DNA from: Olleya sp. Hel_I_94
Lineage (GTDB): Bacteria; Bacteroidota; Bacteroidia; Flavobacteriales; Flavobacteriaceae
DNA: 64,000 nt
Reading direction: 5' to 3'
Assembly (NCBI RefSeq): GCF_007827365.1
Contig: NZ_VISI01000002.1
Coordinates: 2,609,001-2,673,000 of the forward strand
Below are positions 1 through 64,000 of the stretch, piece by piece. Within the stretch, counting starts at the first letter, position 1. Each line of letters starts with the position of its first letter. The translations under genes were made by a program, and so were the position numbers. The notes beneath the pieces are model-generated. The model had not been told where the DNA came from. It made no database searches and worked only from the letters and a program-made list of their open reading frames with translations.

Positions 1-462
1 AAAGGCTTTTCCCATATTACCGTAACCAATTAAGCCAACGGTCTTACCATCTAATTCTAATCCACGATTGTCTTCGCGTAACCATTTGCCTTCTCTAACT
101 TCTTTGTCGCCTTTATTAAGCTTGTTAAATAGACTTAATAGCATGGCTAAACTATGCTCTCCTACAGCATTGCGATTACCTTCTGGTGCAGCAATTAAAG
201 CTATGCCTTTACTTTGTGCGTAGTCACAATCTATGTTTTCTAGACCTGCACCAACACGTCCTATAAATTTTAGGTTGGTTGCTGCATCTAAAAAAGTTTT
301 GTCAATACTAAATCGGCTTCGTATTATAAAACCATCGTATTGATTTATTTTTTTTTGAATATCTGCTTTAGGTGATGTGTAATCTTCATGATTAGTAAAG
401 CCCAAATCGTTAAGCTGATTGATTAGCAATGGATGATTGGCGTCTAGGTGTAATATTTTCAT
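1..462 (-). CDS. D-2-hydroxyacid dehydrogenase, N-terminal part (truncated by window edge)
   Basis: About 154 N-terminal residues are visible; the rest lies beyond position 1. The protein begins MKILHLDANHPLL and carries the substrate-domain pattern of 2-hydroxyacid dehydrogenases: FIGRVGAGLENID near residues 87-99, then PEGNRNAVGEHSLAMLL, and the start of the NAD-binding Rossmann motif GLIGYGNMGKAF at the cut end. The family includes phosphoglycerate dehydrogenase (serine synthesis), glycerate and lactate dehydrogenases; the RVGAGLENID segment resembles SerA-like enzymes, but the catalytic Arg/Glu/His are outside the window, so the substrate is not decided. It lies downstream of mgtE on the same strand, separated by a structured repeat that probably ends the mgtE transcript. 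Confidence 0.88.
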   Translation of the reverse strand, partial: MKILHLDANHPLLINQLNDLGFTNHEDYTSPKADIQKKINQYDGFIIRSRFSIDKTFLDAATNLKFIGRVGAGLENIDCDYAQSKGIALIAAPEGNRNAVGEHSLAMLLSLFNKLNKGDKEVREGKWLREDNRGLELDGKTVGLIGYGNMGKAF

Positions 463-517
463 TTATTAGAGACTGTCTAAATGTGTTAAACAATTTTAAT
501 AAAAGTAATGTTTTTAT

Positions 518-607
518 GCGTTAGTGGTAGTAGTGGCATCCTTTTTTTTGCTGCCATATATGGCAAAAAAAAGATATAACGGATGACACGACCTTTAGGT
601 AACGCCC
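518..607. repeat. Structured dispersed repeat, copy 1
   Basis: An imperfect palindrome of about 90 bp between mgtE and the dehydrogenase gene. The ends pair as GCGTTA with TAACGC; an inner arm GTGGCATCC pairs with GGATGACAC with one mismatch; the apex is a T-rich/A-rich hairpin around TGCCATATATGGCA. A second copy at 50658-50761 has the same arms with paired base changes, so a folded form seems to be conserved. It has no coding potential. The position just after the mgtE stop suggests that it sits in 3' ends of transcripts. Confidence 0.7.
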
Positions 608-614
608 AAATTAT

Positions 615-1988
615 TTAAAATCCTAAGATTGATTTTGCAATGATAAAGTAAAGTAAAATACCAAAGACGTCGTTACTTGTTGTTATAAATGGTCCTGTTG
701 CTACTGCTGGATCTATGCCTCTTTTATCTAAAAATATTGGGATAAATGTACCAATTAATGCTGCCATTATAATTACAGCAACTAAGGCTATTGCTATGGT
801 TATTGAAATTATATAGGGTGTTTTAAATGCAAAATGTGTTACTGCTATAGCGACTAAGGCTAGTGCTAAACCGTTTACTAATCCTAAGATAGACTCTTTA
901 AACAAACGTTTTATGATGTTGCCATCTATACTGTTGTTGGCTAATCCTTGAACTACAATTGCAGAGGATTGTACACCAACATTACCTGCTGTTGCTTGTA
1001 TTAATGGGACAAAACTTAGTAGGATTATAAACTCACCCATGGAGCCATTAAATCCTTCGATGATGCTGGCTGCACCAAGTCCGCCAAACATACCAATTAG
1101 TAACCATGGTAATCGTGCTTTGGTTAATTTAAGGATGCTATCATCTGCTTCTACATCCTGCGATATACCAGCTGCCATTTGATAATCTTTGTCTGCTTCT
1201 TCACGAATAACATCAACGATATCATCAATGGTAATACGTCCTAATAGTGTTTTGTTTTGATCAACCACAGGAATCGCTTCTAGGTCATACTTTTGCATGA
1301 TTTTTGCGACTTCTTCTACATCTTCTTCCACGTACACATAGTCCACATTGCTGTTGGCTAATTCTGCTATTTTTTGATCACTTTTTGCTGTTAATAAGTC
1401 TTTTAGTGACAGTCGACCTAACAGTTTTTCTTGTTTGTTTACAACGTAAATAGAGTGTACGCGACTAACGTGTTGCGCTTGTCCACGTATGCGACGTAAA
1501 CAGCCTGCTACTGTCCAAGTTTCGTAAACCTTGACAAGCTCTTTTGCCATTAAACCACCAGCTGTATCCTCGTCGTAGGCTAATAATTCTTGTATTTCGG
1601 CTTTGTGCTCTTGGTCTTCTATTTGCGATATTACTTCTGCTTGACGCTCTTCTGGAAGCTCTGCAATGATATCTGCAGCATCATCTGTATCAAGTTCTTC
1701 AATTTCTTCAGCAATTTCTTTAGCCGACAGATTTTTTAAAACCTTTTCACGATTGTCCTCATCTAACTCCATTAGGACATCAGATGTGGTTTCAGAATCT
1801 AGAAGCTTGATAACATACATAGCCTCTTCTAGATTTACTTCATCTAAGATTTCGGCAATATCTGCATAGTGAAACTCTTCTAAAAGCGTTTTAAGTGCTT
1901 TATCGTTTTTTTGTTCGATAAGTAACTCTACTTGCTCAATAAGTGCGTCTGTAAGCTGAAATTGTATGTTTTGATTGTCTTCCACCAA
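615..1988 (-). CDS. mgtE: Magnesium transporter MgtE
   Basis: 457 residues, the usual MgtE length. The order is: acidic N-terminal helical domain (residues 1-130), two CBS domains (about 140-262) that sense cytosolic Mg2+, a plug helix, and five membrane helices (about 290-457). The channel signature ATAGNVGVQSSAIVVQGLA and the C-terminal DPAVATGPFITTSNDVFG match the conserved pore helices of the family, which conducts Mg2+ as a dimer in the inner membrane. It starts 4 bp after the rsmA stop codon, so the two are very likely co-transcribed. The many acidic residues in the N and CBS domains fit the known Mg2+-dependent gating. No sign of truncation. Confidence 0.96.
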   Translation of the reverse strand: MVEDNQNIQFQLTDALIEQVELLIEQKNDKALKTLLEEFHYADIAEILDEVNLEEAMYVIKLLDSETTSDVLMELDEDNREKVLKNLSAKEIAEEIEELDTDDAADIIAELPEERQAEVISQIEDQEHKAEIQELLAYDEDTAGGLMAKELVKVYETWTVAGCLRRIRGQAQHVSRVHSIYVVNKQEKLLGRLSLKDLLTAKSDQKIAELANSNVDYVYVEEDVEEVAKIMQKYDLEAIPVVDQNKTLLGRITIDDIVDVIREEADKDYQMAAGISQDVEADDSILKLTKARLPWLLIGMFGGLGAASIIEGFNGSMGEFIILLSFVPLIQATAGNVGVQSSAIVVQGLANNSIDGNIIKRLFKESILGLVNGLALALVAIAVTHFAFKTPYIISITIAIALVAVIIMAALIGTFIPIFLDKRGIDPAVATGPFITTSNDVFGILLYFIIAKSILGF

Positions 1989-1992
1989 ATAA

Positions 1993-2790
1993 TTATTTGT
2001 CGTTTTCGATTAGGCTAGTTAACTCTAAAAATTGTGCAACGCTAAGTTGCTCTGGACGTTTGTCAAAGATAGGGTTTGCTTTTAAATTATCTGACAATTC
2101 CATTGTTTTTAAACTGTTACGAATGGTTTTGCGACGTTGCTGAAAAGCTTGTTTTACTACTCTGAAAAATAGTTTTTCGTCACATGGTAAACTATAATCT
2201 GCTTTACGTGTTAAACGTAGTACGCCAGAATCTACTTTAGGTGGTGGATTAAATACCGTTGGAGGCACTGTAAACAAGTAGTCTGCATCATAAAATGCTT
2301 GAGTAAGTACAGATAATATACCGTAAACTTTGCTACCTTCTTTGGAGCAAATACGTTGTGCGACTTCTTTTTGAAACATACCAGAAAATTCTGGGATTTG
2401 ATCACGAAGCTCTAATGTTTTAAATACAATTTGAGTTGAAATATTATAAGGGAAGTTACCAATTATTGCAAAAGGTTGGTCCTTAAAAGTTTGGCTTAAG
2501 TCGTATTTTAAAAAATCTTTTTCAATGATTCTTGGCGCTAAATTTAGATAGTTGTTTTGTAGGTATTCTACACTTTCTGTATCTATTTCTATAACGTAAG
2601 TTGTGATAGGTTTTTGTAGTAAGTATTTGGTTAAAACACCCATTCCTGGTCCAATCTCTAAGACGTTTTTGTAACCATTTAAAGTTAATGCGTCTGCAAT
2701 GTCTTTAGCAATACCTTCATCTTCTAAAAAGTGTTGACCAAGAAATTTTTTAGCTTTAACTTGATGGTTGTTATGTTTTTGATGTGCCAT
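1993..2790 (-). CDS. rsmA: 16S rRNA (adenine(1518)-N(6)/adenine(1519)-N(6))-dimethyltransferase RsmA (KsgA)
   Basis: 265 residues, typical for KsgA. It dimethylates two adjacent adenines in the loop of 16S rRNA helix 45, a late check in 30S assembly. The [10 protein letters not shown]-terminus, the SAM-binding [10 protein letters not shown] (about residues 45-54) and the catalytic NFPYNIS motif (about 112-118) are all intact. The C-terminal helical domain follows, with [15 protein letters not shown]. It lies between the DUF4286 gene (30 bp upstream) and mgtE (4 bp downstream) on the same strand; rsmA-mgtE adjacency looks like a real operon here. Confidence 0.97.
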
Positions 2791-2820
2791 AAAATAGGTT
2801 GTTTTTCAGCTTAAGCTGAA

Positions 2821-3144
2821 TTATTTAAACGATACCGAATACTCGTCCACAATTTGAAGCTCTGTTCTAAAAGCTAACATTTTGTCGGCAAATTTTTTAA
2901 GACCTTCATTTCTAAGGTTGTCAGCGTCTTCTTTATAATAGGCATCCAAAGCTTCTCTGGAATACGATTTATATTGAATGGAGTAGGTTTGTCCTCCCAT
3001 TTCTTCATCTACTAAAACCTTTGTAAGTGTTGCTTTTTCAAACTTACCAGTTGCTAACACAGTTGGTATGTGTTGTTTTATCCAGATTAACCACTCGTCA
3101 TGAGCACTATCATCTATATTTACTGTGACGTTATATATGTACAT
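2821..3144 (-). CDS. DUF4286 family protein
   Basis: 107 residues beginning MYIYNVTVNID, a small soluble alpha/beta protein without signal peptide or membrane segment. The start, the DEWLIWIKQHIP segment and the VDEEMGGQTYSIQY strand match the DUF4286 family found across Bacteroidota. The ferredoxin-like alternation of strands and helices resembles dimeric alpha-beta barrel proteins; no catalytic residues can be named. It begins 3 bp after the acetyltransferase stop and is followed by rsmA, so it belongs to the same minus-strand operon. Function unknown. Confidence 0.85.
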   Translation of the reverse strand: MYIYNVTVNIDDSAHDEWLIWIKQHIPTVLATGKFEKATLTKVLVDEEMGGQTYSIQYKSYSREALDAYYKEDADNLRNEGLKKFADKMLAFRTELQIVDEYSVSFK

Positions 3145-3147
3145 GGT

Positions 3148-3660
3148 CTATAAGTTTTTTGCAAATAACATAAGTTCTGAGTCGTCCTCAAAGGGTTTTA
3201 CCATTTTTATGAAGTTAAAACCTAATTTTTCTATTAATTTAATGGATGCAACGTTATTATGTTTAGTTATTGCTCCAATTTTTTTTAGATCAAAGCTGTT
3301 TTTTGCTAAATCTAATATCGCTAAAGACGATTCTAATCCATAGCCTTTACCTTCATATTCTGGTAACATTGCAAAGCCAATGTCAGGTAATTCTAAATTT
3401 GCTCGTTTTGTTAAACCGTTTGTGCCAATTGGTTTGTTGTTTTCTGCTTTTAAATGCAATTTGTAAAACCCATAACCATGCGTTTTGTAGTCATTTAAAT
3501 GGCCCTTTTTAATGCGTGCTTTGGCTTGGTCAATAGTGTTTACTTTACGGTCACCAATAAATAATTTAAATTTTGGAGTGTTAACTAAATCTATAAAAAA
3601 TTGAGCATCATCCAATGTAAACTTAGTAATTATAAGTCGTTCTGTTTCTGCTACTACCAT
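3148..3660 (-). CDS. GNAT family N-acetyltransferase (RimJ/RimL type)
   Basis: 170 residues with the GNAT fold. The N-terminus TERLIITKFTLDDAQFF is the usual start of RimJ/RimL-like acetyltransferases. The acetyl-CoA loop corresponds to LPEYEGKGYGLESSLA (about residues 98-113), and the C-terminal KHNNVASIKLIEKLGF is the classical NxxSxxLxEKLGF ending. Members acetylate amino groups of protein N-termini, amino acids or small molecules; the substrate cannot be read from sequence. It begins 4 bp after the TPR gene stop and 3 bp before the DUF4286 gene, indicating a single transcript. Confidence 0.9.
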   Translation of the reverse strand: MVVAETERLIITKFTLDDAQFFIDLVNTPKFKLFIGDRKVNTIDQAKARIKKGHLNDYKTHGYGFYKLHLKAENNKPIGTNGLTKRANLELPDIGFAMLPEYEGKGYGLESSLAILDLAKNSFDLKKIGAITKHNNVASIKLIEKLGFNFIKMVKPFEDDSELMLFAKNL

Positions 3661-3664
3661 AATG

Positions 3665-5449
3665 TTAGTTTAAGGTGTCACCACGAAGCGCTCTAAATTT
3701 TTTACGAGCATCGACTGCGTATATGCTATCCGAATGATTGAATAATAATTGTTCGTATAATTTTTTAGCTTCTTCTGGTTGATTTAAGTGATTTACTAAT
3801 AGTTCTGCTAAATTGTATAGTGCGTTATCTAATAAAATACTGTCTTTAAAGTCTGTTATAATACGTTGGTAATTTGACTTTGCGTTTTCAAATTCATTTT
3901 TAATTTCGAATAATGCTGCTTGTTTTAGTAAGGCTTGAGGTACAATAACTTCTGTTTTATGATCCGTTAAAACGCTATTTAGGATACTAATGGCTTGGTC
4001 ATTTTTATTTTGAAACGCTAATAAATCTGCTTTAGCATATTTAGTTAAAGCTACTTGTAGTGAGTCTTCTGCTCTGTTATCGCTAATTAGTAATTTTAAA
4101 TCTAATGCATCATTAGCGGTTAATTGAGAGGTTGAGGATTTTAATATTTTTAGCTGTGATTCTGCCCATTTAAAATCGCCTTTATAATAACTAGCTTTTG
4201 CAATCTTAAATCTTGCTTCTTGTGCTATGGTACTGTTTTTTAGGTTGCGTTCTATTTGGGTGTAGTATATTAAGGCTTCGTTAAATTTTTCTTTTAATAT
4301 TAAAATGTCACCTAATTCTAATTTAACTGGAGCTAAATCATATTCTGAAATTTTAAATTTTAATGCGTTTTTTAATATTGAAATGGCTTGATCTTGCTGG
4401 TTAAAATTAAAGGCTAAAAAGTGCGCGTAGTTAATTTGTAAATTTAAGGTTTGTGGTGTTTTACCATAGGTTTCAAAAAGCGTTTCATAGTCTTTCTGGA
4501 TGTTGGGATAGTCGTTAGCAGTGGCTATTTTAGTTTTAATTAATAGCACTTTTAAGTTGCCAACAAGTTTGGTGTCAATGTCCTGAGTATTTTGAATTAT
4601 AAAATTAAATACAGCTATGGCATCTTCGTATTGTTTTTGGTTTTCTGCAATTAGACCCAATTCAACCAGACGATCTAAGCTTTGCATTTGTCTTTTGTAA
4701 ATTGCTTTTTCTTGTGCAAAAGCTTTATTGTAATCTTTTTGCTGAATGAATAACCAACTAAGCATCTCATTCCAGATTAAATCTTGTGATTGTTGAATTT
4801 TTTTTAAAAGTATTTTTTTTAAAAATATATTATTTTGATTGGAGGCATCATCCGAAATAAACTCGCTAATACTTCTTTTAATGGTGTTTAAATAACTGTA
4901 GCTAGTTTCTACTAAATCTATATAGCTTTCAAACATTTTTTCTACTTCACCTTGTGCACCATAAATACGTGCTAATTGCATATTAAACTCTAACCTAGGA
5001 TTAAGTTGCATAGCTTTTTTATATGTAGTTATGGCTTGGTTTAAAAGTGATAGATTTTCAAAAGTCCTACCAACGCGATAGGCATTATTTGTGTTTTCGT
5101 CTAAGGATTTAATTGCTTGATCATAATATTTATTAGCATTTATACTGTCGTTTTGTAGGTTGTAGTTGTAACCTAGTTCTACTAATAATTCTGGATATTT
5201 ATTGGTATCAAGTACTTCCAGTAGTCTTGCTTCTGCATCTTTATATAGCTCTAATTGTTGCTCTACTTTTACTAATTGCAATAAGTAGTTGGTGTTATTT
5301 GTGTTTTTGTTGTATAATTTTTTATAGCTGGTTAAGGCTTTTTCAAACTCACCATTTGTAAAATATTCGCGTGCTACTAAGTCTTCCTGTGCATTTAATG
5401 TCACAGAAAATATCAAGAGTATTATTAAAATGTAGCGTTTAATTATCAT
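3665..5449 (-). CDS. Exported tetratricopeptide repeat protein
   Basis: 594 residues with an N-terminal signal peptide (MIIKRYILIILLIFSVTLNA, cut before QEDL). The remainder is a helical solenoid of TPR units, for example KYYDQAIKSLDENTN, AITTYKKAMQLNPRLE and AISILNSVLTDHK, running nearly to the C-terminus. TPR solenoids mediate protein contacts, here in the periplasm or at the outer membrane. It is the first gene of a minus-strand operon (TPR, GNAT, DUF4286, rsmA, mgtE). The real partner is unknown; no catalytic domain is visible. Confidence 0.88.
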   Translation of the reverse strand: MIIKRYILIILLIFSVTLNAQEDLVAREYFTNGEFEKALTSYKKLYNKNTNNTNYLLQLVKVEQQLELYKDAEARLLEVLDTNKYPELLVELGYNYNLQNDSINANKYYDQAIKSLDENTNNAYRVGRTFENLSLLNQAITTYKKAMQLNPRLEFNMQLARIYGAQGEVEKMFESYIDLVETSYSYLNTIKRSISEFISDDASNQNNIFLKKILLKKIQQSQDLIWNEMLSWLFIQQKDYNKAFAQEKAIYKRQMQSLDRLVELGLIAENQKQYEDAIAVFNFIIQNTQDIDTKLVGNLKVLLIKTKIATANDYPNIQKDYETLFETYGKTPQTLNLQINYAHFLAFNFNQQDQAISILKNALKFKISEYDLAPVKLELGDILILKEKFNEALIYYTQIERNLKNSTIAQEARFKIAKASYYKGDFKWAESQLKILKSSTSQLTANDALDLKLLISDNRAEDSLQVALTKYAKADLLAFQNKNDQAISILNSVLTDHKTEVIVPQALLKQAALFEIKNEFENAKSNYQRIITDFKDSILLDNALYNLAELLVNHLNQPEEAKKLYEQLLFNHSDSIYAVDARKKFRALRGDTLN

Positions 5450-5496
5450 TGTTGTAAATATAAAAATACGAAAGCTAGTAAATGTAATTAATGTGC

Positions 5497-5528
5497 AAAA
5501 AAAATGCCCGAACTAAGTTCAGGCATTT
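5497..5528 (-). terminator. Intrinsic terminator of the 39-residue peptide gene
   Basis: A 27-nt hairpin at 5502-5528, AAATGCC then GAACT, loop A, AGTTC, GGCATTT with one internal mismatch, followed on the minus strand by a run of U. It lies downstream of the small gene at 5619-5738 and upstream of the TPR gene, so it closes the small gene as a separate transcript. Confidence 0.8.
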
Positions 5529-5618
5529 AGCCAATCTAATAAATGTGCTATTAATCATATATATATTCAATATAAGATTCAATTACTTGATTGGGGTTTA
5601 TCTATGTAATTTTACTTT

Positions 5619-5738
5619 TTATTGTTTTACTAGTGCTATTGTCTCTTTGTCCTTGCTTTGGTCGTTAGTTTTGTTTAAAACTTTCACCATAACAGCTAAA
5701 AGAAGCATGAAAAGCAGCAATCTTGCAACGTTTTTCAT
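5619..5738 (-). CDS. 39-residue single-span membrane peptide (hypothetical)
   Basis: A short frame, ATG at 5738 to TAA at 5619, encoding 39 residues: a basic start MKNVAR, one hydrophobic helix LLLFMLLLAVMVKVL, then a polar charged tail rich in Lys, Asp and Gln. This is either a small inner-membrane peptide or an exported peptide. Two flanking signals support it: a promoter-like TTG-N19-TTTCTTTG upstream (5764-5793) and an intrinsic terminator downstream (5497-5528). No family recognised; the transcript could also act as RNA. Confidence 0.55.
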   Translation of the reverse strand: MKNVARLLLFMLLLAVMVKVLNKTNDQSKDKETIALVKQ

Positions 5739-5763
5739 AATTAGTAGGTTGTATAGGGTGTAT

Positions 5764-5793
5764 CAAAGAAAACTTATTTTTTGTTAACTACAA
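5764..5793 (-). promoter_or_regulatory. Candidate promoter of the small peptide gene
   Basis: On the minus strand, TTG at 5793-5791 and TTTCTTTG at 5771-5764 are separated by 19 bp. This matches the flavobacterial TTG-N17-23-TAnnTTTG pattern except for T in place of A at the second position of the -7 element. The predicted start would lie about 20 bp before the ATG at 5738. Confidence 0.45.
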
Positions 5794-5882
5794 AACAAAT
5801 CGTACTAAAACCGACGAAACAACGTGTTTTTTAACGTTTAATCGATTAAATTAATTTTAAAAATAAGAAAAAACCCACAAAA

Positions 5883-7160
5883 CTAATTAATATATTCAAA
5901 ACCTGTATAAGGGACTAATACGTCTGGAATCTTAATTCCGTCTGCTGTTTGGTAGTTTTCTAATATTCCTGCTAAAACTCTAGGTAGTGCTAAAGAGCTT
6001 CCGTTTAATGTATGTGCTAACTCATTTTTACCTTCGCTATTTTTAAAACGAAGTTTTAAGCGGTTGGCTTGAAACGTTTCAAAATTAGAAACGCTAGATA
6101 TTTCTAACCAACGGTCTTGTGCTGTAGAAAAGACTTCGAAGTCATAAGTTAATGCAGAAGTAAACCCTGTGTCACCACCACATAACCTTAGGATTCTGAA
6201 TGGTAAATTAAGTTCGTTTAATATTGCTTTAACGTGGTCAACCATACCGTCTAATGCTTTGTAAGAATTATCAGGATGCTCTACACGTAAAATTTCAACC
6301 TTATCAAATTGATGTAAACGGTTTAATCCACGCACGTGTGCACCATAACTTCCTGCTTCAACTCTAAAACATGGTGTGTAAGTGGTTAGGCACTTTGGTA
6401 AATCTTTTTCGTCTAATAAATCGTTTCTGTAAATATTTGTTGCCGGAACTTCTCCTGTAGGAATTAAGTATAGGCTTGGACTAACATTGGTAGCATGATA
6501 CATTTGTCCATCTTTATCTGGTAACTGTCCTGTTGCTAAAGCTGAAGCTTCGTTTACAAGATGTGGTACTTGTACTTCCTCATAGCCAGCTGCTGTATTT
6601 TTATCTAAAAAATAGGCAATTAATGCACGTTGCAACTTAGCGCCTTTACCTTTGTATACTGGAAAACCTGCTCCAGCTATTTTTGTACCTAATTCAAAAT
6701 CTATGATGTCATATTTTTTTGCTAGTTCCCAATGTGGTAAAGCACCATCATGTAATTTAGGGATTTCACCTTCGGCATAAACTTCTTCGTTATCCTCTTC
6801 GCTATTACCTTTTGGTACAGAAGCGTGTGGAATGTTTGGAATTTTGTATAATAGTTGATTTAAAGCTTCGGCTGTAGTAGTGAGCTTGTCGTTTAACTCT
6901 TTAGATTCGTCTTTAAAATCTGCTGTTTTAGCTTTTAAAGCATTTGCTTTTTCGGCTTGACCGGATTTATATAAAATACCAATTTCTTTAGAGATAGCAT
7001 TGGATTCTGCTAAAACTGCATCTAATTTAGTTTGTAAAGCACGACGCTCTTCATCTAAATTTATTACCTCTTCAATCAATGTAGAAGCATCTATGTTTCT
7101 AACTGCTAATCTATTGATAACTAAATCTTTGTTTTCTCTGATAAATGGTACTTGTAACAT
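5883..7160 (-). CDS. serS: Seryl-tRNA synthetase
   Basis: 425 residues from the ATG at 7160, which gives the standard family N-terminus MLQVPFIRENKD; an in-frame ATG 12 codons further upstream would add MPKHEVTPKTKH, which has no counterpart in the family. The tRNA-binding coiled coil covers about residues 25-105 (EERRALQTKLDAVLAES...). Class II motifs follow: motif 2 in TTYTPCFRVEAGSYG and the motif 3 region SSLALPRVLAGILENYQ near the C-terminus. It charges tRNA-Ser in the cytosol. It is a single-gene unit by spacing: 121 bp from the HTTM gene upstream, and separated from the TPR operon downstream. Confidence 0.96.
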   Translation of the reverse strand: MLQVPFIRENKDLVINRLAVRNIDASTLIEEVINLDEERRALQTKLDAVLAESNAISKEIGILYKSGQAEKANALKAKTADFKDESKELNDKLTTTAEALNQLLYKIPNIPHASVPKGNSEEDNEEVYAEGEIPKLHDGALPHWELAKKYDIIDFELGTKIAGAGFPVYKGKGAKLQRALIAYFLDKNTAAGYEEVQVPHLVNEASALATGQLPDKDGQMYHATNVSPSLYLIPTGEVPATNIYRNDLLDEKDLPKCLTTYTPCFRVEAGSYGAHVRGLNRLHQFDKVEILRVEHPDNSYKALDGMVDHVKAILNELNLPFRILRLCGGDTGFTSALTYDFEVFSTAQDRWLEISSVSNFETFQANRLKLRFKNSEGKNELAHTLNGSSLALPRVLAGILENYQTADGIKIPDVLVPYTGFEYIN

Positions 7161-7281
7161 ATGTTTTGTTTTGGGTGTTACTTCATGCTTTGGCACACTA
7201 TAATTGTTGTGCTAGGTGACAATTTGTAACTTCAAATTATATGTTGTAAAAGTAGTAAGATTTTGGTTGCTTTAAAATAAA

Positions 7282-8601
7282 TTATTTATCTAATTGCGAA
7301 GGTAATACCCAATCACTGTGCTTAAAGGGTTGCCACTTGACACTAGCTAAATCTGTTTTAGTATTAATTAACGTTTTATGAGGTCTTCCATTAACGCTTA
7401 CTTTTGCACTTACGTACACAGCAATATCTTGACCTTTTGACTTATAGTCCTTTTTTAAATGCTGTGCAAATTGCCATATTACGTCAGGTCTTGTAGTGAC
7501 CAAGCGTTGTTGTTTTTTGGTTAAATAATCCTTTAAATTTATTAAGGTTTCTTGATTGGTGTTTTTATCGACTACTTTATAGGTTGCGTATCCAGATTTT
7601 GATCTAAGCATCATTCGCCAAGATAATCTATGACCTTCTTCTGTCCATAAAACATTATCGTTTATAAAATGATGACGTAAAGGTAGAATGATTTGAATTA
7701 TAAAATATATGGTTGTAGCTCCTATTAAGATTGGTTTGTAATTAGGGATAATAACTTGGTTGTCCCTATATAAGGGCTTGTTTTTAAGAAATATTTTTTT
7801 AACTAATTCTGGAGCAAAAAAGAATAAGCTAAATGCCAACGCTAAATAAGGGAAAATGCCTACTTGAAATACAACAGAATTAAATAAATGGAATATTATA
7901 GAGCTGTAAAAGGCTAGTTTTCTGGTTGGTTTATAAAGCAATAAAGGAATTATTAATCCATCATATAAAATACCTCCATAAGCTACAAAAAAAGGTAAGT
8001 ATTGATTTTGTAATAGTTGTCCAATAATAGGATAGTTAATTTTGTTTTCTAACAGCTGTCTAGGGACGCTTAGGTCTAACCAATCAGGATACATTTTGGC
8101 AATGGATGCGTAAGTATATAATATTAATAATTGCACTACAAAAATCCATTTACACCAGCTAGGCATACTTATTTTTTTTATTTCAGGATTGAGTTTGGCG
8201 TCAATTGATGCGTATCTATTAGCAGGCAAAAACACCATAATTCCGCTTAGTAAGCATAATAAGTAATAGTGGTTGTTGTACGATGATTTTTGCATTAAAT
8301 ATGTAGTTGTCCACATAACAGTAAATGCAATCATGCTTAATCTGTATTTGTAACCAACCATGATTAGCAGTCCAAAACAACCCATTATCAAGTAATATAC
8401 ATACATTCCATTACCAGGTAGTGGCTGTAAAAAATCAAAACCAATAAAGTTGAACGTAAATTTTGGTTCTATTAACGTAGTTTTAATCCATCCAGTAAAA
8501 ATGGCTCCTACGGATTCTAGAAAACACAACAGACCAAAAATAATTCTGAAAACTATTAAGGCGCTATTGTCAATATGTTTAAATAGAAATTTATTTATCA
8601 T
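7282..8601 (-). CDS. HTTM domain membrane protein (vitamin K gamma-carboxylase-like)
   Basis: 439 residues. The first 290 are strongly hydrophobic, with several membrane helices of the HTTM (horizontally transferred transmembrane) domain shared with vitamin K-dependent gamma-carboxylase. Recognisable family segments are VFRIIFGLLCFLE at the start, SIAKMYPDWL (the conserved Lys and DW) and IFHLFNSVVFQVGIFPYL (the conserved His). The C-terminal 150 residues are soluble and contain WRMMLRSKSGYATYKV, as in other bacterial HTTM proteins. The reaction in bacteria is not known. Its start overlaps the end of ribF by 11 bp, so the two genes are translationally coupled. Confidence 0.85.
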   Translation of the reverse strand: MINKFLFKHIDNSALIVFRIIFGLLCFLESVGAIFTGWIKTTLIEPKFTFNFIGFDFLQPLPGNGMYVYYLIMGCFGLLIMVGYKYRLSMIAFTVMWTTTYLMQKSSYNNHYYLLCLLSGIMVFLPANRYASIDAKLNPEIKKISMPSWCKWIFVVQLLILYTYASIAKMYPDWLDLSVPRQLLENKINYPIIGQLLQNQYLPFFVAYGGILYDGLIIPLLLYKPTRKLAFYSSIIFHLFNSVVFQVGIFPYLALAFSLFFFAPELVKKIFLKNKPLYRDNQVIIPNYKPILIGATTIYFIIQIILPLRHHFINDNVLWTEEGHRLSWRMMLRSKSGYATYKVVDKNTNQETLINLKDYLTKKQQRLVTTRPDVIWQFAQHLKKDYKSKGQDIAVYVSAKVSVNGRPHKTLINTKTDLASVKWQPFKHSDWVLPSQLDK

Positions 8602-9505
8602 ACGACTTTAAAAATTCTGATGCATTATGGTTGTCAATCTCTAATTGTTTTTTTAGTAAGTCTAGGCTTTCAAACTTTTGCTCTTCTCTTAGCCTGTGTA
8701 GTAGCTCAATTGATAAGGTTTTGTTATATAAAGATTTATTTAAGTTAAAAAAATGAATCTCGATACTTTGGGTAGTACCACTTACTGTTGGATTTGTGCC
8801 AATATTCATCATTCCAAATTCAAGTACGTTATCTATTATGGCTTGAACGACGTAAACGCCTTGTTTAGGAATAAGTTTATAAGTTTCTTCAATTTTAAGA
8901 TTTGCAGTAGGATAGCTTATTGTTTTACCAATGCCTTTGCCTTTAATAATTGTTCCTGTCAGCATAAAATTATAGCCTAAGTACGTGTTAGCTGTTTTGA
9001 TGTCTCCTTCATTTAATGCAGCTCTGATTTTTGTAGAACTTATGGCAACATCATCTATATCTTGCATAGAAATCTCTTCAACATCAAAATTAAATTGCTC
9101 TCCAAATAGTCTTAGGTCATTGATGTTAGCATTTCTGTTACGACCAAAATGATGATCATAACCTATAATTACGTGCTTTGCTTTTAATTGATCGACTAAA
9201 ATGTCCTCCACAAATGACTCAGCGGTTAATCTAGAAAAGTCTTTGGTGAATTTTTTTACAACCAAATTGGTAATTCCAAAACGTTTTAATAATAACTCTT
9301 TTTCACTTATTGTATTAATTAGCTTAATGTTAGCGTCTTTTTGAAGTACCATCCTTGGATGCGGGAAAAATGTTAATAAAGAAGGTTGAAGTCCTTTATT
9401 ATTTGCAACCTCAACTAACTGTTTGATTATTTTTTGATGTCCAATATGAACGCCATCAAATGTACCAATAGTTAATACAGTGTTTTGTGTTTGATTTGTT
9501 TTCAA
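8591..9505 (-). CDS. ribF: Bifunctional riboflavin kinase / FAD synthetase
   Basis: 304 residues, typical for RibF. The N-terminal nucleotidyltransferase (FAD synthetase) domain has TIGTFDGVHIGHQKII (about residues 12-27), GYDHHFGRNRNA, and the ISSTKIRAAL motif near residue 160. The C-terminal flavokinase domain starts with LTGTIIKGKGIGKTISYPTANL and includes MNIGTNPTV. The enzyme converts riboflavin to FMN and then FAD in the cytosol. The 3' end overlaps the HTTM gene by 11 bp. Complete, with no missing motif. Confidence 0.97.
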   Translation of the reverse strand: MKTNQTQNTVLTIGTFDGVHIGHQKIIKQLVEVANNKGLQPSLLTFFPHPRMVLQKDANIKLINTISEKELLLKRFGITNLVVKKFTKDFSRLTAESFVEDILVDQLKAKHVIIGYDHHFGRNRNANINDLRLFGEQFNFDVEEISMQDIDDVAISSTKIRAALNEGDIKTANTYLGYNFMLTGTIIKGKGIGKTISYPTANLKIEETYKLIPKQGVYVVQAIIDNVLEFGMMNIGTNPTVSGTTQSIEIHFFNLNKSLYNKTLSIELLHRLREEQKFESLDLLKKQLEIDNHNASEFLKSYDK

Positions 9506-9530
9506 CTTTCTAATATTATACTACAAAAGT

Positions 9531-9565
9531 AAAAAAGCCAATTGGATTAAATCCAATTGGCTTTT
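9531..9565 (-). terminator. Strong intrinsic terminator of the M43-type protease gene
   Basis: A perfect 15-bp stem: AAAAGCCAATTGGAT at 9533-9547, loop TAA, complement at 9551-9565, followed on the minus strand by U6. It is placed 22 bp after the protease stop. The hairpin is symmetric enough to be A/T flanked on both sides. Confidence 0.9.
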
Positions 9566-9586
9566 AAGATTATTGTATTTATCTTT

Positions 9587-12328
9587 TTATTTCTTGATAA
9601 AAGGGAATGTTACAGCATTTCCAGCTTTAGATATTTTAATAAAATACATTCCATTACTAAATGGAGTAGTATCTATAGTAAGATCTTGAGCGTTGTTAAT
9701 GTTGTTTTCAGTGATTAACTGACCAAGCATGTTGTATACTTTGTAAGCATTTGGTAAATCATTGTTATTAGCTGCTTTTATAGTTAATACACCAACAGAT
9801 GGGTTAGGGTATATAGATAATGTACTAGCTAATTCAAAATTATTAACCGATAAGAATGCTAATTGTGATCCAAAGTAATAAGTATCTGCGATACCTGTAG
9901 TAAATGATGCAGATAATATTAAGTCAGTACCAAACGCACTAATTGTAACAGGTACAACTTCGTTAGTACCTTCTTTTTTAACTTGTAATGCACTTCTGTT
10001 ATTTCCAGTAGCAGTTTCCCAAGCAGCTATTTCAGCTTCAGTAAAGTAGAAGTTAATTGAAGATGCGTTACTCGTACTAGCATTTGTGGTTGTGATATCA
10101 AAAGTTTTAGCAGTTACAAAACCAGCAGCATCAGTTGCGCCAGCATACGATACAGCTCCAGCTCCAGCAGTTGTTGCATCTCTAGATACAGCTACTGTTG
10201 TACAGCCATGAGCAAATCCTCCTGTGTTATCAATATCTAGCATGATATTTCCAGTTGAAACATCTGTCGAGTAAGCTTGACCAGCAGCAGTTAAGTTGAT
10301 CTGGTCAGGTGTAGTAGTGTTAACATCTGTTTGTACTAATGTGTTAACGTTTGATGTCACAGCAACATTATCTATAGCTAAAAAGTCTTGATCTGTACAA
10401 TCCCAATGTCTAAAAGCAATATAAACATTTGATTGACCAGCAAATGCCGAAATATCAAACGTATGAGATATAATTGCTCCTGTATTTCCAACATCACCTA
10501 GTATTTCTGTCATTGAGGTCGCAGAATTTACTAAGGTTGCAATATTGTTTGTGTTACCTACATGGATGCTATATTTTTCTTCATCCCAACTTGCTGCAGC
10601 CACTTGAGTAGTCCAGCTCATTGTAACTGTTCCAGAAGCAGCAGATAAATCTATTGCTGGAGTTACAGCCCAATTATCAGGAGTTAATGGTACTTGAATC
10701 CATGAACGTGACATTAAACTAGGACTTAAAACAACGCCTACTGTAAATTGATCTCCAAATGAATTACCATCTCCATCGGCATCTGTTGTTGTCCAATCAG
10801 AAATATCTTCATCTTCAAAGTCATCACTAAAATATGTAACATTTGCAGTGTTTGAAACTACAGCGTCATCATTTAATATGGTAACATTGTAAGGTACTGT
10901 TGATACCGTAGCATCACCTGTAGTTGTTAAATTTAAGGTTAATTCAATAGTTTCATCAGCTTCAACAAAGCTATCATTAAATACTCTTAAAGTAACAGCA
11001 TTACTAGGTGTAGTTGATCCAGCAGGAAATGTTACAGAGTTATTCATTAACATAAAATCTTCATTTTCTGTAGCTGTTCCACTGTTTGATAATGTTACAG
11101 TTGAAGCAGCAGTACCACCTAAAGAGATTGTAAAATCAATTGTATAATCTTGGAAATTACAATCACTACCTTCAGCTATTTGTCCAGGAGAAGGTGTTCC
11201 AGAAGACGTGTTGATAAATGGAATTGTTGAAGAGTTACATGCATTAGAGCTAGCTAATTCCATTCTACGAGGCGAATTAGCCATTACAATTAACATTCTG
11301 TCTTTTTGATTTTGAGTAAAGTTATTCATACAGATATCGTTTGAATAATCCATATAATTGGTAGTTAAATCAGCAACACCATCACAAGTTGTCGTTGCTG
11401 GACAGTTACCACCACTAGATGTTTGTTGCGTTGGTGTATCTGCACAAAAATCATCTCCACAGTTAGCATCACCCCAAATATGTCTTAAACCTAGGTAGTG
11501 ACCTACTTCATGAGTCATTGTTCTACCTCTATCATAAGGTGCGTTTAATAAAAAGCTACCATCATTGCTACCAATATCTCCAAAAGTACTATATGCAGCT
11601 ACAACACCATCCGAGTTAGCACCACCATTATTTGCGTTTAAACCTTGTAATCCTGAAGCATTAGGAAATTGTGCATAACCTAAAAGCGTCTGATCAGTAA
11701 ATTGAACAGACCACATGTTCATGTATTGTGTAGGATCCCAAATTGTAGCAGGTTTAAGTACTGTATCTGTACTACCTCCTGGTCCAGACCATGTTGTACC
11801 TAAAGCAGTAGAGTCAAAACGATTAATACCATTAGTTGGATTACCATTTTCATCTTGTTGAGCAAGACAAAATTCTATCTCAACATCAACTCCAGTTCCA
11901 TCACCAGGTGTACCTGTTAATTTTCTAAAATCTTCATTCATTGCATCAATTTGAGAAATTACTTGTGCGTCAGTAATATTTGGTGCTACACCAATTGCTT
12001 GTCCTGAGTGAACAACGTGTACTACTACAGGAATTGAAATAACAACCATACTTCTGCTATCTGGATTTGCAAGGCGTTGTTGTTTAGCTTCTTCAATTTT
12101 GGTAGCCATCCAATCTTCAAATTGACCATCTGTAGCTCTTTCAGGAAATTGTTGAGCTAAGTAAGCTTCATATTCTGTGCTTGAACATTTTACATAACCC
12201 GTGTCCTCTAGACTACGTGCATTTTCAGGGGTTACGTTTTTTGGACCGTTATTTCTCTTTTCCTCTTGAGCTGTTAAGCTTAAAGTGAATAGTATAGAAA
12301 AAAGATAAAGTGTAATTTTTTTCATCAA
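9587..12328 (-). CDS. Secreted zinc metalloprotease, M43 (cytophagalysin/pappalysin) type, T9SS cargo
   Basis: 913 residues. There is a signal peptide (MMKKITLYLFSILFTLSLTA), then a prodomain, then the catalytic domain with HEVGHYLGLRHIWGD at about residues 273-287 (HExxHxxGxxH zinc motif) and the Met-turn TNYMDYSND about 40 residues later, as in M43 pappalysins. A Calx-beta-like segment follows (NDSFVEADETIELTLNL). Next is a choice-of-anchor/cleaved-adhesin-like jelly roll that begins YFSDDFEDEDISDWT. A T9SS type A sorting domain (LSIYPNPSVGVLTIK ... FPFIKK) ends the protein. It is exported across the outer membrane and digests extracellular protein. Transcribed divergently from the reprolysin-like protease at 12471. 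Confidence 0.93.
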   Translation of the reverse strand: MMKKITLYLFSILFTLSLTAQEEKRNNGPKNVTPENARSLEDTGYVKCSSTEYEAYLAQQFPERATDGQFEDWMATKIEEAKQQRLANPDSRSMVVISIPVVVHVVHSGQAIGVAPNITDAQVISQIDAMNEDFRKLTGTPGDGTGVDVEIEFCLAQQDENGNPTNGINRFDSTALGTTWSGPGGSTDTVLKPATIWDPTQYMNMWSVQFTDQTLLGYAQFPNASGLQGLNANNGGANSDGVVAAYSTFGDIGSNDGSFLLNAPYDRGRTMTHEVGHYLGLRHIWGDANCGDDFCADTPTQQTSSGGNCPATTTCDGVADLTTNYMDYSNDICMNNFTQNQKDRMLIVMANSPRRMELASSNACNSSTIPFINTSSGTPSPGQIAEGSDCNFQDYTIDFTISLGGTAASTVTLSNSGTATENEDFMLMNNSVTFPAGSTTPSNAVTLRVFNDSFVEADETIELTLNLTTTGDATVSTVPYNVTILNDDAVVSNTANVTYFSDDFEDEDISDWTTTDADGDGNSFGDQFTVGVVLSPSLMSRSWIQVPLTPDNWAVTPAIDLSAASGTVTMSWTTQVAAASWDEEKYSIHVGNTNNIATLVNSATSMTEILGDVGNTGAIISHTFDISAFAGQSNVYIAFRHWDCTDQDFLAIDNVAVTSNVNTLVQTDVNTTTPDQINLTAAGQAYSTDVSTGNIMLDIDNTGGFAHGCTTVAVSRDATTAGAGAVSYAGATDAAGFVTAKTFDITTTNASTSNASSINFYFTEAEIAAWETATGNNRSALQVKKEGTNEVVPVTISAFGTDLILSASFTTGIADTYYFGSQLAFLSVNNFELASTLSIYPNPSVGVLTIKAANNNDLPNAYKVYNMLGQLITENNINNAQDLTIDTTPFSNGMYFIKISKAGNAVTFPFIKK

Positions 12329-12470
12329 AGGGTTTTTTAGTTTAATCCGATAAATTTATGGAAAAATTGCTAATTAGGGTGTTAAATTTTAAAAGGAATA
12401 TTATTTTTTTACACATTTTATTAAGAATTCTCATTATTTTAGTCTAATAATTCAACTAAAACCAGCTGTC

Positions 12471-15400
12471 ATGAAAACAAGATTACTCAATTTATTTAAA
12501 ATACTTATGATGCTTTCATTTGTATTTTCCTATGGTCAACAGGACTATTGGATTAAATCTACCGAAGCTAAAACTTCTAATTTAGAAAAAGTTAGACGTG
12601 CTTCTTTTCCAGATGATTATCAAGTATTTTCCTTAAACGTTGCTAAATTTAGATTAGCAATTAAAGACGCTCCTTTAAGAGGTGAAAATATAGGTAAGTC
12701 TAATGTTATAGCTTACTTTCCTGACGCTACAGGTAAGTTAGAACGCTTTAGTGTTTCTGAATCTCCAATTATGGAGTCAGAATTAGCAGCAAAAAACCCG
12801 ATGATTAAAACGTATAAAGCTGTAGGTATTGATGATCCAACAGCTACAATGCGGTTTAGTTTAACTCAATTTGGATTACATACAATGTCATTGTCAGGAA
12901 AAAGAGGGTCATTATTTATCGATCCTTACACTATTACTAATGACTTTTATATTGTGTATCAAAGAAGTGCTTTAGGTCAAGATTTACAAGGTTTTGAGTG
13001 TTTGACAGATGAAAACATAGAGCTTAGGTCGCTTACTAATGAAACAGCAAGAGCTTTAGCTGATACCGACGATATGCAACTTAGAACCTATCGATTAGCT
13101 CAAACCTGTAATGGTGAGTATGGAGCATTATTTGCTGGAACAGGAACAGATGCGCAGAAGAAGCAAAATATTCAGGCTCAAATGGCAATTACTATTAATA
13201 GAGTAAATGAAGTTTATGAAAGAGATTTGGCTATAACACTGGTGTTTATTAATCAAAATGACCAATTGATTTATTATAACGCAGCGACAGATCCTTGGAC
13301 AGGAGAGTTTAATACAAAAACACAACAAGTGATTTCTACAACATTAAATGATGAAAGTTTGTATGATATAGGACATAATTTTAATACCTCCGGAGGAGGT
13401 AGTGCAGGTTGTTTAGGTTGCGTGTGTCTTGATGGTGCACCACCTTATACTGGAAATCAAAAGGGTAGAGGTTATACTGGACGACCAAATCCTACAGGAG
13501 ACGCATTTGATATTGATTATGTTGCGCATGAAATGGGCCATCAATTTGATGGATGGCATAGTATGAATACTTGCAGTCGTTCAGGAAATGGTATGACAGA
13601 AGTAGAGCCAGCTTCTGGTAGTTCTATTATGGGTTATGCTGGTATTTGTGCTACTAACGTACAATCTAATAGTGATGCTCATTTTAACTATGTAAATATT
13701 AGAGATATATCTGCTAATATCCAACCAGGAGGAACTAGTGATTGTGGTGTGACTATGGCACTAACTAATCAACCTCCAGTTGCAGATGCAGGTTCTGATT
13801 ATTCAATTCCACCAAGTACAGCTTTTGTTTTAAGAGGGTCCGCAACAGATCCTGATGGATTAGCAAGTTTAACGTATAATTGGAGTCCTAATGATCCGTC
13901 TCAGGCACCAACAAACGGAGCGCCACAACCAAATTGGACTACAGGTCCAATGTATAGATCTATATTGCCAACAGATTCTCCAGATAGATATATGCCAAGT
14001 TATAGTGATGTGGTAGCTGGTAATTTAACACCAACTTGGGAAGTGACTCCTGCTGTTGCAAGAACCATGAATTTTTCCTTTATAGTAAGGGATAATGCTA
14101 GTGGTTTTGCTAATGGTATTGGACAAACTGATGCAGATTTAATGGTGGTTGACGTTGTAGGTTCGCAGCCATTTACTGTTGTTACTCCACCAGCTTGGGG
14201 TTCAGGAAGTGATCAAACTTTAATATGGAATGTTGGAGATACTGATGGAACAGTTATTAATTGCCAATCGGTAAATATTAAATTTTCGACAGATGGAGGT
14301 TTAACTTACCCAATAACTTTAGCATCTGGTACTGCTAATGATGGGACAGAAGTTGTGACTATACCTGCAATTGCAGATACGGATAATGCTAGAGTAATGG
14401 TTGAGGCTGCGGATAATATATTTTATGCTATGTCTAGCGTGTTTTCAATAAGTAATACGCCTTCTTTTGTGCTTAATAATGCTACAGGAGCTCAAGTTGC
14501 TTGTAGTATAGATGCGGTGGATTATAATGTAGATATGATTACTGTTAATGGTTTTTCAGAGACAACTAACTTCACGTATTCAATCAATCCAGCATTACCA
14601 AGTGCAAATGTGATATTTACACCTTCAAGTTTAAATACTGATGGAACAACTTTAGTAAGCGTATCTGGTTTACTAAGCGCTGCAGCTGATGACTATACAA
14701 TTACTATTACAGGTACGTCTGCTACACAAACTAAAGCAGTGGATTTACCTTTAACTATTATTGATGGTATCTGTGCATCTGTTGCTAATACAAGTTATCA
14801 AACTAGTACGACTTTAGTTCAATTTGCAGATATAAACAATACTTCTGGTAAACCTTCTGGTTATAGTGATTATACAGGCTCTACTATTGCAACTCAAACA
14901 ACGGATGTTAATAGAGGCTCTACTTATCCATTAGTAACACACCAAAATACAGATGGTAACTATACTTGTGTAACTAATGTTTGGATAGATTGGAATCAAA
15001 ATTGTTTATTTGAAGCAAATGAAACTTATGACTTGGGCTCTGCTATTAATGTAACAAATGGACCTTCAGGAAATTCTGGACTAATGGTTACCGTTCCTTC
15101 TGATGCACTTATTGGAGCGACAACCATGCGTGTAACTACAAAGTATGCATCTGCTTCAAACTCTTGCGAAAATGGTCATGATGCTGAGGTGGAAGATTAT
15201 CGTATTAATGTAATGGCACCTTTATCTGTTACAGAATTTACTGATTTTAGTAGTTTTAATGTGTATCCTAATCCTAATAATGGAGAGTTTGTTATCCAAA
15301 TGAATAATAATAATTTGTCTAGTGATGTTAATGTTGTTGTTTATGATGTTAGAGGACGACGTGTTTTTAACGAGTCTTTTCAAAATTCTACTGAATTTAA

Positions 15401-15497
15401 TCAAACTATAAAATTAAATAATGTAGAATCCGGACTGTATTTATTAAGTATTACAGACGGAAAGTCTACTGCAACTAAAAAGTTAATTGTAAAGTAA
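12471..15497 (+). CDS. Secreted reprolysin-like zinc metalloprotease, T9SS cargo
   Basis: 1008 residues. A signal peptide (MKTRLLNLFKILMMLSFVFSYG) is followed by a long prodomain. The catalytic domain is of M12B/reprolysin-like type, with HEMGHQFDGWH at residues 353-363 and the Met-turn SIMGYAGIC. The three zinc histidines and the glutamate are present, but the usual glycine at position 8 of the motif is Asp360 (Gly is at 361). A PKD-like part (PPVADAGSDYSIPPS) and a GEVED domain (NVWIDWNQNCLFEANE, about residues 840-915) follow, then the T9SS sorting domain FNVYPNPNNGEFVIQ. An extracellular protease, divergent from the M43-type protease; the pair may share the 142-bp intergenic region for regulation. 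Confidence 0.93.
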   Translation: MKTRLLNLFKILMMLSFVFSYGQQDYWIKSTEAKTSNLEKVRRASFPDDYQVFSLNVAKFRLAIKDAPLRGENIGKSNVIAYFPDATGKLERFSVSESPIMESELAAKNPMIKTYKAVGIDDPTATMRFSLTQFGLHTMSLSGKRGSLFIDPYTITNDFYIVYQRSALGQDLQGFECLTDENIELRSLTNETARALADTDDMQLRTYRLAQTCNGEYGALFAGTGTDAQKKQNIQAQMAITINRVNEVYERDLAITLVFINQNDQLIYYNAATDPWTGEFNTKTQQVISTTLNDESLYDIGHNFNTSGGGSAGCLGCVCLDGAPPYTGNQKGRGYTGRPNPTGDAFDIDYVAHEMGHQFDGWHSMNTCSRSGNGMTEVEPASGSSIMGYAGICATNVQSNSDAHFNYVNIRDISANIQPGGTSDCGVTMALTNQPPVADAGSDYSIPPSTAFVLRGSATDPDGLASLTYNWSPNDPSQAPTNGAPQPNWTTGPMYRSILPTDSPDRYMPSYSDVVAGNLTPTWEVTPAVARTMNFSFIVRDNASGFANGIGQTDADLMVVDVVGSQPFTVVTPPAWGSGSDQTLIWNVGDTDGTVINCQSVNIKFSTDGGLTYPITLASGTANDGTEVVTIPAIADTDNARVMVEAADNIFYAMSSVFSISNTPSFVLNNATGAQVACSIDAVDYNVDMITVNGFSETTNFTYSINPALPSANVIFTPSSLNTDGTTLVSVSGLLSAAADDYTITITGTSATQTKAVDLPLTIIDGICASVANTSYQTSTTLVQFADINNTSGKPSGYSDYTGSTIATQTTDVNRGSTYPLVTHQNTDGNYTCVTNVWIDWNQNCLFEANETYDLGSAINVTNGPSGNSGLMVTVPSDALIGATTMRVTTKYASASNSCENGHDAEVEDYRINVMAPLSVTEFTDFSSFNVYPNPNNGEFVIQMNNNNLSSDVNVVVYDVRGRRVFNESFQNSTEFNQTIKLNNVESGLYLLSITDGKSTATKKLIVK

Positions 15498-15520
15498 TTT
15501 ACTACTCAATATTTATAAAT

Positions 15521-15552
15521 AAAAAAAGGAAGCTACTTAGCTTCCTTTTTTT
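15521..15552. terminator. Bidirectional intrinsic terminator between convergent genes
   Basis: A perfect stem AAAAAAAGGAAGCTA, loop CT, TAGCTTCCTTTTTTT. It ends the plus-strand protease gene and, read from the other strand, the pth gene, whose stop codon overlaps its last bases. Confidence 0.92.
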
Positions 15553-16186
15553 ATTTTCCATTAAAATTATTCATTGTATTATTGATTCCAGCAGTACCAA
15601 AAGATTTTACTATTTCTGCACTTTTTTCATAGCGTTCCGGAAGTTTTTTGTTTTCATCATCTTCCCATTCGCCTAATACATAATCAACCTGTCTTCCTTT
15701 GCTAAAAGCATCGCTTATACCAAATCTAAAACGATTATATTTTGAGGTGTTTAATTTTTCTTGAATGTCTTTTAGTCCATTATGTCCTCCATCACTACCT
15801 TTAGTTTTAATCCTGAGACTTCCAAACGGTAGGTTTAAGTCATCTGTAATAACAAGTAAATTATCTAAAGGAATTTTTTCTTTAGTTAACCAATATAATA
15901 CAGACTTACCACTTAAATTCATATAGGTACTTGGTTTTAGTAAAATAAATGTTCGGCCTTTATATCTAAAGGTTGCAACATCTCCTAATTTTTGAGTTTC
16001 AAATGTAATGTCCTCCTTTGTAGCTAAAAAGTCTAATATTTTAAAGCCTATATTATGGCGTGTATTCTCATACTTTTCACCAATATTACCTAAGCCTACG
16101 ATTAAAAATTTTTTCATGGGATCTAATTCTTCAATAAAATTTGAGGATTTATTGTTTGTAAACAGTTTAAAAATCCATTTAAGCAT
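15551..16186 (-). CDS. pth: Peptidyl-tRNA hydrolase
   Basis: The canonical Pth core runs from MKKFLIVGLGNIGEKYENTRHNIGF (ATG at 16117) through KPSTYMNLSG, DDLNLPFG and GSDGGHNGLKDI, including the catalytic His of the RHNIG motif. It releases peptides from peptidyl-tRNA in the cytosol. An in-frame ATG at 16186 adds 23 residues (MLKWIFKLFTNNKSSNFIEE...). I kept the longer form because such short hydrophobic/basic extensions ending in DPMKKF occur in flavobacterial Pth proteins, but translation from 16117 is equally possible. It lies downstream of rplY, separated by a terminator, so it has its own promoter or depends on read-through. Confidence 0.93.
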   Translation of the reverse strand: MLKWIFKLFTNNKSSNFIEELDPMKKFLIVGLGNIGEKYENTRHNIGFKILDFLATKEDITFETQKLGDVATFRYKGRTFILLKPSTYMNLSGKSVLYWLTKEKIPLDNLLVITDDLNLPFGSLRIKTKGSDGGHNGLKDIQEKLNTSKYNRFRFGISDAFSKGRQVDYVLGEWEDDENKKLPERYEKSAEIVKSFGTAGINNTMNNFNGK

Positions 16187-16207
16187 AATGTCTGTTTTTG
16201 TAAAAAT

Positions 16208-16241
16208 AAAAAAAGCATCCTAAATTAAAAGGATGCTTTTT
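16208..16241 (-). terminator. Intrinsic terminator of rplY
   Basis: Stem AAAAAGCATCC / GGATGCTTTTT with a 10-nt loop, A/U-flanked on both sides, 23 bp after the rplY stop on the minus strand. Confidence 0.88.
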
Positions 16242-16263
16242 GGTATTTAATTTTAAAAGAAAC

Positions 16264-16899
16264 TTAATCTTTTACTGCAGCTACATCATCTGTTTCAGTT
16301 GCTGGTACATCATCTGCATCTTCATCTTCATCTTCATCGTCTACAGTTACTGCAGCTCTAGAACGTCTTACTAGACACACAACAGTATTGTCTGGGTGCA
16401 TAAAAGTGTAAGCTTCGTTTTCTAACTTAGTAATGTATAATTTGTTACCGATTTTAAGATCTTCGATATTTGCATCGATAAAATCAGGTAAGTTTCCTGG
16501 TAAAGCCTTAACACGTAAACTACGTTTGTTTTTACGTAAAACACCACCATTTCTTACACCTCTTGGGTTACCAATAAAGTTAAGTGGAATATCCATTGTA
16601 ATTTCTTTGTCTTCAAATACTTGGTAGAAATCTACGTGTAAAATATTATCTGTTACAGGGTGAAATTGAATGTCTTGTAAAATAGCATTAAAAACTGTTC
16701 CACCTTCTAATTCGATTACAACTGTGTGCGCATTTGGTGTGTATACCAATTTAGAGAATGCTAACTCAGCTGCTGAAAAATGAACTGGTTTGTCTCCTCC
16801 GTATAGTACGCAAGGAACCTGACCAGCATTACGTAAGGCTTTTGTTGCTTTCTTGCCCACGCTTTCTCTTTGAGATCCGTTGATTGTAATTGACTTCAT
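16264..16899 (-). CDS. rplY: 50S ribosomal protein L25 / general stress protein Ctc
   Basis: 211 residues, the long Ctc/TL5 form. The N-terminal L25 domain, which binds 5S rRNA, begins [35 protein letters not shown]. The C-terminal TL5 beta domain contains [18 protein letters not shown] and [15 protein letters not shown] low-complexity acidic tail ([11 protein letters not shown]) closes the protein, as is common in Bacteroidota. The gene follows prs by 52 bp on the same strand, the usual prs-rplY-pth order of many bacteria, although here a terminator separates rplY and pth. Confidence 0.97.
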
Positions 16900-16951
16900 T
16901 TTATTATTTATGTTTAATTATTAAATACGTTGTTGATGTAGTTATACGTTA

Positions 16952-17893
16952 CTACATTAAAAATTTTGAGCTAATTGATTTATTGTAATGTACATTTTGC
17001 ATGACTTCGGCAAATAAATCAGCACAGCTTAAAACTTTTATTTTTTTACTTTCTTGCTTTAATGGGATAGAGTCTGTAACGATTAATTCTTCTAATTTAG
17101 AGTTCTCTATTCTTTCGTAAGCATTACCTGACAATATTGGATGTGTACAAATAGCTCTTACACTTAATGCGCCACGTTCCATCATTAAATCTGCTGCTTT
17201 TGTAAGTGTACCAGCAGTATCTACCATGTCATCTACCAATACTACATTTTTACCAGTAACATCTCCAATTAATTCCATGTGTGAAATTACATTGGCTTTA
17301 GCACGTTGCTTGTAGCAAATAACCACATCACTTTGTAATGCTTTTGAATAAGCATAAGCACGTTTTGATCCTCCCATATCTGGAGAAGCTATAGTTAAAT
17401 TGTCTAGCTTTAAATCTTTTAAATAAGGTAAAAAGATGGTTGAAGCAAACAAATGATCTACAGGTTTTTCAAAAAATCCTTGTATTTGGTCAGCGTGCAA
17501 ATCCATAGTAATAATTCTAGTAGCTCCTGCTGCTTCCAACATTTTTGCTACTAATTTAGCAGCAATAGGTACTCTAGGTTTATCTTTACGGTCTTGTCTT
17601 GCCCAACCAAAGTAAGGCAATACAGCTGTAATGTGTCTTGCAGACGCACGTTTTGCTGCATCAATCATTAATAACATTTCCATTAAGTTTTCTGAGCTTG
17701 GATTTGTTGATCCAATGATGAAAATACGAGTTCCTCTGATAGATTCCTCGTATGATGGTTGAAACTCGCCATCACTATAAGTTGATGTTATTACTTTGCC
17801 TAAATCTGATCCGTAAGCATGAGCGATTTTCTCTGCTAACGCTTTACTTTGCGTAATGGAAAATATTTTAGCTTCTGGCTTTGTGTTTGGCAT
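16952..17893 (-). CDS. prs: Ribose-phosphate pyrophosphokinase (PRPP synthase)
   Basis: 313 residues, class I length. It makes PRPP from ribose 5-phosphate and ATP for purine, pyrimidine, histidine, tryptophan and NAD synthesis. Visible motifs are the ATP-binding flexible region LPYFGWARQDRKDKPRVPI (about 94-112), the HADQIQGFF segment and the PRPP loop VLVDDMVDTAGTL (about 217-229). The C-terminal SCADLFAEVM matches the family. A TAAATTTG -7 element lies 53 bp upstream. It heads the prs-rplY unit and is divergent from tRNA-Leu. Confidence 0.97.
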   Translation of the reverse strand: MPNTKPEAKIFSITQSKALAEKIAHAYGSDLGKVITSTYSDGEFQPSYEESIRGTRIFIIGSTNPSSENLMEMLLMIDAAKRASARHITAVLPYFGWARQDRKDKPRVPIAAKLVAKMLEAAGATRIITMDLHADQIQGFFEKPVDHLFASTIFLPYLKDLKLDNLTIASPDMGGSKRAYAYSKALQSDVVICYKQRAKANVISHMELIGDVTGKNVVLVDDMVDTAGTLTKAADLMMERGALSVRAICTHPILSGNAYERIENSKLEELIVTDSIPLKQESKKIKVLSCADLFAEVMQNVHYNKSISSKFLM

Positions 17894-17945
17894 TGTTAAT
17901 CTGTTGTTTGGTAGGTTTTTAGGCTACATGATTTTTAATGAGGTG

Positions 17946-17953
17946 CAAATTTA
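17946..17953 (-). promoter_or_regulatory. Candidate -7 element of the prs promoter
   Basis: TAAATTTG on the minus strand matches the flavobacterial TAnnTTTG consensus and lies 53 bp before the prs start. No TTG is found at the expected -33 distance. Confidence 0.5.
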
Positions 17954-18017
17954 GTATAATTTTTGAGCTTTAAAAGATATTAGACGCTATTTTTAAGGGA
18001 TATTTCTAAAATATATT

Positions 18018-18025
18018 TATTTTTG
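18018..18025 (+). promoter_or_regulatory. Candidate -7 element of the tRNA-Leu promoter
   Basis: TATTTTTG matches TAnnTTTG and ends 12 bp before the mature tRNA 5' end, the right distance for a short 5' leader. Confidence 0.5.
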
Positions 18026-18037
18026 TCATCTCAAATT

Positions 18038-18117
18038 GCTCAAGTGGCGGAATTGGTAGACGCGTCGGATTCAAAATCCGATTCTTCGGAGTGTGGGTTC
18101 GATTCCCACCTTGAGTA
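18038..18117 (+). tRNA. tRNA-Leu (anticodon CAA)
   Basis: A full class II tRNA cloverleaf. The acceptor arm is GCTCAAG with CTTGAGT (a terminal G-U pair); the D arm is around GCGGAATTGGTAGACGC; the anticodon stem is TCGGA/TCCGA with loop TTCAAAA, giving anticodon CAA for UUG codons. A long variable arm (TTCTTCGGAG) and the T arm GTGGG-TTCGATT-CCCAC follow, with discriminator A. The 3' CCA is not encoded. Confidence 0.97.
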
Positions 18118-18125
18118 CGTTTAAG

Positions 18126-18166
18126 GCCTTTATAATACTAAAAAATAGTTTTATAAAGGCTTTTTT
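18126..18166 (+). terminator. Intrinsic terminator of tRNA-Leu
   Basis: Stem GCCTTTATAA / TTATAAAGGC (18126-18160) followed by U6, placed 9 bp after the tRNA. Confidence 0.88.
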
Positions 18167-18211
18167 ATTGGTTGTAATTAGCTAGTTGTTAGCCTGTTGT
18201 TTTGTTTAGTC

Positions 18212-19222
18212 TTATTTTGAAGAGTCTCTAAATACAATATCAGTTTCTATAGTTTCAATGGTTGTATTTGTTATTTTCTTTTCTAGTTTATTGATTAAAA
18301 GTGTGGCTGCTCTTTCGCCAATAATCTCTCCATGTTGACTTATTGTACTTAATCTAGGATTGGAGTGTCTTGCTAAAATTCCGTTAGAAAACGCTAAAAC
18401 AGATAATTCTGTAGGTATTTTAATGCCTTTTTCATGGGCTATTTTCATTGCAGCAATTGCTACTGACTCGTCAGAAGCAATAAGTGCATCAAAAGTATGT
18501 TCAAATAATGGTTTTACGACAGCTTCATGTTTTTTGTAATATATTTCATGAGTTGTTATTATAATGTCGTCGTCTTTTTCTAAATTATTATTTTTTAAAC
18601 CAGCTAAATAGCCTTCGTGTCTTAGTTTTCCTATGCTTAAGTCCATATTTGCGCCAGCAAAAGCTATTTTTTTGCAGCCTTTATTTTTTAAGTAATTTAC
18701 AGCGTTTACAGATGCCATAAAGTCGTTAGTGATTACTTTGTCACAATCTATGTCTTCAACAACGCGATCAAACATGACTAAAGGAATTTCTTTAGCAATA
18801 CAAGATTTAAAATGATCAAAAGATGCTTCGGTTTCTGTTTCTTCAGCTACAGATAAAATAAAACCATCTACAACACCTGTGGATAACATTTCTATCGTTT
18901 CAATTTCTTTGTTAAGCGAGTCATTGGATATACAAGTAATTATTTTGTAACCTTTTTTTGTAGCTGTTTTTTCTATTCCTTTTAATACTTGTGCAAAGTA
19001 ATAGTTAAGCATGTTTGGAATGATAATCCCAATGGTTTTAGTGCGTTGATTTTTTAAGCTTAAGGCATTAAAGTTTGGTGTGTAATTTTTTTCTTTAGCG
19101 TAAGATTTTATGTCTTCTGAAGTAGATTTACTAATCTCTGGGCTATCATTTAAAGCTTTTGAAACTGTCGAAATTGAAACACTAAAATGATTAGCTATAT
19201 CTTTTAAAGTAATTTTTTTCAT
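18212..19222 (-). CDS. LacI family transcriptional regulator
   Basis: 336 residues. The N-terminal helix-turn-helix ITLKDIANHFSVSISTVSKALND (residues 3-25) and hinge are typical of LacI/GalR repressors. The periplasmic-binding-protein-like sensor domain begins KTIGIIIPNMLNYYF near residue 62 and has the two-lobe pattern (FDALIASDESVAIAAM; LSVLAFSNGILARHSNP). It lies 8 bp downstream of manA on the same strand, so a sugar or sugar phosphate related to mannose metabolism is a reasonable ligand, but this is inference. No operator was identified near manA. Confidence 0.93.
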   Translation of the reverse strand: MKKITLKDIANHFSVSISTVSKALNDSPEISKSTSEDIKSYAKEKNYTPNFNALSLKNQRTKTIGIIIPNMLNYYFAQVLKGIEKTATKKGYKIITCISNDSLNKEIETIEMLSTGVVDGFILSVAEETETEASFDHFKSCIAKEIPLVMFDRVVEDIDCDKVITNDFMASVNAVNYLKNKGCKKIAFAGANMDLSIGKLRHEGYLAGLKNNNLEKDDDIIITTHEIYYKKHEAVVKPLFEHTFDALIASDESVAIAAMKIAHEKGIKIPTELSVLAFSNGILARHSNPRLSTISQHGEIIGERAATLLINKLEKKITNTTIETIETDIVFRDSSK

Positions 19223-19230
19223 AGTAATTG

Positions 19231-20202
19231 TTATAAATAAACTTCTAGTAACTCACAAGATGTTGAAGATAAAGAAATGTTTTTAATACTAGCAGGAAGT
19301 AATACTGTTTCACCTTTTTTTAAGGTAAAAACATCCTTTTTCCACTCAATTTCTACGTTTCCTTCAACACATATGTATATTATAAACGAATCTATATTGC
19401 TGTAATCTTTATTTAGTGTACCATCAATTTTAATAAAATTGCTTTTAAAATAGGCTGAATGAACTAAATCATTAGATTGGTTAGTCGTTTTGTTATAGTG
19501 TGTTTTGTAGGTGTCGTGTACGGAAAAATCTATGACATCCTTAGCTAAATCGTTATGTAATTCTCTTTTTTCACCTGTACTATTATCAACTCTGTCGTAG
19601 TCGTAAATTCTGTATGTAATGTCAGATGTTTGTTGTATTTCGGCTAACAACACACCTGCTCCAATAGCATGGACACGTCCTGTTGGAATATAAAAAGTAT
19701 CTCCTTTACTTACAACTTCATGGTTCATTACGTCTAATAGCTTACCATCCTTTAAATGTTGTTCATATTGTTCTGGAGATAAGTTTTCTTTAAATCCAAT
19801 GATTAATTCAGCCTCTTTTTCGGCTTGCATAACATACCACATTTCGTTTTTTCCAAAAGAATTGTGTCGTGATTTAGCGACTTCGTTACTTGGATGAACT
19901 TGTATTGATAAAGGCGTTTTTGCATCAATAAATTTAATTAACAAAGGGAAGTTGTTTCCAAATGTAGTATAAACGGTTTCGCCTAAAAAATCGCCTTTAT
20001 ATTTTTGGATTAATTGTTTTAAAGTCAACCCTTGAAGTGGACCTTCTAATACAGTCGTTTCGTCATTATTAACGTCAGATACTTCCCAAGACTCACCTAT
20101 CATGTTTTTGGAATAGTTTTTACCAAGCTCAGTTTTTAGTTTTTCGCCTCCCCAAATTCTGTATTTATAAAGCGGTTGAAATTTTAAAGGATATAATTCC
20201 AT
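19231..20202 (-). CDS. manA: Mannose-6-phosphate isomerase, class I
   Basis: 323 residues, the short Bacillus-type class I enzyme that interconverts mannose 6-phosphate and fructose 6-phosphate. The cupin core shows YRIWGGEKLKTELGK at the start, GESWEVSDV, the zinc-binding LSIQVHPSNEVAKSRHNSFGKNEMWYV (about residues 97-124) and the second half GRVHAIGAGVLLAEIQQTSDITYRIYDYDR. It is followed after 8 bp by a LacI regulator, probably co-transcribed. This links the enzyme to mannose use or to GDP-mannose supply for glycans. Confidence 0.95.
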   Translation of the reverse strand: MELYPLKFQPLYKYRIWGGEKLKTELGKNYSKNMIGESWEVSDVNNDETTVLEGPLQGLTLKQLIQKYKGDFLGETVYTTFGNNFPLLIKFIDAKTPLSIQVHPSNEVAKSRHNSFGKNEMWYVMQAEKEAELIIGFKENLSPEQYEQHLKDGKLLDVMNHEVVSKGDTFYIPTGRVHAIGAGVLLAEIQQTSDITYRIYDYDRVDNSTGEKRELHNDLAKDVIDFSVHDTYKTHYNKTTNQSNDLVHSAYFKSNFIKIDGTLNKDYSNIDSFIIYICVEGNVEIEWKKDVFTLKKGETVLLPASIKNISLSSTSCELLEVYL

Positions 20203-20360
20203 AGGTATAAAAGGTGATGTTTTGAGTTCAAATTTACCAAACTATCGCTATATTTTATAGTTTTTTACTAAAGTCTTTTTTTTAATCTGTATCGTGCTTA
20301 TAATTTGGCTAGCGTTTTTGTTTTTATGTATATTTACCACAACCCTAAAACCTAATTTAT

Positions 20361-20951
20361 ATGTTCCAAGAATTTTGGATAAATGTACAGTATGGTATTA
20401 ACCATGTATTAGATATCAACGCTTATGACCATGTTTTATTTTTAATTGTTTTGGCAGTGCCATATCTTTTTAAAGATTGGAAACGCGTATTGTGGCTAGT
20501 TACAATGTTTACTGTTGGTCACACTATCTCTTTGATTTTGGCTAGTTACGGAAAAGTAAAAATAGATGGTGATTTAATTGAGTTTTTGATTCCTGTTACT
20601 ATATTAATTGTAGCTGTTTACAATGTCTTTACAGCAGGTAAGATTGCTAAAAGCCAAAAAATTGGACTTTTGTTTGTGTCTACCTTGTTTTTTGGTTTAG
20701 TACATGGTTTTGGTTTTGCTAGAGAGTTTAGGATGAGTTTAGATCAAGGCGATAGTAAGTTATTGCGACTTGTAGAGTTTGCATTAGGTATAGAGATTGC
20801 TCAAATTATAATTGTTTTTGTAGTCTTGTTTTTAAGTTACATTTTTCAAACTGTATTTAGATTTTCTAAGCGTGATTGGGTTATGGTAATCTCTGCAATT
20901 GTTGTTGGATTAGTAATTCCTATGTTGTTAAACAGTCCGTTTTTAGGTTAA
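20361..20951 (+). CDS. HupE/UreJ family membrane protein
   Basis: 196 residues with six predicted membrane helices. The HupE/UreJ marks are all present: GINHVLDINAYDHVLF near the start, FTVGHTISLILASYG, and FGLVHGFGFARE in the middle. Family members are linked to nickel or cobalt handling beside hydrogenase and urease genes, but this gene stands alone, and many Bacteroidota carry such copies without those enzymes. A possible promoter, TTG-N22-TATATTTA, lies before the start. Transport substrate unknown. Confidence 0.88.
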   Translation: MFQEFWINVQYGINHVLDINAYDHVLFLIVLAVPYLFKDWKRVLWLVTMFTVGHTISLILASYGKVKIDGDLIEFLIPVTILIVAVYNVFTAGKIAKSQKIGLLFVSTLFFGLVHGFGFAREFRMSLDQGDSKLLRLVEFALGIEIAQIIIVFVVLFLSYIFQTVFRFSKRDWVMVISAIVVGLVIPMLLNSPFLG

Positions 20952-20987
20952 TTATCATTAAAATTTTCATAAACTTCATATTTAAAA

Positions 20988-21018
20988 TTGTGATTAAAAT
21001 ATGAAGCGAGTATCTTCG
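20988..21018 (+). promoter_or_regulatory. Candidate promoter of the deaminase-protease operon
   Basis: TTG at 20988-20990 and TATCTTCG at 21011-21018 (7 of 8 to TAnnTTTG) with a 20-bp spacer, 50 bp before the chosen start at 21069. Confidence 0.5.
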
Positions 21019-21068
21019 TTTATATCTAAGCGCATCTTTTTATGCGTTATAATTTCTATTACTTAATT

Positions 21069-21500
21069 ATGTCAGACTTAAAACAACTCAAATACGATAA
21101 AGCTTATCTAAGAATAGCTACAGAATGGGGTAAGCTATCCTATTGCAAGCGTAAACAAGTAGGAGCTGTTATAGTTAAAGATAGAATGATTATTTCAGAT
21201 GGTTATAATGGTACACCAAGTGGGTTTGAAAATTTTTGCGAGGACGAAGAGGGTTACACAAAGTGGTATGTTTTACATGCAGAAGCTAATGCAATTTTAA
21301 AAGTAGCGTCTTCTACACAATCTTGTAAAGGTGCAACATTGTACATTACAATGTCACCATGTAAAGATTGTAGTAAGCTAATACATCAAGCTGGCATAAT
21401 ACGTGTAGTATATAATCAAGGATACAAAGATAATTCAGGCTTAAAATTTTTAGAAAAAGCTGGAATAGATATCCAATTAATCGAACAATTAGAAGACTAA
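21069..21500 (+). CDS. Deoxycytidylate (dCMP) deaminase family protein
   Basis: 143 residues from the ATG at 21069 (MSDLKQLKYDKAYL); an ATG 9 codons earlier would add residues without family support. The zinc site is complete: LHAEANAIL (HAE, the His ligand and catalytic Glu) and MSPCKDCSKLI (PCxxC). An extra GYNGTPSGFENFCED segment is typical of dCMP deaminases, which convert dCMP to dUMP for dTTP synthesis. The stop codon overlaps the start of the protease gene by one base, so they are coupled. Confidence 0.92.
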   Translation: MSDLKQLKYDKAYLRIATEWGKLSYCKRKQVGAVIVKDRMIISDGYNGTPSGFENFCEDEEGYTKWYVLHAEANAILKVASSTQSCKGATLYITMSPCKDCSKLIHQAGIIRVVYNQGYKDNSGLKFLEKAGIDIQLIEQLED

Positions 21501-23092
21501 TGTCCAAATCCAAAATATATTTTCCTTTAGTTATAGGTGTTGCAATTGCAGCAGGAATCTTTATTGGTGGGAAATTAAATTTTGGTGATTCATCAGACAG
21601 GTTGTTTACATCTAATAGTAAAAAGGATAAACTTAATAGGTTAATAGATTATATTGATTATGAGTATGTTGAAGATGTAAATACCGATAGTATTGTAGAC
21701 GTTACCGTTAATGGAATTTTGGGGAATCTAGATCCTCATTCAGTTTATATTCCAAAAGAAAATATGCAAAAAGTTGCCGAAAACATGAAAGGTAACTTTG
21801 TAGGTATTGGTATTAATTTTTACACATTTAAAGATACCATAACGGTTATCAAAACTATTGAAAATGGTCCAAGCGCAAGAGTAGGTATTGTTGGAGGAGA
21901 TAGGATTATATCTGCAAATGGCGAGTCGCTTTTAGGTGGTGGCTATGATAATGATACCTTGATTGATAAATTAAAAGGTGAACGCTACACACAGTTGCTT
22001 TTAGAGGTTTTTAGAAAAGGAGAGCCTAAGCTGTTAACTTTTAATGTGACTAGAGATGAGGTGTCAATTAAAAGCGTAGATGCAGCATATATGCTAACAG
22101 ATAAGTTAGGTTACATTAAAATTAACCGATTTGCAGAAAGTACTTTTACAGAATTTAAAAAAGCATTACTAAATTTAAAGAAGCAAGGAGCGACCAGTTT
22201 AGCTTTAGATTTAAGAGGTAATCCAGGTGGTTTTTTAGAAGTAGCTGTAAATATTGTTGACGAGTTTTTGGAAGATGATAAGTTAATAGTTTACACTAAA
22301 AATAAAAAAGGAAAAGAAGATAGGAGCTATGCTACCAAACGTGGTGACTTTGAAAAAGGACAGGTGTATGTAATGATAGATGAAAGCTCTGCTTCTGCCT
22401 CAGAGATTATTGCAGGTGCTTTGCAAGATAATGATAAAGGGACTATTGTAGGTAGACGTTCTTATGGTAAAGGATTGGTGCAACGCGAAATGAAATTAGG
22501 AGACGGAAGTGCAGTAAGATTAACAGTGTCTAAATATTATACACCAACTGGTCGATCTATACAACGATCTTACGACAATGGTAACCGAGATTATTATGAC
22601 GATTATTCTGATCGCCTAAACAGTGGAGAGCTTTTAGACGAAAGTAAAATTGAAGTAGCAGACTCCTTGAAGTATACAACACCTCAGGGAAATATCGTTT
22701 ATGGTGGAGGTGGAATAATACCTGATGTTTTTGTTCCGTATGACACTAAAATGCTAAACGAAACCTTGACTTTTTTAGAAAAAAGAGGATTGTTAAATAA
22801 TTTTATTTTTGAAGAGCTAGAAAAAGAACGTGACGTTTATAAAAACATGTCTAGGCAAGACTTTTTTAATAACTTTAAAATTACGGACGAAGTTGTAAAA
22901 TCTTTCGAAGATTTTTTAAAAATCAAAACACGCTCTAACATCGTATTTGTAGCTTATAAGGAAGAGGTTAAACATTATTTAAAAGCTACTCTAGCAGAAC
23001 AGTTATATGGTTTTGGTGCTTACTTTAAAATATTAAACAAGCATGATATAATGATTGATAAAGTTATTGACTTATCTAATAGTGCAAATTAA
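21500..23092 (+). CDS. C-terminal processing peptidase, S41 family (CtpA-like)
   Basis: 530 residues. An N-terminal signal/anchor helix (IYFPLVIGVAIAAGIFIGG) places it in the periplasm. A PDZ domain spans about residues 85-170 (GNFVGIGINFYTFKDTITV ... GVIGGDRIISANGESLLGG-like pattern), and the S41 core has LALDLRGNPGGFLEVAV. The catalytic Ser is in DESSASASEIIAGALQD and the Lys in VGRRSYGKGLVQ. Such proteases trim C-termini of envelope proteins. Start overlaps the dCMP deaminase stop; the 3' end overlaps the convergent flavoprotein gene by 4 bp. Confidence 0.93.
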   Translation: MSKSKIYFPLVIGVAIAAGIFIGGKLNFGDSSDRLFTSNSKKDKLNRLIDYIDYEYVEDVNTDSIVDVTVNGILGNLDPHSVYIPKENMQKVAENMKGNFVGIGINFYTFKDTITVIKTIENGPSARVGIVGGDRIISANGESLLGGGYDNDTLIDKLKGERYTQLLLEVFRKGEPKLLTFNVTRDEVSIKSVDAAYMLTDKLGYIKINRFAESTFTEFKKALLNLKKQGATSLALDLRGNPGGFLEVAVNIVDEFLEDDKLIVYTKNKKGKEDRSYATKRGDFEKGQVYVMIDESSASASEIIAGALQDNDKGTIVGRRSYGKGLVQREMKLGDGSAVRLTVSKYYTPTGRSIQRSYDNGNRDYYDDYSDRLNSGELLDESKIEVADSLKYTTPQGNIVYGGGGIIPDVFVPYDTKMLNETLTFLEKRGLLNNFIFEELEKERDVYKNMSRQDFFNNFKITDEVVKSFEDFLKIKTRSNIVFVAYKEEVKHYLKATLAEQLYGFGAYFKILNKHDIMIDKVIDLSNSAN

Positions 23093-23694
23093 ATTTTATC
23101 GTGCACCTTAGTGTGTTTGCCATTATTCCATAAAGTTAAAATATCGGTTCCTACATGTGCTCCACTTCCGGAAGCAATAGCAAACTGACTTCTCCAACCA
23201 GCTAAAGTTCCAGCAACATAAAGGTTGTGTTTTATTAGATGGTCTATGTTTTCTAGCCAAATCCTATCTTTTTCAATCGCAGCTTTTGGATGTGGTTTAA
23301 CGTAGTTTTCTAATCCAGATATGGTTAATAAATTAGTGTAGCCAACAGCAATAACAACACGTTTTGTTGTGTAAGTCTTTTTGTTTGTAACAATGCTATA
23401 GCCAGATTCTGTTTCAATAACTTGCTCTGCTTTTTCCTTGTCAATTTGTATAACTTCAGGATATAATTGCGATAATTGTAATATACCTTCTTCAAGTAAG
23501 TCCTTTCCTAAAGTGCCTGGTTTTAGTCCTAAAACATTATTAAACAATGCATTTTGTAAATGCGAATTTTTTTGATGCGTAATTAATGCAACTTTTTTTC
23601 CTTCAGCAAAAGGTTTTTTAAGTCCAGAACCTAAAATTAATGCGCAAGATAATCCTGCAGCTCCAGCACCAATTATTATCGTATCAAAATCCAT
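23089..23694 (-). CDS. Short FAD-dependent oxidoreductase (thioredoxin reductase-like fold)
   Basis: 201 residues with the FAD-binding N-terminal motif TIIIGAGAAGLSCALIL (residues 5-21) and the C-terminal FAD motif LYVAGTLAGWRSQFAIASGSG. The protein looks like the FAD domain of thioredoxin reductase, with most of the NAD(P)H domain absent and no CxxC redox pair visible, so it is much shorter than the usual 310 residues. It keeps an RVVIAVGYTN strand. The substrate is unknown. The start overlaps the stop of the 65-residue membrane protein by one base, and the end overlaps the convergent protease gene by 4 bp. Confidence 0.85.
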   Translation of the reverse strand: MDFDTIIIGAGAAGLSCALILGSGLKKPFAEGKKVALITHQKNSHLQNALFNNVLGLKPGTLGKDLLEEGILQLSQLYPEVIQIDKEKAEQVIETESGYSIVTNKKTYTTKRVVIAVGYTNLLTISGLENYVKPHPKAAIEKDRIWLENIDHLIKHNLYVAGTLAGWRSQFAIASGSGAHVGTDILTLWNNGKHTKVHDKI

Positions 23695-23891
23695 TAGCTT
23701 TTACTTTTAACTTCTATTTTTTTAGAGATACGTAAAATATGTACTAGGCAAATAGCGCATAACGAGGCTAGTATGGTGATTATTGCAACAATGCTTTTTC
23801 CTTCAAATAATGCAGAAAAATTAAGGTTTGTAGCATTATATATTATTAAAACAACAGATATTATAGTTGTGATGTATGTAAATAGTTTCAT
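23694..23891 (-). CDS. Small membrane protein with two helices (hypothetical)
   Basis: 65 residues. Two hydrophobic helices (YITTIISVVLIIYNA and SIVAIITILASLCAICLVHIL) are joined by a short polar loop, with a Lys-rich cytosolic tail. Its stop codon overlaps the start of the flavoprotein by one base, so the pair is translationally coupled and may work together at the membrane. It starts 29 bp after the MarC gene. No family recognised. Confidence 0.75.
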   Translation of the reverse strand: MKLFTYITTIISVVLIIYNATNLNFSALFEGKSIVAIITILASLCAICLVHILRISKKIEVKSKS

Positions 23892-23920
23892 TAAAATAAA
23901 TTTTTATAAAAATACAACAA

Positions 23921-24502
23921 TTAGGTTAAAAGTACTTTGATATTGTCGGTAAACAGTTTGACAGCAATTGCTAATAAGATGACTCCAAAAACTTTTCTAA
24001 TAATGCTAATTCCGTTTTGACCAATAAGTCGCTCAATGCGTTTAGATGTTTTTAAAACAATGTAAATTACAATCACGTTTAAAATTACAGCTATTATTAT
24101 GTTTTTAATATCATACTCAGCACGTAAAGATAGTAATGTAGTTAAACTACCTGGTCCGGCAATTAGTGGGAAAGCTAACGGAAATACAGACGCAGTTAAA
24201 GGGTTAGTGTCTTCTTCTTTGTATAGGGTTATTCCTAAAATCATTTCTAAAGCAATAAAAAATAATATAAATGATCCTGCTACAGCAAATGAGCTGACAT
24301 TAATACCAATAAGATTTAATATGCTTTTTCCTAAAAATAAAAATGAGATTAATATAATTCCAGCTATAATTGATGCTTTTTCACTTTGTATATGACCAAC
24401 TTTTTTACGCAAATCAATAATTATTGGAATGTTACCTACAATATCAATTACAGCAAAAAGCACCATAAATACAGTAAATATTTCTTTAAAATTTATTGGC
24501 AT
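23921..24502 (-). CDS. MarC family integral membrane protein
   Basis: 193 residues with six membrane helices. The start FKEIFTVFMVLFAVIDIVGNIPI (PxxxP-like region) and the central SVFPLAFPLIAGPGSLTTLLSL are the family signatures. MarC proteins (also YhgN, YchE) are inner-membrane proteins of unclear function; the older link to multidrug resistance in E. coli has not held up. First gene of a three-gene minus-strand unit with the 65-residue protein and the short flavoprotein. Confidence 0.92.
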   Translation of the reverse strand: MPINFKEIFTVFMVLFAVIDIVGNIPIIIDLRKKVGHIQSEKASIIAGIILISFLFLGKSILNLIGINVSSFAVAGSFILFFIALEMILGITLYKEEDTNPLTASVFPLAFPLIAGPGSLTTLLSLRAEYDIKNIIIAVILNVIVIYIVLKTSKRIERLIGQNGISIIRKVFGVILLAIAVKLFTDNIKVLLT

Positions 24503-24624
24503 AACGTATAATTTTAATTTATTTATTTTTTTGCAAAAGTAGTCTTAATTCATTGAATTTTAGTGCTAAACAATGAATAAGTTTCTAGTTTTAAAATTAT
24601 AGCGCTTACTTTATTTAGATGGTT

Positions 24625-24632
24625 TATATTTG
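24625..24632 (+). promoter_or_regulatory. Candidate -7 element for the DUF3109 gene
   Basis: TATATTTG, an exact TAnnTTTG match, 25 bp before the start at 24657; no clear TTG upstream. Confidence 0.45.
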
Positions 24633-24656
24633 TAAAAAAATAAGTTAAGTTATTTT

Positions 24657-25226
24657 ATGTTTCAATTAGGTAAAACTATAGTGTCTGAGGCTATAATAGA
24701 AAAGGATTTTATGTGTAATCTTTCTGCATGTAAAGGCGCATGTTGTATTGATGGAGATGCTGGTGCACCTTTGTCTAAAGATGAAGCTCAAATATTAAAA
24801 GACATTTACCCAAAAGTAAAACCCTATTTACGTAAAGAAGGTATTGCTGCAATTGAAGCTCAGGGAACGTCTATTGTTACCGATTTTGGAGATATAGAAA
24901 CCCCTTTAATTAATGGTGCAGATTGTGCTTATGTTATTTTTGATAAGAAAAAAACTGCGCTTTGTGGTATTGAGGAAGCCTATAATCAAGGCGATGTAGA
25001 TTGGAAAAAACCAGTCTCTTGTCATTTGTATCCAATAAGAGTTAAGGATTATACCGAGTTTTCTGCTGTTAACTATGATAAATGGGATATTTGTGATGAT
25101 GCTTGTACCTTAGGTAAAGAATTACAAGTACCAGTTTATAAATTTGTTAAAGAAGCACTTATTAGAAAATTTGGAGAAGATTGGTATACAGAACTTGAAA
25201 AAGTTGCCGAAAAAATGTCTAAATAA
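24657..25226 (+). CDS. DUF3109 family cysteine-rich protein
   Basis: 189 residues, soluble. Eight cysteines occur in a fixed pattern: CNLSACKGACC near residues 20-30, then single Cys in GADCAYVIF and ALCGIEEAY, SCHLYPIRV, and CDDACTLG. This matches DUF3109, related to the YkgJ CxxCxxxCC zinc/iron-sulfur-binding family. The pattern suggests a metal or Fe-S site, but the role is unknown. It is monocistronic, with a TATATTTG promoter element just upstream and the long nrdB leader region downstream. Confidence 0.88.
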   Translation: MFQLGKTIVSEAIIEKDFMCNLSACKGACCIDGDAGAPLSKDEAQILKDIYPKVKPYLRKEGIAAIEAQGTSIVTDFGDIETPLINGADCAYVIFDKKKTALCGIEEAYNQGDVDWKKPVSCHLYPIRVKDYTEFSAVNYDKWDICDDACTLGKELQVPVYKFVKEALIRKFGEDWYTELEKVAEKMSK

Positions 25227-25977
25227 TTCGGCTCTGCCAATAGCTTTAATTAAACTATAAAAATCATACTTTAATTCTCTTAAAGAAAAGTAAAAAAAGC
25301 TTTACTATTTAAGACTAAAATCTCAACTCTTTTTAACTTAATTTAAAAAGAAAAAGTGAGATAATTTTGTAATGCTCTATTCAAATAAAAACAATCTTTT
25401 TTTAACACTATTTATATCAAGTTTTGATACTAATTAGCGTTTGTTGTAAAATACGTTTTGTGTGCTTTTAGTGTTAACGTTTTTGTGGTATTAATTGTAA
25501 TAATTTACAAAGTAATAATAATCTCAATTTCATTTTTTTTATGCCATCTACGTATTTTATTTTTAATAATGCAAACAAAACAAATCTTTTAGGTTTAGTT
25601 GTATGTCGCTGATAAATAAGATGCTACAAAAGTATTTTTTGTTAAAGGTTGCATAGTGACTAGAGTGTTAGTCAGTTAGAAGTTTAGTATGTATTTTAAA
25701 TTTGATGTAAAAAAAATGACCATTAAATTACAACTTATTTTTGTTTGTTTATGTGTTTTAAGCGTTTAATTTCAATGTTAAAAAAATATTAAAATGTTAA
25801 AAAATCCGAAACATCAACAACAGCCACTTGTAGACCTACATTTCAACAATCGATGTTAAAAACTTTGAAAACATTTAGCTTAAACAAGCTTTTTAAATCA
25901 TAGATTATTTCCAATCTTTGTTAGTCCCAAGTCAAAGCAAATAATCGCATATTATAATCACAGAAAAACATAGTACA
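25227..25977 (+). promoter_or_regulatory. 751-bp non-coding region upstream of nrdB with nested hairpins
   Basis: No convincing frame is present. Structure is visible at several points. 25321-25361: TCTCA ... TGAGA enclosing CTTTTTAA-like arms. 25657-25674: TGACTA, 6-nt loop, TAGTCA. 25810-25857: AACATC/GATGTT enclosing TGTAG-AC-CTACA. 25877-25894: AGCTT, loop AAAC, AAGCT and U5, which looks like a weak terminator 83 bp before the nrdB start. The last two together could form a leader attenuator for the ribonucleotide reductase genes. I do not see an adenosylcobalamin riboswitch or a convincing pair of NrdR boxes. Confidence 0.4.
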
Positions 25978-26958
25978 ATGTCGCAAGAAGTAGAGCCAAT
26001 TTTAGCAGAAAATAAAGATAGATTCGTAATTTTTCCTATTCAACACCATGATTTATGGGAGTGGTATAAAAAATCTATGGCTAGTATTTGGACAGCAGAA
26101 GAGATTGATTTACACCAAGACATTTCAGATTGGAAAGAAAAATTAAATGACGATGAGCGTTACTTTATCAAACATGTTTTAGCATTTTTTGCAGCTAGCG
26201 ATGGTATTGTTAACGAAAATTTAGCTGAAAACTTTGTAAACGAAGTACAGTATAGTGAGGCAAAATTCTTTTATGGTTTCCAAATTATGATGGAAAACAT
26301 ACATAGTGAAACGTATTCATTATTAATTGATACTTATGTTAAAGATGAAACTGAAAAAAATGGCTTATTTAATGCTATTGAAACGTTTCCGGCTATTAAG
26401 AAAAAAGCAGATTGGGCACTAAAATGGATAGAATCTCCTAGCTTTGCAGAACGTTTAATTGCGTTTGCAGCAGTAGAAGGGATTTTCTTCTCAGGTTCAT
26501 TTTGTGCTATATTTTGGTTGAAAAAACGTGGTATAATGCCAGGTTTAACGTTTTCTAACGAGTTGATTTCTCGTGACGAAGGAATGCACTGTGATTTTGC
26601 AGTACACCTTCATGAAAACCACTTAGTCAATAAAGTGCCAAAAGAACGTATTAAAGAAATTATAGTAGATGCCTTAAACATTGAAAGAGAATTTATAACA
26701 GAATCTCTACCAGTAAGTTTAATTGGTATGAATGCTAATTTAATGACTCAGTATCTTGAGTTTGTAACCGATAGTTTATTAGATGACTTAGGTTGCGATA
26801 AGGTATATAATACCGCTAATCCATTTGACTTTATGGAAATGATATCACTACAAGGAAAAACTAACTTTTTTGAAAAAAGAGTTGGTGATTACCAAAAGGC
26901 TGGTGTTATGAACAAAGAAGTTGATGAGGATAAATACAATATGGATTTCGACTTTTAA
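25978..26958 (+). CDS. nrdB: Ribonucleoside-diphosphate reductase, beta (R2) subunit, class Ia
   Basis: 326 residues. The R2 subunit holds the di-iron centre and tyrosyl radical that starts ribonucleotide reduction. The iron ligands are recognisable in [19 protein letters not shown] (ExxH, followed at +4 by the Tyr that carries the radical), [10 protein letters not shown] and [14 protein letters not shown] (ExxH). The C-terminal MDFDF tail is the kind that docks onto NrdA. It precedes nrdA by 214 bp on the same strand, an inversion of the common nrdA-nrdB order. A long structured region lies upstream. Confidence 0.96.
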
Positions 26959-27077
26959 TACCGAAATCTAATCGTAGATAATTTTTATTGGATTATTTAG
27001 TTGTTATAGCATTGCATGCAACGCTTGACAAACTTTTTATACCCAACCCAAAAAAAATAATTAATACTTAAATAACT

Positions 27078-27152
27078 AACCTATTGAAAAACAGGTTGGT
27101 CTATATTTAGGTCAAGAAGTTAACCCCTTTTCTGAAAGGCAAACCAGAAAAG
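27078..27152 (+). promoter_or_regulatory. Two hairpins in the nrdB-nrdA spacer
   Basis: Hairpin 1 is CTAACCT/AGGTTGG around 27076-27099 with a 10-nt loop. Hairpin 2 is a perfect 8-bp stem, CTTTTCTG at 27127-27134 and CAGAAAAG at 27145-27152, ending 20 bp before the nrdA start codon. They lack a U run, so they are more likely translation or RNA-stability elements than terminators. Confidence 0.4.
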
Positions 27153-27172
27153 AATAATAAACAGTGTAAAGT

Positions 27173-29653
27173 ATGTATGTAATTAAAAGAGACGGAAGAA
27201 AAGAGCAAATAATGTTCGATAAAATAACTGCCAGAGTGCGTAAATTGTGCTATGGTTTAAACGAACTTGTAGATCCATTAAAAGTTGCTATGCGTGTAAT
27301 TGAAGGATTATATGACGGAGTTACTACTAGTGAACTAGATAATCTAGCTGCAGAGGTATCTGCAACAATGACAACATCTCATCCAGATTATGCACGTTTA
27401 GCTGCTCGTATATCAGTATCTAACTTACACAAAAACACTAAAAAAACATTTAGTGAAGTCATGCATGATTTATACATGTACGTAAACCCAAGAACAGGTA
27501 AAGAAGCTCCTTTATTGTCAGATGAGGTGTATAACGTGATCATGGAGAATAAAGATAGATTAGACTCGACTATTATATATAATCGTGATTTTAGTTATGA
27601 TTATTTTGGGTTTAAAACTTTAGAGCGTTCATATTTATTAAAACTAAATGGGAAAATTGCCGAAAGACCACAGCATATGTTAATGCGTGTTTCTATAGGT
27701 ATCCATTTAAACGATTTAGAAGCAGCTATCGAAACATACGAGCTGATGTCTAAAAAATACTTTACACACGCCACACCAACACTTTTTAATTCTGGTACGC
27801 CAAAACCACAAATGTCTTCATGCTTTTTATTAGCAATGCAAGACGATAGTATAGATGGTATTTACGACACATTAAAACAAACCGCTAAAATATCACAATC
27901 TGCAGGAGGTATAGGATTGTCAATCCATAATGTACGTGCTACAGGTAGCTATATTGCAGGTACAAATGGTACTAGTAATGGTATTGTACCAATGCTAAAG
28001 GTATTTAATGACACTGCGCGTTATGTGGATCAAGGTGGAGGAAAACGTAAAGGTAGTTTTGCAATGTATATAGAGCCTTGGCATGCAGACATCTTTAGTT
28101 TTTTAGATTTAAAGAAAAATACAGGAGCGGAAGAGTTACGTGCGCGTGATTTATTTTATGCCATGTGGATGCCAGATTTATTTATGGCACGTGTCCAAGA
28201 TAATGCAGAGTGGACATTAATGTGTCCAAACGAATGTCCTGGATTATCTGATGTACATAGCGAAGAGTTTGAAGCACTATATACTAAGTATGAAGCAGAA
28301 GGTAAAGGACGTAAGTCTATAAAAGCACGTGAGCTTTGGGAGAAAATTTTAGAATCTCAAATCGAAACAGGTACTCCTTATATGTTGTATAAAGATGCAG
28401 CAAACCGTAAGTCAAACCAGAAAAATTTAGGGACTATTAAGTCATCTAACTTATGTACAGAGATTATGGAGTATACTTCTAAGGATGAAGTTGCTGTATG
28501 TAATCTAGCGTCAATAGCGTTACCAATGTTTATTAAAAACGGAGAGTTTGACCATAAAGAGTTATTCCGTATTACTAAGCGTGTTACTAAAAACTTAAAT
28601 AAAGTAATTGATCGAAATTACTACCCTGTTAAAGAAGCAGAAAATTCAAACTTCCGTCATAGACCAGTTGGTTTAGGTGTGCAAGGATTGGCAGATGCGT
28701 TTATTAAATTGCGTATGCCTTTTACTAGTGATGCAGCAAAAGCATTAAACCAAGATATTTTTGAAACCCTTTACTATGCTGCTTTAACAGCAAGTATGGA
28801 AGAAGCAAAAGTAGATGGACCATACCAAACCTATGAAGGATCACCAATTAGTCAAGGACAATTCCAACACAATTTATGGAATATCCAAGAGGACACTTTG
28901 AGTGGACGTTGGGATTGGGATAAATTAAGAAGCGATGTTAAAAAACATGGTGTGCGTAACTCATTATTAGTAGCACCAATGCCAACAGCATCTACAAGTC
29001 AAATATTAGGTAATAACGAATGTTTTGAACCTTACACCTCTAATATTTACACACGTCGTGTATTATCAGGAGAGTTTATTGTAGTAAACAAGCATTTACT
29101 AGAAGATTTAGTAGACTTAGGATTATGGGATGATAATCTTAAAAACGAAATCATGAGAGCTAACGGTTCTGTTCAAAATGTAGATATTATTCCTCAGGAC
29201 ATAAAGGATTTATATAAAACCGTATGGGAGTTAAGCATGAAAGACATTATTGATATGTCTAGACAACGTGGTTATTTTATTGATCAATCACAATCGCTTA
29301 ACTTGTTTTTAGAAGGTGCAACTATGGCTAAACTAACATCTATGCATTTTTACGCATGGAAAAGCGGTTTAAAAACAGGAATGTACTACTTAAGATCTAA
29401 GAGTGCAGTAGATGCTAAAAAAATGACGGTTACAAAAATAAAGAAGGCAGAACCGGTAGAAGTAAAAGCTACGGTTGAGGTTGCAGAAAATGATGGTGTA
29501 GCTCAAAAACAACAAAAAGCAGCTAATACAGCAGCTAAGTTTGCAAATACATCTAGTGCAGAAGCAGAACCAATGACACCAGAAGAAATGAAAGCTTTAA
29601 TCGCTCAAGCTAAAGATGCTGAAGGTGATGATTGCTTAATGTGTGGTTCTTAA
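27173..29653 (+). CDS. nrdA: Ribonucleoside-diphosphate reductase, alpha (R1) subunit, class Ia
   Basis: 826 residues. The N-terminal ATP cone ([18 protein letters not shown] ...) binds the activity regulator ATP/dATP. Active-site residues are intact: Cys in [14 protein letters not shown], the NLCTE triad, the partner Cys in [12 protein letters not shown], and the radical-path YY in GMYYLRSK. The last residues DDCLMCGS supply a CxxC pair for re-reduction by thioredoxin. The linker before it is Ala/Glu/Lys-rich. Works with NrdB to make dNTPs. It ends at a clear terminator. Confidence 0.97.
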
Positions 29654-29674
29654 ATAAAAATTAAGTGTTAATAT

Positions 29675-29708
29675 AAAAGTGCCTTGAATTGCTCAAGGTA
29701 CTTTTTTT
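29675..29708 (+). terminator. Intrinsic terminator of nrdBA
   Basis: Stem AAAAGTGCCTTGA / TCAAGGTACTTTT with one mismatch and a 5-nt loop, followed by further U, 22 bp after the nrdA stop. Confidence 0.87.
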
Positions 29709-29834
29709 AGTGCCTTTTTGAAAAACGAAAAAGCTGCTTAACTATTTGATTTATATGTATTTATGAATCGAAAAGAGTGAAATTTAGAGTAATTAATAAT
29801 TTAATAAATATTAATTTGAGGTAAAGAAAAGACA

Positions 29835-29947
29835 TAAAAAAAGGGATATCATTGTAGAACATCCCTGTTTTGTAATTTAAATATTTGGATTGGAACCCCA
29901 TGTATTTTAAAAAAAAGAGTTTTGAGGAAAACCTCCCCTCTATTTTC
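29835..29947 (-). ncRNA. Candidate small RNA (promoter and two tandem terminator-like hairpins)
   Basis: In the 401-bp gap between nrdA and the orphan gene, the minus strand shows TTG-N19-TACATTTG (29983-29954), a perfect consensus promoter. About 10 bp downstream is a hairpin GAG(G)TTTT-CCTC-AAAACTC followed by U8 (29935-29909). A second hairpin AGGGAT ... ATCCCT followed by U7 lies at 29866-29836. A transcript of about 40 or 110 nt is expected. The only frame across it (85 residues, 29761-30018) starts upstream of the predicted transcript start and reads through both terminators, so I do not call it a gene. Confidence 0.4.
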
Positions 29948-29953
29948 AGTTTA

Positions 29954-29983
29954 CAAATGTAATAAATTGAAGCTCTCTTCCAA
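29954..29983 (-). promoter_or_regulatory. Consensus promoter of the candidate small RNA
   Basis: TTG at 29983-29981, 19-bp spacer, TACATTTG at 29961-29954: a full match to the flavobacterial consensus, pointing away from the orphan gene at 30055. Confidence 0.5.
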
Positions 29984-30054
29984 AATAAACGTTCTACTTT
30001 ATTAATTCTAACAAACATTAATAGTGATGTTTAAAAATTTTAAAAGTAATATAT

Positions 30055-31005
30055 ATGTATACGTATACAATTTACAGAGTGGCGCTCTTAAATAAAGTCA
30101 AAGAAGAGCAAATATTAAGCCTTTTTAATGGAGAAACTGATTTTTTGAAAATTTGTAATCAATATTATAACTCTTTACAGAAGCAAAAGATTGATTATTA
30201 CGATAATCAAGGTAAAAAAAGAGCTTTTTCATTAACTTCAGATATTGAATTTCATGAAAATAATAGAATTGTGGTTTCGTATTTAGATTCTGCCTATAGT
30301 GGTGAAAGTCTAGAAATTCGAAGTCAGCTAAATAATCTTAATTATGTAGTCAAAGAAGAAGAATTACAGAGTAGAAGAGTGTTTTCATATATTCATATTC
30401 CAAAGAGTTCAAAATTTGGGTATTTAGTGTTTGAAAGTAAAGCTAATCATGGTGTAAAACAGGTTTTTGAAAGACAATTACAAAAATTTTTAAACGAATC
30501 CGGTTATCAAGATTTTAGAGTTAAGATAACACCTGGCTTAAATTTTAATTATTTATCCAATATGATTGATAAAGGGAAACTTAAAAAAGTAAGGTTAATT
30601 AATTATGGTTTATTACAAGATGTACAATTAAACTTGTTTGATAATCTTGATTTGTATTCTGGTGATGAAGATGTGAGAGAGTTAAAGTTTAAAACTAAGA
30701 CTGAAAACAAGAAGATTAAATATGAGCTAGGTAGATTGTTTTTCTCTAACTTAAATAAGGAAGAGAAGATTTCTTTTTTCAAACAATATTTAGTAGACGA
30801 AATTGCTTTCGAGATTTGTCATAATGGATCGTCTAAAACTCTTTATATCAAAGATAAATCTAAAATGAGATCTAATATTGATGTCTCTAGAAGGTTAGAA
30901 TTTGAAGGAGGTTTGCCGAAATATTCTTCCATGAAGAAAGTAGCTTTGGATTTAATCCATGAGATTTTGGATTATGACTCTCTAAGTTTAAGTGAGGCAG
31001 CATAA
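30055..31005 (+). CDS. Orphan protein of unknown function (316 aa)
   Basis: 316 residues, soluble, no signal peptide or membrane segment, rich in Lys, Asn and Asp. I do not recognise the family. The order is: an N-terminal part with a strand-rich block NNRIVVSYLDSAYSGESLEI (about 82-101), a central FGYLVFESKANHGVKQVFERQLQKFL (about 121-147), RVKITPGLNFNYLSNMI, then a C-terminal half with charged helices and strand pairs. The arrangement faintly recalls the phage-exclusion protein RexA of lambda (a GF-type strand, helix, then RVxIxP), but this is only an impression. It is monocistronic, with its own terminator, between core genes; a defence or phage-related role is possible but unproven. Confidence 0.75.
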   Translation: MYTYTIYRVALLNKVKEEQILSLFNGETDFLKICNQYYNSLQKQKIDYYDNQGKKRAFSLTSDIEFHENNRIVVSYLDSAYSGESLEIRSQLNNLNYVVKEEELQSRRVFSYIHIPKSSKFGYLVFESKANHGVKQVFERQLQKFLNESGYQDFRVKITPGLNFNYLSNMIDKGKLKKVRLINYGLLQDVQLNLFDNLDLYSGDEDVRELKFKTKTENKKIKYELGRLFFSNLNKEEKISFFKQYLVDEIAFEICHNGSSKTLYIKDKSKMRSNIDVSRRLEFEGGLPKYSSMKKVALDLIHEILDYDSLSLSEAA

Positions 31006-31010
31006 TAATA

Positions 31011-31039
31011 AAAGCATCCACATTCGGATGCTTTTTTTT
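31011..31039 (+). terminator. Intrinsic terminator of the orphan gene
   Basis: Stem AAAGCATCC / GGATGCTTT with a 6-nt loop, followed by U; only 5 bp after the stop codon. Confidence 0.9.
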
Positions 31040-31089
31040 GTTCAAAAACTGCAATAAATACTATATTACTAAACCAAAGTAAAGTGTTA

Positions 31090-31596
31090 ATGGAAATACC
31101 GCAAAGTATAATATTACAATCAGAATGTAAACATTGTGAAACGCCAGCAAAGGAAGAAGCCTCTTTTTGTTCTGAATGTGGATATCCAATAAAGGGTAGC
31201 GATCAGGACATTGCTAAGTTTTATGCTAAACGCGTAATGGATAAGCGTAAAACGGACAATGCTTACGAGAAAATAAAATCGGCCAGAAAAACCTTATTCA
31301 TAATTGCAGGTATTATTACTGTGTTTGGTTTTTTTATCTATTATAAAACTGAAGATATAGTACCTTTAAGCATTAACTTGGTAGTTAGTATTGTTTACGT
31401 CATTTTGGGTTTTTGGTCTAAACAAAGACCTTTAATAGCCTTGATTTTAGGATTATTGTTATATCTAACTTTAATAATTATTACAGCTATTGCAGATCCT
31501 TTAACATTAGTAGCAGGAATAATCTGGAAAATATTAATCATTGGATATCTAGCCAAAGGGATTTACTCTGCATCCTCAATTAATAAAGCTGCGTAA
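31090..31596 (+). CDS. Zinc-ribbon membrane protein (hypothetical)
   Basis: 168 residues from the ATG at 31090; a GTG two codons earlier is possible. A double-Cys zinc ribbon lies at the N-terminus: CKHCETPAKEEASFCSECG (residues about 13-31). A charged linker and four hydrophobic segments follow (TLFIIAGIITVFGFFIYY, LVVSIVYVILGFW, LIALILGLLLYLTLIIITA, LVAGIIWKILIIGYLA). The ribbon probably faces the cytosol. The stop overlaps by one base the start of the next zinc-ribbon gene, so the pair is coupled. Function unknown. Confidence 0.85.
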   Translation: MEIPQSIILQSECKHCETPAKEEASFCSECGYPIKGSDQDIAKFYAKRVMDKRKTDNAYEKIKSARKTLFIIAGIITVFGFFIYYKTEDIVPLSINLVVSIVYVILGFWSKQRPLIALILGLLLYLTLIIITAIADPLTLVAGIIWKILIIGYLAKGIYSASSINKAA

Positions 31597-32342
31597 TGTC
31601 TATTTTCTGTAAAAATTGTAATTATATTTTTGAAACAGAAGTTAAATTTTGTTCGCAATGCGGACAGTCTGTTGTAAAAAATGTGTCTACCAATAAGCTT
31701 AAAAAGGTGTCTACCATTATTGGTTTTTATATAGCAATGTTGGTTTATATGTTGTTAGTTTATTACATAGATATCACGTTTCCTAATAATTTAGAGGCCG
31801 AAATTATTACAGTCCTAGGCTTTGCGTGCATTGTGATTGGTTTTGCGTCGTTTGATTTACAACCCGTTTTACAATTATACAACTACAAAGATTTAAAACT
31901 TAAGCATCTTGCTTTTGCGATTGTTACACCAATATTAACAAGCACTTTTGTTTACTTTTTTATTGGTTTTATTAATAGTTTTGTTGCGGATGGTGCATCT
32001 GTAAACTATTTTCAAGAGTATTTGTACTTGGATTATCCTTTATTGTGGGCAACACTATTTATTGCCTTAATGCCATCAGTTATAGAGGAGTTGGCTTTTA
32101 GAGGCGTCTTGTTTAATGCCTTAAAAGAGGTGACAAGTACTAGGCTTACTATAATAGCGACAGCGTTTTTATTTGCGGTAATTCACTTTTCAATATTTTC
32201 TTTTTTATGGATTTTTCCTTTTGGATTATTGTTAGGGTTTTTAAGAAGTCGCTATAACACACTTTGGTTAGGCATGATTATTCACTTTATCCATAATTTT
32301 ATAATCTTAATGATTGATTATTACAATTTTTATAACTTTTAG
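31596..32342 (+). CDS. Zinc-ribbon CPBP family intramembrane protease
   Basis: 248 residues. The N-terminal zinc ribbon is CKNCNYIFETEVKFCSQCG (residues 4-22). It is followed by about seven membrane helices carrying the CPBP (CAAX protease and bacteriocin-processing) motifs: EELAFRGVLFNAL (catalytic EExxxR), FAVIHFSIFSF and GMIIHFIHN. Family members are membrane-embedded glutamate proteases or immunity/scaffold proteins. The shared ribbon with the upstream gene, and the one-base overlap, suggest that the two proteins work together. Confidence 0.9.
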   Translation: MSIFCKNCNYIFETEVKFCSQCGQSVVKNVSTNKLKKVSTIIGFYIAMLVYMLLVYYIDITFPNNLEAEIITVLGFACIVIGFASFDLQPVLQLYNYKDLKLKHLAFAIVTPILTSTFVYFFIGFINSFVADGASVNYFQEYLYLDYPLLWATLFIALMPSVIEELAFRGVLFNALKEVTSTRLTIIATAFLFAVIHFSIFSFLWIFPFGLLLGFLRSRYNTLWLGMIIHFIHNFIILMIDYYNFYNF

Positions 32343-32346
32343 ATAC

Positions 32347-32378
32347 AAAAAAAGCATCCAAAATTGAATGCTTTTTTT
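32347..32378. terminator. Bidirectional intrinsic terminator
   Basis: AAAAAAAGCATCC, loop, GAATGCTTTTTTT with one mismatch near the loop. It serves the zinc-ribbon pair on the plus strand and the OmpA-like gene on the minus strand. Confidence 0.87.
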
Positions 32379-32398
32379 AAAATATATGTTGTGTCTAA

Positions 32399-33253
32399 CT
32401 AGTTTTGTTGTGCCATTAAAGCAAAAAACTTATCAATGTTAGGCAGTATTAAAATACGCGTACGTCTATTTCTAGAACGTCCTTCGCTAGTGTCGTTATC
32501 TGTAACTGGTTTATAGCTGCTTCTACCAGATGCAATTAATTTTTCTGGTGCAACACCAAAGTCTTTTTGTAGTTTTCTAACTACAGAAGTGGCACGTAAT
32601 ACACTTAAATCCCAGTTGTCAGCTACTTTATCTGTACTGATTGTTCTAGAGTCTGTATGACCTTCAATCATAACATCTAAGCTTGGCTCAGAGTTTATAA
32701 CGTCAGCTAATTTTTTTAATATTTTGTCTGCTTTTTTGCTAATTCTGTAGCTTCCGCTATTAAAAAGCATTTTATCAGAAATAGATATCATAACTACAGT
32801 TTCCTCGATGCTAATCGCGATATCATCACTTTCATCTAAATCTGTAGTGTCAACAAAACGTTTTAAGTTTAATGATAAAGCCATGTTCATTGAGTCTTCT
32901 AATGTCGTAACATATTTCATTACTTCTGGACTAACACGACTTAAAGTTTCGCGCATACCAACTTTAGCTTTTTCTGAAATAACAGCTTTGTTTCCAACTG
33001 CGTCAAATTTAGTCTGATTTTCTTCAGTTAAAACACCTACTTCATCAGTCAGATTATTGATTTTAGAATTATACTCATTTACTCTAGCTTCAATTTTTGC
33101 AAATTTAGCTTCTAATTCTTCTTTTTCAACCTGAGTCTTTTGTAGCTCGCTAGTTATTTGTCCTTTTTCTTGTTCTAATGCGACAAATTTCTTTTTAGAA
33201 ACGCATGATGACAATATTACTAAAGCGAATAAGGCTATTGATGTTTTTTTCAT
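32399..33253 (-). CDS. OmpA family lipoprotein
   Basis: 284 residues. The signal peptide ends in the lipobox ALVILSSC (Cys at residue 16). A coiled-coil region follows, about residues 24-85 (EQEKGQITSELQKTQVEKEE...). The C-terminal OmpA/MotB peptidoglycan-binding domain has LFNSGSYRISKKADKILKKLADVI, IEGHTDSRTI and SGRSSYKPVTDNDTSEGRSRNRRTRI, the diaminopimelate-contact pattern. It most likely tethers the outer membrane to the cell wall. Single gene; 281 bp upstream without another gene. Confidence 0.93.
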   Translation of the reverse strand: MKKTSIALFALVILSSCVSKKKFVALEQEKGQITSELQKTQVEKEELEAKFAKIEARVNEYNSKINNLTDEVGVLTEENQTKFDAVGNKAVISEKAKVGMRETLSRVSPEVMKYVTTLEDSMNMALSLNLKRFVDTTDLDESDDIAISIEETVVMISISDKMLFNSGSYRISKKADKILKKLADVINSEPSLDVMIEGHTDSRTISTDKVADNWDLSVLRATSVVRKLQKDFGVAPEKLIASGRSSYKPVTDNDTSEGRSRNRRTRILILPNIDKFFALMAQQN

Positions 33254-33483
33254 AAATACATTAATTTTTTAGTTATTCTATTTACGAATGCTAAGCTGTT
33301 TTGGATGTTTTAATCTTGGGTTTATTGAAAACGATGTGTGCTTTCAGTTTAGTTTTTGGGCTGTAAACACTTGTTTATTATGGTTTTAATTAGGTCAGGC
33401 TAAGTCTTTGTTTTTTTTAAATTTTGAATTCCATAAAGTGGTATGGACTATGCTTAAAGTATTTGCTATTGATATATAGACAT

Positions 33484-33515
33484 AAAAAAAGCTACCTGAT
33501 TAAGGGTAGCTTTTT
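33484..33515 (-). terminator. Intrinsic terminator of the PiT transporter gene
   Basis: AAAAAGCTACC / GGTAGCTTTTT stem with an 8-nt loop, A/T flanked on both sides, 20 bp after the transporter stop on the minus strand. Confidence 0.88.
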
Positions 33516-33534
33516 ATTATAAATGGTATTTAAT

Positions 33535-35820
33535 TTATTCCTCTTCTAAAGTTGCAGGAGTTACAGATGCATCATGAGCATTATGGTACTCTTCTAAAAG
33601 ATTCATAGTAGCACTAAGTAAATCTTTAGTTTCTGATAATAAATTAAAATATAAGGTTGTATTTTTTGGACTAGACTCTTCAGTTCTTGTACGCTCTACT
33701 TGTTTAATGATTTTAGAGGAAACAAGTTCCATTATTTCATTCTTTCTTCCTAAAATATCTCCTATTTGTTCAAATGAGCGTGAATTAAAGGCGTTTTGTG
33801 TATTATTGAAAAACAAATCAAAACGTGCATCAATTTCTTTAAGCTCTTTTATTTGACTAAACTTTAATTTTTTATGATTGTTGTTTACGTGTTTATGACT
33901 CATTTTAGTAATGTAGTCTAACGACTGCGTCATGTCTTGTAAATAACCTAAAATATTGATGTAAAAGTTACTTGCGTTTAAGCTAGATTCATCTAAATTT
34001 TTAATAAAATAAAAGATATTATCTCTAAGTGCATCTACTTCTGTAGACAGTTTAATAACTTGTTTTTTATTCTTTTTAAGTAATGCGCTATCCTGTTTAG
34101 CTAAACCATTAATAGCGTTAGTGTAAATTTTGTTTCCTCTTTTTACAACGTTAGCAATGTTTTTGGCGCTTTCGTGAATAACACCTTGTACAGAGCTGCT
34201 TTCTGAATCTGTTAAGCTATCCTCTGGAGCAGTTTTGTTAGACGTCTCTTTGTGTGATAAATAATTTCTAACTAGTAAAATAGCAGTTAATAATAATAAT
34301 ATTGGTGTCATCACTTTAGGATTCCACTTTATTAAAAACACGACTGTACCTGCAGCAAAAAAGGCTCCAATAGCAGTTCCAAACCAACCACCAATTACAT
34401 TTAATACACCAGCGACTCTATATACAGCACTTTCGCGTCCCCAGGCACGATCCGCAAAGGATGTACCCATTGCGACCATAAACGTTACGTAGGTTGTAGA
34501 TAAAGGCAGTTTCATAGATGTTGCAATTGCAATTAATACACCAGCCACCATAAGGTTAACAGATGCTCTAATCATATCAAAAGCTGGTAAATCTTTACTT
34601 TGTGTTTTAGTTAAAGCTTTAGCAGTAGGCTTTTGAAAGCTTTTGTCAATTTTTGCTTGCGTTGATTTTGGTACAATTGCACTAAAGTAATCAGATAAAG
34701 CTGAGGTTCCTTTTACAATACCTCTAGATAACATGTTAGGTTCAAATTTTTCATGCGTATCGCCTTGGCTAGATAAGTTAATTTCAGTTTCGGCTACTGT
34801 TTTAGCTTTTTTAGAAAACCATAACGTTAATACCATTATAGCTCCAGAAACAAACAATAATAAAGGCTCGGCTGGTACTTTTTTCTCTAAAATTGCCATA
34901 GAGAAATCTGCTGGTAATGTTCCTGAAGTAGCAAAGGCTGTTTGCATCGCCTCAAACGAGTGGTAAGCTGCCATAGGGACACCAATAAAATTTACCAAGT
35001 CATTTCCAGAAAAGGCTAATGCTAATCCAAATGTACCAACTGCTATTACTATAATTAGAACACTTTTTTTAGTTATTTTTTGAAAAATATAAGAAAATAA
35101 AGTCCAGAAAATAACGCTTCCTATTAGTATGTATAATTCGTTTCCTTCTACAACACTATTAATGCTATTGTAAAAAGGAGTCCCTTTAAGACCTTTTAAA
35201 AAGATAAAGTAAGTTATTGAAGCTAATGATATACCGCCAAAAATAGCTCCAAAAAATTTAGATTTTTTTTCGTATTGAAAAGTGAAAATTAAACGCGATA
35301 CCCATTGTACTAATGAACCAACAGTAAATGCTATAAAGACAGACATTACAATTCCTGTAATAATTTCGACAGCTTTTTTAGTGTTAATATAGTTGCCTAA
35401 ATCAGCAAATGTTTGCGTGTCTGAAGCACTAATTTTAATTAATGACATTACAACTGCTGCACCAAGTAGGTTAAATACAATGGATACAGTAGTGGATGTT
35501 GGTAAACCTAATGTATTAAAAAAGTCAAGTAGTAAAATATCAGTAATCATTACTGCCATAAATATATACATGATCTCCTCAAAACTAAACATAGCAGGTA
35601 CAAATATACCTTTACGTGCTACTTCCATCATTCCGCTAGAAAATACAGCACCAATAAAGATACCTAAACTAGCAACTATCATGATAGTTCGCATAGAAAT
35701 AGCTTTGGAGCCTATAGCTGAGTTTAGGAAGTTGATGGCGTCATTACTAACACCTACAACAATATCAACGATTGCTAATACTGTTATGGCAATCAACATA
35801 AATAAATAAATATTATCCAT
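33535..35820 (-). CDS. Inorganic phosphate transporter, PiT family, with PhoU-like C-terminus
   Basis: 761 residues. The two PiT repeats are visible: VGVSNDAINFLNSAIGSKAISMRTI at the N-terminus and ASVNLMVAGVLIAIATSMKLPLSTTYVTFMVAMGTSFADRAWGRES in the second half. Both have the GLPTST/KLPLSTT phosphate-site motif. About eleven membrane helices end near residue 520. The final 200 residues are helical and soluble, PhoU-like (GLAKQDSALLKKNKKQVIKL ... LLSATMNLLEEYHNAH), a form frequent in Bacteroidota. It imports phosphate across the inner membrane. The gene lies 77 bp downstream of a phosphate-type porin, with two 11-bp-spaced AATGTT units between them. Confidence 0.93.
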   Translation of the reverse strand: MDNIYLFMLIAITVLAIVDIVVGVSNDAINFLNSAIGSKAISMRTIMIVASLGIFIGAVFSSGMMEVARKGIFVPAMFSFEEIMYIFMAVMITDILLLDFFNTLGLPTSTTVSIVFNLLGAAVVMSLIKISASDTQTFADLGNYINTKKAVEIITGIVMSVFIAFTVGSLVQWVSRLIFTFQYEKKSKFFGAIFGGISLASITYFIFLKGLKGTPFYNSINSVVEGNELYILIGSVIFWTLFSYIFQKITKKSVLIIVIAVGTFGLALAFSGNDLVNFIGVPMAAYHSFEAMQTAFATSGTLPADFSMAILEKKVPAEPLLLFVSGAIMVLTLWFSKKAKTVAETEINLSSQGDTHEKFEPNMLSRGIVKGTSALSDYFSAIVPKSTQAKIDKSFQKPTAKALTKTQSKDLPAFDMIRASVNLMVAGVLIAIATSMKLPLSTTYVTFMVAMGTSFADRAWGRESAVYRVAGVLNVIGGWFGTAIGAFFAAGTVVFLIKWNPKVMTPILLLLTAILLVRNYLSHKETSNKTAPEDSLTDSESSSVQGVIHESAKNIANVVKRGNKIYTNAINGLAKQDSALLKKNKKQVIKLSTEVDALRDNIFYFIKNLDESSLNASNFYINILGYLQDMTQSLDYITKMSHKHVNNNHKKLKFSQIKELKEIDARFDLFFNNTQNAFNSRSFEQIGDILGRKNEIMELVSSKIIKQVERTRTEESSPKNTTLYFNLLSETKDLLSATMNLLEEYHNAHDASVTPATLEEE

Positions 35821-35843
35821 AGTTTTTAATTAAAATAAGTTTG

Positions 35844-35886
35844 CAAATATCTTTACTGTTTTTGAGTGCAATGTTATGACAATGTT
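35844..35886 (-). promoter_or_regulatory. Pho-box-like repeat and promoter upstream of the PiT gene
   Basis: On the plus strand, AATGTTATG occurs at 35870 and again at 35881, an exact 11-bp period. On the minus strand a TTG (at the end of the repeat), 17-bp spacer and GATATTTG (35851-35844) give a near-consensus promoter 24 bp before the start codon. This fits activation by an OmpR/PhoB-type regulator. Confidence 0.5.
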
Positions 35887-35897
35887 ATGTTTTATTG

Positions 35898-37100
35898 TTA
35901 AAAATGAAGGTCAAATCCAAGTCTAAAGGTAATGTTATCTTCGTTACCGCTTACAGTTGTGTAACTTAAATCTGTTTGTACTTTTAGTTTGTGTCCAACA
36001 ATGTATCTAGATCCTCCTAAAGTGTACTGATCTGTCGGTAAGTTTCCGGTTACAGCATCATAAGTTAATGTAGTGTATCTAGCTGCAATTTCATAATTAC
36101 TTTTAAATAAATAGCCTGCTTGTAAATTTAGGGCTTTACCAGTTAAAACAATATCTCCAGTTGGTGTTGTACCATCTGTGTCAATTGCTATAGGTTGATC
36201 GGCCTCTCTATTAGCATATTCTCCCATAAATGAAAATCCTTTGTATTTAAACATAACATCTGCAAAAATAGTAGATATGTTGGTTTCATACAATGTACCA
36301 TCACTTTTAAACATGTAGTCGCCTAAACCGCTTCGTTCGCGTACAGCGTTTTCGTTAAAATTATAAGTAAAACCTAACATTAATTTAGGTTTAGATTCTC
36401 TTTTTAAATCTGCTTGAATATAGGCTCCTTTAGATTGAAACTTACCAAAAGGTAAAAACTCTAAACGACCTGTATATTGTAGACCACCTTCGTTACCTTC
36501 CGAGACATTACGACCTTCGCCTTGAGAAATAGCTAATTTTTGACGCATTAAAAAATTACCTCCTAAGTTTGATGTGCGACGTAATTGTAATCCTAAGTCA
36601 CGATCAATATTAAAACGACTGTTTAATAAAGAACGATCAATTAATTGCAAATTTGCGGATGACACAACACGCTCTACATTACCAGGTAATTTTGTTTGTC
36701 CAGCCCAAAGCTCCCAATTATCAGCAAATTGCCACATAATTACAGCATCTAAAATATATCTAGGTGTATTACGATTAAATTGGTTTGCACCAGAAAGATC
36801 TCTGTTAGATAAACCTAATTCTATTTTGTATTTTAATTTTGGACTGTAGGCAAAACCATCAAACTTTAAACGTGCACGTCGCACAATAAAGTTGTGTTCT
36901 GGACTAGTATATTGCGACCCATCATGATCCCAAGAGGATATAGATCTAACCTGAAAGCGAGGTGCAAATTTTATACTAAAAGAACTGTCCTTTGCTATAA
37001 AATTAATTAGTCCTTTACCAAAGGACGTATCACTAATTTCTTGAGCACGCACAGTTAAGGTTATGCACAATAATAGTGCAACAGATAAAATAAGTTTCAT
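35898..37100 (-). CDS. Outer-membrane porin, phosphate-selective OprO/OprP type
   Basis: 400 residues. A signal peptide (MKLILSVALLLCITLTVRA) precedes a 16-strand beta barrel built from alternating strands such as FAPRFQVRSISSWDHDG, RRARLKFDGFAYSPKLKYKIELGLSN and YTLGGSRYIVGHKLKVQTDLSYT, ending in the aromatic strand FRLGFDLHF. The N-terminal RRARL-K and YKIELG elements match the phosphate-selective porin O/P family (Phosphate-selective_porin). It likely passes phosphate or phosphate-bearing anions into the periplasm; the inner-membrane PiT transporter is the next gene. Upstream are a Pho-box-like repeat and a 15-nt complementary segment that may pair with its leader. Confidence 0.9.
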   Translation of the reverse strand: MKLILSVALLLCITLTVRAQEISDTSFGKGLINFIAKDSSFSIKFAPRFQVRSISSWDHDGSQYTSPEHNFIVRRARLKFDGFAYSPKLKYKIELGLSNRDLSGANQFNRNTPRYILDAVIMWQFADNWELWAGQTKLPGNVERVVSSANLQLIDRSLLNSRFNIDRDLGLQLRRTSNLGGNFLMRQKLAISQGEGRNVSEGNEGGLQYTGRLEFLPFGKFQSKGAYIQADLKRESKPKLMLGFTYNFNENAVRERSGLGDYMFKSDGTLYETNISTIFADVMFKYKGFSFMGEYANREADQPIAIDTDGTTPTGDIVLTGKALNLQAGYLFKSNYEIAARYTTLTYDAVTGNLPTDQYTLGGSRYIVGHKLKVQTDLSYTTVSGNEDNITFRLGFDLHF

Positions 37101-37125
37101 TAAAAGGTATTAGTTTTTGTCGCTG

Positions 37126-37168
37126 CAAAGAAATAACTCTAATGTTAACTTAATGTTTCCTAAGTATT
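37126..37168 (-). promoter_or_regulatory. Pho-box-like repeat and promoter of the porin gene
   Basis: On the plus strand AATGTT lies at 37141 and 37152, with a weaker AGTATT at 37163: three units at 11-bp period. On the minus strand TTTCTTTG at 37133-37126 serves as -7 element, 7 bp from the repeat. The stretch 37138-37158 is identical over 21 bp to 42080-42060 upstream of the TonB receptor (reverse orientation). Confidence 0.55.
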
Positions 37169-37185
37169 AACCTTATAAAATTAAT

Positions 37186-37303
37186 AAAAAAAGACTGCTT
37201 TGGCCAAAAGCAGTCTCATTAGAAATCATAATAATGTAGTCGACAAAAACTAATAGATTATATGAAATGCTAATTGTGTTGTCTTAAGACACCAACAAAT
37301 ATC
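37186..37303 (-). ncRNA. Candidate small RNA complementary to the porin leader
   Basis: A minus-strand segment ending in a strong intrinsic terminator: AGACTGCTTT / AAAGCAGTCT stem (37216-37192) followed by U7. It has a GATATTTG -7-like element at 37303-37296, the same variant as upstream of the PiT gene, but no clear -33. The segment carries TATTAGTTTTTGTCG (minus strand 37255-37241), whose perfect 15-nt complement is in the porin leader at 37122-37108, directly upstream of the porin start codon. No gene explains the terminator. Confidence 0.45.
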
Positions 37304-37408
37304 ACCACACAAAGTGATTTTAATGTAACCCTAATATTATGTAATTATTAAGGATTATTATGTTAATTTAATTTGTTTAACGATTGTTTTTCAGTGCTTT
37401 ATAATTCC

Positions 37409-37465
37409 AATGTTAATTTAATGTTACGTAAATGTTGCATAAATGTTATGAATTGTGTATCTTTG
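37409..37465 (+). promoter_or_regulatory. Four-unit Pho-box-like array and promoter of the MORN gene
   Basis: AATGTT starts at 37409, 37420, 37431 and 37442: four exact units, each 11 bp apart. It is followed after 10 bp by TATCTTTG (37458-37465), an exact TAnnTTTG -7 element, and by the start codon at 37491. There is no TTG at -33, so the array takes the place of the -33 element, as PhoB boxes do. Confidence 0.65.
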
Positions 37466-37490
37466 AAGTATAATGTTAAAACCCATAATT

Positions 37491-37850
37491 ATGAAGAAAT
37501 CAATTTTAGTTTCAATTGCTTTTTTATTTACTGTGGTTTCTTTTGCTCAAGACAAAAGGGATTTAAAACTTAATAAAAACACTAACTTAATAGAAGTTGT
37601 TTATTATCACGACAATGGAGTTGTAAGCCAAACAGGAGCTTATACGACAGATGGTAAGTTACAAGGTGAGTGGTTAAGTTTTGATACAGCAGGCAAGAAA
37701 CAAGTTTCAGCAAGTTATGATAATGGTAAAAAAGTCGGCAAGTGGTTTTATTGGAATGATACCACTCTTAAAGAAGTAGATTATACTAATAACAAAATTG
37801 CTAATGTTAGCGAGTGGGAAGTAAAAAATCCAGTAGCTACTAGTAATTAA
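37491..37850 (+). CDS. Exported MORN-repeat protein (YwqK-like)
   Basis: 119 residues from the ATG at 37491, which begins a clean signal peptide (MKKSILVSIAFLFTVVSFA, cut before QDKR); an upstream in-frame ATG at 37473 would overlap the presumed transcription start. The mature part holds MORN-type repeats: VVYYHDNGVVSQTGAYTTDG, KLQGEWLSFDTAGKKQVSA, YDNGKKVGKWFYWND. Automatic annotation often names such proteins antitoxins of the YwqK family; no toxin partner is visible here, and an exported MORN protein is unlikely to be an antitoxin. The four-unit 11-bp array upstream suggests induction together with the phosphate genes. Confidence 0.85.
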   Translation: MKKSILVSIAFLFTVVSFAQDKRDLKLNKNTNLIEVVYYHDNGVVSQTGAYTTDGKLQGEWLSFDTAGKKQVSASYDNGKKVGKWFYWNDTTLKEVDYTNNKIANVSEWEVKNPVATSN

Positions 37851-37861
37851 GTTATTATATC

Positions 37862-37897
37862 AAAAAAAAAGCCTTGCATTTGCAAGGCTTTTTTTTT
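37862..37897. terminator. Bidirectional intrinsic terminator
   Basis: A perfect 17-bp stem: nine A, GCCTTGCA, loop TT, TGCAAGGC, nine T. It serves the convergent MORN gene and the beta-helix lipoprotein gene. Confidence 0.92.
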
Positions 37898-37912
37898 GAT
37901 ATATATTTTGGT

Positions 37913-39082
37913 TTAATTGATTGTCCAACCAGCTCCCCAAGTTGTGTAATCTGTTCCAGTTGCAGAACCTTCTGCAGTATAAAAGTCAGCATCTGTGAAA
38001 GTTACAGTAGTATCATTTTTAACTTTAGTTAAAACGTCAACAAAAGTTACTCCTGTTACCTGAAGATCGTCACTTACAACTCCGTTTCCTGTGTCAGCAT
38101 CATCTAAATCAAAACCTTCAGCATATCCTGTAATCATTATGTTGCTAAATATACCTTGTGTACCAGCTCTTAATCTAACCGCTTCTGATGAGTTAGCTGA
38201 ACCTTCTCCAATAATAGATACATTATTTAAAGTTGGCTTAGAAAATATTCCTGTAGCATTACTAAAGTCTGTATTGTAACCATCAGCTTCTATTGCTTTA
38301 TCGTCTGATGCTCTATTAGAGATGTATACATTATTTAATGTTCCAGAAAAACCTTCAGTCCAGTCTACAGAGTCATCTTCTGCATTGATTACAGAGATGT
38401 AGCTTGCATTAACTGTTCCTCCAAAAAATTCGATTCCATCATCTTTTCCTGCAAAAGCCTGGATGTAGTTTACAGACGTTCCGTTACCTACACCATAAAA
38501 AGAGAATCCGTTATTTTCAGATTGTCCATCTGCTGCACCACCAGAATACTCAACACGTACATAGCTTAAAGATCCAGAATTGTCATTAGCAGTATTTCCT
38601 CCGTAAGGTAAACTTGCAATCTCTGAAGTTGCAGTGTTTGTTCCTGTAACAGAGTTGATAGGTGCTTTTCCTAATAATATTAATCCTCCCCAATCTCCAG
38701 CAGCAGGACTTGCAGCATCAGATGTAAAAACAATAGGACAATCAGCAGTACCATTAGCTATGATTTGTGCACCCTGAGATATTGCAATATATACATCTGC
38801 TCCAGATGATAATGCCTTAATAGTCATACATGGTGGAATAGTTAAAGTGGTTCCGCTTGCCATGATTAAAGATCCATTTAACTTGTAAGTGTTGTTAGCG
38901 TCTAATGTTAAATCTTCAGTATAAGTACCAGATAGGAAAATAGTTGAAGGGTCCGTTGAACCTCCTCCAGACGTATTATTGGTTACACTATTGTCGTTAA
39001 TTACAATATCAGATGTGTCATCAGTTGAGCAAGAGAATACTGTTGCTGCTAATGCTAAGCCTAAAATTATTTGTTTTTTCAT
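37913..39082 (-). CDS. Beta-helix lipoprotein paired with the TonB receptor
   Basis: 389 residues. A signal peptide ends in the lipobox AATVFSC (Cys at residue 18), followed by a Ser/Thr/Gly linker. The body is a right-handed beta-helix-like repeat: LTLDANNTYKLNGSLIMASGTTLTIPPCMTI, then rungs such as GGTVNASYISVINAEDDSVDW, GTLNNVYISNRASDDKAIEADG and NVSIIGEGSANSSEAVRL. It begins 44 bp after the TonB-dependent receptor and is surely co-transcribed. Such receptor-lipoprotein pairs act in uptake at the cell surface. Given the Pho-like repeats upstream, a role in binding or processing a phosphate-containing substrate is suggested but not shown. Confidence 0.85.
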   Translation of the reverse strand: MKKQIILGLALAATVFSCSTDDTSDIVINDNSVTNNTSGGGSTDPSTIFLSGTYTEDLTLDANNTYKLNGSLIMASGTTLTIPPCMTIKALSSGADVYIAISQGAQIIANGTADCPIVFTSDAASPAAGDWGGLILLGKAPINSVTGTNTATSEIASLPYGGNTANDNSGSLSYVRVEYSGGAADGQSENNGFSFYGVGNGTSVNYIQAFAGKDDGIEFFGGTVNASYISVINAEDDSVDWTEGFSGTLNNVYISNRASDDKAIEADGYNTDFSNATGIFSKPTLNNVSIIGEGSANSSEAVRLRAGTQGIFSNIMITGYAEGFDLDDADTGNGVVSDDLQVTGVTFVDVLTKVKNDTTVTFTDADFYTAEGSATGTDYTTWGAGWTIN

Positions 39083-39126
39083 TGTTTTTAGTTTTTTAGT
39101 TGTACTATGTTTTTGTGTTATGTTTA

Positions 39127-41931
39127 TTAAAATTTATATTTAAGTTGAAGTCCTATATTCATACCTCTTTTATAATCTGTAACACCTTTTCCGTTTGCAG
39201 ATACTACTAATACATCGCCTTGGTTTTGGTCTTCTCTAACGTATTGAATAGTTGGGTCTAAAAGGTTTTTAGCGCTTAAGTTGATTTCAAAATTATCATT
39301 GATTGTGTTTTTCCAGATAAAGTCTAATGTTGGTACGCTTTTTTCTACAATGTTTCCTAAATCACCAGAACCCAATGCGTCGATACGGTCAGAGAAGTAT
39401 GAAAAGACTAAGTTGGCAACAGGCTTGTAGTTTTTAAATGTTGGAGAATAGCTGATGTCTGCATTTAGAATAAATGGTGAAGCACCTTGTAATTCATCTT
39501 CGGTTTTATTGAAAGCTAAATCAAAAGTACCATCTATGTTGTCATATAAATCTTGTTTAGTTTTCATGTAAGTGGCATTAACTCCAAATGATAAATTGGT
39601 GTTTTGATCTGCGTCCACTAATAGGTCTTTTCTTAATTCAACTTCAACACCATAAACAGTTGCTTGATCTCCTGTTCTTACATAACGTTGTGTTCCTGTA
39701 GCGTCACCTACTACCACTAGGTTGATTGGGTTGTCAATTTGTTTTGTAAATGCACCTATAGAAAAGATTTCGCTTTTACTAAAAAACCACTCATATTTTA
39801 AATCAATATTTAAAACTTCAGAGTAACCAAGTGCATCTGGATTACCACCTATACGAGTTGATACGTCTTCGTAAACAAAAGGAGCTATTTCTTTAAACTC
39901 TGGTGTAGATACTGTTTTACTTGCAGATAATCTTAGGTTTTGATCATCCGTTAGGCTGTATTTAATGTTTAAACTTGGTAAAATAAATGTTTCTTCAGAT
40001 ACTTTAGAGTCTACACCATTGTTTCCTAAGTTGATCACGTTATAATCAATACTTTGCTCAAAGTTTTCTAATCTTACGCCTGGTACAAACAACCATTTTT
40101 CTCCTGCTTTAATTTGGGCATCTACATATCCAGCATAAATATTAAGCTTTCCATTGTAAGTGTTTTCAAAAAGTCCAGGTCTGTTAGTATTAGAAAGTGT
40201 TGGGTAAGGTTTTAGTACTTTAATTTCGTATAAACCGTTTGACGATTCAGTAAGATTTAAGTTGTCAAGATTAAAAACTGAATCAAAGTTGTTTACATCT
40301 GTTATTTGATAATTACTATCAACTATATCGTAACCGTATCTAACATTATTAAATTGTCTTGTTTTGTTACGACCATTGTATCCAAAGTTAAACTTAAGAT
40401 TGTCATTAACTTCGTAAGCTAAATTGATGCGACCGTTATATTCGTCATCTTCAATTTTTTGAAAGTAACGTTGGTTATCAAATACTACATTGCTGTAAAA
40501 GGTTGGGTTTGTTGTAGGATCATTATCTAAAGCATAATCATAGTTTTCTACACTAAAACGCTTACGGTCTGGTTGATCAGAAAATACTTTGTTGTATCCA
40601 AATCCCCAATCTAATTCAAAATTACCCGATTTATGATTTCCTATTAATTGATTGACAAACATTTTTGTTTGATCAAATTGTATGTTTTGTTGGTAAAACC
40701 CTTTATCTGTGTTTAGGATGGCATCTCTGCTTCTTCCATTACCATCTGTTCCATAATATCCAACTTCGTCAGAAGAGCTATTAATAAATACAGAATTAAA
40801 ACTTAGGTTATTATCAGAGTTTATTTTGTAATTAATATTAGCCATAGCTGTTGAGGTTGTAGAATACTCATATTCTTCAGCAGCTTCAAATGCTTTTTTC
40901 TCCACTGTAGAAAAATCTACTGACCTACCTTGTCTGTATTCGTAGTTGTTTTCAAATCCACCAGTTACAAAAAAGCTTAATCTAGAACCGTTTTCAAAAT
41001 TAAAAGAGCTACCACCTGATGCACCATAAGCCACATTTATTGGTGTGTCTACAGCTACAGGATCTACACCATGAGATAATATAATTGCAAATGGATTATG
41101 CTCATTTCTACCATAAAAACCAAAGTAACCTGTACCTTCACTACGTACAAAGTTTTTGTCAATAGCATTAGTGTTAAAGCCACTACCTGTAAAAGCAGTT
41201 GCAAAGCTACCACCTTTATGTTCTTTAGAAGTGATATCTACATTTCCAGCAGCAAAGTCTCCGTAAAATTGAGAAGCATAAGCTTTACTTATCGACACGT
41301 TTTGAATAACGTCTGATGAAAATAGATTTAAATCAATGTTTTTCTTGTTAACATCATTAGATGGTAATGATAATCCATTCATAGTTGTGTTAAGGTATCT
41401 GTCTCCAAGACCTCTTACATATACGTTGCTTGATCCTTCTTGCTTAGATACACCAGATATTTTGGCAACAGCACCAGCAGCATCACTAACTCCTTTTCTT
41501 GATAATTCTTCTGCACCAATACTTTGTTTGATTTCGACCGCTTTTTTCTGGTCTAACAGCAATGCAGTTTCACTTTCACGCTTGGTAGTAACCGTTTCTA
41601 AAATTACTTCGTCTAAAGACGCAGCACTTGCTCCCATTGCAACATCAATTGTTGTTGTTTTTCCAGCTTCCACTGTAGCAGCAATAGTTTGTGTTTGGTA
41701 ACCAACAAAACTAAATTCTATATTATACGCACCTGGCTTAAGGTCGGTAATTTGATATTGACCATTATCATCAGATGTTGTACCTATAGTAGTGCCTTTA
41801 ATTAAGATGTTGGCAAATGCTAGCGGTTCGTCGTTAAATTCTTTATCAGTTAAAGTTCCTGATATCGAACCATTTTGAGAATAAGTTGCGATGCTAAATA
41901 AAGCAAAAAGTAAGTATGTTAAATTTTTCAT
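39127..41931 (-). CDS. TonB-dependent receptor with carboxypeptidase-like regulatory domain
   Basis: 934 residues from the ATG at 41931, which starts the signal peptide MKNLTYLLFALFSIATYSQ; an upstream frame extension of 17 residues has no signal features. Residues about 22-105 form the CarboxypepD_reg-like domain (ISGTLTDKEFNDEPLAFANILIKGT). The plug domain follows with SRKGVSDAAGAVAKISGVSKQEGSSNVYVRGLGDRY, then a 22-strand barrel with the final strand MNIGLQLKYKF. It imports a large or scarce substrate across the outer membrane using TonB energy. Its lipoprotein partner is the next gene. It lies beside phosphate porin and transporter genes and has a Pho-box-like upstream region. Confidence 0.93.
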   Translation of the reverse strand: MKNLTYLLFALFSIATYSQNGSISGTLTDKEFNDEPLAFANILIKGTTIGTTSDDNGQYQITDLKPGAYNIEFSFVGYQTQTIAATVEAGKTTTIDVAMGASAASLDEVILETVTTKRESETALLLDQKKAVEIKQSIGAEELSRKGVSDAAGAVAKISGVSKQEGSSNVYVRGLGDRYLNTTMNGLSLPSNDVNKKNIDLNLFSSDVIQNVSISKAYASQFYGDFAAGNVDITSKEHKGGSFATAFTGSGFNTNAIDKNFVRSEGTGYFGFYGRNEHNPFAIILSHGVDPVAVDTPINVAYGASGGSSFNFENGSRLSFFVTGGFENNYEYRQGRSVDFSTVEKKAFEAAEEYEYSTTSTAMANINYKINSDNNLSFNSVFINSSSDEVGYYGTDGNGRSRDAILNTDKGFYQQNIQFDQTKMFVNQLIGNHKSGNFELDWGFGYNKVFSDQPDRKRFSVENYDYALDNDPTTNPTFYSNVVFDNQRYFQKIEDDEYNGRINLAYEVNDNLKFNFGYNGRNKTRQFNNVRYGYDIVDSNYQITDVNNFDSVFNLDNLNLTESSNGLYEIKVLKPYPTLSNTNRPGLFENTYNGKLNIYAGYVDAQIKAGEKWLFVPGVRLENFEQSIDYNVINLGNNGVDSKVSEETFILPSLNIKYSLTDDQNLRLSASKTVSTPEFKEIAPFVYEDVSTRIGGNPDALGYSEVLNIDLKYEWFFSKSEIFSIGAFTKQIDNPINLVVVGDATGTQRYVRTGDQATVYGVEVELRKDLLVDADQNTNLSFGVNATYMKTKQDLYDNIDGTFDLAFNKTEDELQGASPFILNADISYSPTFKNYKPVANLVFSYFSDRIDALGSGDLGNIVEKSVPTLDFIWKNTINDNFEINLSAKNLLDPTIQYVREDQNQGDVLVVSANGKGVTDYKRGMNIGLQLKYKF

Positions 41932-41983
41932 TTTGACTATTAAAATTCTTGGTGCAAAGAAACCTTGATGTTGTAAAGTCAAG

Positions 41984-42080
41984 GTTAACTGCAGATTAAT
42001 AGTTAGTCACCAAAAAGTTAGCTAAAGGTTAACAGGGTCGTTTTGGTATCACTTTTTGTAAACATTAAGTTAACATTAGA
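41984..42080 (-). promoter_or_regulatory. Extended 11-bp-phased repeat region upstream of the TonB receptor
   Basis: Block A (42060-42080, plus strand) holds AACATT at 42061 and 42072 and is identical over 21 bp to the porin site read in reverse. Block B holds GTTAAC at 41984, ATTAAT at 41995, GTCACC at 42006, GTTAGC at 42017 and GTTAAC at 42028, five positions in strict 11-bp phase. The two blocks are not in phase with each other. The dgt gene is divergent and shares this region. Confidence 0.5.
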
Positions 42081-42133
42081 AAGTACTTTGCTTTATTTTT
42101 CAAATAGTTATCTTGCAATACTAAATTTTGTAT

Positions 42134-43477
42134 ATGAATTGGGAGCAATTACTATCGTTAAAGCGCTTTGGCGACACTAATAAAAGATTAAGAAAAGAAC
42201 AAGATGAGACCAGATTAGGTTTTGAAGTAGATTATGACCGTGTCATTTTTTCGTCAGAGTTTAGAAGCCTTCAGGATAAGACGCAAGTAATACCATTGTC
42301 TAAAACAGACTTTGTGCATACACGATTAACCCATAGTTTAGAGGTTAGTGTTGTGGGACGCTCTTTAGGTAGAAAAGTTGGACAAAAAATTTTGGAAAAG
42401 CATCCACATCTTCAAAATATACATGGCTATTTGCCCAACGATTTTGGTGCAATTGTAGCTTCAGCAGCATTAGCACATGATATAGGTAATCCGCCTTTTG
42501 GGCATTCAGGTGAAAAAGCAATTGGCGAATTTTTTATTTCTGGTGAAGGACAGTATTACAAGCATGATTTAACCGATAGTCAATATCAAGATTTATGTGA
42601 TTTTGAAGGTAATGCAAACGGTTTTAAAATTGTTACGCAAAGTCGTGCAGGAAGAGAAGGTGGTTTAAGATTAAGCTATGCTACGCTAGGCGCTTTTACT
42701 AAATACCCCAAAGCCTCATTACCTAAAAAACCAACTCAACATATTGCAGATAAAAAGTATGGTTTTTTTCAAACCGAAAAAGAATCATTTAAAGACGTTG
42801 CAGAAGAGTTAGGTTTAATTCCAAGAGGTGATGCTGCCAACTTAAGCTACTCTCGTCATCCTTTAGCTTTTTTAGTTGAAGCTGCAGACGATATATGTTA
42901 TACAATAATAGACTTTGAAGACGGAATTAATCTAGGATTAATTGAAGAGGAGTATGCGTTAGAATATCTTATTAATTTAGTTCGAAACTCCATTAACACT
43001 AATAAATACCATAAGCTAACTAATACTAAGGATAGGGTAAGTTATTTACGTGCATTAGCTATTAATACATTAATTAACGAAGCAGTAACCATATTTATGG
43101 ATAACGAAGAAGCTATACTTAACGGTCAGTTTAGTATTAGCTTATTGGATAAAAGTAAGTATGAAGCACAAATCAATGATATTATAAAATTAAGCATTAA
43201 TAAAGTGTATCAATCTAAAGATGTAGTAGATAAAGAAATTGCTGGTTACCAAATATTAAATTCATTATTAAATACTTACAGTAAAGCTGTCAATAATACT
43301 TTTTTAGGAAAAGCTACTAATTATGATAAGCTAATAATGAAAGGTTTACCGTCAACATTAGACTTTAATACAGATAGTTTGTATGTAAGATTGCTAAATG
43401 TATGTCATTATGTGTCTTTAATGTCTGATAGTCAAGCAATTATTGAATACAGAAAAATAAAAGGGTTTAGTTTATAA
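42134..43477 (+). CDS. dgt: Deoxyguanosinetriphosphate triphosphohydrolase (dGTPase)
   Basis: 447 residues from the ATG at 42134 (MNWEQLLSLKRFGD). It hydrolyses dGTP or other dNTPs to the deoxynucleoside and triphosphate. The HD-domain ligands are intact: FVHTRLTHSLEVSVVGRSLG near residue 60, AALAHDIGNPPFGHSGEKAI near 118-137, and AADDICYTIIDFEDG with its Asp. The Dgt-specific start RFGDTNKRLRKEQDETRLGFEVDYDRVIFSSEFRSLQDKTQV is present. Single gene, divergent from the TonB receptor. It ends 91 bp before a T9SS protein. Confidence 0.95.
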   Translation: MNWEQLLSLKRFGDTNKRLRKEQDETRLGFEVDYDRVIFSSEFRSLQDKTQVIPLSKTDFVHTRLTHSLEVSVVGRSLGRKVGQKILEKHPHLQNIHGYLPNDFGAIVASAALAHDIGNPPFGHSGEKAIGEFFISGEGQYYKHDLTDSQYQDLCDFEGNANGFKIVTQSRAGREGGLRLSYATLGAFTKYPKASLPKKPTQHIADKKYGFFQTEKESFKDVAEELGLIPRGDAANLSYSRHPLAFLVEAADDICYTIIDFEDGINLGLIEEEYALEYLINLVRNSINTNKYHKLTNTKDRVSYLRALAINTLINEAVTIFMDNEEAILNGQFSISLLDKSKYEAQINDIIKLSINKVYQSKDVVDKEIAGYQILNSLLNTYSKAVNNTFLGKATNYDKLIMKGLPSTLDFNTDSLYVRLLNVCHYVSLMSDSQAIIEYRKIKGFSL

Positions 43478-43568
43478 TTTGTATTTCTTGTAATAAAATG
43501 AATTTTTAACAATAAAACTCTTAAAAAAATATTAAAAACCGGTATTTTTATGCTCTTAAAAAAATAAA

Positions 43569-46500
43569 ATGAAGAAGAAAATTATTATCCTAACGTCATG
43601 CGTTTTAGTATGTCTTGCTTTTTTTACCCTAACTAAAGTAAAAAACTCTGAAATTTCTGAGATGGCTAACGCTAAAGAAATTCACAAAAAACATTTAGAA
43701 AATAGTCCTTTTAAAGACGTTTTAAAATTAACTAAACCAGAAAGAAAAGCTGCTGGATTAACTCCTAACAAATACTACGAACAAGAATGGGAGTTAACAA
43801 TGGATCCTATTTTAGGAAGACCAACAACAGAAAATCTTAAACAAATTAGAGAGGCTCAACAAGCTAAAAGACAAGCCTTTTTAGCTTCAGGTAGAGTACC
43901 TGGAGATGCTATTGATAATAGTTGGACAGAAAGAGGTCCTAATAATGTTGGAGGTAGAACAAGAGCTATTATGTTTGATCCTAATGATACAACTAACCAA
44001 ACCCTTTTTGCAGGTGGAGTTAGTGGAGGTTTATGGAAAAACACTAATATTTCTGACGCTAATTCTAGCTGGACTAGAATTGATATTCCAGAAAATTTAG
44101 CAGTTAGCTGTATCACTTATGATCCAAATAATACTAACATTTTTTATGTTGGAACAGGAGAGTCTTACGTTGGAGGAGATGTAAATGGAGATGGCGTTTG
44201 GAAGTCTGAAGATGCAGGTACAACTTGGGCTAAAGTTTTAGGAGGTATCTCTGGACCAACAACAGCACAAACTATTATAAATAATATTACGGTTAATGCG
44301 CCAAGCAGTATTGCTGGAGATTATATCTCTAATCCTACAAGCATTTTTGGAGGAAGTATTGATACTGTAATTACAGCCGAGTTTATTTTAGCGGATGGAT
44401 CTGTACCATTTACAGGTACTAACGGTCAAACATCCAATAATCCTAATGAAGGTTGTGGACCATCAACTATAGATATGACTGGAAAAATCGCTTTGATAAG
44501 AAGAGGGGTTTGTACATTTATTGAAAAAGTTAAATCAGCACAAGATGCTGGAGCAATTGGAGCTATAATAATGAACAATGTGGATGACGCATTAATTAAT
44601 ATGTCAGGAGATGATGACTCAATTGTAATTCCTGCAGTTATGATATCTCAAGCAGATGGAGATCTTATTGAAGCAGCTATTAATGCAGGTACTGTAACAG
44701 GGTCTTTAAATCCGCAAATTGGTATTTTAAATGGTAATTTAGTTCCAGGAATACAATTTATAAACGATATTAAAGTAAGAGATAATAATGGTGTTTCAGA
44801 AGTGTATGTAGCAGCAGGAGATAGTTTTTATGGAGCAGCAAGTACAGCAACATTTTTGACAGGTCCAGAGTTTGGATTATATAAATCAATTGATAACGGT
44901 ACAAATTGGAACGAAGTAAATTTACCAACAACAACTTTAGGTAATAAGTTTTGTCCAAACGACATCGAAATTGGTGCAGATAACAAAATTTGGTTATCAA
45001 CCACGAATAGTACAGTTTTTGGTGATGGTGGAGGAAACATCCTTAACTCTACTGATGGTGTAACGTTTACAGTTAAACGTACTGTTCCAGATGCTACTAG
45101 AACGCAAATAGCGGTTTCGTCATCTAATGCAGATGTGGTTTACGTATTAGCACAAGGTAGTAATGCTGCAGCTCCAGTTTTAATGGAAAAAACAGTTGAC
45201 GCTTTTACAAATAACTTAACAATGAGTTTGCCTAACGATGCAGATACTGGTATTCCAGCAAATGACTTTACAAGAGGTCAGGCGTTTTACGATTTAATGT
45301 TAGAGGTAGACCCTAATAATGACCAAACTATATTTGCAGGAGGTATTGATTTATTTAAGTCAAATAATGCAGGTGCTAACTGGAGTCAAATCTCTAAATG
45401 GTCAAATAATAATAACCTTGCAAGTTTAAATATTTCTTTAGTTCATGCAGATCAGCATGCAATGACCTTTGCAAATGGATCATCAACAGTAGTTGCTTTT
45501 GGTAACGATGGAGGTGTTTATTATTCTGCAAATGCAGGATCAAATACAACGTCAAGAAATAAAGATTTTAACACCTCGCAATTCTATACGGTAGGTGTAG
45601 CTCCAACAACAGCTTTTACAGGAGATTATTTTGCAGGAGGATTACAAGATAATGGAACACAATTATTTGAAAATGCTAGTCCAAATCAAACAGATGCTAC
45701 GATTGAAGCTTATGGTGGAGATGGTGCTTTTACATTTTTTGACCAAGACGGAACAGATCAATATTTTGTAAGAAACTACGTGTATAATTCAGGGATTAAC
45801 GTTTATAATTTTGCAACAAGTTCTAATGTTACCATTAACAATGAAACTGCTTCAAATGGAGCGTTTATAAATCCTCAAGCATTAGATTCTAATTTAGATA
45901 TTTTATATTCTAATTACTCGTCAGGAGGAAATAGTATTATTAGAAGATATTCTGGGATTAAATCTCAGTCTACACTTCAAGCAGCAAGTTTAACAGATCC
46001 GTTATTAACAAGCACACCAACTGCGTTTACAGTTTCTCCTTACACTACAACGTCGTCAAAAGTATTAGTTGGTACAATTCTAGGAGATGTGTTTTTAATA
46101 GAAAATGCAAATTTAGCCACACCAACATTTACTAAATTAGATCCTTCAAATGTGATTTTTGGAAGTGTTTCTGATGTAGAATTTGGAGCTACTGAAAACG
46201 AAATTTTCTTAACTATTCATAATTATGGTGTAGAGAGTATTTGGTATTCTAACGATGGTGGTTTGGTATGGCAAGCTAAAGAAGGAGATTTACCCGATAT
46301 GCCAGTTAAAGCAATTTTACAAAATCCTTTAAGTCCTAACGAAGTTATTATTGGAACAGAATTAGGCGTTTGGTTTACAAATAATTTCTCTGATGCTAAT
46401 CCAAACTGGAGTCAAGCTTTTAACGGAATGTCAAATGTTAAAGTAACAGACCTAGATTTAAGAGATGATAATATGGTGTTTGCTTCAACTTATGGTAGAG

Positions 46501-47597
46501 GAATCTTTTCTGGAGAGTTTAAAATTGATGCAAATGGTGACGAAGATGGTGATGGTGTTCTAAACGGAGTCGATAATTGTGTTAATACAGCTAATGCAGA
46601 TCAAGCAGATGCAGACGGAAACGGTATTGGAGATGCATGTCAAGATACAGATGGTGACGGAATATTAGATATAAATGATAACTGTCCATTAATAGCGAAT
46701 CCTGGTCAAGAGGATGCAGACGGAAATGGCGTTGGAGATGCGTGTCAAGATACAGATGGTGACACTATTTTTGATGATGTAGATAACTGTATAACAGTGT
46801 CAAATACAGATCAGCAAGATACTAACGGAAACGGAATTGGTGATGTTTGTGATACTAGTTATACTAATGCAGACAATATTGCTTTACAAATTATTTCAGA
46901 AACTTGCGATGGTCAAGATAATGGAAAAGTAGTAGTTACGGTTAATGAAACTTATGTGGATTACGTTGCAACTTTAGTAGGTAATGGATTAAACTTATCT
47001 CAATCGTTTACTAATGACACCTATACTTTTGAAGATTTACCTGTTGGCTCTTACACAGTTTGTGTTTCTGTAGATGATATTGCAATAGATTACGAGCAAT
47101 GTTTTGAAATTAATATAGATGAAGCTGGTGTAATAGAATTGCAGATTGCTAATAACAATACTCTTAATTCAGATACTACCAATGTAGAAGTTAGTAGAGG
47201 TACAGCTCCATTTACAGTATTATATAACCAAGAAGTTATCATGATAACTTCTGAAACTAATTTTGATTTAGATCTTGTTGGTAATGGAGAGTTAGAGATA
47301 AAAACAGCAAAAGCATGTGAAGGTACTTTTAGAAAAACAATTCAAAATGCGATAAGTTTAAAAGCTAGTCCTAATCCAGTAATTGATAATCTTAAAATAG
47401 CAATTCCAAGTTCAGATTCTAAATCTACAATCGGAATTCAAATTTATGACGTTACAGGTAAGTTAGTACTTAATAATAATTACCAAAAAACTAGTGCAAA
47501 TTATATTCAAGTTCCTTTTGCTAATCTAAATTCAGGAATCTATTTTATTAAAGTAGATTTAGATACTCCAGAGGTTTTAAAAATTATAAAAAAATAA
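43569..47597 (+). CDS. Large secreted propeller protein with PA and thrombospondin type 3 parts, T9SS cargo
   Basis: 1342 residues. After a signal/anchor helix, WTERGPNNVGGRTRAIMFDP (about residue 118) begins a sortilin/BNR-like beta-propeller, with blades such as VWKSEDAGTTWAKVLGG and LYKSIDNGTNWNEVNLP. A PA (protease-associated) domain is inserted at about residues 240-385 (GKIALIRRGVCTFIEKVKSAQDAGAIGAIIMNN). Calcium-binding thrombospondin type 3 repeats fill about 985-1097 (DGDGVLNGVDNCVNTANADQ). A T9SS sorting domain LKASPNPVIDNLKIAI ... LKIIKK ends it. Probably cell-surface or secreted; no catalytic site is recognised. The lipoprotein gene follows after 6 bp. Confidence 0.9.
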   Translation: MKKKIIILTSCVLVCLAFFTLTKVKNSEISEMANAKEIHKKHLENSPFKDVLKLTKPERKAAGLTPNKYYEQEWELTMDPILGRPTTENLKQIREAQQAKRQAFLASGRVPGDAIDNSWTERGPNNVGGRTRAIMFDPNDTTNQTLFAGGVSGGLWKNTNISDANSSWTRIDIPENLAVSCITYDPNNTNIFYVGTGESYVGGDVNGDGVWKSEDAGTTWAKVLGGISGPTTAQTIINNITVNAPSSIAGDYISNPTSIFGGSIDTVITAEFILADGSVPFTGTNGQTSNNPNEGCGPSTIDMTGKIALIRRGVCTFIEKVKSAQDAGAIGAIIMNNVDDALINMSGDDDSIVIPAVMISQADGDLIEAAINAGTVTGSLNPQIGILNGNLVPGIQFINDIKVRDNNGVSEVYVAAGDSFYGAASTATFLTGPEFGLYKSIDNGTNWNEVNLPTTTLGNKFCPNDIEIGADNKIWLSTTNSTVFGDGGGNILNSTDGVTFTVKRTVPDATRTQIAVSSSNADVVYVLAQGSNAAAPVLMEKTVDAFTNNLTMSLPNDADTGIPANDFTRGQAFYDLMLEVDPNNDQTIFAGGIDLFKSNNAGANWSQISKWSNNNNLASLNISLVHADQHAMTFANGSSTVVAFGNDGGVYYSANAGSNTTSRNKDFNTSQFYTVGVAPTTAFTGDYFAGGLQDNGTQLFENASPNQTDATIEAYGGDGAFTFFDQDGTDQYFVRNYVYNSGINVYNFATSSNVTINNETASNGAFINPQALDSNLDILYSNYSSGGNSIIRRYSGIKSQSTLQAASLTDPLLTSTPTAFTVSPYTTTSSKVLVGTILGDVFLIENANLATPTFTKLDPSNVIFGSVSDVEFGATENEIFLTIHNYGVESIWYSNDGGLVWQAKEGDLPDMPVKAILQNPLSPNEVIIGTELGVWFTNNFSDANPNWSQAFNGMSNVKVTDLDLRDDNMVFASTYGRGIFSGEFKIDANGDEDGDGVLNGVDNCVNTANADQADADGNGIGDACQDTDGDGILDINDNCPLIANPGQEDADGNGVGDACQDTDGDTIFDDVDNCITVSNTDQQDTNGNGIGDVCDTSYTNADNIALQIISETCDGQDNGKVVVTVNETYVDYVATLVGNGLNLSQSFTNDTYTFEDLPVGSYTVCVSVDDIAIDYEQCFEINIDEAGVIELQIANNNTLNSDTTNVEVSRGTAPFTVLYNQEVIMITSETNFDLDLVGNGELEIKTAKACEGTFRKTIQNAISLKASPNPVIDNLKIAIPSSDSKSTIGIQIYDVTGKLVLNNNYQKTSANYIQVPFANLNSGIYFIKVDLDTPEVLKIIKK
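46611..46860 (+). repeat. 105-bp in-frame tandem repeat encoding thrombospondin type 3 units
   Basis: GCAGACGGAAA-type units begin at 46611, 46716 and 46821, an exact 105-bp (35-residue) period inside the secreted protein gene. Units one and two are nearly identical in DNA over about 50 bp (ending in ACAGATGGTGAC), pointing to recent duplication; unit three has diverged. Confidence 0.75.
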
Positions 47598-47603
47598 AGA
47601 AAG

Positions 47604-48314
47604 ATGAATAAGATATTTAAATTAATACCTGTATTAGCAATAACAGCATTTTTTAGTGCGTCTTGCAGTAGCAGTAGTGATGATGGAGGAGGTGCAGCTC
47701 CAGCGGTACCAAATACTGCTCCAACAGCAGTCTCAAATTTAGTGTACCCAAGTTCAGATTTGTTATGTATAGATAGTAACATTACATTTGAATGGGCTGC
47801 AGCAACAGATGTAGATAATGATGTTTTAGAATATACAATCAGAATTGCAACAGATAGAGACCAAACTAACATCGTAGCACAACAAACAACCACTAATACT
47901 TCAATAACAATCCAATTAGGAGCAGGAACAGCGTATTATTGGAACGTTATGGCTTCAGATGGCGAGGATAATGCAGCAGCATCACCTACCTTAGCATTTT
48001 ATACCGAAGGTAACGGAGTGGCTAATTATGCTCCATTTACAGCAGCATTAAATGCACCAGCTTTAGATGCTTTTGTAGCTGCAGGAACAACAACTTTAGA
48101 TTGGACAGGTTCAGATGTAGATGCAGGAGATACATTAACTTATGATTTATATTTTGGGACTTCTACAAATCCTGCTGTAAGTCAATTAGATTTAGCAACA
48201 TCAACTTTTGATGTAACTACTGTTGCGGCTACAACATATTATTGGAGAGTGGATACTAAAGATAATAACGGAGTAAAAAGTATTGGTCAAGAGTGGTCGT
48301 TTACAACAAATTAA
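47604..48314 (+). CDS. Lipoprotein with two fibronectin type III-like domains
   Basis: 236 residues. The signal peptide ends in a lipobox (AFFSASC, Cys at residue 21), followed by a Ser/Asp/Gly linker. Two homologous beta-sandwich domains follow, each ending in an aromatic strand: about 42-133 (ITFEWAAATDVDNDVLEYTIRI ... YYWNVMASDG) and 140-236 (TTLDWTGSDVDAGDTLTYDLYFG ... YYWRVDTKDNNGVKSIGQEW). It begins 6 bp after the propeller protein, so the two are co-expressed and may be a surface complex. No enzymatic motif. Confidence 0.88.
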   Translation: MNKIFKLIPVLAITAFFSASCSSSSDDGGGAAPAVPNTAPTAVSNLVYPSSDLLCIDSNITFEWAAATDVDNDVLEYTIRIATDRDQTNIVAQQTTTNTSITIQLGAGTAYYWNVMASDGEDNAAASPTLAFYTEGNGVANYAPFTAALNAPALDAFVAAGTTTLDWTGSDVDAGDTLTYDLYFGTSTNPAVSQLDLATSTFDVTTVAATTYYWRVDTKDNNGVKSIGQEWSFTTN

Positions 48315-48337
48315 TACACTATTTACCTTATAATTTT

Positions 48338-48374
48338 AAATGGCAGACTAATTTTTTAGTCTGCCATTTTTTTT
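48338..48374 (+). terminator. Intrinsic terminator of the propeller-lipoprotein operon, overlapping the dxs stop
   Basis: Perfect 14-bp stem AAATGGCAGACTAA / TTAGTCTGCCATTT with a 4-nt loop and a run of U. The right arm includes the last codons and stop of the convergent dxs gene (stop at 48356-48358). Confidence 0.9.
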
Positions 48375-50125
48375 AGTAATTCACTTAGACTTTTAGAGTC
48401 AAGCTGAATAGATTGTTGCAATTCTAAAACGGTTCCGTGTTCAATAAACTGATCCGGAATCCCTTTTAGGATTACCGTATTTTTATAATTATGTTTTGCT
48501 GAAAATTCAGCTATTGCACTACCAAATCCACCTATAACTGAAGCATCTTCAATAGTAACAATAGTCGTATGTGTTTTAAATATTTTATGAAGCATATCTA
48601 CATCTAATGGTTTTACAAATCGCATGTCGTAATGAGAAAATGCTGAGGTGTCTTCCATGAAATCGAATGCTTCAGTAACATTTTTAGCCATATTACCAAT
48701 AGAAAGAATTGCGGTTGTTGTCCCTTGTTTTATGCATTCACCTGTACCGATTTCAATTTTAGAAAACGGTTGCTGCCAATCTAAATTTTGACCACGTCCT
48801 CTTGGGTATCTAATAGCAATGGGCTGTTTTAAACCCAACTGTGCAGTGTACATAATGTTACGTAACTCGACTTCATTTCTTGGTGCAAAAATTATCAAGT
48901 TAGGGATGCAACGTAAATAAGATAAATCGTAAACACCATGATGTGTTGCTCCATCTTCACCAACCAATCCTGCACGATCCAAACAGAAAATGACAGGTAA
49001 GTTTTGTAAAGCAACGTCATGTATCACTTGGTCATAGGCACGTTGTAAAAAGGTTGAGTAGATATTACAAAACGGAACCATACCTTGTGTAGCCAATCCT
49101 GCAGCAAAGGTAACAGCATGCTGTTCTGCAATTCCAACATCAAAGGCACGCTCCGGAATTTGCTCCATCATGTATTTTAAAGAGCTTCCTGTTGGCATTG
49201 CTGGTGTAATCCCAATTATTTTTTTGTTTTGATGCGCTAGTTCAACAATAGTATGTCCAAAAACATCTTGGTATTTTGGAGCTTGTTTTATGTTTGATTT
49301 TGGGTTTAGCTCGCCAGTATCTTTATTAAACTTTCCTGGAGCATGATAAGTGACTTGGTTTTCTTCGGCTTGACGTAACCCTTTTCCTTTGGTGGTTATA
49401 ACGTGCAAAAACTTTGGGCCTTTTACGTTTTTTAAACGCTTTAATTCTGCAATTAATAGTGGTAAATCGTGCCCATCTATTGGTCCAGAATAGTCAAAAT
49501 TTAAAGCTTCAAAAATATTGTCTTGTTTTTCGGTACCTTTTTTGACGTTGGTTAAGTATTGTTTCAAAGCACCAACACTTGGGTCAATACCAATAGCATT
49601 GTCGTTTAAAATAACTAATAGATTGGCATCTGTAACACCTGCGTGATTTAAGCCTTCAAAAGCCATTCCGCTTGCTATAGAAGCATCGCCAATTACTGCA
49701 ATATGTTGTGTGTTTAAATCGCCTTTTAATTTAGAGGCAATTGCCATACCCAAAGCTGCAGATATAGAAGTAGAGGAGTGTCCAACACCAAACGTATCAA
49801 AGTTGCTTTCTGACCTGTTTGGAAAACCGCTTAAACCACCAAGTTGTCTGTTGGTTTCAAAAGTATCGCGTCTACCAGTTAAAATTTTATGTCCATAGGC
49901 TTGGTGTCCAACATCCCAGACCAACTGGTCTTTTGGTGTATTAAATACATAATGAATTGCAATAGTTAACTCTATCACACCAAGACTTGCGCCAAGATGT
50001 CCTTCTTTTGTGGCTACAATATTGATAATAAAATCACGAAGTTCTTTAGCAATAATAGGTAAGTCGTCTTGTTTTAAAAGACGAAGCTGTGTTGGGTTTT
50101 GTATTTTATTAAGGAATTTAGTCAT
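48356..50125 (-). CDS. dxs: 1-deoxy-D-xylulose-5-phosphate synthase
   Basis: 589 residues from the ATG at 50125 (MTKFLNKIQNPTQLRLL); the open frame extends 64 codons upstream, but that stretch overlaps the divergent tadA promoter and start and has no family match. It condenses pyruvate and glyceraldehyde 3-phosphate in the first step of the MEP isoprenoid pathway. Features are KEGHLGASLGVIELTIAIHYVF, the thiamine diphosphate motif AVIGDASIASGMAFEGLNHAG ... LNDN, GITPAMPTGSSL, and the transketolase C domain with RYPRGRG. At about 590 residues it is slightly shorter than the 620-residue E. coli enzyme, as is usual in Bacteroidota. Confidence 0.95.
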   Translation of the reverse strand: MTKFLNKIQNPTQLRLLKQDDLPIIAKELRDFIINIVATKEGHLGASLGVIELTIAIHYVFNTPKDQLVWDVGHQAYGHKILTGRRDTFETNRQLGGLSGFPNRSESNFDTFGVGHSSTSISAALGMAIASKLKGDLNTQHIAVIGDASIASGMAFEGLNHAGVTDANLLVILNDNAIGIDPSVGALKQYLTNVKKGTEKQDNIFEALNFDYSGPIDGHDLPLLIAELKRLKNVKGPKFLHVITTKGKGLRQAEENQVTYHAPGKFNKDTGELNPKSNIKQAPKYQDVFGHTIVELAHQNKKIIGITPAMPTGSSLKYMMEQIPERAFDVGIAEQHAVTFAAGLATQGMVPFCNIYSTFLQRAYDQVIHDVALQNLPVIFCLDRAGLVGEDGATHHGVYDLSYLRCIPNLIIFAPRNEVELRNIMYTAQLGLKQPIAIRYPRGRGQNLDWQQPFSKIEIGTGECIKQGTTTAILSIGNMAKNVTEAFDFMEDTSAFSHYDMRFVKPLDVDMLHKIFKTHTTIVTIEDASVIGGFGSAIAEFSAKHNYKNTVILKGIPDQFIEHGTVLELQQSIQLDSKSLSELLKKMAD

Positions 50126-50185
50126 TGCTTTACAAATGTAGTACTTGAAATTGTATTTTTGATTTTTAATAGTCAACTTTCTGAT

Positions 50186-50635
50186 ATGATAAATCCATAC
50201 GACGATACTTATTTTATGAAAAAAGCACTTCAGGAAGCGGAAGAAGCTTTTGATAAAGGCGAAATTCCGGTTGGTGCTGTAATTGTTATTAAAGACCGCA
50301 TTATTGCTAGAGCCCATAATTTAACCGAGCTTTTAAATGATGTTACTGCGCATGCCGAAATGCAAGCCATTACAGCTGCTGCCAATTTTTTAGGTGGTAA
50401 ATATTTAAAAGATTGTACGTTGTATGTCACTTTAGAGCCTTGTCAAATGTGCGCAGGTGCTTTGTATTGGAGTCAGATTTCTAAAATTGTTTATGGTGCA
50501 AGAGATGAGGATCGTGGTTGTATTGCATTAAATACAAAGCTACATCCTAAAACTAAAATGGAAGGTGGTGTGTTAGCTGAGGAAGCATCAGCTTTATTAA
50601 AACGCTTTTTTGTTGAAAAACGAAACTTAAATTAA
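50186..50635 (+). CDS. tadA: tRNA adenosine(34) deaminase
   Basis: 149 residues from the ATG at 50186 (MINPYDDTYFMKKALQEAEEAFDKGEIPVGAVIV); earlier in-frame ATGs lie inside the dxs leader. The zinc site is complete: VTAHAEMQAITAA (HAE) and LEPCQMCAGALYWS (PCxxC). TadA converts A34 to inosine in tRNA-Arg(ACG), an essential step of decoding. Divergent from dxs, with 60 bp between starts. Downstream is copy 2 of the structured repeat. Confidence 0.95.
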   Translation: MINPYDDTYFMKKALQEAEEAFDKGEIPVGAVIVIKDRIIARAHNLTELLNDVTAHAEMQAITAAANFLGGKYLKDCTLYVTLEPCQMCAGALYWSQISKIVYGARDEDRGCIALNTKLHPKTKMEGGVLAEEASALLKRFFVEKRNLN

Positions 50636-50657
50636 TAAACTGTGTTTGCGGTTTAGT

Positions 50658-50761
50658 GCATTAGCGATAGTAACGACATCCTTTTTGTTTTACTAAAAAA
50701 ACAAAAAGATACAGTGGATAGCGCGACGCTTTGTAGCTTTTTGCGGAAAAGGGTAATGCCC
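50658..50761. repeat. Structured dispersed repeat, copy 2
   Basis: The same palindromic element as at 518-607. The ends pair as GCATTA with TAATGC (GCGTTA/TAACGC in copy 1, a compensated change). The CATCC and GGAT arms are kept, and the apical hairpin is CTTTTTGTTTT / AAAACAAAAAG, different in sequence but still paired. About 14 bp are added before the closing arm. It lies between convergent tadA and a 79-residue protein gene. Confidence 0.7.
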
Positions 50762-50771
50762 AAATAAAACA

Positions 50772-51011
50772 CTAAAATCGTCTTTTATCGCCTTCTTTTT
50801 TACGCATGTCTTCTATTTTTTCTTTGGTTAACATGTATTCTTTGGCGTCTCTGTCTTTCCATCTGTGGTAGGTAAATAAAGGGATGACCACAAAAAACAA
50901 GCCTAAAACACCAAAACCAATTAGCTTTTGTCCATAGTCAACTTCTAGCCAATAGCCACAAATAATACTGGCAACTGAGGCGATAAAAGATAATGCGATG
51001 ATGTATTTCAT
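50772..51011 (-). CDS. Small two-helix membrane protein (hypothetical)
   Basis: 79 residues. Two membrane helices (YIIALSFIASVASIICGYW and LIGFGVLGLFFVVIPLFTYH) are followed by a charged helical tail, KDRDAKEYMLTKEKIEDMRKKEGDKRRF, probably cytosolic. Similar short proteins occur in Flavobacteriaceae without assigned function. It starts 43 bp after the CLC gene on the same strand and may be its partner. Confidence 0.8.
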   Translation of the reverse strand: MKYIIALSFIASVASIICGYWLEVDYGQKLIGFGVLGLFFVVIPLFTYHRWKDRDAKEYMLTKEKIEDMRKKEGDKRRF

Positions 51012-51054
51012 GTTTTAAAAGACGTTATTTTTTGTAAAGATATAAAATGCTTTA

Positions 51055-52836
51055 CTAAGTGGTGGTGTAGTTGATTAATTGGCGTCTGTAAGCGGTTAAT
51101 AATTTAGATTTTGATACAAAACCAATGTATATGTCATCTTTGATTACAGGTAAATTCCAAGCATTAGAATCTTGAAATTTTGCCATAACCGTTTTCATAG
51201 AATCATTTTTATAATCAATAATATCTGGTGGATTATGCATTAAATCTTCGACTAAAGTGGTGTCGTACAGTGCTTGATTAAACATAATCTCTCTGACATC
51301 ATCCAGTAGGATTATACCAACTAAAGCTTTGTTTTTATTGACCACAGGAAATAGATTTCTGGTAGATTTTGCAACGCCTTTATGTAGCATGTCTCCAAGT
51401 GTCATGTTTGGGTTTAGTTTTACAAAATTAGTTTCTATTACACTATCTAAAGACATTAGGGTTAGTACACTTTGGTCCTTGTTGTGGGTTAATAACTCGC
51501 CTTTTAAAGCTAACTCTTTGGTGTAAATGGTAAAATCTATCGCGTTTTTTTTAATTATAAAAGACATGGATACTGCAATCATTAATGGGATAAACAACTC
51601 GTATCCACCAGTAATTTCGGCAATTAAGAAAATGGCAGTTAATGGTGCGTGCAGCACTCCTGCAATTAATCCAGCCATACCAATTAAGGTAAAGTTGGTC
51701 TCGGACACATTAAAACCTAAGCCTAAATTGTTGATTATTTTGGCAACTACGTTACCCAATGCACTACCCATTACCATGGTTGGAATAAATATTCCTCCAG
51801 CTCCACCAGCTGCAAAAGTAGTAGTCATGGCTATTGCTTTAAATACTGTTATACCAATTAGTAATCCAATAATTACCCAAATATTATCCTTTAAATGGTC
51901 AAAAGGTGTTGTGCCTAAAGCTGCCAAATGGTTTCCTGCTAATAGGTTGTTTATAAATCCAAAGCCTTCTCCATACAATGGTGGGATAAAATATAACATG
52001 ACACCAATTGCCAATCCACCAATTATTAATTTAATGAGTCTAGATTTAAAACGCTCGAAGAATTTTAAAATATAGAAATACATTTTAGTGAAATAAATTG
52101 AAGCAAATCCAGTTCCGATACCTAAAGCTACGTAAAAGAGAGTGTCTTTAATTTCGAATTTATCAGAAAAATTAAAGTTGAATAGTAAGTCGTCACCCAA
52201 AAAGAAGTACGACGTTAACACTGAGGAGACTGATGCGATTAGTAATGGTAATAATGAAGCAAAGGTTAAATCCAAACTAAATACTTCAACCGCAAAAATT
52301 ATAGCTGCAATTGGCGATTTAAATATAGATGAAATGGCGCCTGCTGCTGCACAACCAATTAATAATGTACGCGTTTGTTGGTTAACATGAAACAGCTTAC
52401 CTAAGTTAGAGCTGATTGCAGATCCGGAAGCAATAGCTGGTCCAAGTAATCCAACAGATCCTCCAAAACCAACAGTTAGAGGTGCAGTTATTAACGGAAT
52501 GTAAATTTTAGAGCGTTCTATTAATCCGCTACGTTTTGATAATTTAAATAAAATAGAAGGTATGGCGTGTTCTACCTTTTTTTTAGAGACATATTTTGTA
52601 AATAAATACACTAAAAACAAACCAAAAACAGGTAGTATAAAATAGACTTGGTTTTTAGAAAACACGACTAAATTATCTAAAGCACTTTCTATGGTAAACG
52701 TTATGTTTCTTAATGTTACCGCAGCTAATCCTGCCAATAGTCCAACCAATCCACTTAAAATATAAGTGAAGTTTTTTTCGGAGATATTTTTAATTCTCCA
52801 TATAAAAAAACGTTTGTGTAATGGTTGCTTTGGCAT
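51055..52836 (-). CDS. CLC family chloride channel/transporter with CBS domains, gating Glu absent
   Basis: 593 residues. The CLC membrane part covers about residues 20-430. It contains FGGSVGLLGPAIASG (the GxEGP region), FKSPIAAIIFAVEVF, and AGGAGGIFIPTMVMGSALG (the GxFxP selectivity motif). Two CBS domains form the C-terminus (about 450-585; LMSLDSVIETNF, EDLMHNPPDII). The gating glutamate of ClC-Ec1 (GREGP) is Leu131 here (codon CTT at 52446-52444), and the internal proton glutamate seems to be Val. This suggests a passive anion channel rather than a Cl-/H+ exchanger. In the inner membrane; regulated by nucleotides through CBS is plausible. Confidence 0.9.
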   Translation of the reverse strand: MPKQPLHKRFFIWRIKNISEKNFTYILSGLVGLLAGLAAVTLRNITFTIESALDNLVVFSKNQVYFILPVFGLFLVYLFTKYVSKKKVEHAIPSILFKLSKRSGLIERSKIYIPLITAPLTVGFGGSVGLLGPAIASGSAISSNLGKLFHVNQQTRTLLIGCAAAGAISSIFKSPIAAIIFAVEVFSLDLTFASLLPLLIASVSSVLTSYFFLGDDLLFNFNFSDKFEIKDTLFYVALGIGTGFASIYFTKMYFYILKFFERFKSRLIKLIIGGLAIGVMLYFIPPLYGEGFGFINNLLAGNHLAALGTTPFDHLKDNIWVIIGLLIGITVFKAIAMTTTFAAGGAGGIFIPTMVMGSALGNVVAKIINNLGLGFNVSETNFTLIGMAGLIAGVLHAPLTAIFLIAEITGGYELFIPLMIAVSMSFIIKKNAIDFTIYTKELALKGELLTHNKDQSVLTLMSLDSVIETNFVKLNPNMTLGDMLHKGVAKSTRNLFPVVNKNKALVGIILLDDVREIMFNQALYDTTLVEDLMHNPPDIIDYKNDSMKTVMAKFQDSNAWNLPVIKDDIYIGFVSKSKLLTAYRRQLINYTTT

Positions 52837-52849
52837 TAATTAAATGTAA

Positions 52850-52878
52850 TAAAAAATCCTGCAATTTGCAGGATTTTT
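52850..52878 (-). terminator. Intrinsic terminator of aspS
   Basis: AAAAATCCTGCAA / TTGCAGGATTTTT, nearly a perfect palindrome, with A/T flanks, just after the aspS stop on the minus strand. Confidence 0.87.
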
Positions 52879-52882
52879 ATTT

Positions 52883-54637
52883 TTATGATTTTAAATCTAA
52901 TTTAAGATTTAATTCCTTTAATTGTGCATCATCAATTGGAGCAGGAGCGTCAATCATGACGTCTCGACCAGAATTGTTTTTAGGGAACGCAATAAAGTCT
53001 CTAATGGTTTCTTGTCCACCTAAAATAGATACTAATCTATCAAGACCAAAAGCTAATCCACCATGTGGAGGTGCGCCATATTCAAAAGCATCCATTAAGA
53101 ATCCAAATTGAGCTTTAGCTTCTGATTCGCTAAATCCTAAATGTTTAAGCATGATTGCTTGTGTTGCTTTGTCGTGTATACGTATAGATCCACCACCAAT
53201 TTCGTTTCCGTTAAGGACTAAATCGTATGCGTTTGCTTTTACGTCTCCTGGGTTAGTGTCTAATAATTCTATTTGACCTGGTTTAGGTGATGTAAATGGA
53301 TGGTGCATAGCGTGGTAATGACCGGTTTCTTCATCCAACTCTAATAATGGGAAATCAATAACCCATAATGGAGCAAATACTTTAGGGTCACGTAGCCCTA
53401 AACGTGTTGCTAATTCCATACGTAACGCACTTAATTGTGCACGTACTTTATTGGTGTCTCCAGAAAGCACACAAACTAAATCGCCTGCTTTTGCACCTGT
53501 TTTTTCTGCCCATTTAGCTAAATCGTCTTGGTCAAAAAACTTGTCTACAGAAGATTTAAATGTTCCGTCGTCATTACAACGTGAGTAAACCATACCCAAA
53601 GCACCAACTTGTGGACGTTTTACCCAATCAATTAATTTATCAATTTCTTTTCTTGTGTATTCGTTTCCGCCAGGAACAGCAATACCAACGACTAACTCGG
53701 CATCATTAAAGACTCCAAAGTCTTTATGTTGTGCAACGTCATTAAGTTCTCCAAACTCCATTCCAAATCTAATGTCTGGTTTGTCATTTCCGTATAAACG
53801 CATCGCGTCATCATAAAGCATACGTGGGAATTTGTCCACCTCGACACCATTTACTTCTTTAAGTAAGTGACGGGTTAAGTTTTCAAATACGTTTAAAATA
53901 TCTTCTTGCTCTACAAACGCCATTTCGCAGTCAATTTGCGTAAATTCTGGTTGTCTGTCTGCACGTAAATCTTCGTCTCTAAAACATTTTACAATTTGGA
54001 AATATTTGTCCATTCCTCCAACCATAAGCAATTGCTTAAAGGTTTGTGGTGATTGTGGTAATGCGTAAAATTCACCTTCATTCATTCTAGAAGGTACTAC
54101 AAAATCTCTAGCGCCTTCAGGCGTAGACTTGATTAAGTATGGTGTTTCAACTTCAATAAAACCATTACCTGACAAAAAGTTTCTAACCTCTTGCGTTACT
54201 TTAGCTCTAAAAATCAAGTTGTTTTTTACTGGATTACGTCTAATATCAAGGTAACGGTATTTCATTCTGATATCTTCACCACCATCCGTTTTATCTTCGA
54301 TAGTAAAAGGAGGAAGTAAAGATTCGTTTAGAATGTTTAATTCCGAAACTAAAATCTCGATATCTCCAGTTGGGATATTAGGGTTTTTAGAAGCACGCTC
54401 AATGACAGTTCCTTTAACTTGTATAACAAATTCGCGACCAAGCTTTTGTGCTTGATCCATCATTGCTTTTGGTGTGCGTTCCTCATCAAAAATAAGTTGC
54501 GTTATTCCGTAGCGATCACGTAGATCTACCCACATCATGAACCCTTTATCTCTTGATTTTTGTACCCAACCTGAAAGGGTAACTTCTGTATTTATATGTG
54601 ATGCAGTTAACTCACCACAGTTATGACTTCTGTACAT
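52883..54637 (-). CDS. aspS: Aspartyl-tRNA synthetase
   Basis: 584 residues, bacterial type. The N-terminal OB-fold anticodon domain runs [44 protein letters not shown]. Class II motif 1 is in FIEVETPYL, motif 2 in [28 protein letters not shown], and motif 3 in [15 protein letters not shown], with the bacterial GAD insertion between them (about residues 280-420). The flipping and aspartate site [10 protein letters not shown] is present. Single gene between the RND efflux operon (its terminator at 54663) and the CLC gene. Confidence 0.97.
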
Positions 54638-54662
54638 AATAGTTTATTAGAAATGCAAAAGT

Positions 54663-54694
54663 AAAAAATCCGAAGTAAAGACTTCGGATTTTTT
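54663..54694 (-). terminator. Intrinsic terminator of the efflux operon
   Basis: A perfect 14-bp stem, AAAAAATCCGAAGT / ACTTCGGATTTTTT with loop AAAG, 37 bp after the RND pump stop. Confidence 0.92.
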
Positions 54695-54731
54695 GTTTAA
54701 ATCATTTAAATGTATGTACTAAACTGAAAAT

Positions 54732-57700
54732 TTACTCTTCAATTGCAGTTTCTAATGTAATATTGTCTTCGTTTTTGTTTGAAGAAAATTTATCTCTTAT
54801 CCACATTTTTAATTTAATTGATAAGAAAAATAATATTGGAACAACTATTAATGTTAGGAAGGTTGCGATTAATAAACCGTAAATAACCGTCCATGCTAGT
54901 GGTCCCCAAAATACTACGTTATCTCCTCCCATGTAAATGTTAGGATTAAGATCTGCGAATAGTGTAAAGAAGTTAATGTTTAGTCCAATTGCTAAAGGAA
55001 TTAATCCAAAAATGGTAGTGATTGCTGTTAGTAATACTGGTCTTAAACGTGCTTTTCCTGCATTTACAATACTTTCAAATAGGTCTTCATTTGTAAGGTA
55101 CTCATCTTCATCTAAATCTAATTTTGCTTTCTTTCTATCAATTAGAAGTTGGGCATAATCTAATAATACCACACCATTATTTACAACAATTCCGGCAAGC
55201 GATATAATACCAACCATAGTCATCATAATAACGAAAGAACTTCCTGAAATTACAATACCTCCAAATACACCAATAAAACTAAGGAAAATAGCAATCATGA
55301 TTATTGTTGGTTTTGAAACCGAATTAAATTGGAATATTAAGATAAAAAAGATTAATCCAAGTCCAGTAAAAAAGGCGCCAACTAAAAATAGCATTTGCTT
55401 GTTTTGTTCTTCAATTTGACCTGTGTAATCTATTTTGATGCCTTTAGGTAAGTTTTCAAAACTTTTCATTTCGTTTTGAATTTGACTTACAATAGCAGCC
55501 GCATCTGTAAAACCTGGTGATAATGCAGAATAAACAGTTACAACACGTCTGGTGTCTTTGTGTTTAATAGCACTAAAACCTGAGTTGTTCTCGTATTTAA
55601 TTACAGCAGAAACTGGTACGCTTTTTATTTGGCCAGTGTTGTCTCTAAACGTTATGTTTTGATTAAATAAAGCACTTTTGTTGTATCTGTTTTCTTTATT
55701 AAAACGAACATAAATATCGTAATCGTCACCATCTTCTTTATAAACACCTGCTTTAGATCCAAAAACTGAGCTACGTAATTGCTGTCCAACTTGCGCTGCA
55801 CTGATGCCTAGTTCTCCTGCTTTTTCTCTGTCTATAGTTACACGCATTGTAGGTTTGGCTTTGTTTACATCAATCTTAAGCTCGTCAATACCTTGAATGT
55901 TTTTGGTGTTAATAAACTCACGCATTGTTTCTGCTGTAGCAATAAGTTCATCATAATCTTCACCTTCAATTTCAATATTTATAGGCGCTCCTGCAGGAGG
56001 ACCATTAGCATCTTTTTCTACCGAAATCAATACTCCTGGAAAAATACCTACTAATGCTGTTTGTACTTTTTGTCGTAAAACCTCACTGTCTTCGCCACGT
56101 CTAAATTTGTACTCACGCATAGAAGCGGTAATTTTAGCTTTGTGTGGCATTTCTGCAGCAGATCCACCATCGGTTTGAGGGTTTCCTGCACCTTCACCAA
56201 CTTGAGATACTGTGCTTTCTACTAAATAATTGTAGCCATCATCCATGTAATGGTCATCATTTAATACAGTAAATACACGTTGTTCTATCTCTTTGGTAAT
56301 CGCATTTGTTTTTTCGATAGCAGTACCTTCAGGATATTCTATATAAACAATAATCTGATTTGGTTTGTTATCTGGAAAAAATTCTACTTTAGTTCGTTTA
56401 GCACCTAAAGACATACCAAATGCCACAAATGAGGCAATAAGTAGTAAAAAGATACCAATACTTAGTAGATATGGTTTTCTTCCTGATAATGCAGCACGTA
56501 ATTTACGCTCGTACCAGTTTTCTAAATTAACTAAAGCTTTGTTTTGGAAACTGTTTGCCCATTTTCTGATAAAGAATCGGTAAGCCCAAAGCATAACAGC
56601 TGTAAAAATCATTACTGTACCTAAACCTCTGTATGCTCCTCCAAAAATTAATATTAATATTCCGATGATAGCTATAATAGAGGATGTTTTAATGATTTGC
56701 TTTAGTGGCATATCTTTATCTTCAATAGTCATGTATTTTGATACTAAAACCGAATTGAAAAATATGGCAACAAATAAAGAGGATCCTAAAACTACAGATA
56801 ATGTTATAGGTAAAATTTTCATGAATTCTCCCATAATTCCTGGCCATAATCCTAAAGGAATAAAGGCTGCAACAGTTGTAGCTGTTGATATGATAATAGG
56901 AAAAGCAATTTCGCCAATACCTTTTTTAGCAGCTTCAATTCTGCTCATCCCTTCGTCCTCCATTAAACGGTATACGTTTTCAACAACAACAATTCCGTTA
57001 TCCACTAGCATACCAAGTCCCATAATAAGACCAAAAAGTACCATGGTATTTAAACTTTGACCTAATAATTGTAATATCATTAGCGACATAAACATGGACA
57101 TTGGTATTGCAAAACCAACAAATAATGCGTTTTTAAATCCTAAAAAGAACATTAAAACCGTAACAACTAGTATTACTCCAAAGATGATATTATTTACTAA
57201 ATCGTCTACTTGACCAATGGTTTGTGAAGATTGATCGTTTACTACAGTAACAGTTAAATCAGGAGGAAATACATTGTCTATTGCATCTGCAACAATAACC
57301 TGAATTTGCTCTGCAGCAGCAACCATGTTTTTACCAGCACGTTTTTTAACGTCTAGCATGACTACAGGATGACCATACTCTCTAGCAAATGTTGTTTTAT
57401 CTTCTTCTTTAAAAGATACGGTTGCTAAATCTTTAAGGTATATTGAGTTTCCATTTTCTGCTTTTACAACAAAGTTTTCAAGCTCAGCTGGTGTTTCAAT
57501 TTCACCTAGAACTCTAATAGTACGACGCTGTCCACTTGCTTTTAAGTTACCAGCAGACATCGTTAAGTTCCCATTATTAATAGCGCCAATAATATCGTTA
57601 AAAGTAACTTGTGCAGCCATCATTTTATAAATGTCTACAGCGACTTCAACTTCTTTTTCTTGAGCACCACGAATGTCCGCTTTTTTAATTTCTTGCAGAT

Positions 57701-58244
57701 TTTCTATTTCATCTTGAAGATACTCAGCATATTCTTTTAGTTTTTGAATAGGGTAATCTCCAGAGATATTAATGTTTAAGATTGGCATTTCTTCTGAAAG
57801 GCTTAACTCAAACACATCTGGTTCTACTTTTGCTCCATTAAAGGTAGGCCAATCTTCGCCAGAAGTTTCTGTGTCAATTTCATCTTTTACTTTTTGTTTG
57901 GCCTGATCTACGGTTATACCATCATCAAACTCGACTATTAATATCGAGTAGTCTTCTTGCGATGTTGAGGTGATTTCTACAACATTACTAACCGTTTTTA
58001 ATTTGTCTTCTAAAGGATCTGAAATTAATTTTTCAATATCCTCTGCAGTGTTTCCTGGGTAAATAGAACTTACATATATTTTAGTTTCGTTTACTTCCGG
58101 AAAGTTTTCTCTTGGCATGTCAAAAAACGCAGATATCCCTAAGTAAAAAATTACTGCAATTAGGACATACATCGTGGTTTTGTTATTTATTGCCCACGAT
58201 GATAAACCAAATTCTTTATCGACTTGTTTTTTCTTTTTAGTCAT
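54732..58244 (-). CDS. RND efflux pump, inner-membrane permease (AcrB/MexB-like)
   Basis: 1170 residues, longer than the usual 1040. The RND repeat structure is clear: TM1 after the N-terminal cytosolic tail, periplasmic porter loops, and the TM4 proton-relay motif GLGMLVDNGIVVVENVYR. The second half has IISLAGIVVNNGVVLLDYAQ and RLRPVLLTAITTIFGLIP. The excess length is partly an insertion at about residues 503-570, with two extra hydrophobic segments (TSSIIAIIGILILIFGGAYRG and GTVMIFTAVMLWAYRFF), between TM6 and the second half. It drives export of drugs, detergents or bile-like compounds with the proton motive force. Last gene of tetR-tolC-adaptor-pump. Confidence 0.94.
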   Translation of the reverse strand: MTKKKKQVDKEFGLSSWAINNKTTMYVLIAVIFYLGISAFFDMPRENFPEVNETKIYVSSIYPGNTAEDIEKLISDPLEDKLKTVSNVVEITSTSQEDYSILIVEFDDGITVDQAKQKVKDEIDTETSGEDWPTFNGAKVEPDVFELSLSEEMPILNINISGDYPIQKLKEYAEYLQDEIENLQEIKKADIRGAQEKEVEVAVDIYKMMAAQVTFNDIIGAINNGNLTMSAGNLKASGQRRTIRVLGEIETPAELENFVVKAENGNSIYLKDLATVSFKEEDKTTFAREYGHPVVMLDVKKRAGKNMVAAAEQIQVIVADAIDNVFPPDLTVTVVNDQSSQTIGQVDDLVNNIIFGVILVVTVLMFFLGFKNALFVGFAIPMSMFMSLMILQLLGQSLNTMVLFGLIMGLGMLVDNGIVVVENVYRLMEDEGMSRIEAAKKGIGEIAFPIIISTATTVAAFIPLGLWPGIMGEFMKILPITLSVVLGSSLFVAIFFNSVLVSKYMTIEDKDMPLKQIIKTSSIIAIIGILILIFGGAYRGLGTVMIFTAVMLWAYRFFIRKWANSFQNKALVNLENWYERKLRAALSGRKPYLLSIGIFLLLIASFVAFGMSLGAKRTKVEFFPDNKPNQIIVYIEYPEGTAIEKTNAITKEIEQRVFTVLNDDHYMDDGYNYLVESTVSQVGEGAGNPQTDGGSAAEMPHKAKITASMREYKFRRGEDSEVLRQKVQTALVGIFPGVLISVEKDANGPPAGAPINIEIEGEDYDELIATAETMREFINTKNIQGIDELKIDVNKAKPTMRVTIDREKAGELGISAAQVGQQLRSSVFGSKAGVYKEDGDDYDIYVRFNKENRYNKSALFNQNITFRDNTGQIKSVPVSAVIKYENNSGFSAIKHKDTRRVVTVYSALSPGFTDAAAIVSQIQNEMKSFENLPKGIKIDYTGQIEEQNKQMLFLVGAFFTGLGLIFFILIFQFNSVSKPTIIMIAIFLSFIGVFGGIVISGSSFVIMMTMVGIISLAGIVVNNGVVLLDYAQLLIDRKKAKLDLDEDEYLTNEDLFESIVNAGKARLRPVLLTAITTIFGLIPLAIGLNINFFTLFADLNPNIYMGGDNVVFWGPLAWTVIYGLLIATFLTLIVVPILFFLSIKLKMWIRDKFSSNKNEDNITLETAIEE

Positions 58245-58256
58245 TATTTAGTTGGT

Positions 58257-59426
58257 TTAGTATTTAATTACTTTAACAGTTTGTCCATCCTTTACACTAC
58301 GTGCACCTTCTTGGATTAACTCGGCTCCATTTGTAATACCTTCTAAAACCTCGATCACATCACCTTGTGTTTTTCCGGTTTTTATAATTACCTTACTTAC
58401 GGTTCCTTGATTATTATCCTTTTTGTCTTTAACGATGTAAACATATTGTTCTCCTTCTGCATTTTCAGATATAATACTTTGTGGTACTAAAATAGCTTTA
58501 GGGTTAGTGTAATCATTTATTTTAAGCTTTGCAGTTAAGTTAGGTTTGATAGTTTTGTCTTTGTTTGGTACAGCAACTTCAATTTTAAATGTACGGTTAG
58601 CTACGTTAATAACATCACCTGCTTGACGGACTTTAGTGTCAATGGATGTTCCTAAAACTGGAAATTGAACAGTAACATTTTTTCCTTGTACTACAGTAGG
58701 AATATAGCTTTCTGGAACATCTGTCTCTATATACATATCGTCTAGGTTTACAATTTGCATTAAAGGTGTTTGACCTGCTCCAACAACACTTCCTTTTTCT
58801 GTAATTACGTCATCAATAGTTCCTGAAAACGGAGCTCTAACAATGGTTTTACTAAGTTGTTTTTGTAATTGGTTTATAGCTTCTTCTTGTGCTTCGTAGG
58901 ATGATTTAGCTTGTAGATATTGGATTTCGCTACCAATTTTTTGATTCCATAATTTTTGTTGACGCTCAAAAGTTGTTTTAGCTAATGAAGATTGTATTTT
59001 AAGTTGCGCTAATTGTTGGCTTAATCCACCATCATCAATTTTTGCTAAAGTTTGTCCTTTTGACACACGTTGACCTTCTGTAACATAAACGTTTGTTAAA
59101 ATCCCACTATACTCTGGTGTTATAATTAGTAAGTTTTTAGTTGTTACGTTACCTTGAAGTTCCAATACGTGATCAAAAACTTCTTCTTTTGCAAGGATAG
59201 TAGTAATTAAAGGAATGTTTTGAGTGGTATCTAAAGTTTTAATTCTTTCGTCTAATAATTTTATTTTAGAATTAATATCTTCTTGTTCAGATACTAATTC
59301 TGCACGTTTAGTACGTATGTCTTCTAAATTATTTTTTTCTAGAATTTTTTCTACTGAGTTTTTTTTGTCTCCTCCACATGAGGCTAGTAAAACAGCTATA
59401 AAAGAAAGCGTTAATATATGTTTCAT
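58257..59426 (-). CDS. RND efflux periplasmic adaptor (membrane fusion) lipoprotein
   Basis: 389 residues. The signal peptide ends in the lipobox AVLLASC (Cys at residue 17). A coiled-coil hairpin follows (NLEDIRTKRAELVSEQEDINSKIKLLDERI and QLAQLKIQSSLAKTTFERQQ). The lipoyl halves are VYVTEGQRVSKGQTLAKIDDGG and TIVRAPFSGTIDDVITEKGSVVGAGQTPLMQIV; the beta-barrel and membrane-proximal parts end at VKDGQTVKVIKY. It bridges the inner-membrane pump and the TolC-like channel. It is 12 bp before the pump and 25 bp after tolC. Confidence 0.93.
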   Translation of the reverse strand: MKHILTLSFIAVLLASCGGDKKNSVEKILEKNNLEDIRTKRAELVSEQEDINSKIKLLDERIKTLDTTQNIPLITTILAKEEVFDHVLELQGNVTTKNLLIITPEYSGILTNVYVTEGQRVSKGQTLAKIDDGGLSQQLAQLKIQSSLAKTTFERQQKLWNQKIGSEIQYLQAKSSYEAQEEAINQLQKQLSKTIVRAPFSGTIDDVITEKGSVVGAGQTPLMQIVNLDDMYIETDVPESYIPTVVQGKNVTVQFPVLGTSIDTKVRQAGDVINVANRTFKIEVAVPNKDKTIKPNLTAKLKINDYTNPKAILVPQSIISENAEGEQYVYIVKDKKDNNQGTVSKVIIKTGKTQGDVIEVLEGITNGAELIQEGARSVKDGQTVKVIKY

Positions 59427-59451
59427 AATTAATATTTTGTAGGATTGATGA

Positions 59452-60759
59452 TTAGTTAGTTGTGTTTAGTAAAGTTTCTAGTTCTGCTTTTTTAGTAATT
59501 ACATCTAGCATGGTTTGAAGTAACTCTTGTTGTGCAGTATATAATTGCGTTTGCGCTTGTCTAAGTTCAAAACTAGAACCAATTCCTTCAAAAAATTTGG
59601 TTTGATTTTTAGTTTCAATACGCTCTGCAAGTATTAAATTTTCTTTTTTGTTTTGATAATCTTCGATAGCAAATTGGTAATCGCTTTTTGCAGATTGAAT
59701 TTGAAGATTAAGCATTTGCTCAGTTTCGGTAAGATTTATTTCAGCTTTTTCTAAATTTATTTTGGCACGTTGTGTCGCTGCATTACGCATACCAGAGCTA
59801 AATATTGGTACATTTAAACTTACTCCAAATATGGAAGATCCAAACCATTTTTCGTTAGTGTCTGTAAAGTTAAATGACTCTCTGTTACCTGTGTAACCTC
59901 CATTTATAAATGCACTTAAACTTGGTAATGCTTTACTTTTTTCTAATTTAACTAATAATTCTTTTGTTGTTTTATCATTTTCTGCAATTTTATAATCAAT
60001 GTTATTTTCTACATTGTTTTCAGAATCTAAAAGTTGAATGGTTATGTTTTGAAGCGCAAGTGTGTCCAAATTTTCAGTTAAAACGATGTTGTCATTAATA
60101 GGCTTTCCTATGGTTAAATTTAACATCTGATAGGCTAAGTCTTTTAATCTTGTAGTGTTATTTAAGGTGCTTTTTACACTTGATAATGTTATTTTTAGTT
60201 GCTCGACACTTTCTTCTTCTTCTAAACCGTTTTCAAAAATCTTGGTTATATCGTTTAGGTTTTTTTCTAAAACAGTTATGTTTTTTTCCAGAATTGCAAC
60301 GCTTTCTTCTGCAAGTAAAACATTACCATATGCATTAATAACAGCTTTTCTTACTTCTAAATCTGTTTTTGTTTTTGCGTTTTTAGAAATTTCTAAATAC
60401 ACTTTAGCAGACTGTAATCCTACTAAATAAGAGCCATCAAATAATAATTGACTTAGGGTAGCAGTACCAGTTAGTGTATGCTGTGATCCAACTTGTATAA
60501 TTTGATCACCAAAAACAAATACATTACGTTTTAATGCGTTTTGGTAATCAACGGTTGCATTAAGTTGAGGTAAACCTGTAGCAGTAGTTTCCCATTTTTG
60601 TTTGATTGCAGCCTCAATGTCTAACGCTGCATTTTTTGATGACCTGTTATTTTCTAAAGCATAATTAATAGCTTCTTGTAAAGAAAACTCGGTTGGAGTT
60701 TCTTGAGAATAAACGATAGATGTTAGTGCTAAACTAAATGCTAATATTAGTTTTCTCAT
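59452..60759 (-). CDS. TolC family outer-membrane efflux channel
   Basis: 435 residues with a signal peptide (MRKLILAFSLALTSIVYSQ). Two homologous long-helix halves follow, typical of TolC: EFSLQEAINYALENNRSSKNAALDIEAAIKQKWETTATGLPQLNATVDYQNA near the start, and the second repeat beginning TTKELLVKLEKSKALPSLSAFINGGYTG, with a C-terminal GIGSSFELRQAQTQLYTAQQELLQ. It forms the outer-membrane exit duct of the pump. The start overlaps the tetR stop by one base. Confidence 0.94.
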   Translation of the reverse strand: MRKLILAFSLALTSIVYSQETPTEFSLQEAINYALENNRSSKNAALDIEAAIKQKWETTATGLPQLNATVDYQNALKRNVFVFGDQIIQVGSQHTLTGTATLSQLLFDGSYLVGLQSAKVYLEISKNAKTKTDLEVRKAVINAYGNVLLAEESVAILEKNITVLEKNLNDITKIFENGLEEEESVEQLKITLSSVKSTLNNTTRLKDLAYQMLNLTIGKPINDNIVLTENLDTLALQNITIQLLDSENNVENNIDYKIAENDKTTKELLVKLEKSKALPSLSAFINGGYTGNRESFNFTDTNEKWFGSSIFGVSLNVPIFSSGMRNAATQRAKINLEKAEINLTETEQMLNLQIQSAKSDYQFAIEDYQNKKENLILAERIETKNQTKFFEGIGSSFELRQAQTQLYTAQQELLQTMLDVITKKAELETLLNTTN

Positions 60760-61367
60760 TAGTTAAGGGTGGTTTTGTTAATAAATTTATTAAGTGTAAG
60801 TAGTCCGTTATCTGTACAAATGGCTCTAAGGTGATATTCCAAATAGCTTTCCATTAAATATTCCATAGTAAATAGTTTGGTAGGAAAAATGTTCTCGTCT
60901 TTAATTCCAGACATACCGTTAAAATACATTCTTGAAATAAAATCGACATCAATGTTTTTTCTAAACAAACCTGTTTGTACACCTTTTTCCATACTTTGTT
61001 TTACCGACACGTACATTTTTTCAAATTGTTTAAGGTGTAAAGCGCTGTATATCTGAGGGTAGTATTTTTTTAATTGATATTGAGGTGATGCTTTTTCGTT
61101 TTTTAAAAAGGTCATTACAAACATTTTAATGTCGTATAGTTCCTCAATAGGATTAAGTGATTTGTTTGAAATGCAATCAATGCCATCACAAATGTTTTCA
61201 AACATATGCGATGTAGTCGCTTCTACTAATTTTGTTTTATTAGCAAAATGCTGGTAAATTGTTTTTTTAGAAATACCTAAAGCACTAGCAATGTCATCCA
61301 TTGTAACGCTTTTAAAACCAAGTGATAAAAACAACTCGGCAGATTTATGTATAATTTTGTCTCTCAT
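60759..61367 (-). CDS. TetR family transcriptional regulator of the efflux operon
   Basis: 202 residues from the ATG at 61367 (MRDKIIHKSAELFLSLGF); an ATG 13 codons earlier lies inside the promoter. The N-terminal TetR helix-turn-helix is VTMDDIASALGISKKTIYQHFANKTKLVEA (about residues 22-51). The C-terminal ligand-binding domain is helical and not specific in sequence. It is the first gene of the operon and overlaps tolC by one base. A perfect 9-bp inverted repeat lies across the promoter (61390-61417), so autorepression of the whole operon, relieved by a pump substrate, is the likely mode. Confidence 0.93.
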   Translation of the reverse strand: MRDKIIHKSAELFLSLGFKSVTMDDIASALGISKKTIYQHFANKTKLVEATTSHMFENICDGIDCISNKSLNPIEELYDIKMFVMTFLKNEKASPQYQLKKYYPQIYSALHLKQFEKMYVSVKQSMEKGVQTGLFRKNIDVDFISRMYFNGMSGIKDENIFPTKLFTMEYLMESYLEYHLRAICTDNGLLTLNKFINKTTLN

Positions 61368-61376
61368 AATTTCGTG

Positions 61377-61417
61377 CAAATGTACAATAGGAAACTTTAA
61401 AAACAATAAAAGTTTCC
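61377..61417 (-). promoter_or_regulatory. Promoter and TetR operator of the efflux operon
   Basis: On the minus strand, TTG at 61406-61404, a 19-bp spacer and TACATTTG at 61384-61377 form a full consensus promoter 10 bp before the tetR start. GGAAACTTT (61390-61398) and AAAGTTTCC (61409-61417) form a perfect inverted repeat with a 10-bp centre, covering the -33 element and spacer. Confidence 0.7.
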
Positions 61418-61463
61418 AAAGTTTTAATTATTATTTAACATTGGACTTTTGCTAGACAATAGT

Positions 61464-61490
61464 TTGTTAGCAGTATTTGCTTTATTTTTG
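61464..61490 (+). promoter_or_regulatory. Candidate promoter of the prenyl synthase gene
   Basis: TTG at 61464-61466, 16-bp spacer, TATTTTTG at 61483-61490. The start codon is only 4 bp further on, so the mRNA would be leaderless or nearly so if this promoter is used. Confidence 0.4.
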
Positions 61491-61494
61491 CAGG

Positions 61495-62469
61495 ATGCAA
61501 AACATTTTATTTTATCAGTCTGCATTTACAGACTATTTAAAAGACTATTCGTCACCAAAACAACCAGAAAACTTATATAGTCCAATACACTATATACTGC
61601 AATTAGGTGGTAAACGTTTAAGACCTGTGTTAACATTAATGACAGCAGAAATTTTTGGAATAGATTATCAAAAGGCATTAGATGCAGCATTAAGTGTAGA
61701 GGTGTTTCATAATTTTTCGTTAGTACATGATGACATTATGGACGATGCGCCTTTGCGACGAGGTCAACAAACAGTGCATGAAAAATGGGACCTTAACACT
61801 GGTATTTTATCTGGAGATGCCATGTTAATCATGGCTTATCAGTTATTTGAAAACTATAAACCAACAACATTTCAGGCGTTAGCAAGACTGTTTAGTAAAA
61901 CCGCTTTAGAGGTTTGTGAAGGTCAGCAATATGATGTTGATTTTGAAACCAGAGACGATGTTACTATACCTGAGTACTTAAAAATGATTGAGTATAAAAC
62001 AGCTGTTTTGGTTGGTGCAGCCATGAAAATGGGAGCGATAGTTGCCGAAACGTCGGAAGAGAATCAGAATAATATCTACCAATTTGGAAGATTATTAGGA
62101 ATTGCTTTTCAATTACAAGACGATTATTTAGATGCATTTGGTGATCCAGAAACATTTGGTAAACAAGTTGGTGGAGATATTATTGAAAACAAAAAGACCT
62201 ATTTATACTTAAAGGCTTTAGAGTTTTTAAACAAAAAGGATAAAGTAAAATTAGAACAATTATTTTCTGTGCAATTAGATGATAATTCTGAAAAAATTGA
62301 AACTGTAAAACAATATTTTATAGATTCTAAATCTGCTGAAGCAACTCAAGAAGCTATAAAAAGTTACACTAAAAAAGCATTTGATGTGTTAGATGTTTTA
62401 ACAATCTCTGAGGATAAAAAAGAATTGCTTCGCGAGTTTGGAATGGGACTAATGACTAGAACGGTTTAA
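61495..62469 (+). CDS. Polyprenyl synthetase family protein (trans-isoprenyl diphosphate synthase)
   Basis: 324 residues from the ATG at 61495 (MQNILFYQSAFTDYL). It joins isopentenyl diphosphate units to an allylic diphosphate. The first Asp-rich motif is LVHDDIMDDAPLRRG (short DDxxD form, as in geranylgeranyl and long-chain synthases rather than the DDxxxxD of bacterial farnesyl synthases), and the second is LQDDYLDAFG. LGGKRLRPVLTLM binds isopentenyl diphosphate. Chain length is not decided from sequence; quinone side chain synthesis is likely in this group. The next gene follows by 9 bp. Confidence 0.92.
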   Translation: MQNILFYQSAFTDYLKDYSSPKQPENLYSPIHYILQLGGKRLRPVLTLMTAEIFGIDYQKALDAALSVEVFHNFSLVHDDIMDDAPLRRGQQTVHEKWDLNTGILSGDAMLIMAYQLFENYKPTTFQALARLFSKTALEVCEGQQYDVDFETRDDVTIPEYLKMIEYKTAVLVGAAMKMGAIVAETSEENQNNIYQFGRLLGIAFQLQDDYLDAFGDPETFGKQVGGDIIENKKTYLYLKALEFLNKKDKVKLEQLFSVQLDDNSEKIETVKQYFIDSKSAEATQEAIKSYTKKAFDVLDVLTISEDKKELLREFGMGLMTRTV

Positions 62470-62478
62470 AACAAGTAC

Positions 62479-62829
62479 ATGACTTTACCTGCAACTTTTG
62501 AAGATTTAATTGTTGAAGCAAATAACTTACAACTTTATAAAAAGTTAGTGTTGCAACTTAATAAGGATTTTTTGTACGCAAATATTGATTTGGATTTTGA
62601 TGAAGGCATCCTGCCAACAAGTTTAAAGCTAATATTACATGAAACAGTATATAAGCTGATTCAAGAAAAATTTGCCGAATATTTAAATCTACTTTATATT
62701 ATTGACGTATCAGAAGACGCTATCAAAAAATTAGATGGTAGTGATACATTGCAATTGTCGGAGGAGGTTACTTTTTTAATCTTAAAAAGAGAATGGCAAA
62801 AAGTATGGTTTAGACATAAATATTCATAA
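62479..62829 (+). CDS. Conserved hypothetical protein (116 aa)
   Basis: 116 residues, soluble, mixed helical, acidic in the middle (NIDLDFDEGILPTSLKL) and basic at the end (KREWQKVWFRHKYS). It starts 9 bp after the prenyl synthase, so it is probably co-transcribed. Similar proteins of this length are seen in Flavobacteriaceae, but I know of no function. The C-terminal codons and stop lie inside a 13-bp inverted repeat (62800-62847). Confidence 0.82.
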   Translation: MTLPATFEDLIVEANNLQLYKKLVLQLNKDFLYANIDLDFDEGILPTSLKLILHETVYKLIQEKFAEYLNLLYIIDVSEDAIKKLDGSDTLQLSEEVTFLILKREWQKVWFRHKYS

Positions 62830-62847
62830 AAGTTTAAACCATACTTT
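62800..62847. terminator. Inverted repeat spanning the end of the 116-residue gene
   Basis: AAAGTATGGTTTA at 62800-62812 and its perfect 13-bp complement at 62835-62847, with a 22-nt loop that contains the stop codon. It sits 7 bp before the end of the convergent cytochrome gene. It is an unusual terminator or an mRNA 3'-end stabiliser; the U run is short. Confidence 0.5.
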
Positions 62848-62854
62848 AATGTGT

Positions 62855-63346
62855 TTAAAGTGTTCTAAAGTATTCCAAAACAGCGCGTGCGTCAGCTTCT
62901 GTAAGTCCTTGATTAATCATAGGCGTATTATTATATTCTTTTAATAAATCTTTAGCAATTGGATCGTTTTTTAGCATCTCTTCAGGATTTAAAATCATAT
63001 TCATAACCCATTCTGGCGTACGTCTTTTTAAAATGTCTTTTGGTGCTGGACCAATAAATTTTTTATCAGATCTATGACATGCTGTGCACATTTTATCGTA
63101 GACTTCTTTGCCTAGAGAAACCATTTTAGTATCTATTTGATCAGGTAAGGTTAGTGCTTTTATTGGGCCTATTCCTTTGTTAGTTAGGTCTACAGTGCTT
63201 GATGCTGTGTTTTGTTCAGGATTTGATTCTACTTTAGACGAAGGTGGACGCTTATAGCTAAAATTGTCTTTAGCTTTTTTCTCATTGCCACCACAGCTTA
63301 TTAACACAAAACCTAATACTACAATAATTAAATTTAATTTTGACAT
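62855..63346 (-). CDS. c-type cytochrome lipoprotein
   Basis: 163 residues. A signal peptide with lipobox (FVLISC, Cys at residue 18) is followed by a low-complexity linker (KRPPSSKVESNPEQNTASST). A single cytochrome c domain begins about residue 78, with the heme motif CTACH (residues 91-95) in GKEVYDKMCTACHRSDKKFIGP and the likely Met axial ligand in NTPMINQGLTEADARAVLEYFRTL. It is anchored at the periplasmic side and carries electrons; its oxidase or donor partner is not in the window. Confidence 0.92.
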   Translation of the reverse strand: MSKLNLIIVVLGFVLISCGGNEKKAKDNFSYKRPPSSKVESNPEQNTASSTVDLTNKGIGPIKALTLPDQIDTKMVSLGKEVYDKMCTACHRSDKKFIGPAPKDILKRRTPEWVMNMILNPEEMLKNDPIAKDLLKEYNNTPMINQGLTEADARAVLEYFRTL

Positions 63347-63392
63347 GACTTTATATGTTTAAATTTTATCAAAAATAAAATTTTATTAAAGC

Positions 63393-63416
63393 CTAAAAGG
63401 TGACTTAAGTCACCTT
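63393..63416 (-). terminator. Palindrome downstream of the last gene, probable terminator
   Basis: AAGGTGACTTAAGTCACCTT at 63397-63416 is a perfect 20-bp palindrome followed by U4 on the minus strand, 28 bp after the stop of the beta-barrel gene. Confidence 0.6.
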
Positions 63417-63443
63417 AAAATATAAAATAAATTGTATTTAAGT

Positions 63444-63989
63444 TTAAAAGAAGACTCTTACAAATGGAACAAAAGCATTTGCATAAACACTATCGTTTTC
63501 GTCATAAAGTAAATCATATCTTACTCCAAAAGTAACATTGTTAGTTCTGTAACCAGCACCAACAAATAAAGCAGGTACCCAATAGTTGCGATCTGGGTTG
63601 CTTGCAAAAACACCTTCAAATTTTTGATTAACGTTAAGCTGTTCAAACTCGGCAGATAATTGGATTTCTTGTAATGGATTAAATAATCCCATAATACTTC
63701 CTCCTAATATTGTTGATTTGTAAACGTTTTTATTCCTATTGTAGGTTCCGTTTAATCCTACACCTAAAGCAAAAGTATTATCAAATTGATAAATAGCACT
63801 AGGTGCTAAAGTTGCACTAAAAAAGTTATTTCCAGTACTTAAACCTAAGCCTCCTCCAAAACGTACGTTTTTCCAAAATTCACTTTTTTGTTGCGGTAAA
63901 TTATCCTGTGCATTACTAAAAGTGAGGAAAAAACATGAAAATATTGATAAAACAATAATTTTATGTCGATTTAGAGTGCTGAATTTCAT
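63444..63989 (-). CDS. Small outer-membrane beta-barrel protein (hypothetical)
   Basis: 181 residues. A signal peptide (MKFSTLNRHKIIVLSIFSCFFLTFSNA, cut before QDNLP) is followed by amphipathic strands of a small 8-strand barrel: VRFGGGLGLSTGNNFFSATLAPSAIYQ, TFALGVGLNGTYNRN, IQLSAEFEQLNVNQ, ALFVGAGYRTNNVTFGVRYDLLYD, and a final aromatic strand FVPFVRVFF, the usual BAM signal. No specific family recognised; it resembles porin-like or OmpW-like proteins of unknown substrate. Confidence 0.85.
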   Translation of the reverse strand: MKFSTLNRHKIIVLSIFSCFFLTFSNAQDNLPQQKSEFWKNVRFGGGLGLSTGNNFFSATLAPSAIYQFDNTFALGVGLNGTYNRNKNVYKSTILGGSIMGLFNPLQEIQLSAEFEQLNVNQKFEGVFASNPDRNYWVPALFVGAGYRTNNVTFGVRYDLLYDENDSVYANAFVPFVRVFF

Positions 63990-64000
63990 AATTGTTAATT

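Follow-up and report, generated by a model that had tools for sequence, protein, structure and literature searches.

The phosphate genes of Olleya sp. Hel_I_94 raise the question of what joins their promoters to one another. In the 64,000-nucleotide stretch of DNA analysed here, called the window, the initial annotation had noted AATGTT repeats at 11-bp spacing near five genes and proposed a phosphate-starvation (Pho) regulon. The Pho boxes of PhoB and PhoP in E. coli and Bacillus are direct repeats with an 11-bp period near the promoters of phosphate genes, and the repeats described here resemble them in being 11-bp direct repeats upstream of phosphate genes, near the promoter. They differ in having a unit of about TTAACATT tied to a -7 TTTG at 22 or 33 bp, in the reversal of one array, beside the MORN gene, and in that PhoB is a putative binder. 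A PhoB-controlled Pho regulon is the best reading of the boxes, so that the proposal is likely right in outline. The region between the MORN and porin genes also appears to hold a candidate small RNA (sRNA) gene, missed by the initial annotation, which would be a larger result than the boxes.

Phosphate gene cluster

The genes of the cluster are as follows:
33535..35820, minus strand: PiT-type phosphate transporter gene (PHO4 family; PF01384, E 3.3e-29)
35898..37100, minus strand: porin gene (Porin_O_P; PF07396, E 3.1e-12)
37473..37850, plus strand: small secreted-type protein with a MORN-like repeat (PF07661, below its cut-off)
37913..39082, minus strand: 389-aa lipoprotein-like protein (no Pfam match)
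39127..41931, minus strand: TonB-dependent receptor (PF00593, PF07715, PF13715)
42128..43477, plus strand: dGTP triphosphohydrolase gene, dgt (TIGR01353, 323.9 bits against a cut-off of 152.35)

For the TonB receptor, the ATG at 41931 was preferred as start, the open reading frame listing extending to 41982 with TTG. The closest named relative of the porin is that of Olleya marilimosa CAM030 (93% identity), and the porin as query gave 41 loci from relatives, making 42 with the window. The order of dgt, TonB receptor and lipoprotein, MORN, porin and PiT is widely kept among these loci, with the TonB-lipoprotein pair divergent or otherwise ordered in many relatives. The gap between the MORN and lipoprotein genes (37860-37899) contains a strong hairpin with T runs on both strands, likely a two-way terminator.

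Distribution of the Pho-like boxes

The copies of AATGTT at 35870/35881, 37141/37152 and 37409/37420/37431/37442, and of AACATT at 42061/42072, were all verified at their 11-bp spacing, and the identical stretch reported for the porin and TonB-side sites was confirmed as a shared core of AATGTTAACTTAATGTT. The boxes in the cluster are:
35870..35888, minus strand: PiT box, with two units at 22 and 33 bp upstream of TTTG (35844-35847)
37141..37159, minus strand: porin box, with units at 11 and 22 bp upstream of TTTG (37126-37129)
37409..37447, plus strand: array of four AATGTT units on the MORN side, in reverse orientation to the MORN promoter (-7 element TATCTTTG, 37458-37465)
41981..41999, minus strand: weak box of the TonB receptor, with units at 22 and 33 bp upstream of TTTG (41955-41958), read by eye
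42061..42077, plus strand: strong AACATT-N5-AACATT box pointing toward dgt

With up to one mismatch, eight matches were present in the window against 2.57 expected, and none of 100 shuffles reached eight. Across the 42 loci, 200 boxes fell in three intergenic regions totalling 31,433 bases and 18 in the other 757,466 bases. Whether the motif is equally common elsewhere, which the initial annotation had named as a point against its proposal, received a divided answer. Exact sites are concentrated in the cluster: six of the seven AATGTT-N5-AATGTT sites in the 3.56-Mb genome lie within its 6 kb, as do all five genomic matches to AACATT-N4-TAACATT. The reversed pattern of the former likewise occurs seven times genome-wide, so the motif is not over-represented across the genome as a whole, and the latter with up to one mismatch gave 43 matches versus 52 for its reversed control; the one-mismatch genome scan is mostly background. 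A chance origin of the repeats was rejected on the window shuffles, the concentration in the cluster and the 42-locus counts.

Among the 42 loci, a box toward the porin with up to one mismatch was found in 36 of 36 MORN-porin regions and 22 of 38 porin-PiT regions. The opposite orientation was found in 34 of 36 dgt-TonB regions, 16 of which also have a box toward the TonB gene. At the equivalent of 42061-42077, several relatives carry an inserted small gene, CarboxypepD_reg-like as judged by eye, and the box stays on the TonB side.

Promoter geometry and orientation

The units are head-to-tail repeats with an 11-bp period, placed on a grid before the -7 TTTG. Matches to TTAACATT peak 11, 22 and 33 bp from TTTG in 37 porin promoters and at 33 and 22 bp in 36 PiT promoters, while 12 TonB gene promoters gave a weak peak at 22 bp, a row in which the wrong TTTG was taken for the window. 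The weak TonB box of the window was read by eye and checked on the 22-bp grid, the position weight matrix not having singled it out. In 36 MORN promoters, reversed units were found 45, 34, 12 and 23 bp from TTTG. Orientation and distance to the promoter are thus constant for PiT, porin and the candidate sRNA gene, weak for the TonB gene (12 loci) and reversed for MORN.

The conflict in orientation that the initial annotation had raised against itself is partly solved by these TTTG-based peaks, which place porin and PiT in the same orientation, with the weaker, correctly oriented box of the TonB receptor likewise. The strong repeat at 42061-42077 had been assigned to the TonB receptor; it points toward dgt and was rejected as the receptor's ordinary activating box. 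The MORN array is truly reversed, from which it follows that induction of MORN cannot be assumed; lying near the -7 element, the array could instead repress the gene.

Probable regulator of the boxes

Two proteins with an OmpR-type DNA-binding domain were found in the genome, one PhoB-like and adjoined by a PhoR-like kinase, the other RprY-like; the names PhoB, PhoR-type and RprY are those of the best NCBIfam matches, all below curated cut-offs. The phoBR pair lies elsewhere than the cluster. The genome has no match to PhoU and no clear PstS, the sole PF12849 match being below its cut-off and reading like a LysR regulator. The long C-terminal portion of PiT matches no Pfam family and might do a PhoU-like job, given the genome without PhoU.

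Outside the cluster, 37 one-mismatch sites were present, the top three having box scores of 20.8, 18.4 and 17.6. The first lies before the SusC-like receptor of a SusCD/glucoamylase locus (L108, 3582-3598), which speaks against a purely phosphate role; the second is in the intergenic region beside phoB, and the third precedes a TonB receptor and lipoprotein (L109, 3209-3225). The box at L071 (9692-9710) has phoB on one side and, on the other, a secreted protein that ends in a Por secretion tail, and at L109 an endonuclease-family gene is nearby on the other strand.

The box was also sought upstream of pstS and PhoX in relatives, as the initial annotation had suggested. Nine pstS genes scored above 20 LysR-like genes that the same profile had picked up (one-sided p = 0.0019), the two kinds being distinguished by inspection of their N-termini. 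The outcome for PhoX was mixed, with scores of 16.4, -4.5, -5.4 and 6.8 for four long matches and a p of 0.00013 for a group of six weaker matches that was picked after the scores were known. In this upstream scoring, L189 could not be framed and the start of L167 is doubtful.

The Pho-regulon reading is favoured by the conserved position and phase of the boxes, the PhoB/PhoR-like pair, the box beside phoB, the pstS enrichment and the strong pstS matches near the candidate sRNA gene in five genomes (given below), and is weakened by the one-mismatch control, the SusCD box and the MORN orientation. If the boxes are real but a regulator other than PhoB, for instance the RprY-like protein, binds them, this would fit the site before the SusCD/glucoamylase locus, and 11-bp repeats are common to OmpR-type regulators. 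However, phosphate genes dominate among the boxes, one box lies beside phoB and pstS is enriched, and the RprY-like protein is the sole other OmpR-type domain protein found; we regard a different regulator as improbable and retain PhoB as the presumed binder.

A candidate sRNA gene between MORN and porin

Between the MORN-side array and the porin, conservation extends beyond the boxes:
37322..37351, minus strand: sRNA promoter, three degenerate 11-bp units 22, 33 and 44 bp before TTTG
37186..37290, minus strand: candidate sRNA gene, 5′ end placed from the -7 TTTG at 37296-37299 and 3′ end from the T run
37241..37253, minus strand: sRNA seed, TTAGTTTTTGTCG
37193..37215, minus strand: rho-independent terminator stem-loop of the sRNA, with compensatory changes at 3 pairs in 36 rows
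37110..37122, minus strand: porin mRNA leader site complementary to the seed, CGACAAAAACTAA

The block has both a promoter-like element of its own and a rho-independent terminator. Its kept parts are the -7 element, the stretch TAGTTTTTGTCGACT and the terminator, TAGTTTTTGTCGACT being identical in 36 of 36 aligned rows. The rows were gathered by searching for an exact 13-nt seed and comprise all 36 of the 42 loci with the MORN-porin region; the other six either have no seed (L030, L031, L035 and L046) or are truncated (L033 and L048). In the 36 sRNA promoters, TTAACATT matches peak 33 and 44 bp from TTTG, with 22 bp ranking fourth below an off-grid peak at 27 bp, which counts against the explanation that we favour. 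At 19 further loci outside Olleya, the promoter units gave 15-20 of 24 matches, the shifted controls averaging 6.9-12.3; this set leaves out nine Olleya loci and two loci without TTTG, scores L136 on both strands and includes L137, which is a named locus, and at L111 and L136 a shifted control equalled the promoter-unit score.

Of 149 Flavobacteriaceae genomes, each representing a different genus, at least 62 matched a covariance model of the sRNA, a lower bound because the filters were stricter. An exact 15-nt pattern was present in 30 of 60 genomes of the family and in none of the 39 genomes taken from other families of its order. The sets of loci used here and below overlap: in L110-L139, L137 and five of the nine Olleya loci match a named locus, and within L218-L270 nine loci repeat an L110-L139 block and three match a named locus. 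Within the sRNA block, Rfam gave nothing up to E 1; in the rest of 35600-42300 it gave ten terminator-like matches, all below the gathering score. A peptide encoded in the block was provisionally set aside on account of frame-breaking indels in the alignment, judged by eye. Genomes G195 and G142 have two sRNA copies each, and both copies in G195 precede the same porin-leader site.

Predicted pairing between the sRNA seed and the porin leader

Pairing of the predicted sRNA seed with the porin leader is well supported by comparison across loci. A contiguous run of at least 11 nt, G-U pairs allowed, was found in 35 of 36 loci, while 36 PiT leaders gave runs of at most 10 nt and 31 of 720 shuffled leaders reached 11 nt. 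Of 22 further entries, 21 reach 11 nt downstream versus 5 upstream, L033, L048 and nine Olleya loci being left out of this test and L136 entered on both strands. Among the covariance-model matches, 50 of 53 have a run of at least 11 nt, that of L221 not lying in a porin leader and that of L259 lying inside the gene. By duplex energy, the porin ranked first of 39 ORF starts, taken from 52 listed ORFs (-27.3 versus -21.0).

Covariation was followed in 79 distinct seed-leader combinations, obtained from 117 minus 5 rows that were picked by patterns fixing much of the core; absent from the set are L252 and L255, with seeds outside the pattern, and L118, L221, L241, L250 and L257, which have no target. 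Paired cells numbered 1064 of 1185, against a mean of 1044 and a maximum of 1055 in permutations, and 15 cells were changed on both sides and still paired, whereas 1000 permutations gave 4.7 such cells on average and never more than 11. Of these double changes, eight fall at the outermost counted pair, and the permutation ignores relatedness. The eight inner pairs are kept in 79 of 79 combinations, partly because the row patterns require them. Within the core, L267 has a seed T to A change with a leader A to T change, and in L263, L264 and L270 the seed TTAG has become TAAG or AAAG and the leader CTAA has become CTTA or CTTT. Retention of the leader site in L031, a locus whose genome lacks the seed, counts against the pairing.

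The complementary stretches might also be two inverted DNA sites of a protein, since GTCGAC in the seed is palindromic and the porin copy overlaps the likely transcription start. Many one-sided leader changes, however, keep G-U pairs (for example 9 and 10 G-U at two pairs), double changes preserve complementarity, and a conserved terminator follows the seed, making a protein site highly improbable.

Other possible targets and sRNA loci away from the porin

In Gaetbulibacter (L016, genome G099), an Na+/Pi cotransporter gene (PF02690) has a 17-nt site before its start, and a cotransporter leader in G017 has a 15-nt site. The leaders of clustered cotransporter homologues in G057 and G043 lack the site, which counts against the explanation favoured below, and two other PF02690 genes gave weak duplexes with the sRNA; G026 is not included among these leaders, a neighbouring ORF having been read for L156. 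The Olleya genome itself has no PF02690 match, and its third exact copy of the 13-mer lies inside a small reading frame. Several sites were rejected as targets: those of L140 and L143 lie at the end of an upstream reading frame, that of L146 inside a 73-aa frame and that of L141 between genes with no clear gene downstream, and the one-mismatch seed copies of L165 and L166 look coding.

The sRNA is kept with no porin found alongside in G023, G175, G161 and G176, three of which have PiT next. In G012, G046, G056, G110 and G113, a strong pstS match follows the sRNA on its downstream, porin side, within about 2.4 kb. At L189, L194, L196, G110 and G113, the strong pstS match near the sRNA apparently sits where PiT does here.

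These arrangements bear on whether the block is instead a cis-acting leader, in which read-through from upstream would give one transcript and the seed and porin leader would pair around the terminator. Seed and site do share a strand, with about 105-200 nt between them in most genomes. However, the porin has its own box and -7 element past the terminator, the four genomes without an adjacent porin keep the block, and Na+/Pi cotransporter leaders carry the site, in L016 on the opposite strand at a distance of about 5.5 kb. A cis-acting leader therefore seems a poor bet, and the block is treated below as a candidate sRNA gene.

Proposed mechanism

The explanation that we favour, at somewhat better than even confidence, is a PhoB-controlled phosphate-uptake cluster with a built-in sRNA that lowers porin translation. 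Phosphorylated PhoB would bind 11-bp units of about TTAACATTNNN, arranged head to tail and spaced on a helical grid ahead of the flavobacterial -7 elements of PiT, porin, TonB receptor and sRNA gene, and in phosphate starvation would switch on porin and sRNA together. The predicted RNA of about 105 nt would use UUAGUUUUUGUCG to pair with the very start of the porin mRNA, covering the A-rich ribosome-loading region and lowering porin translation. Shared Pho-like boxes and pairing at the porin mRNA start would together make an incoherent feed-forward brake. It is uncommon for an activator to be linked to a repressor of the same gene, which counts against this explanation.

The repressive sign is read from the position of the pairing. 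The same pairing could have the opposite sign, with the sRNA protecting or activating the 5′ end of the porin mRNA and both rising in phosphate starvation: the site begins about 4 nt after the -7 TTTG, and therefore at or near the mRNA 5′ end, and porin and sRNA have Pho-like boxes in common. However, pairing at such a position, about 10-22 nt ahead of the start codon, usually keeps ribosomes off, and activation is accordingly judged unlikely. The favoured repression may also form part of a graded phosphate circuit in the Flavobacteriaceae. Since the sRNA promoter keeps weak Pho units, the sRNA would be on only in deep starvation, shutting off the inorganic-phosphate porin, and the Na+/Pi cotransporter where present, as uptake passes to the TonB receptor and lipoprotein; this extension is tentative, and we think it rather doubtful.

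Relation to known systems

MicF-type sRNAs repress porins by pairing near the start codon in the leader. The candidate sRNA is like them in its predicted pairing with a porin leader near the start codon, and unlike them in adjoining its target gene, in the Pho-like boxes on both and in its putative sign.

Rfp18 of F. psychrophilum resembles the candidate as a conserved sRNA of flavobacteria for which pairing with mRNAs is predicted, but affects metalloproteases (PMC9723704). In Bacteroides fragilis, of the same phylum, PhoB binds the phosphate (pst) promoter in gel shift, the text consulted giving no box sequence (PMC3547664). The Olleya genome differs in having no PhoU match and no clear PstS.

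In F. johnsoniae, one study names the TonB receptor, FII lipoprotein and OprP in one 'PhoBR operon', with the TonB receptor and FII lipoprotein strongly induced in the phosphate regulon (log2 8.0, 9.9) and the OprP porin beside phoBR not phosphate-induced (log2 -1.3, p 0.245) (PMC8115612). As given there, the non-induced OprP counts against both the Pho-regulon reading and the explanation favoured here. Unlike in F. johnsoniae, phoBR lies outside the cluster in Olleya, and the 389-aa protein is a putative counterpart of FII. Putative Pho boxes in plcP clusters of marine bacteria are mentioned without sequence in the excerpt available (PMC4796936). Our literature search found no phosphate-linked sRNA of Bacteroidetes, and the partial texts examined gave no flavobacterial Pho-box sequence.

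The covarying sRNA-porin pair is a more valuable result than the Pho regulon. If the proposed mechanism is true, it would supply, within the scope of that literature, both a phosphate-linked sRNA of the Bacteroidetes and a flavobacterial Pho-box sequence. The natural double changes would allow a direct test of the RNA pairing, in a family of importance in marine waters, and the circuit would suggest how a bacterium without PhoU tunes its phosphate uptake.
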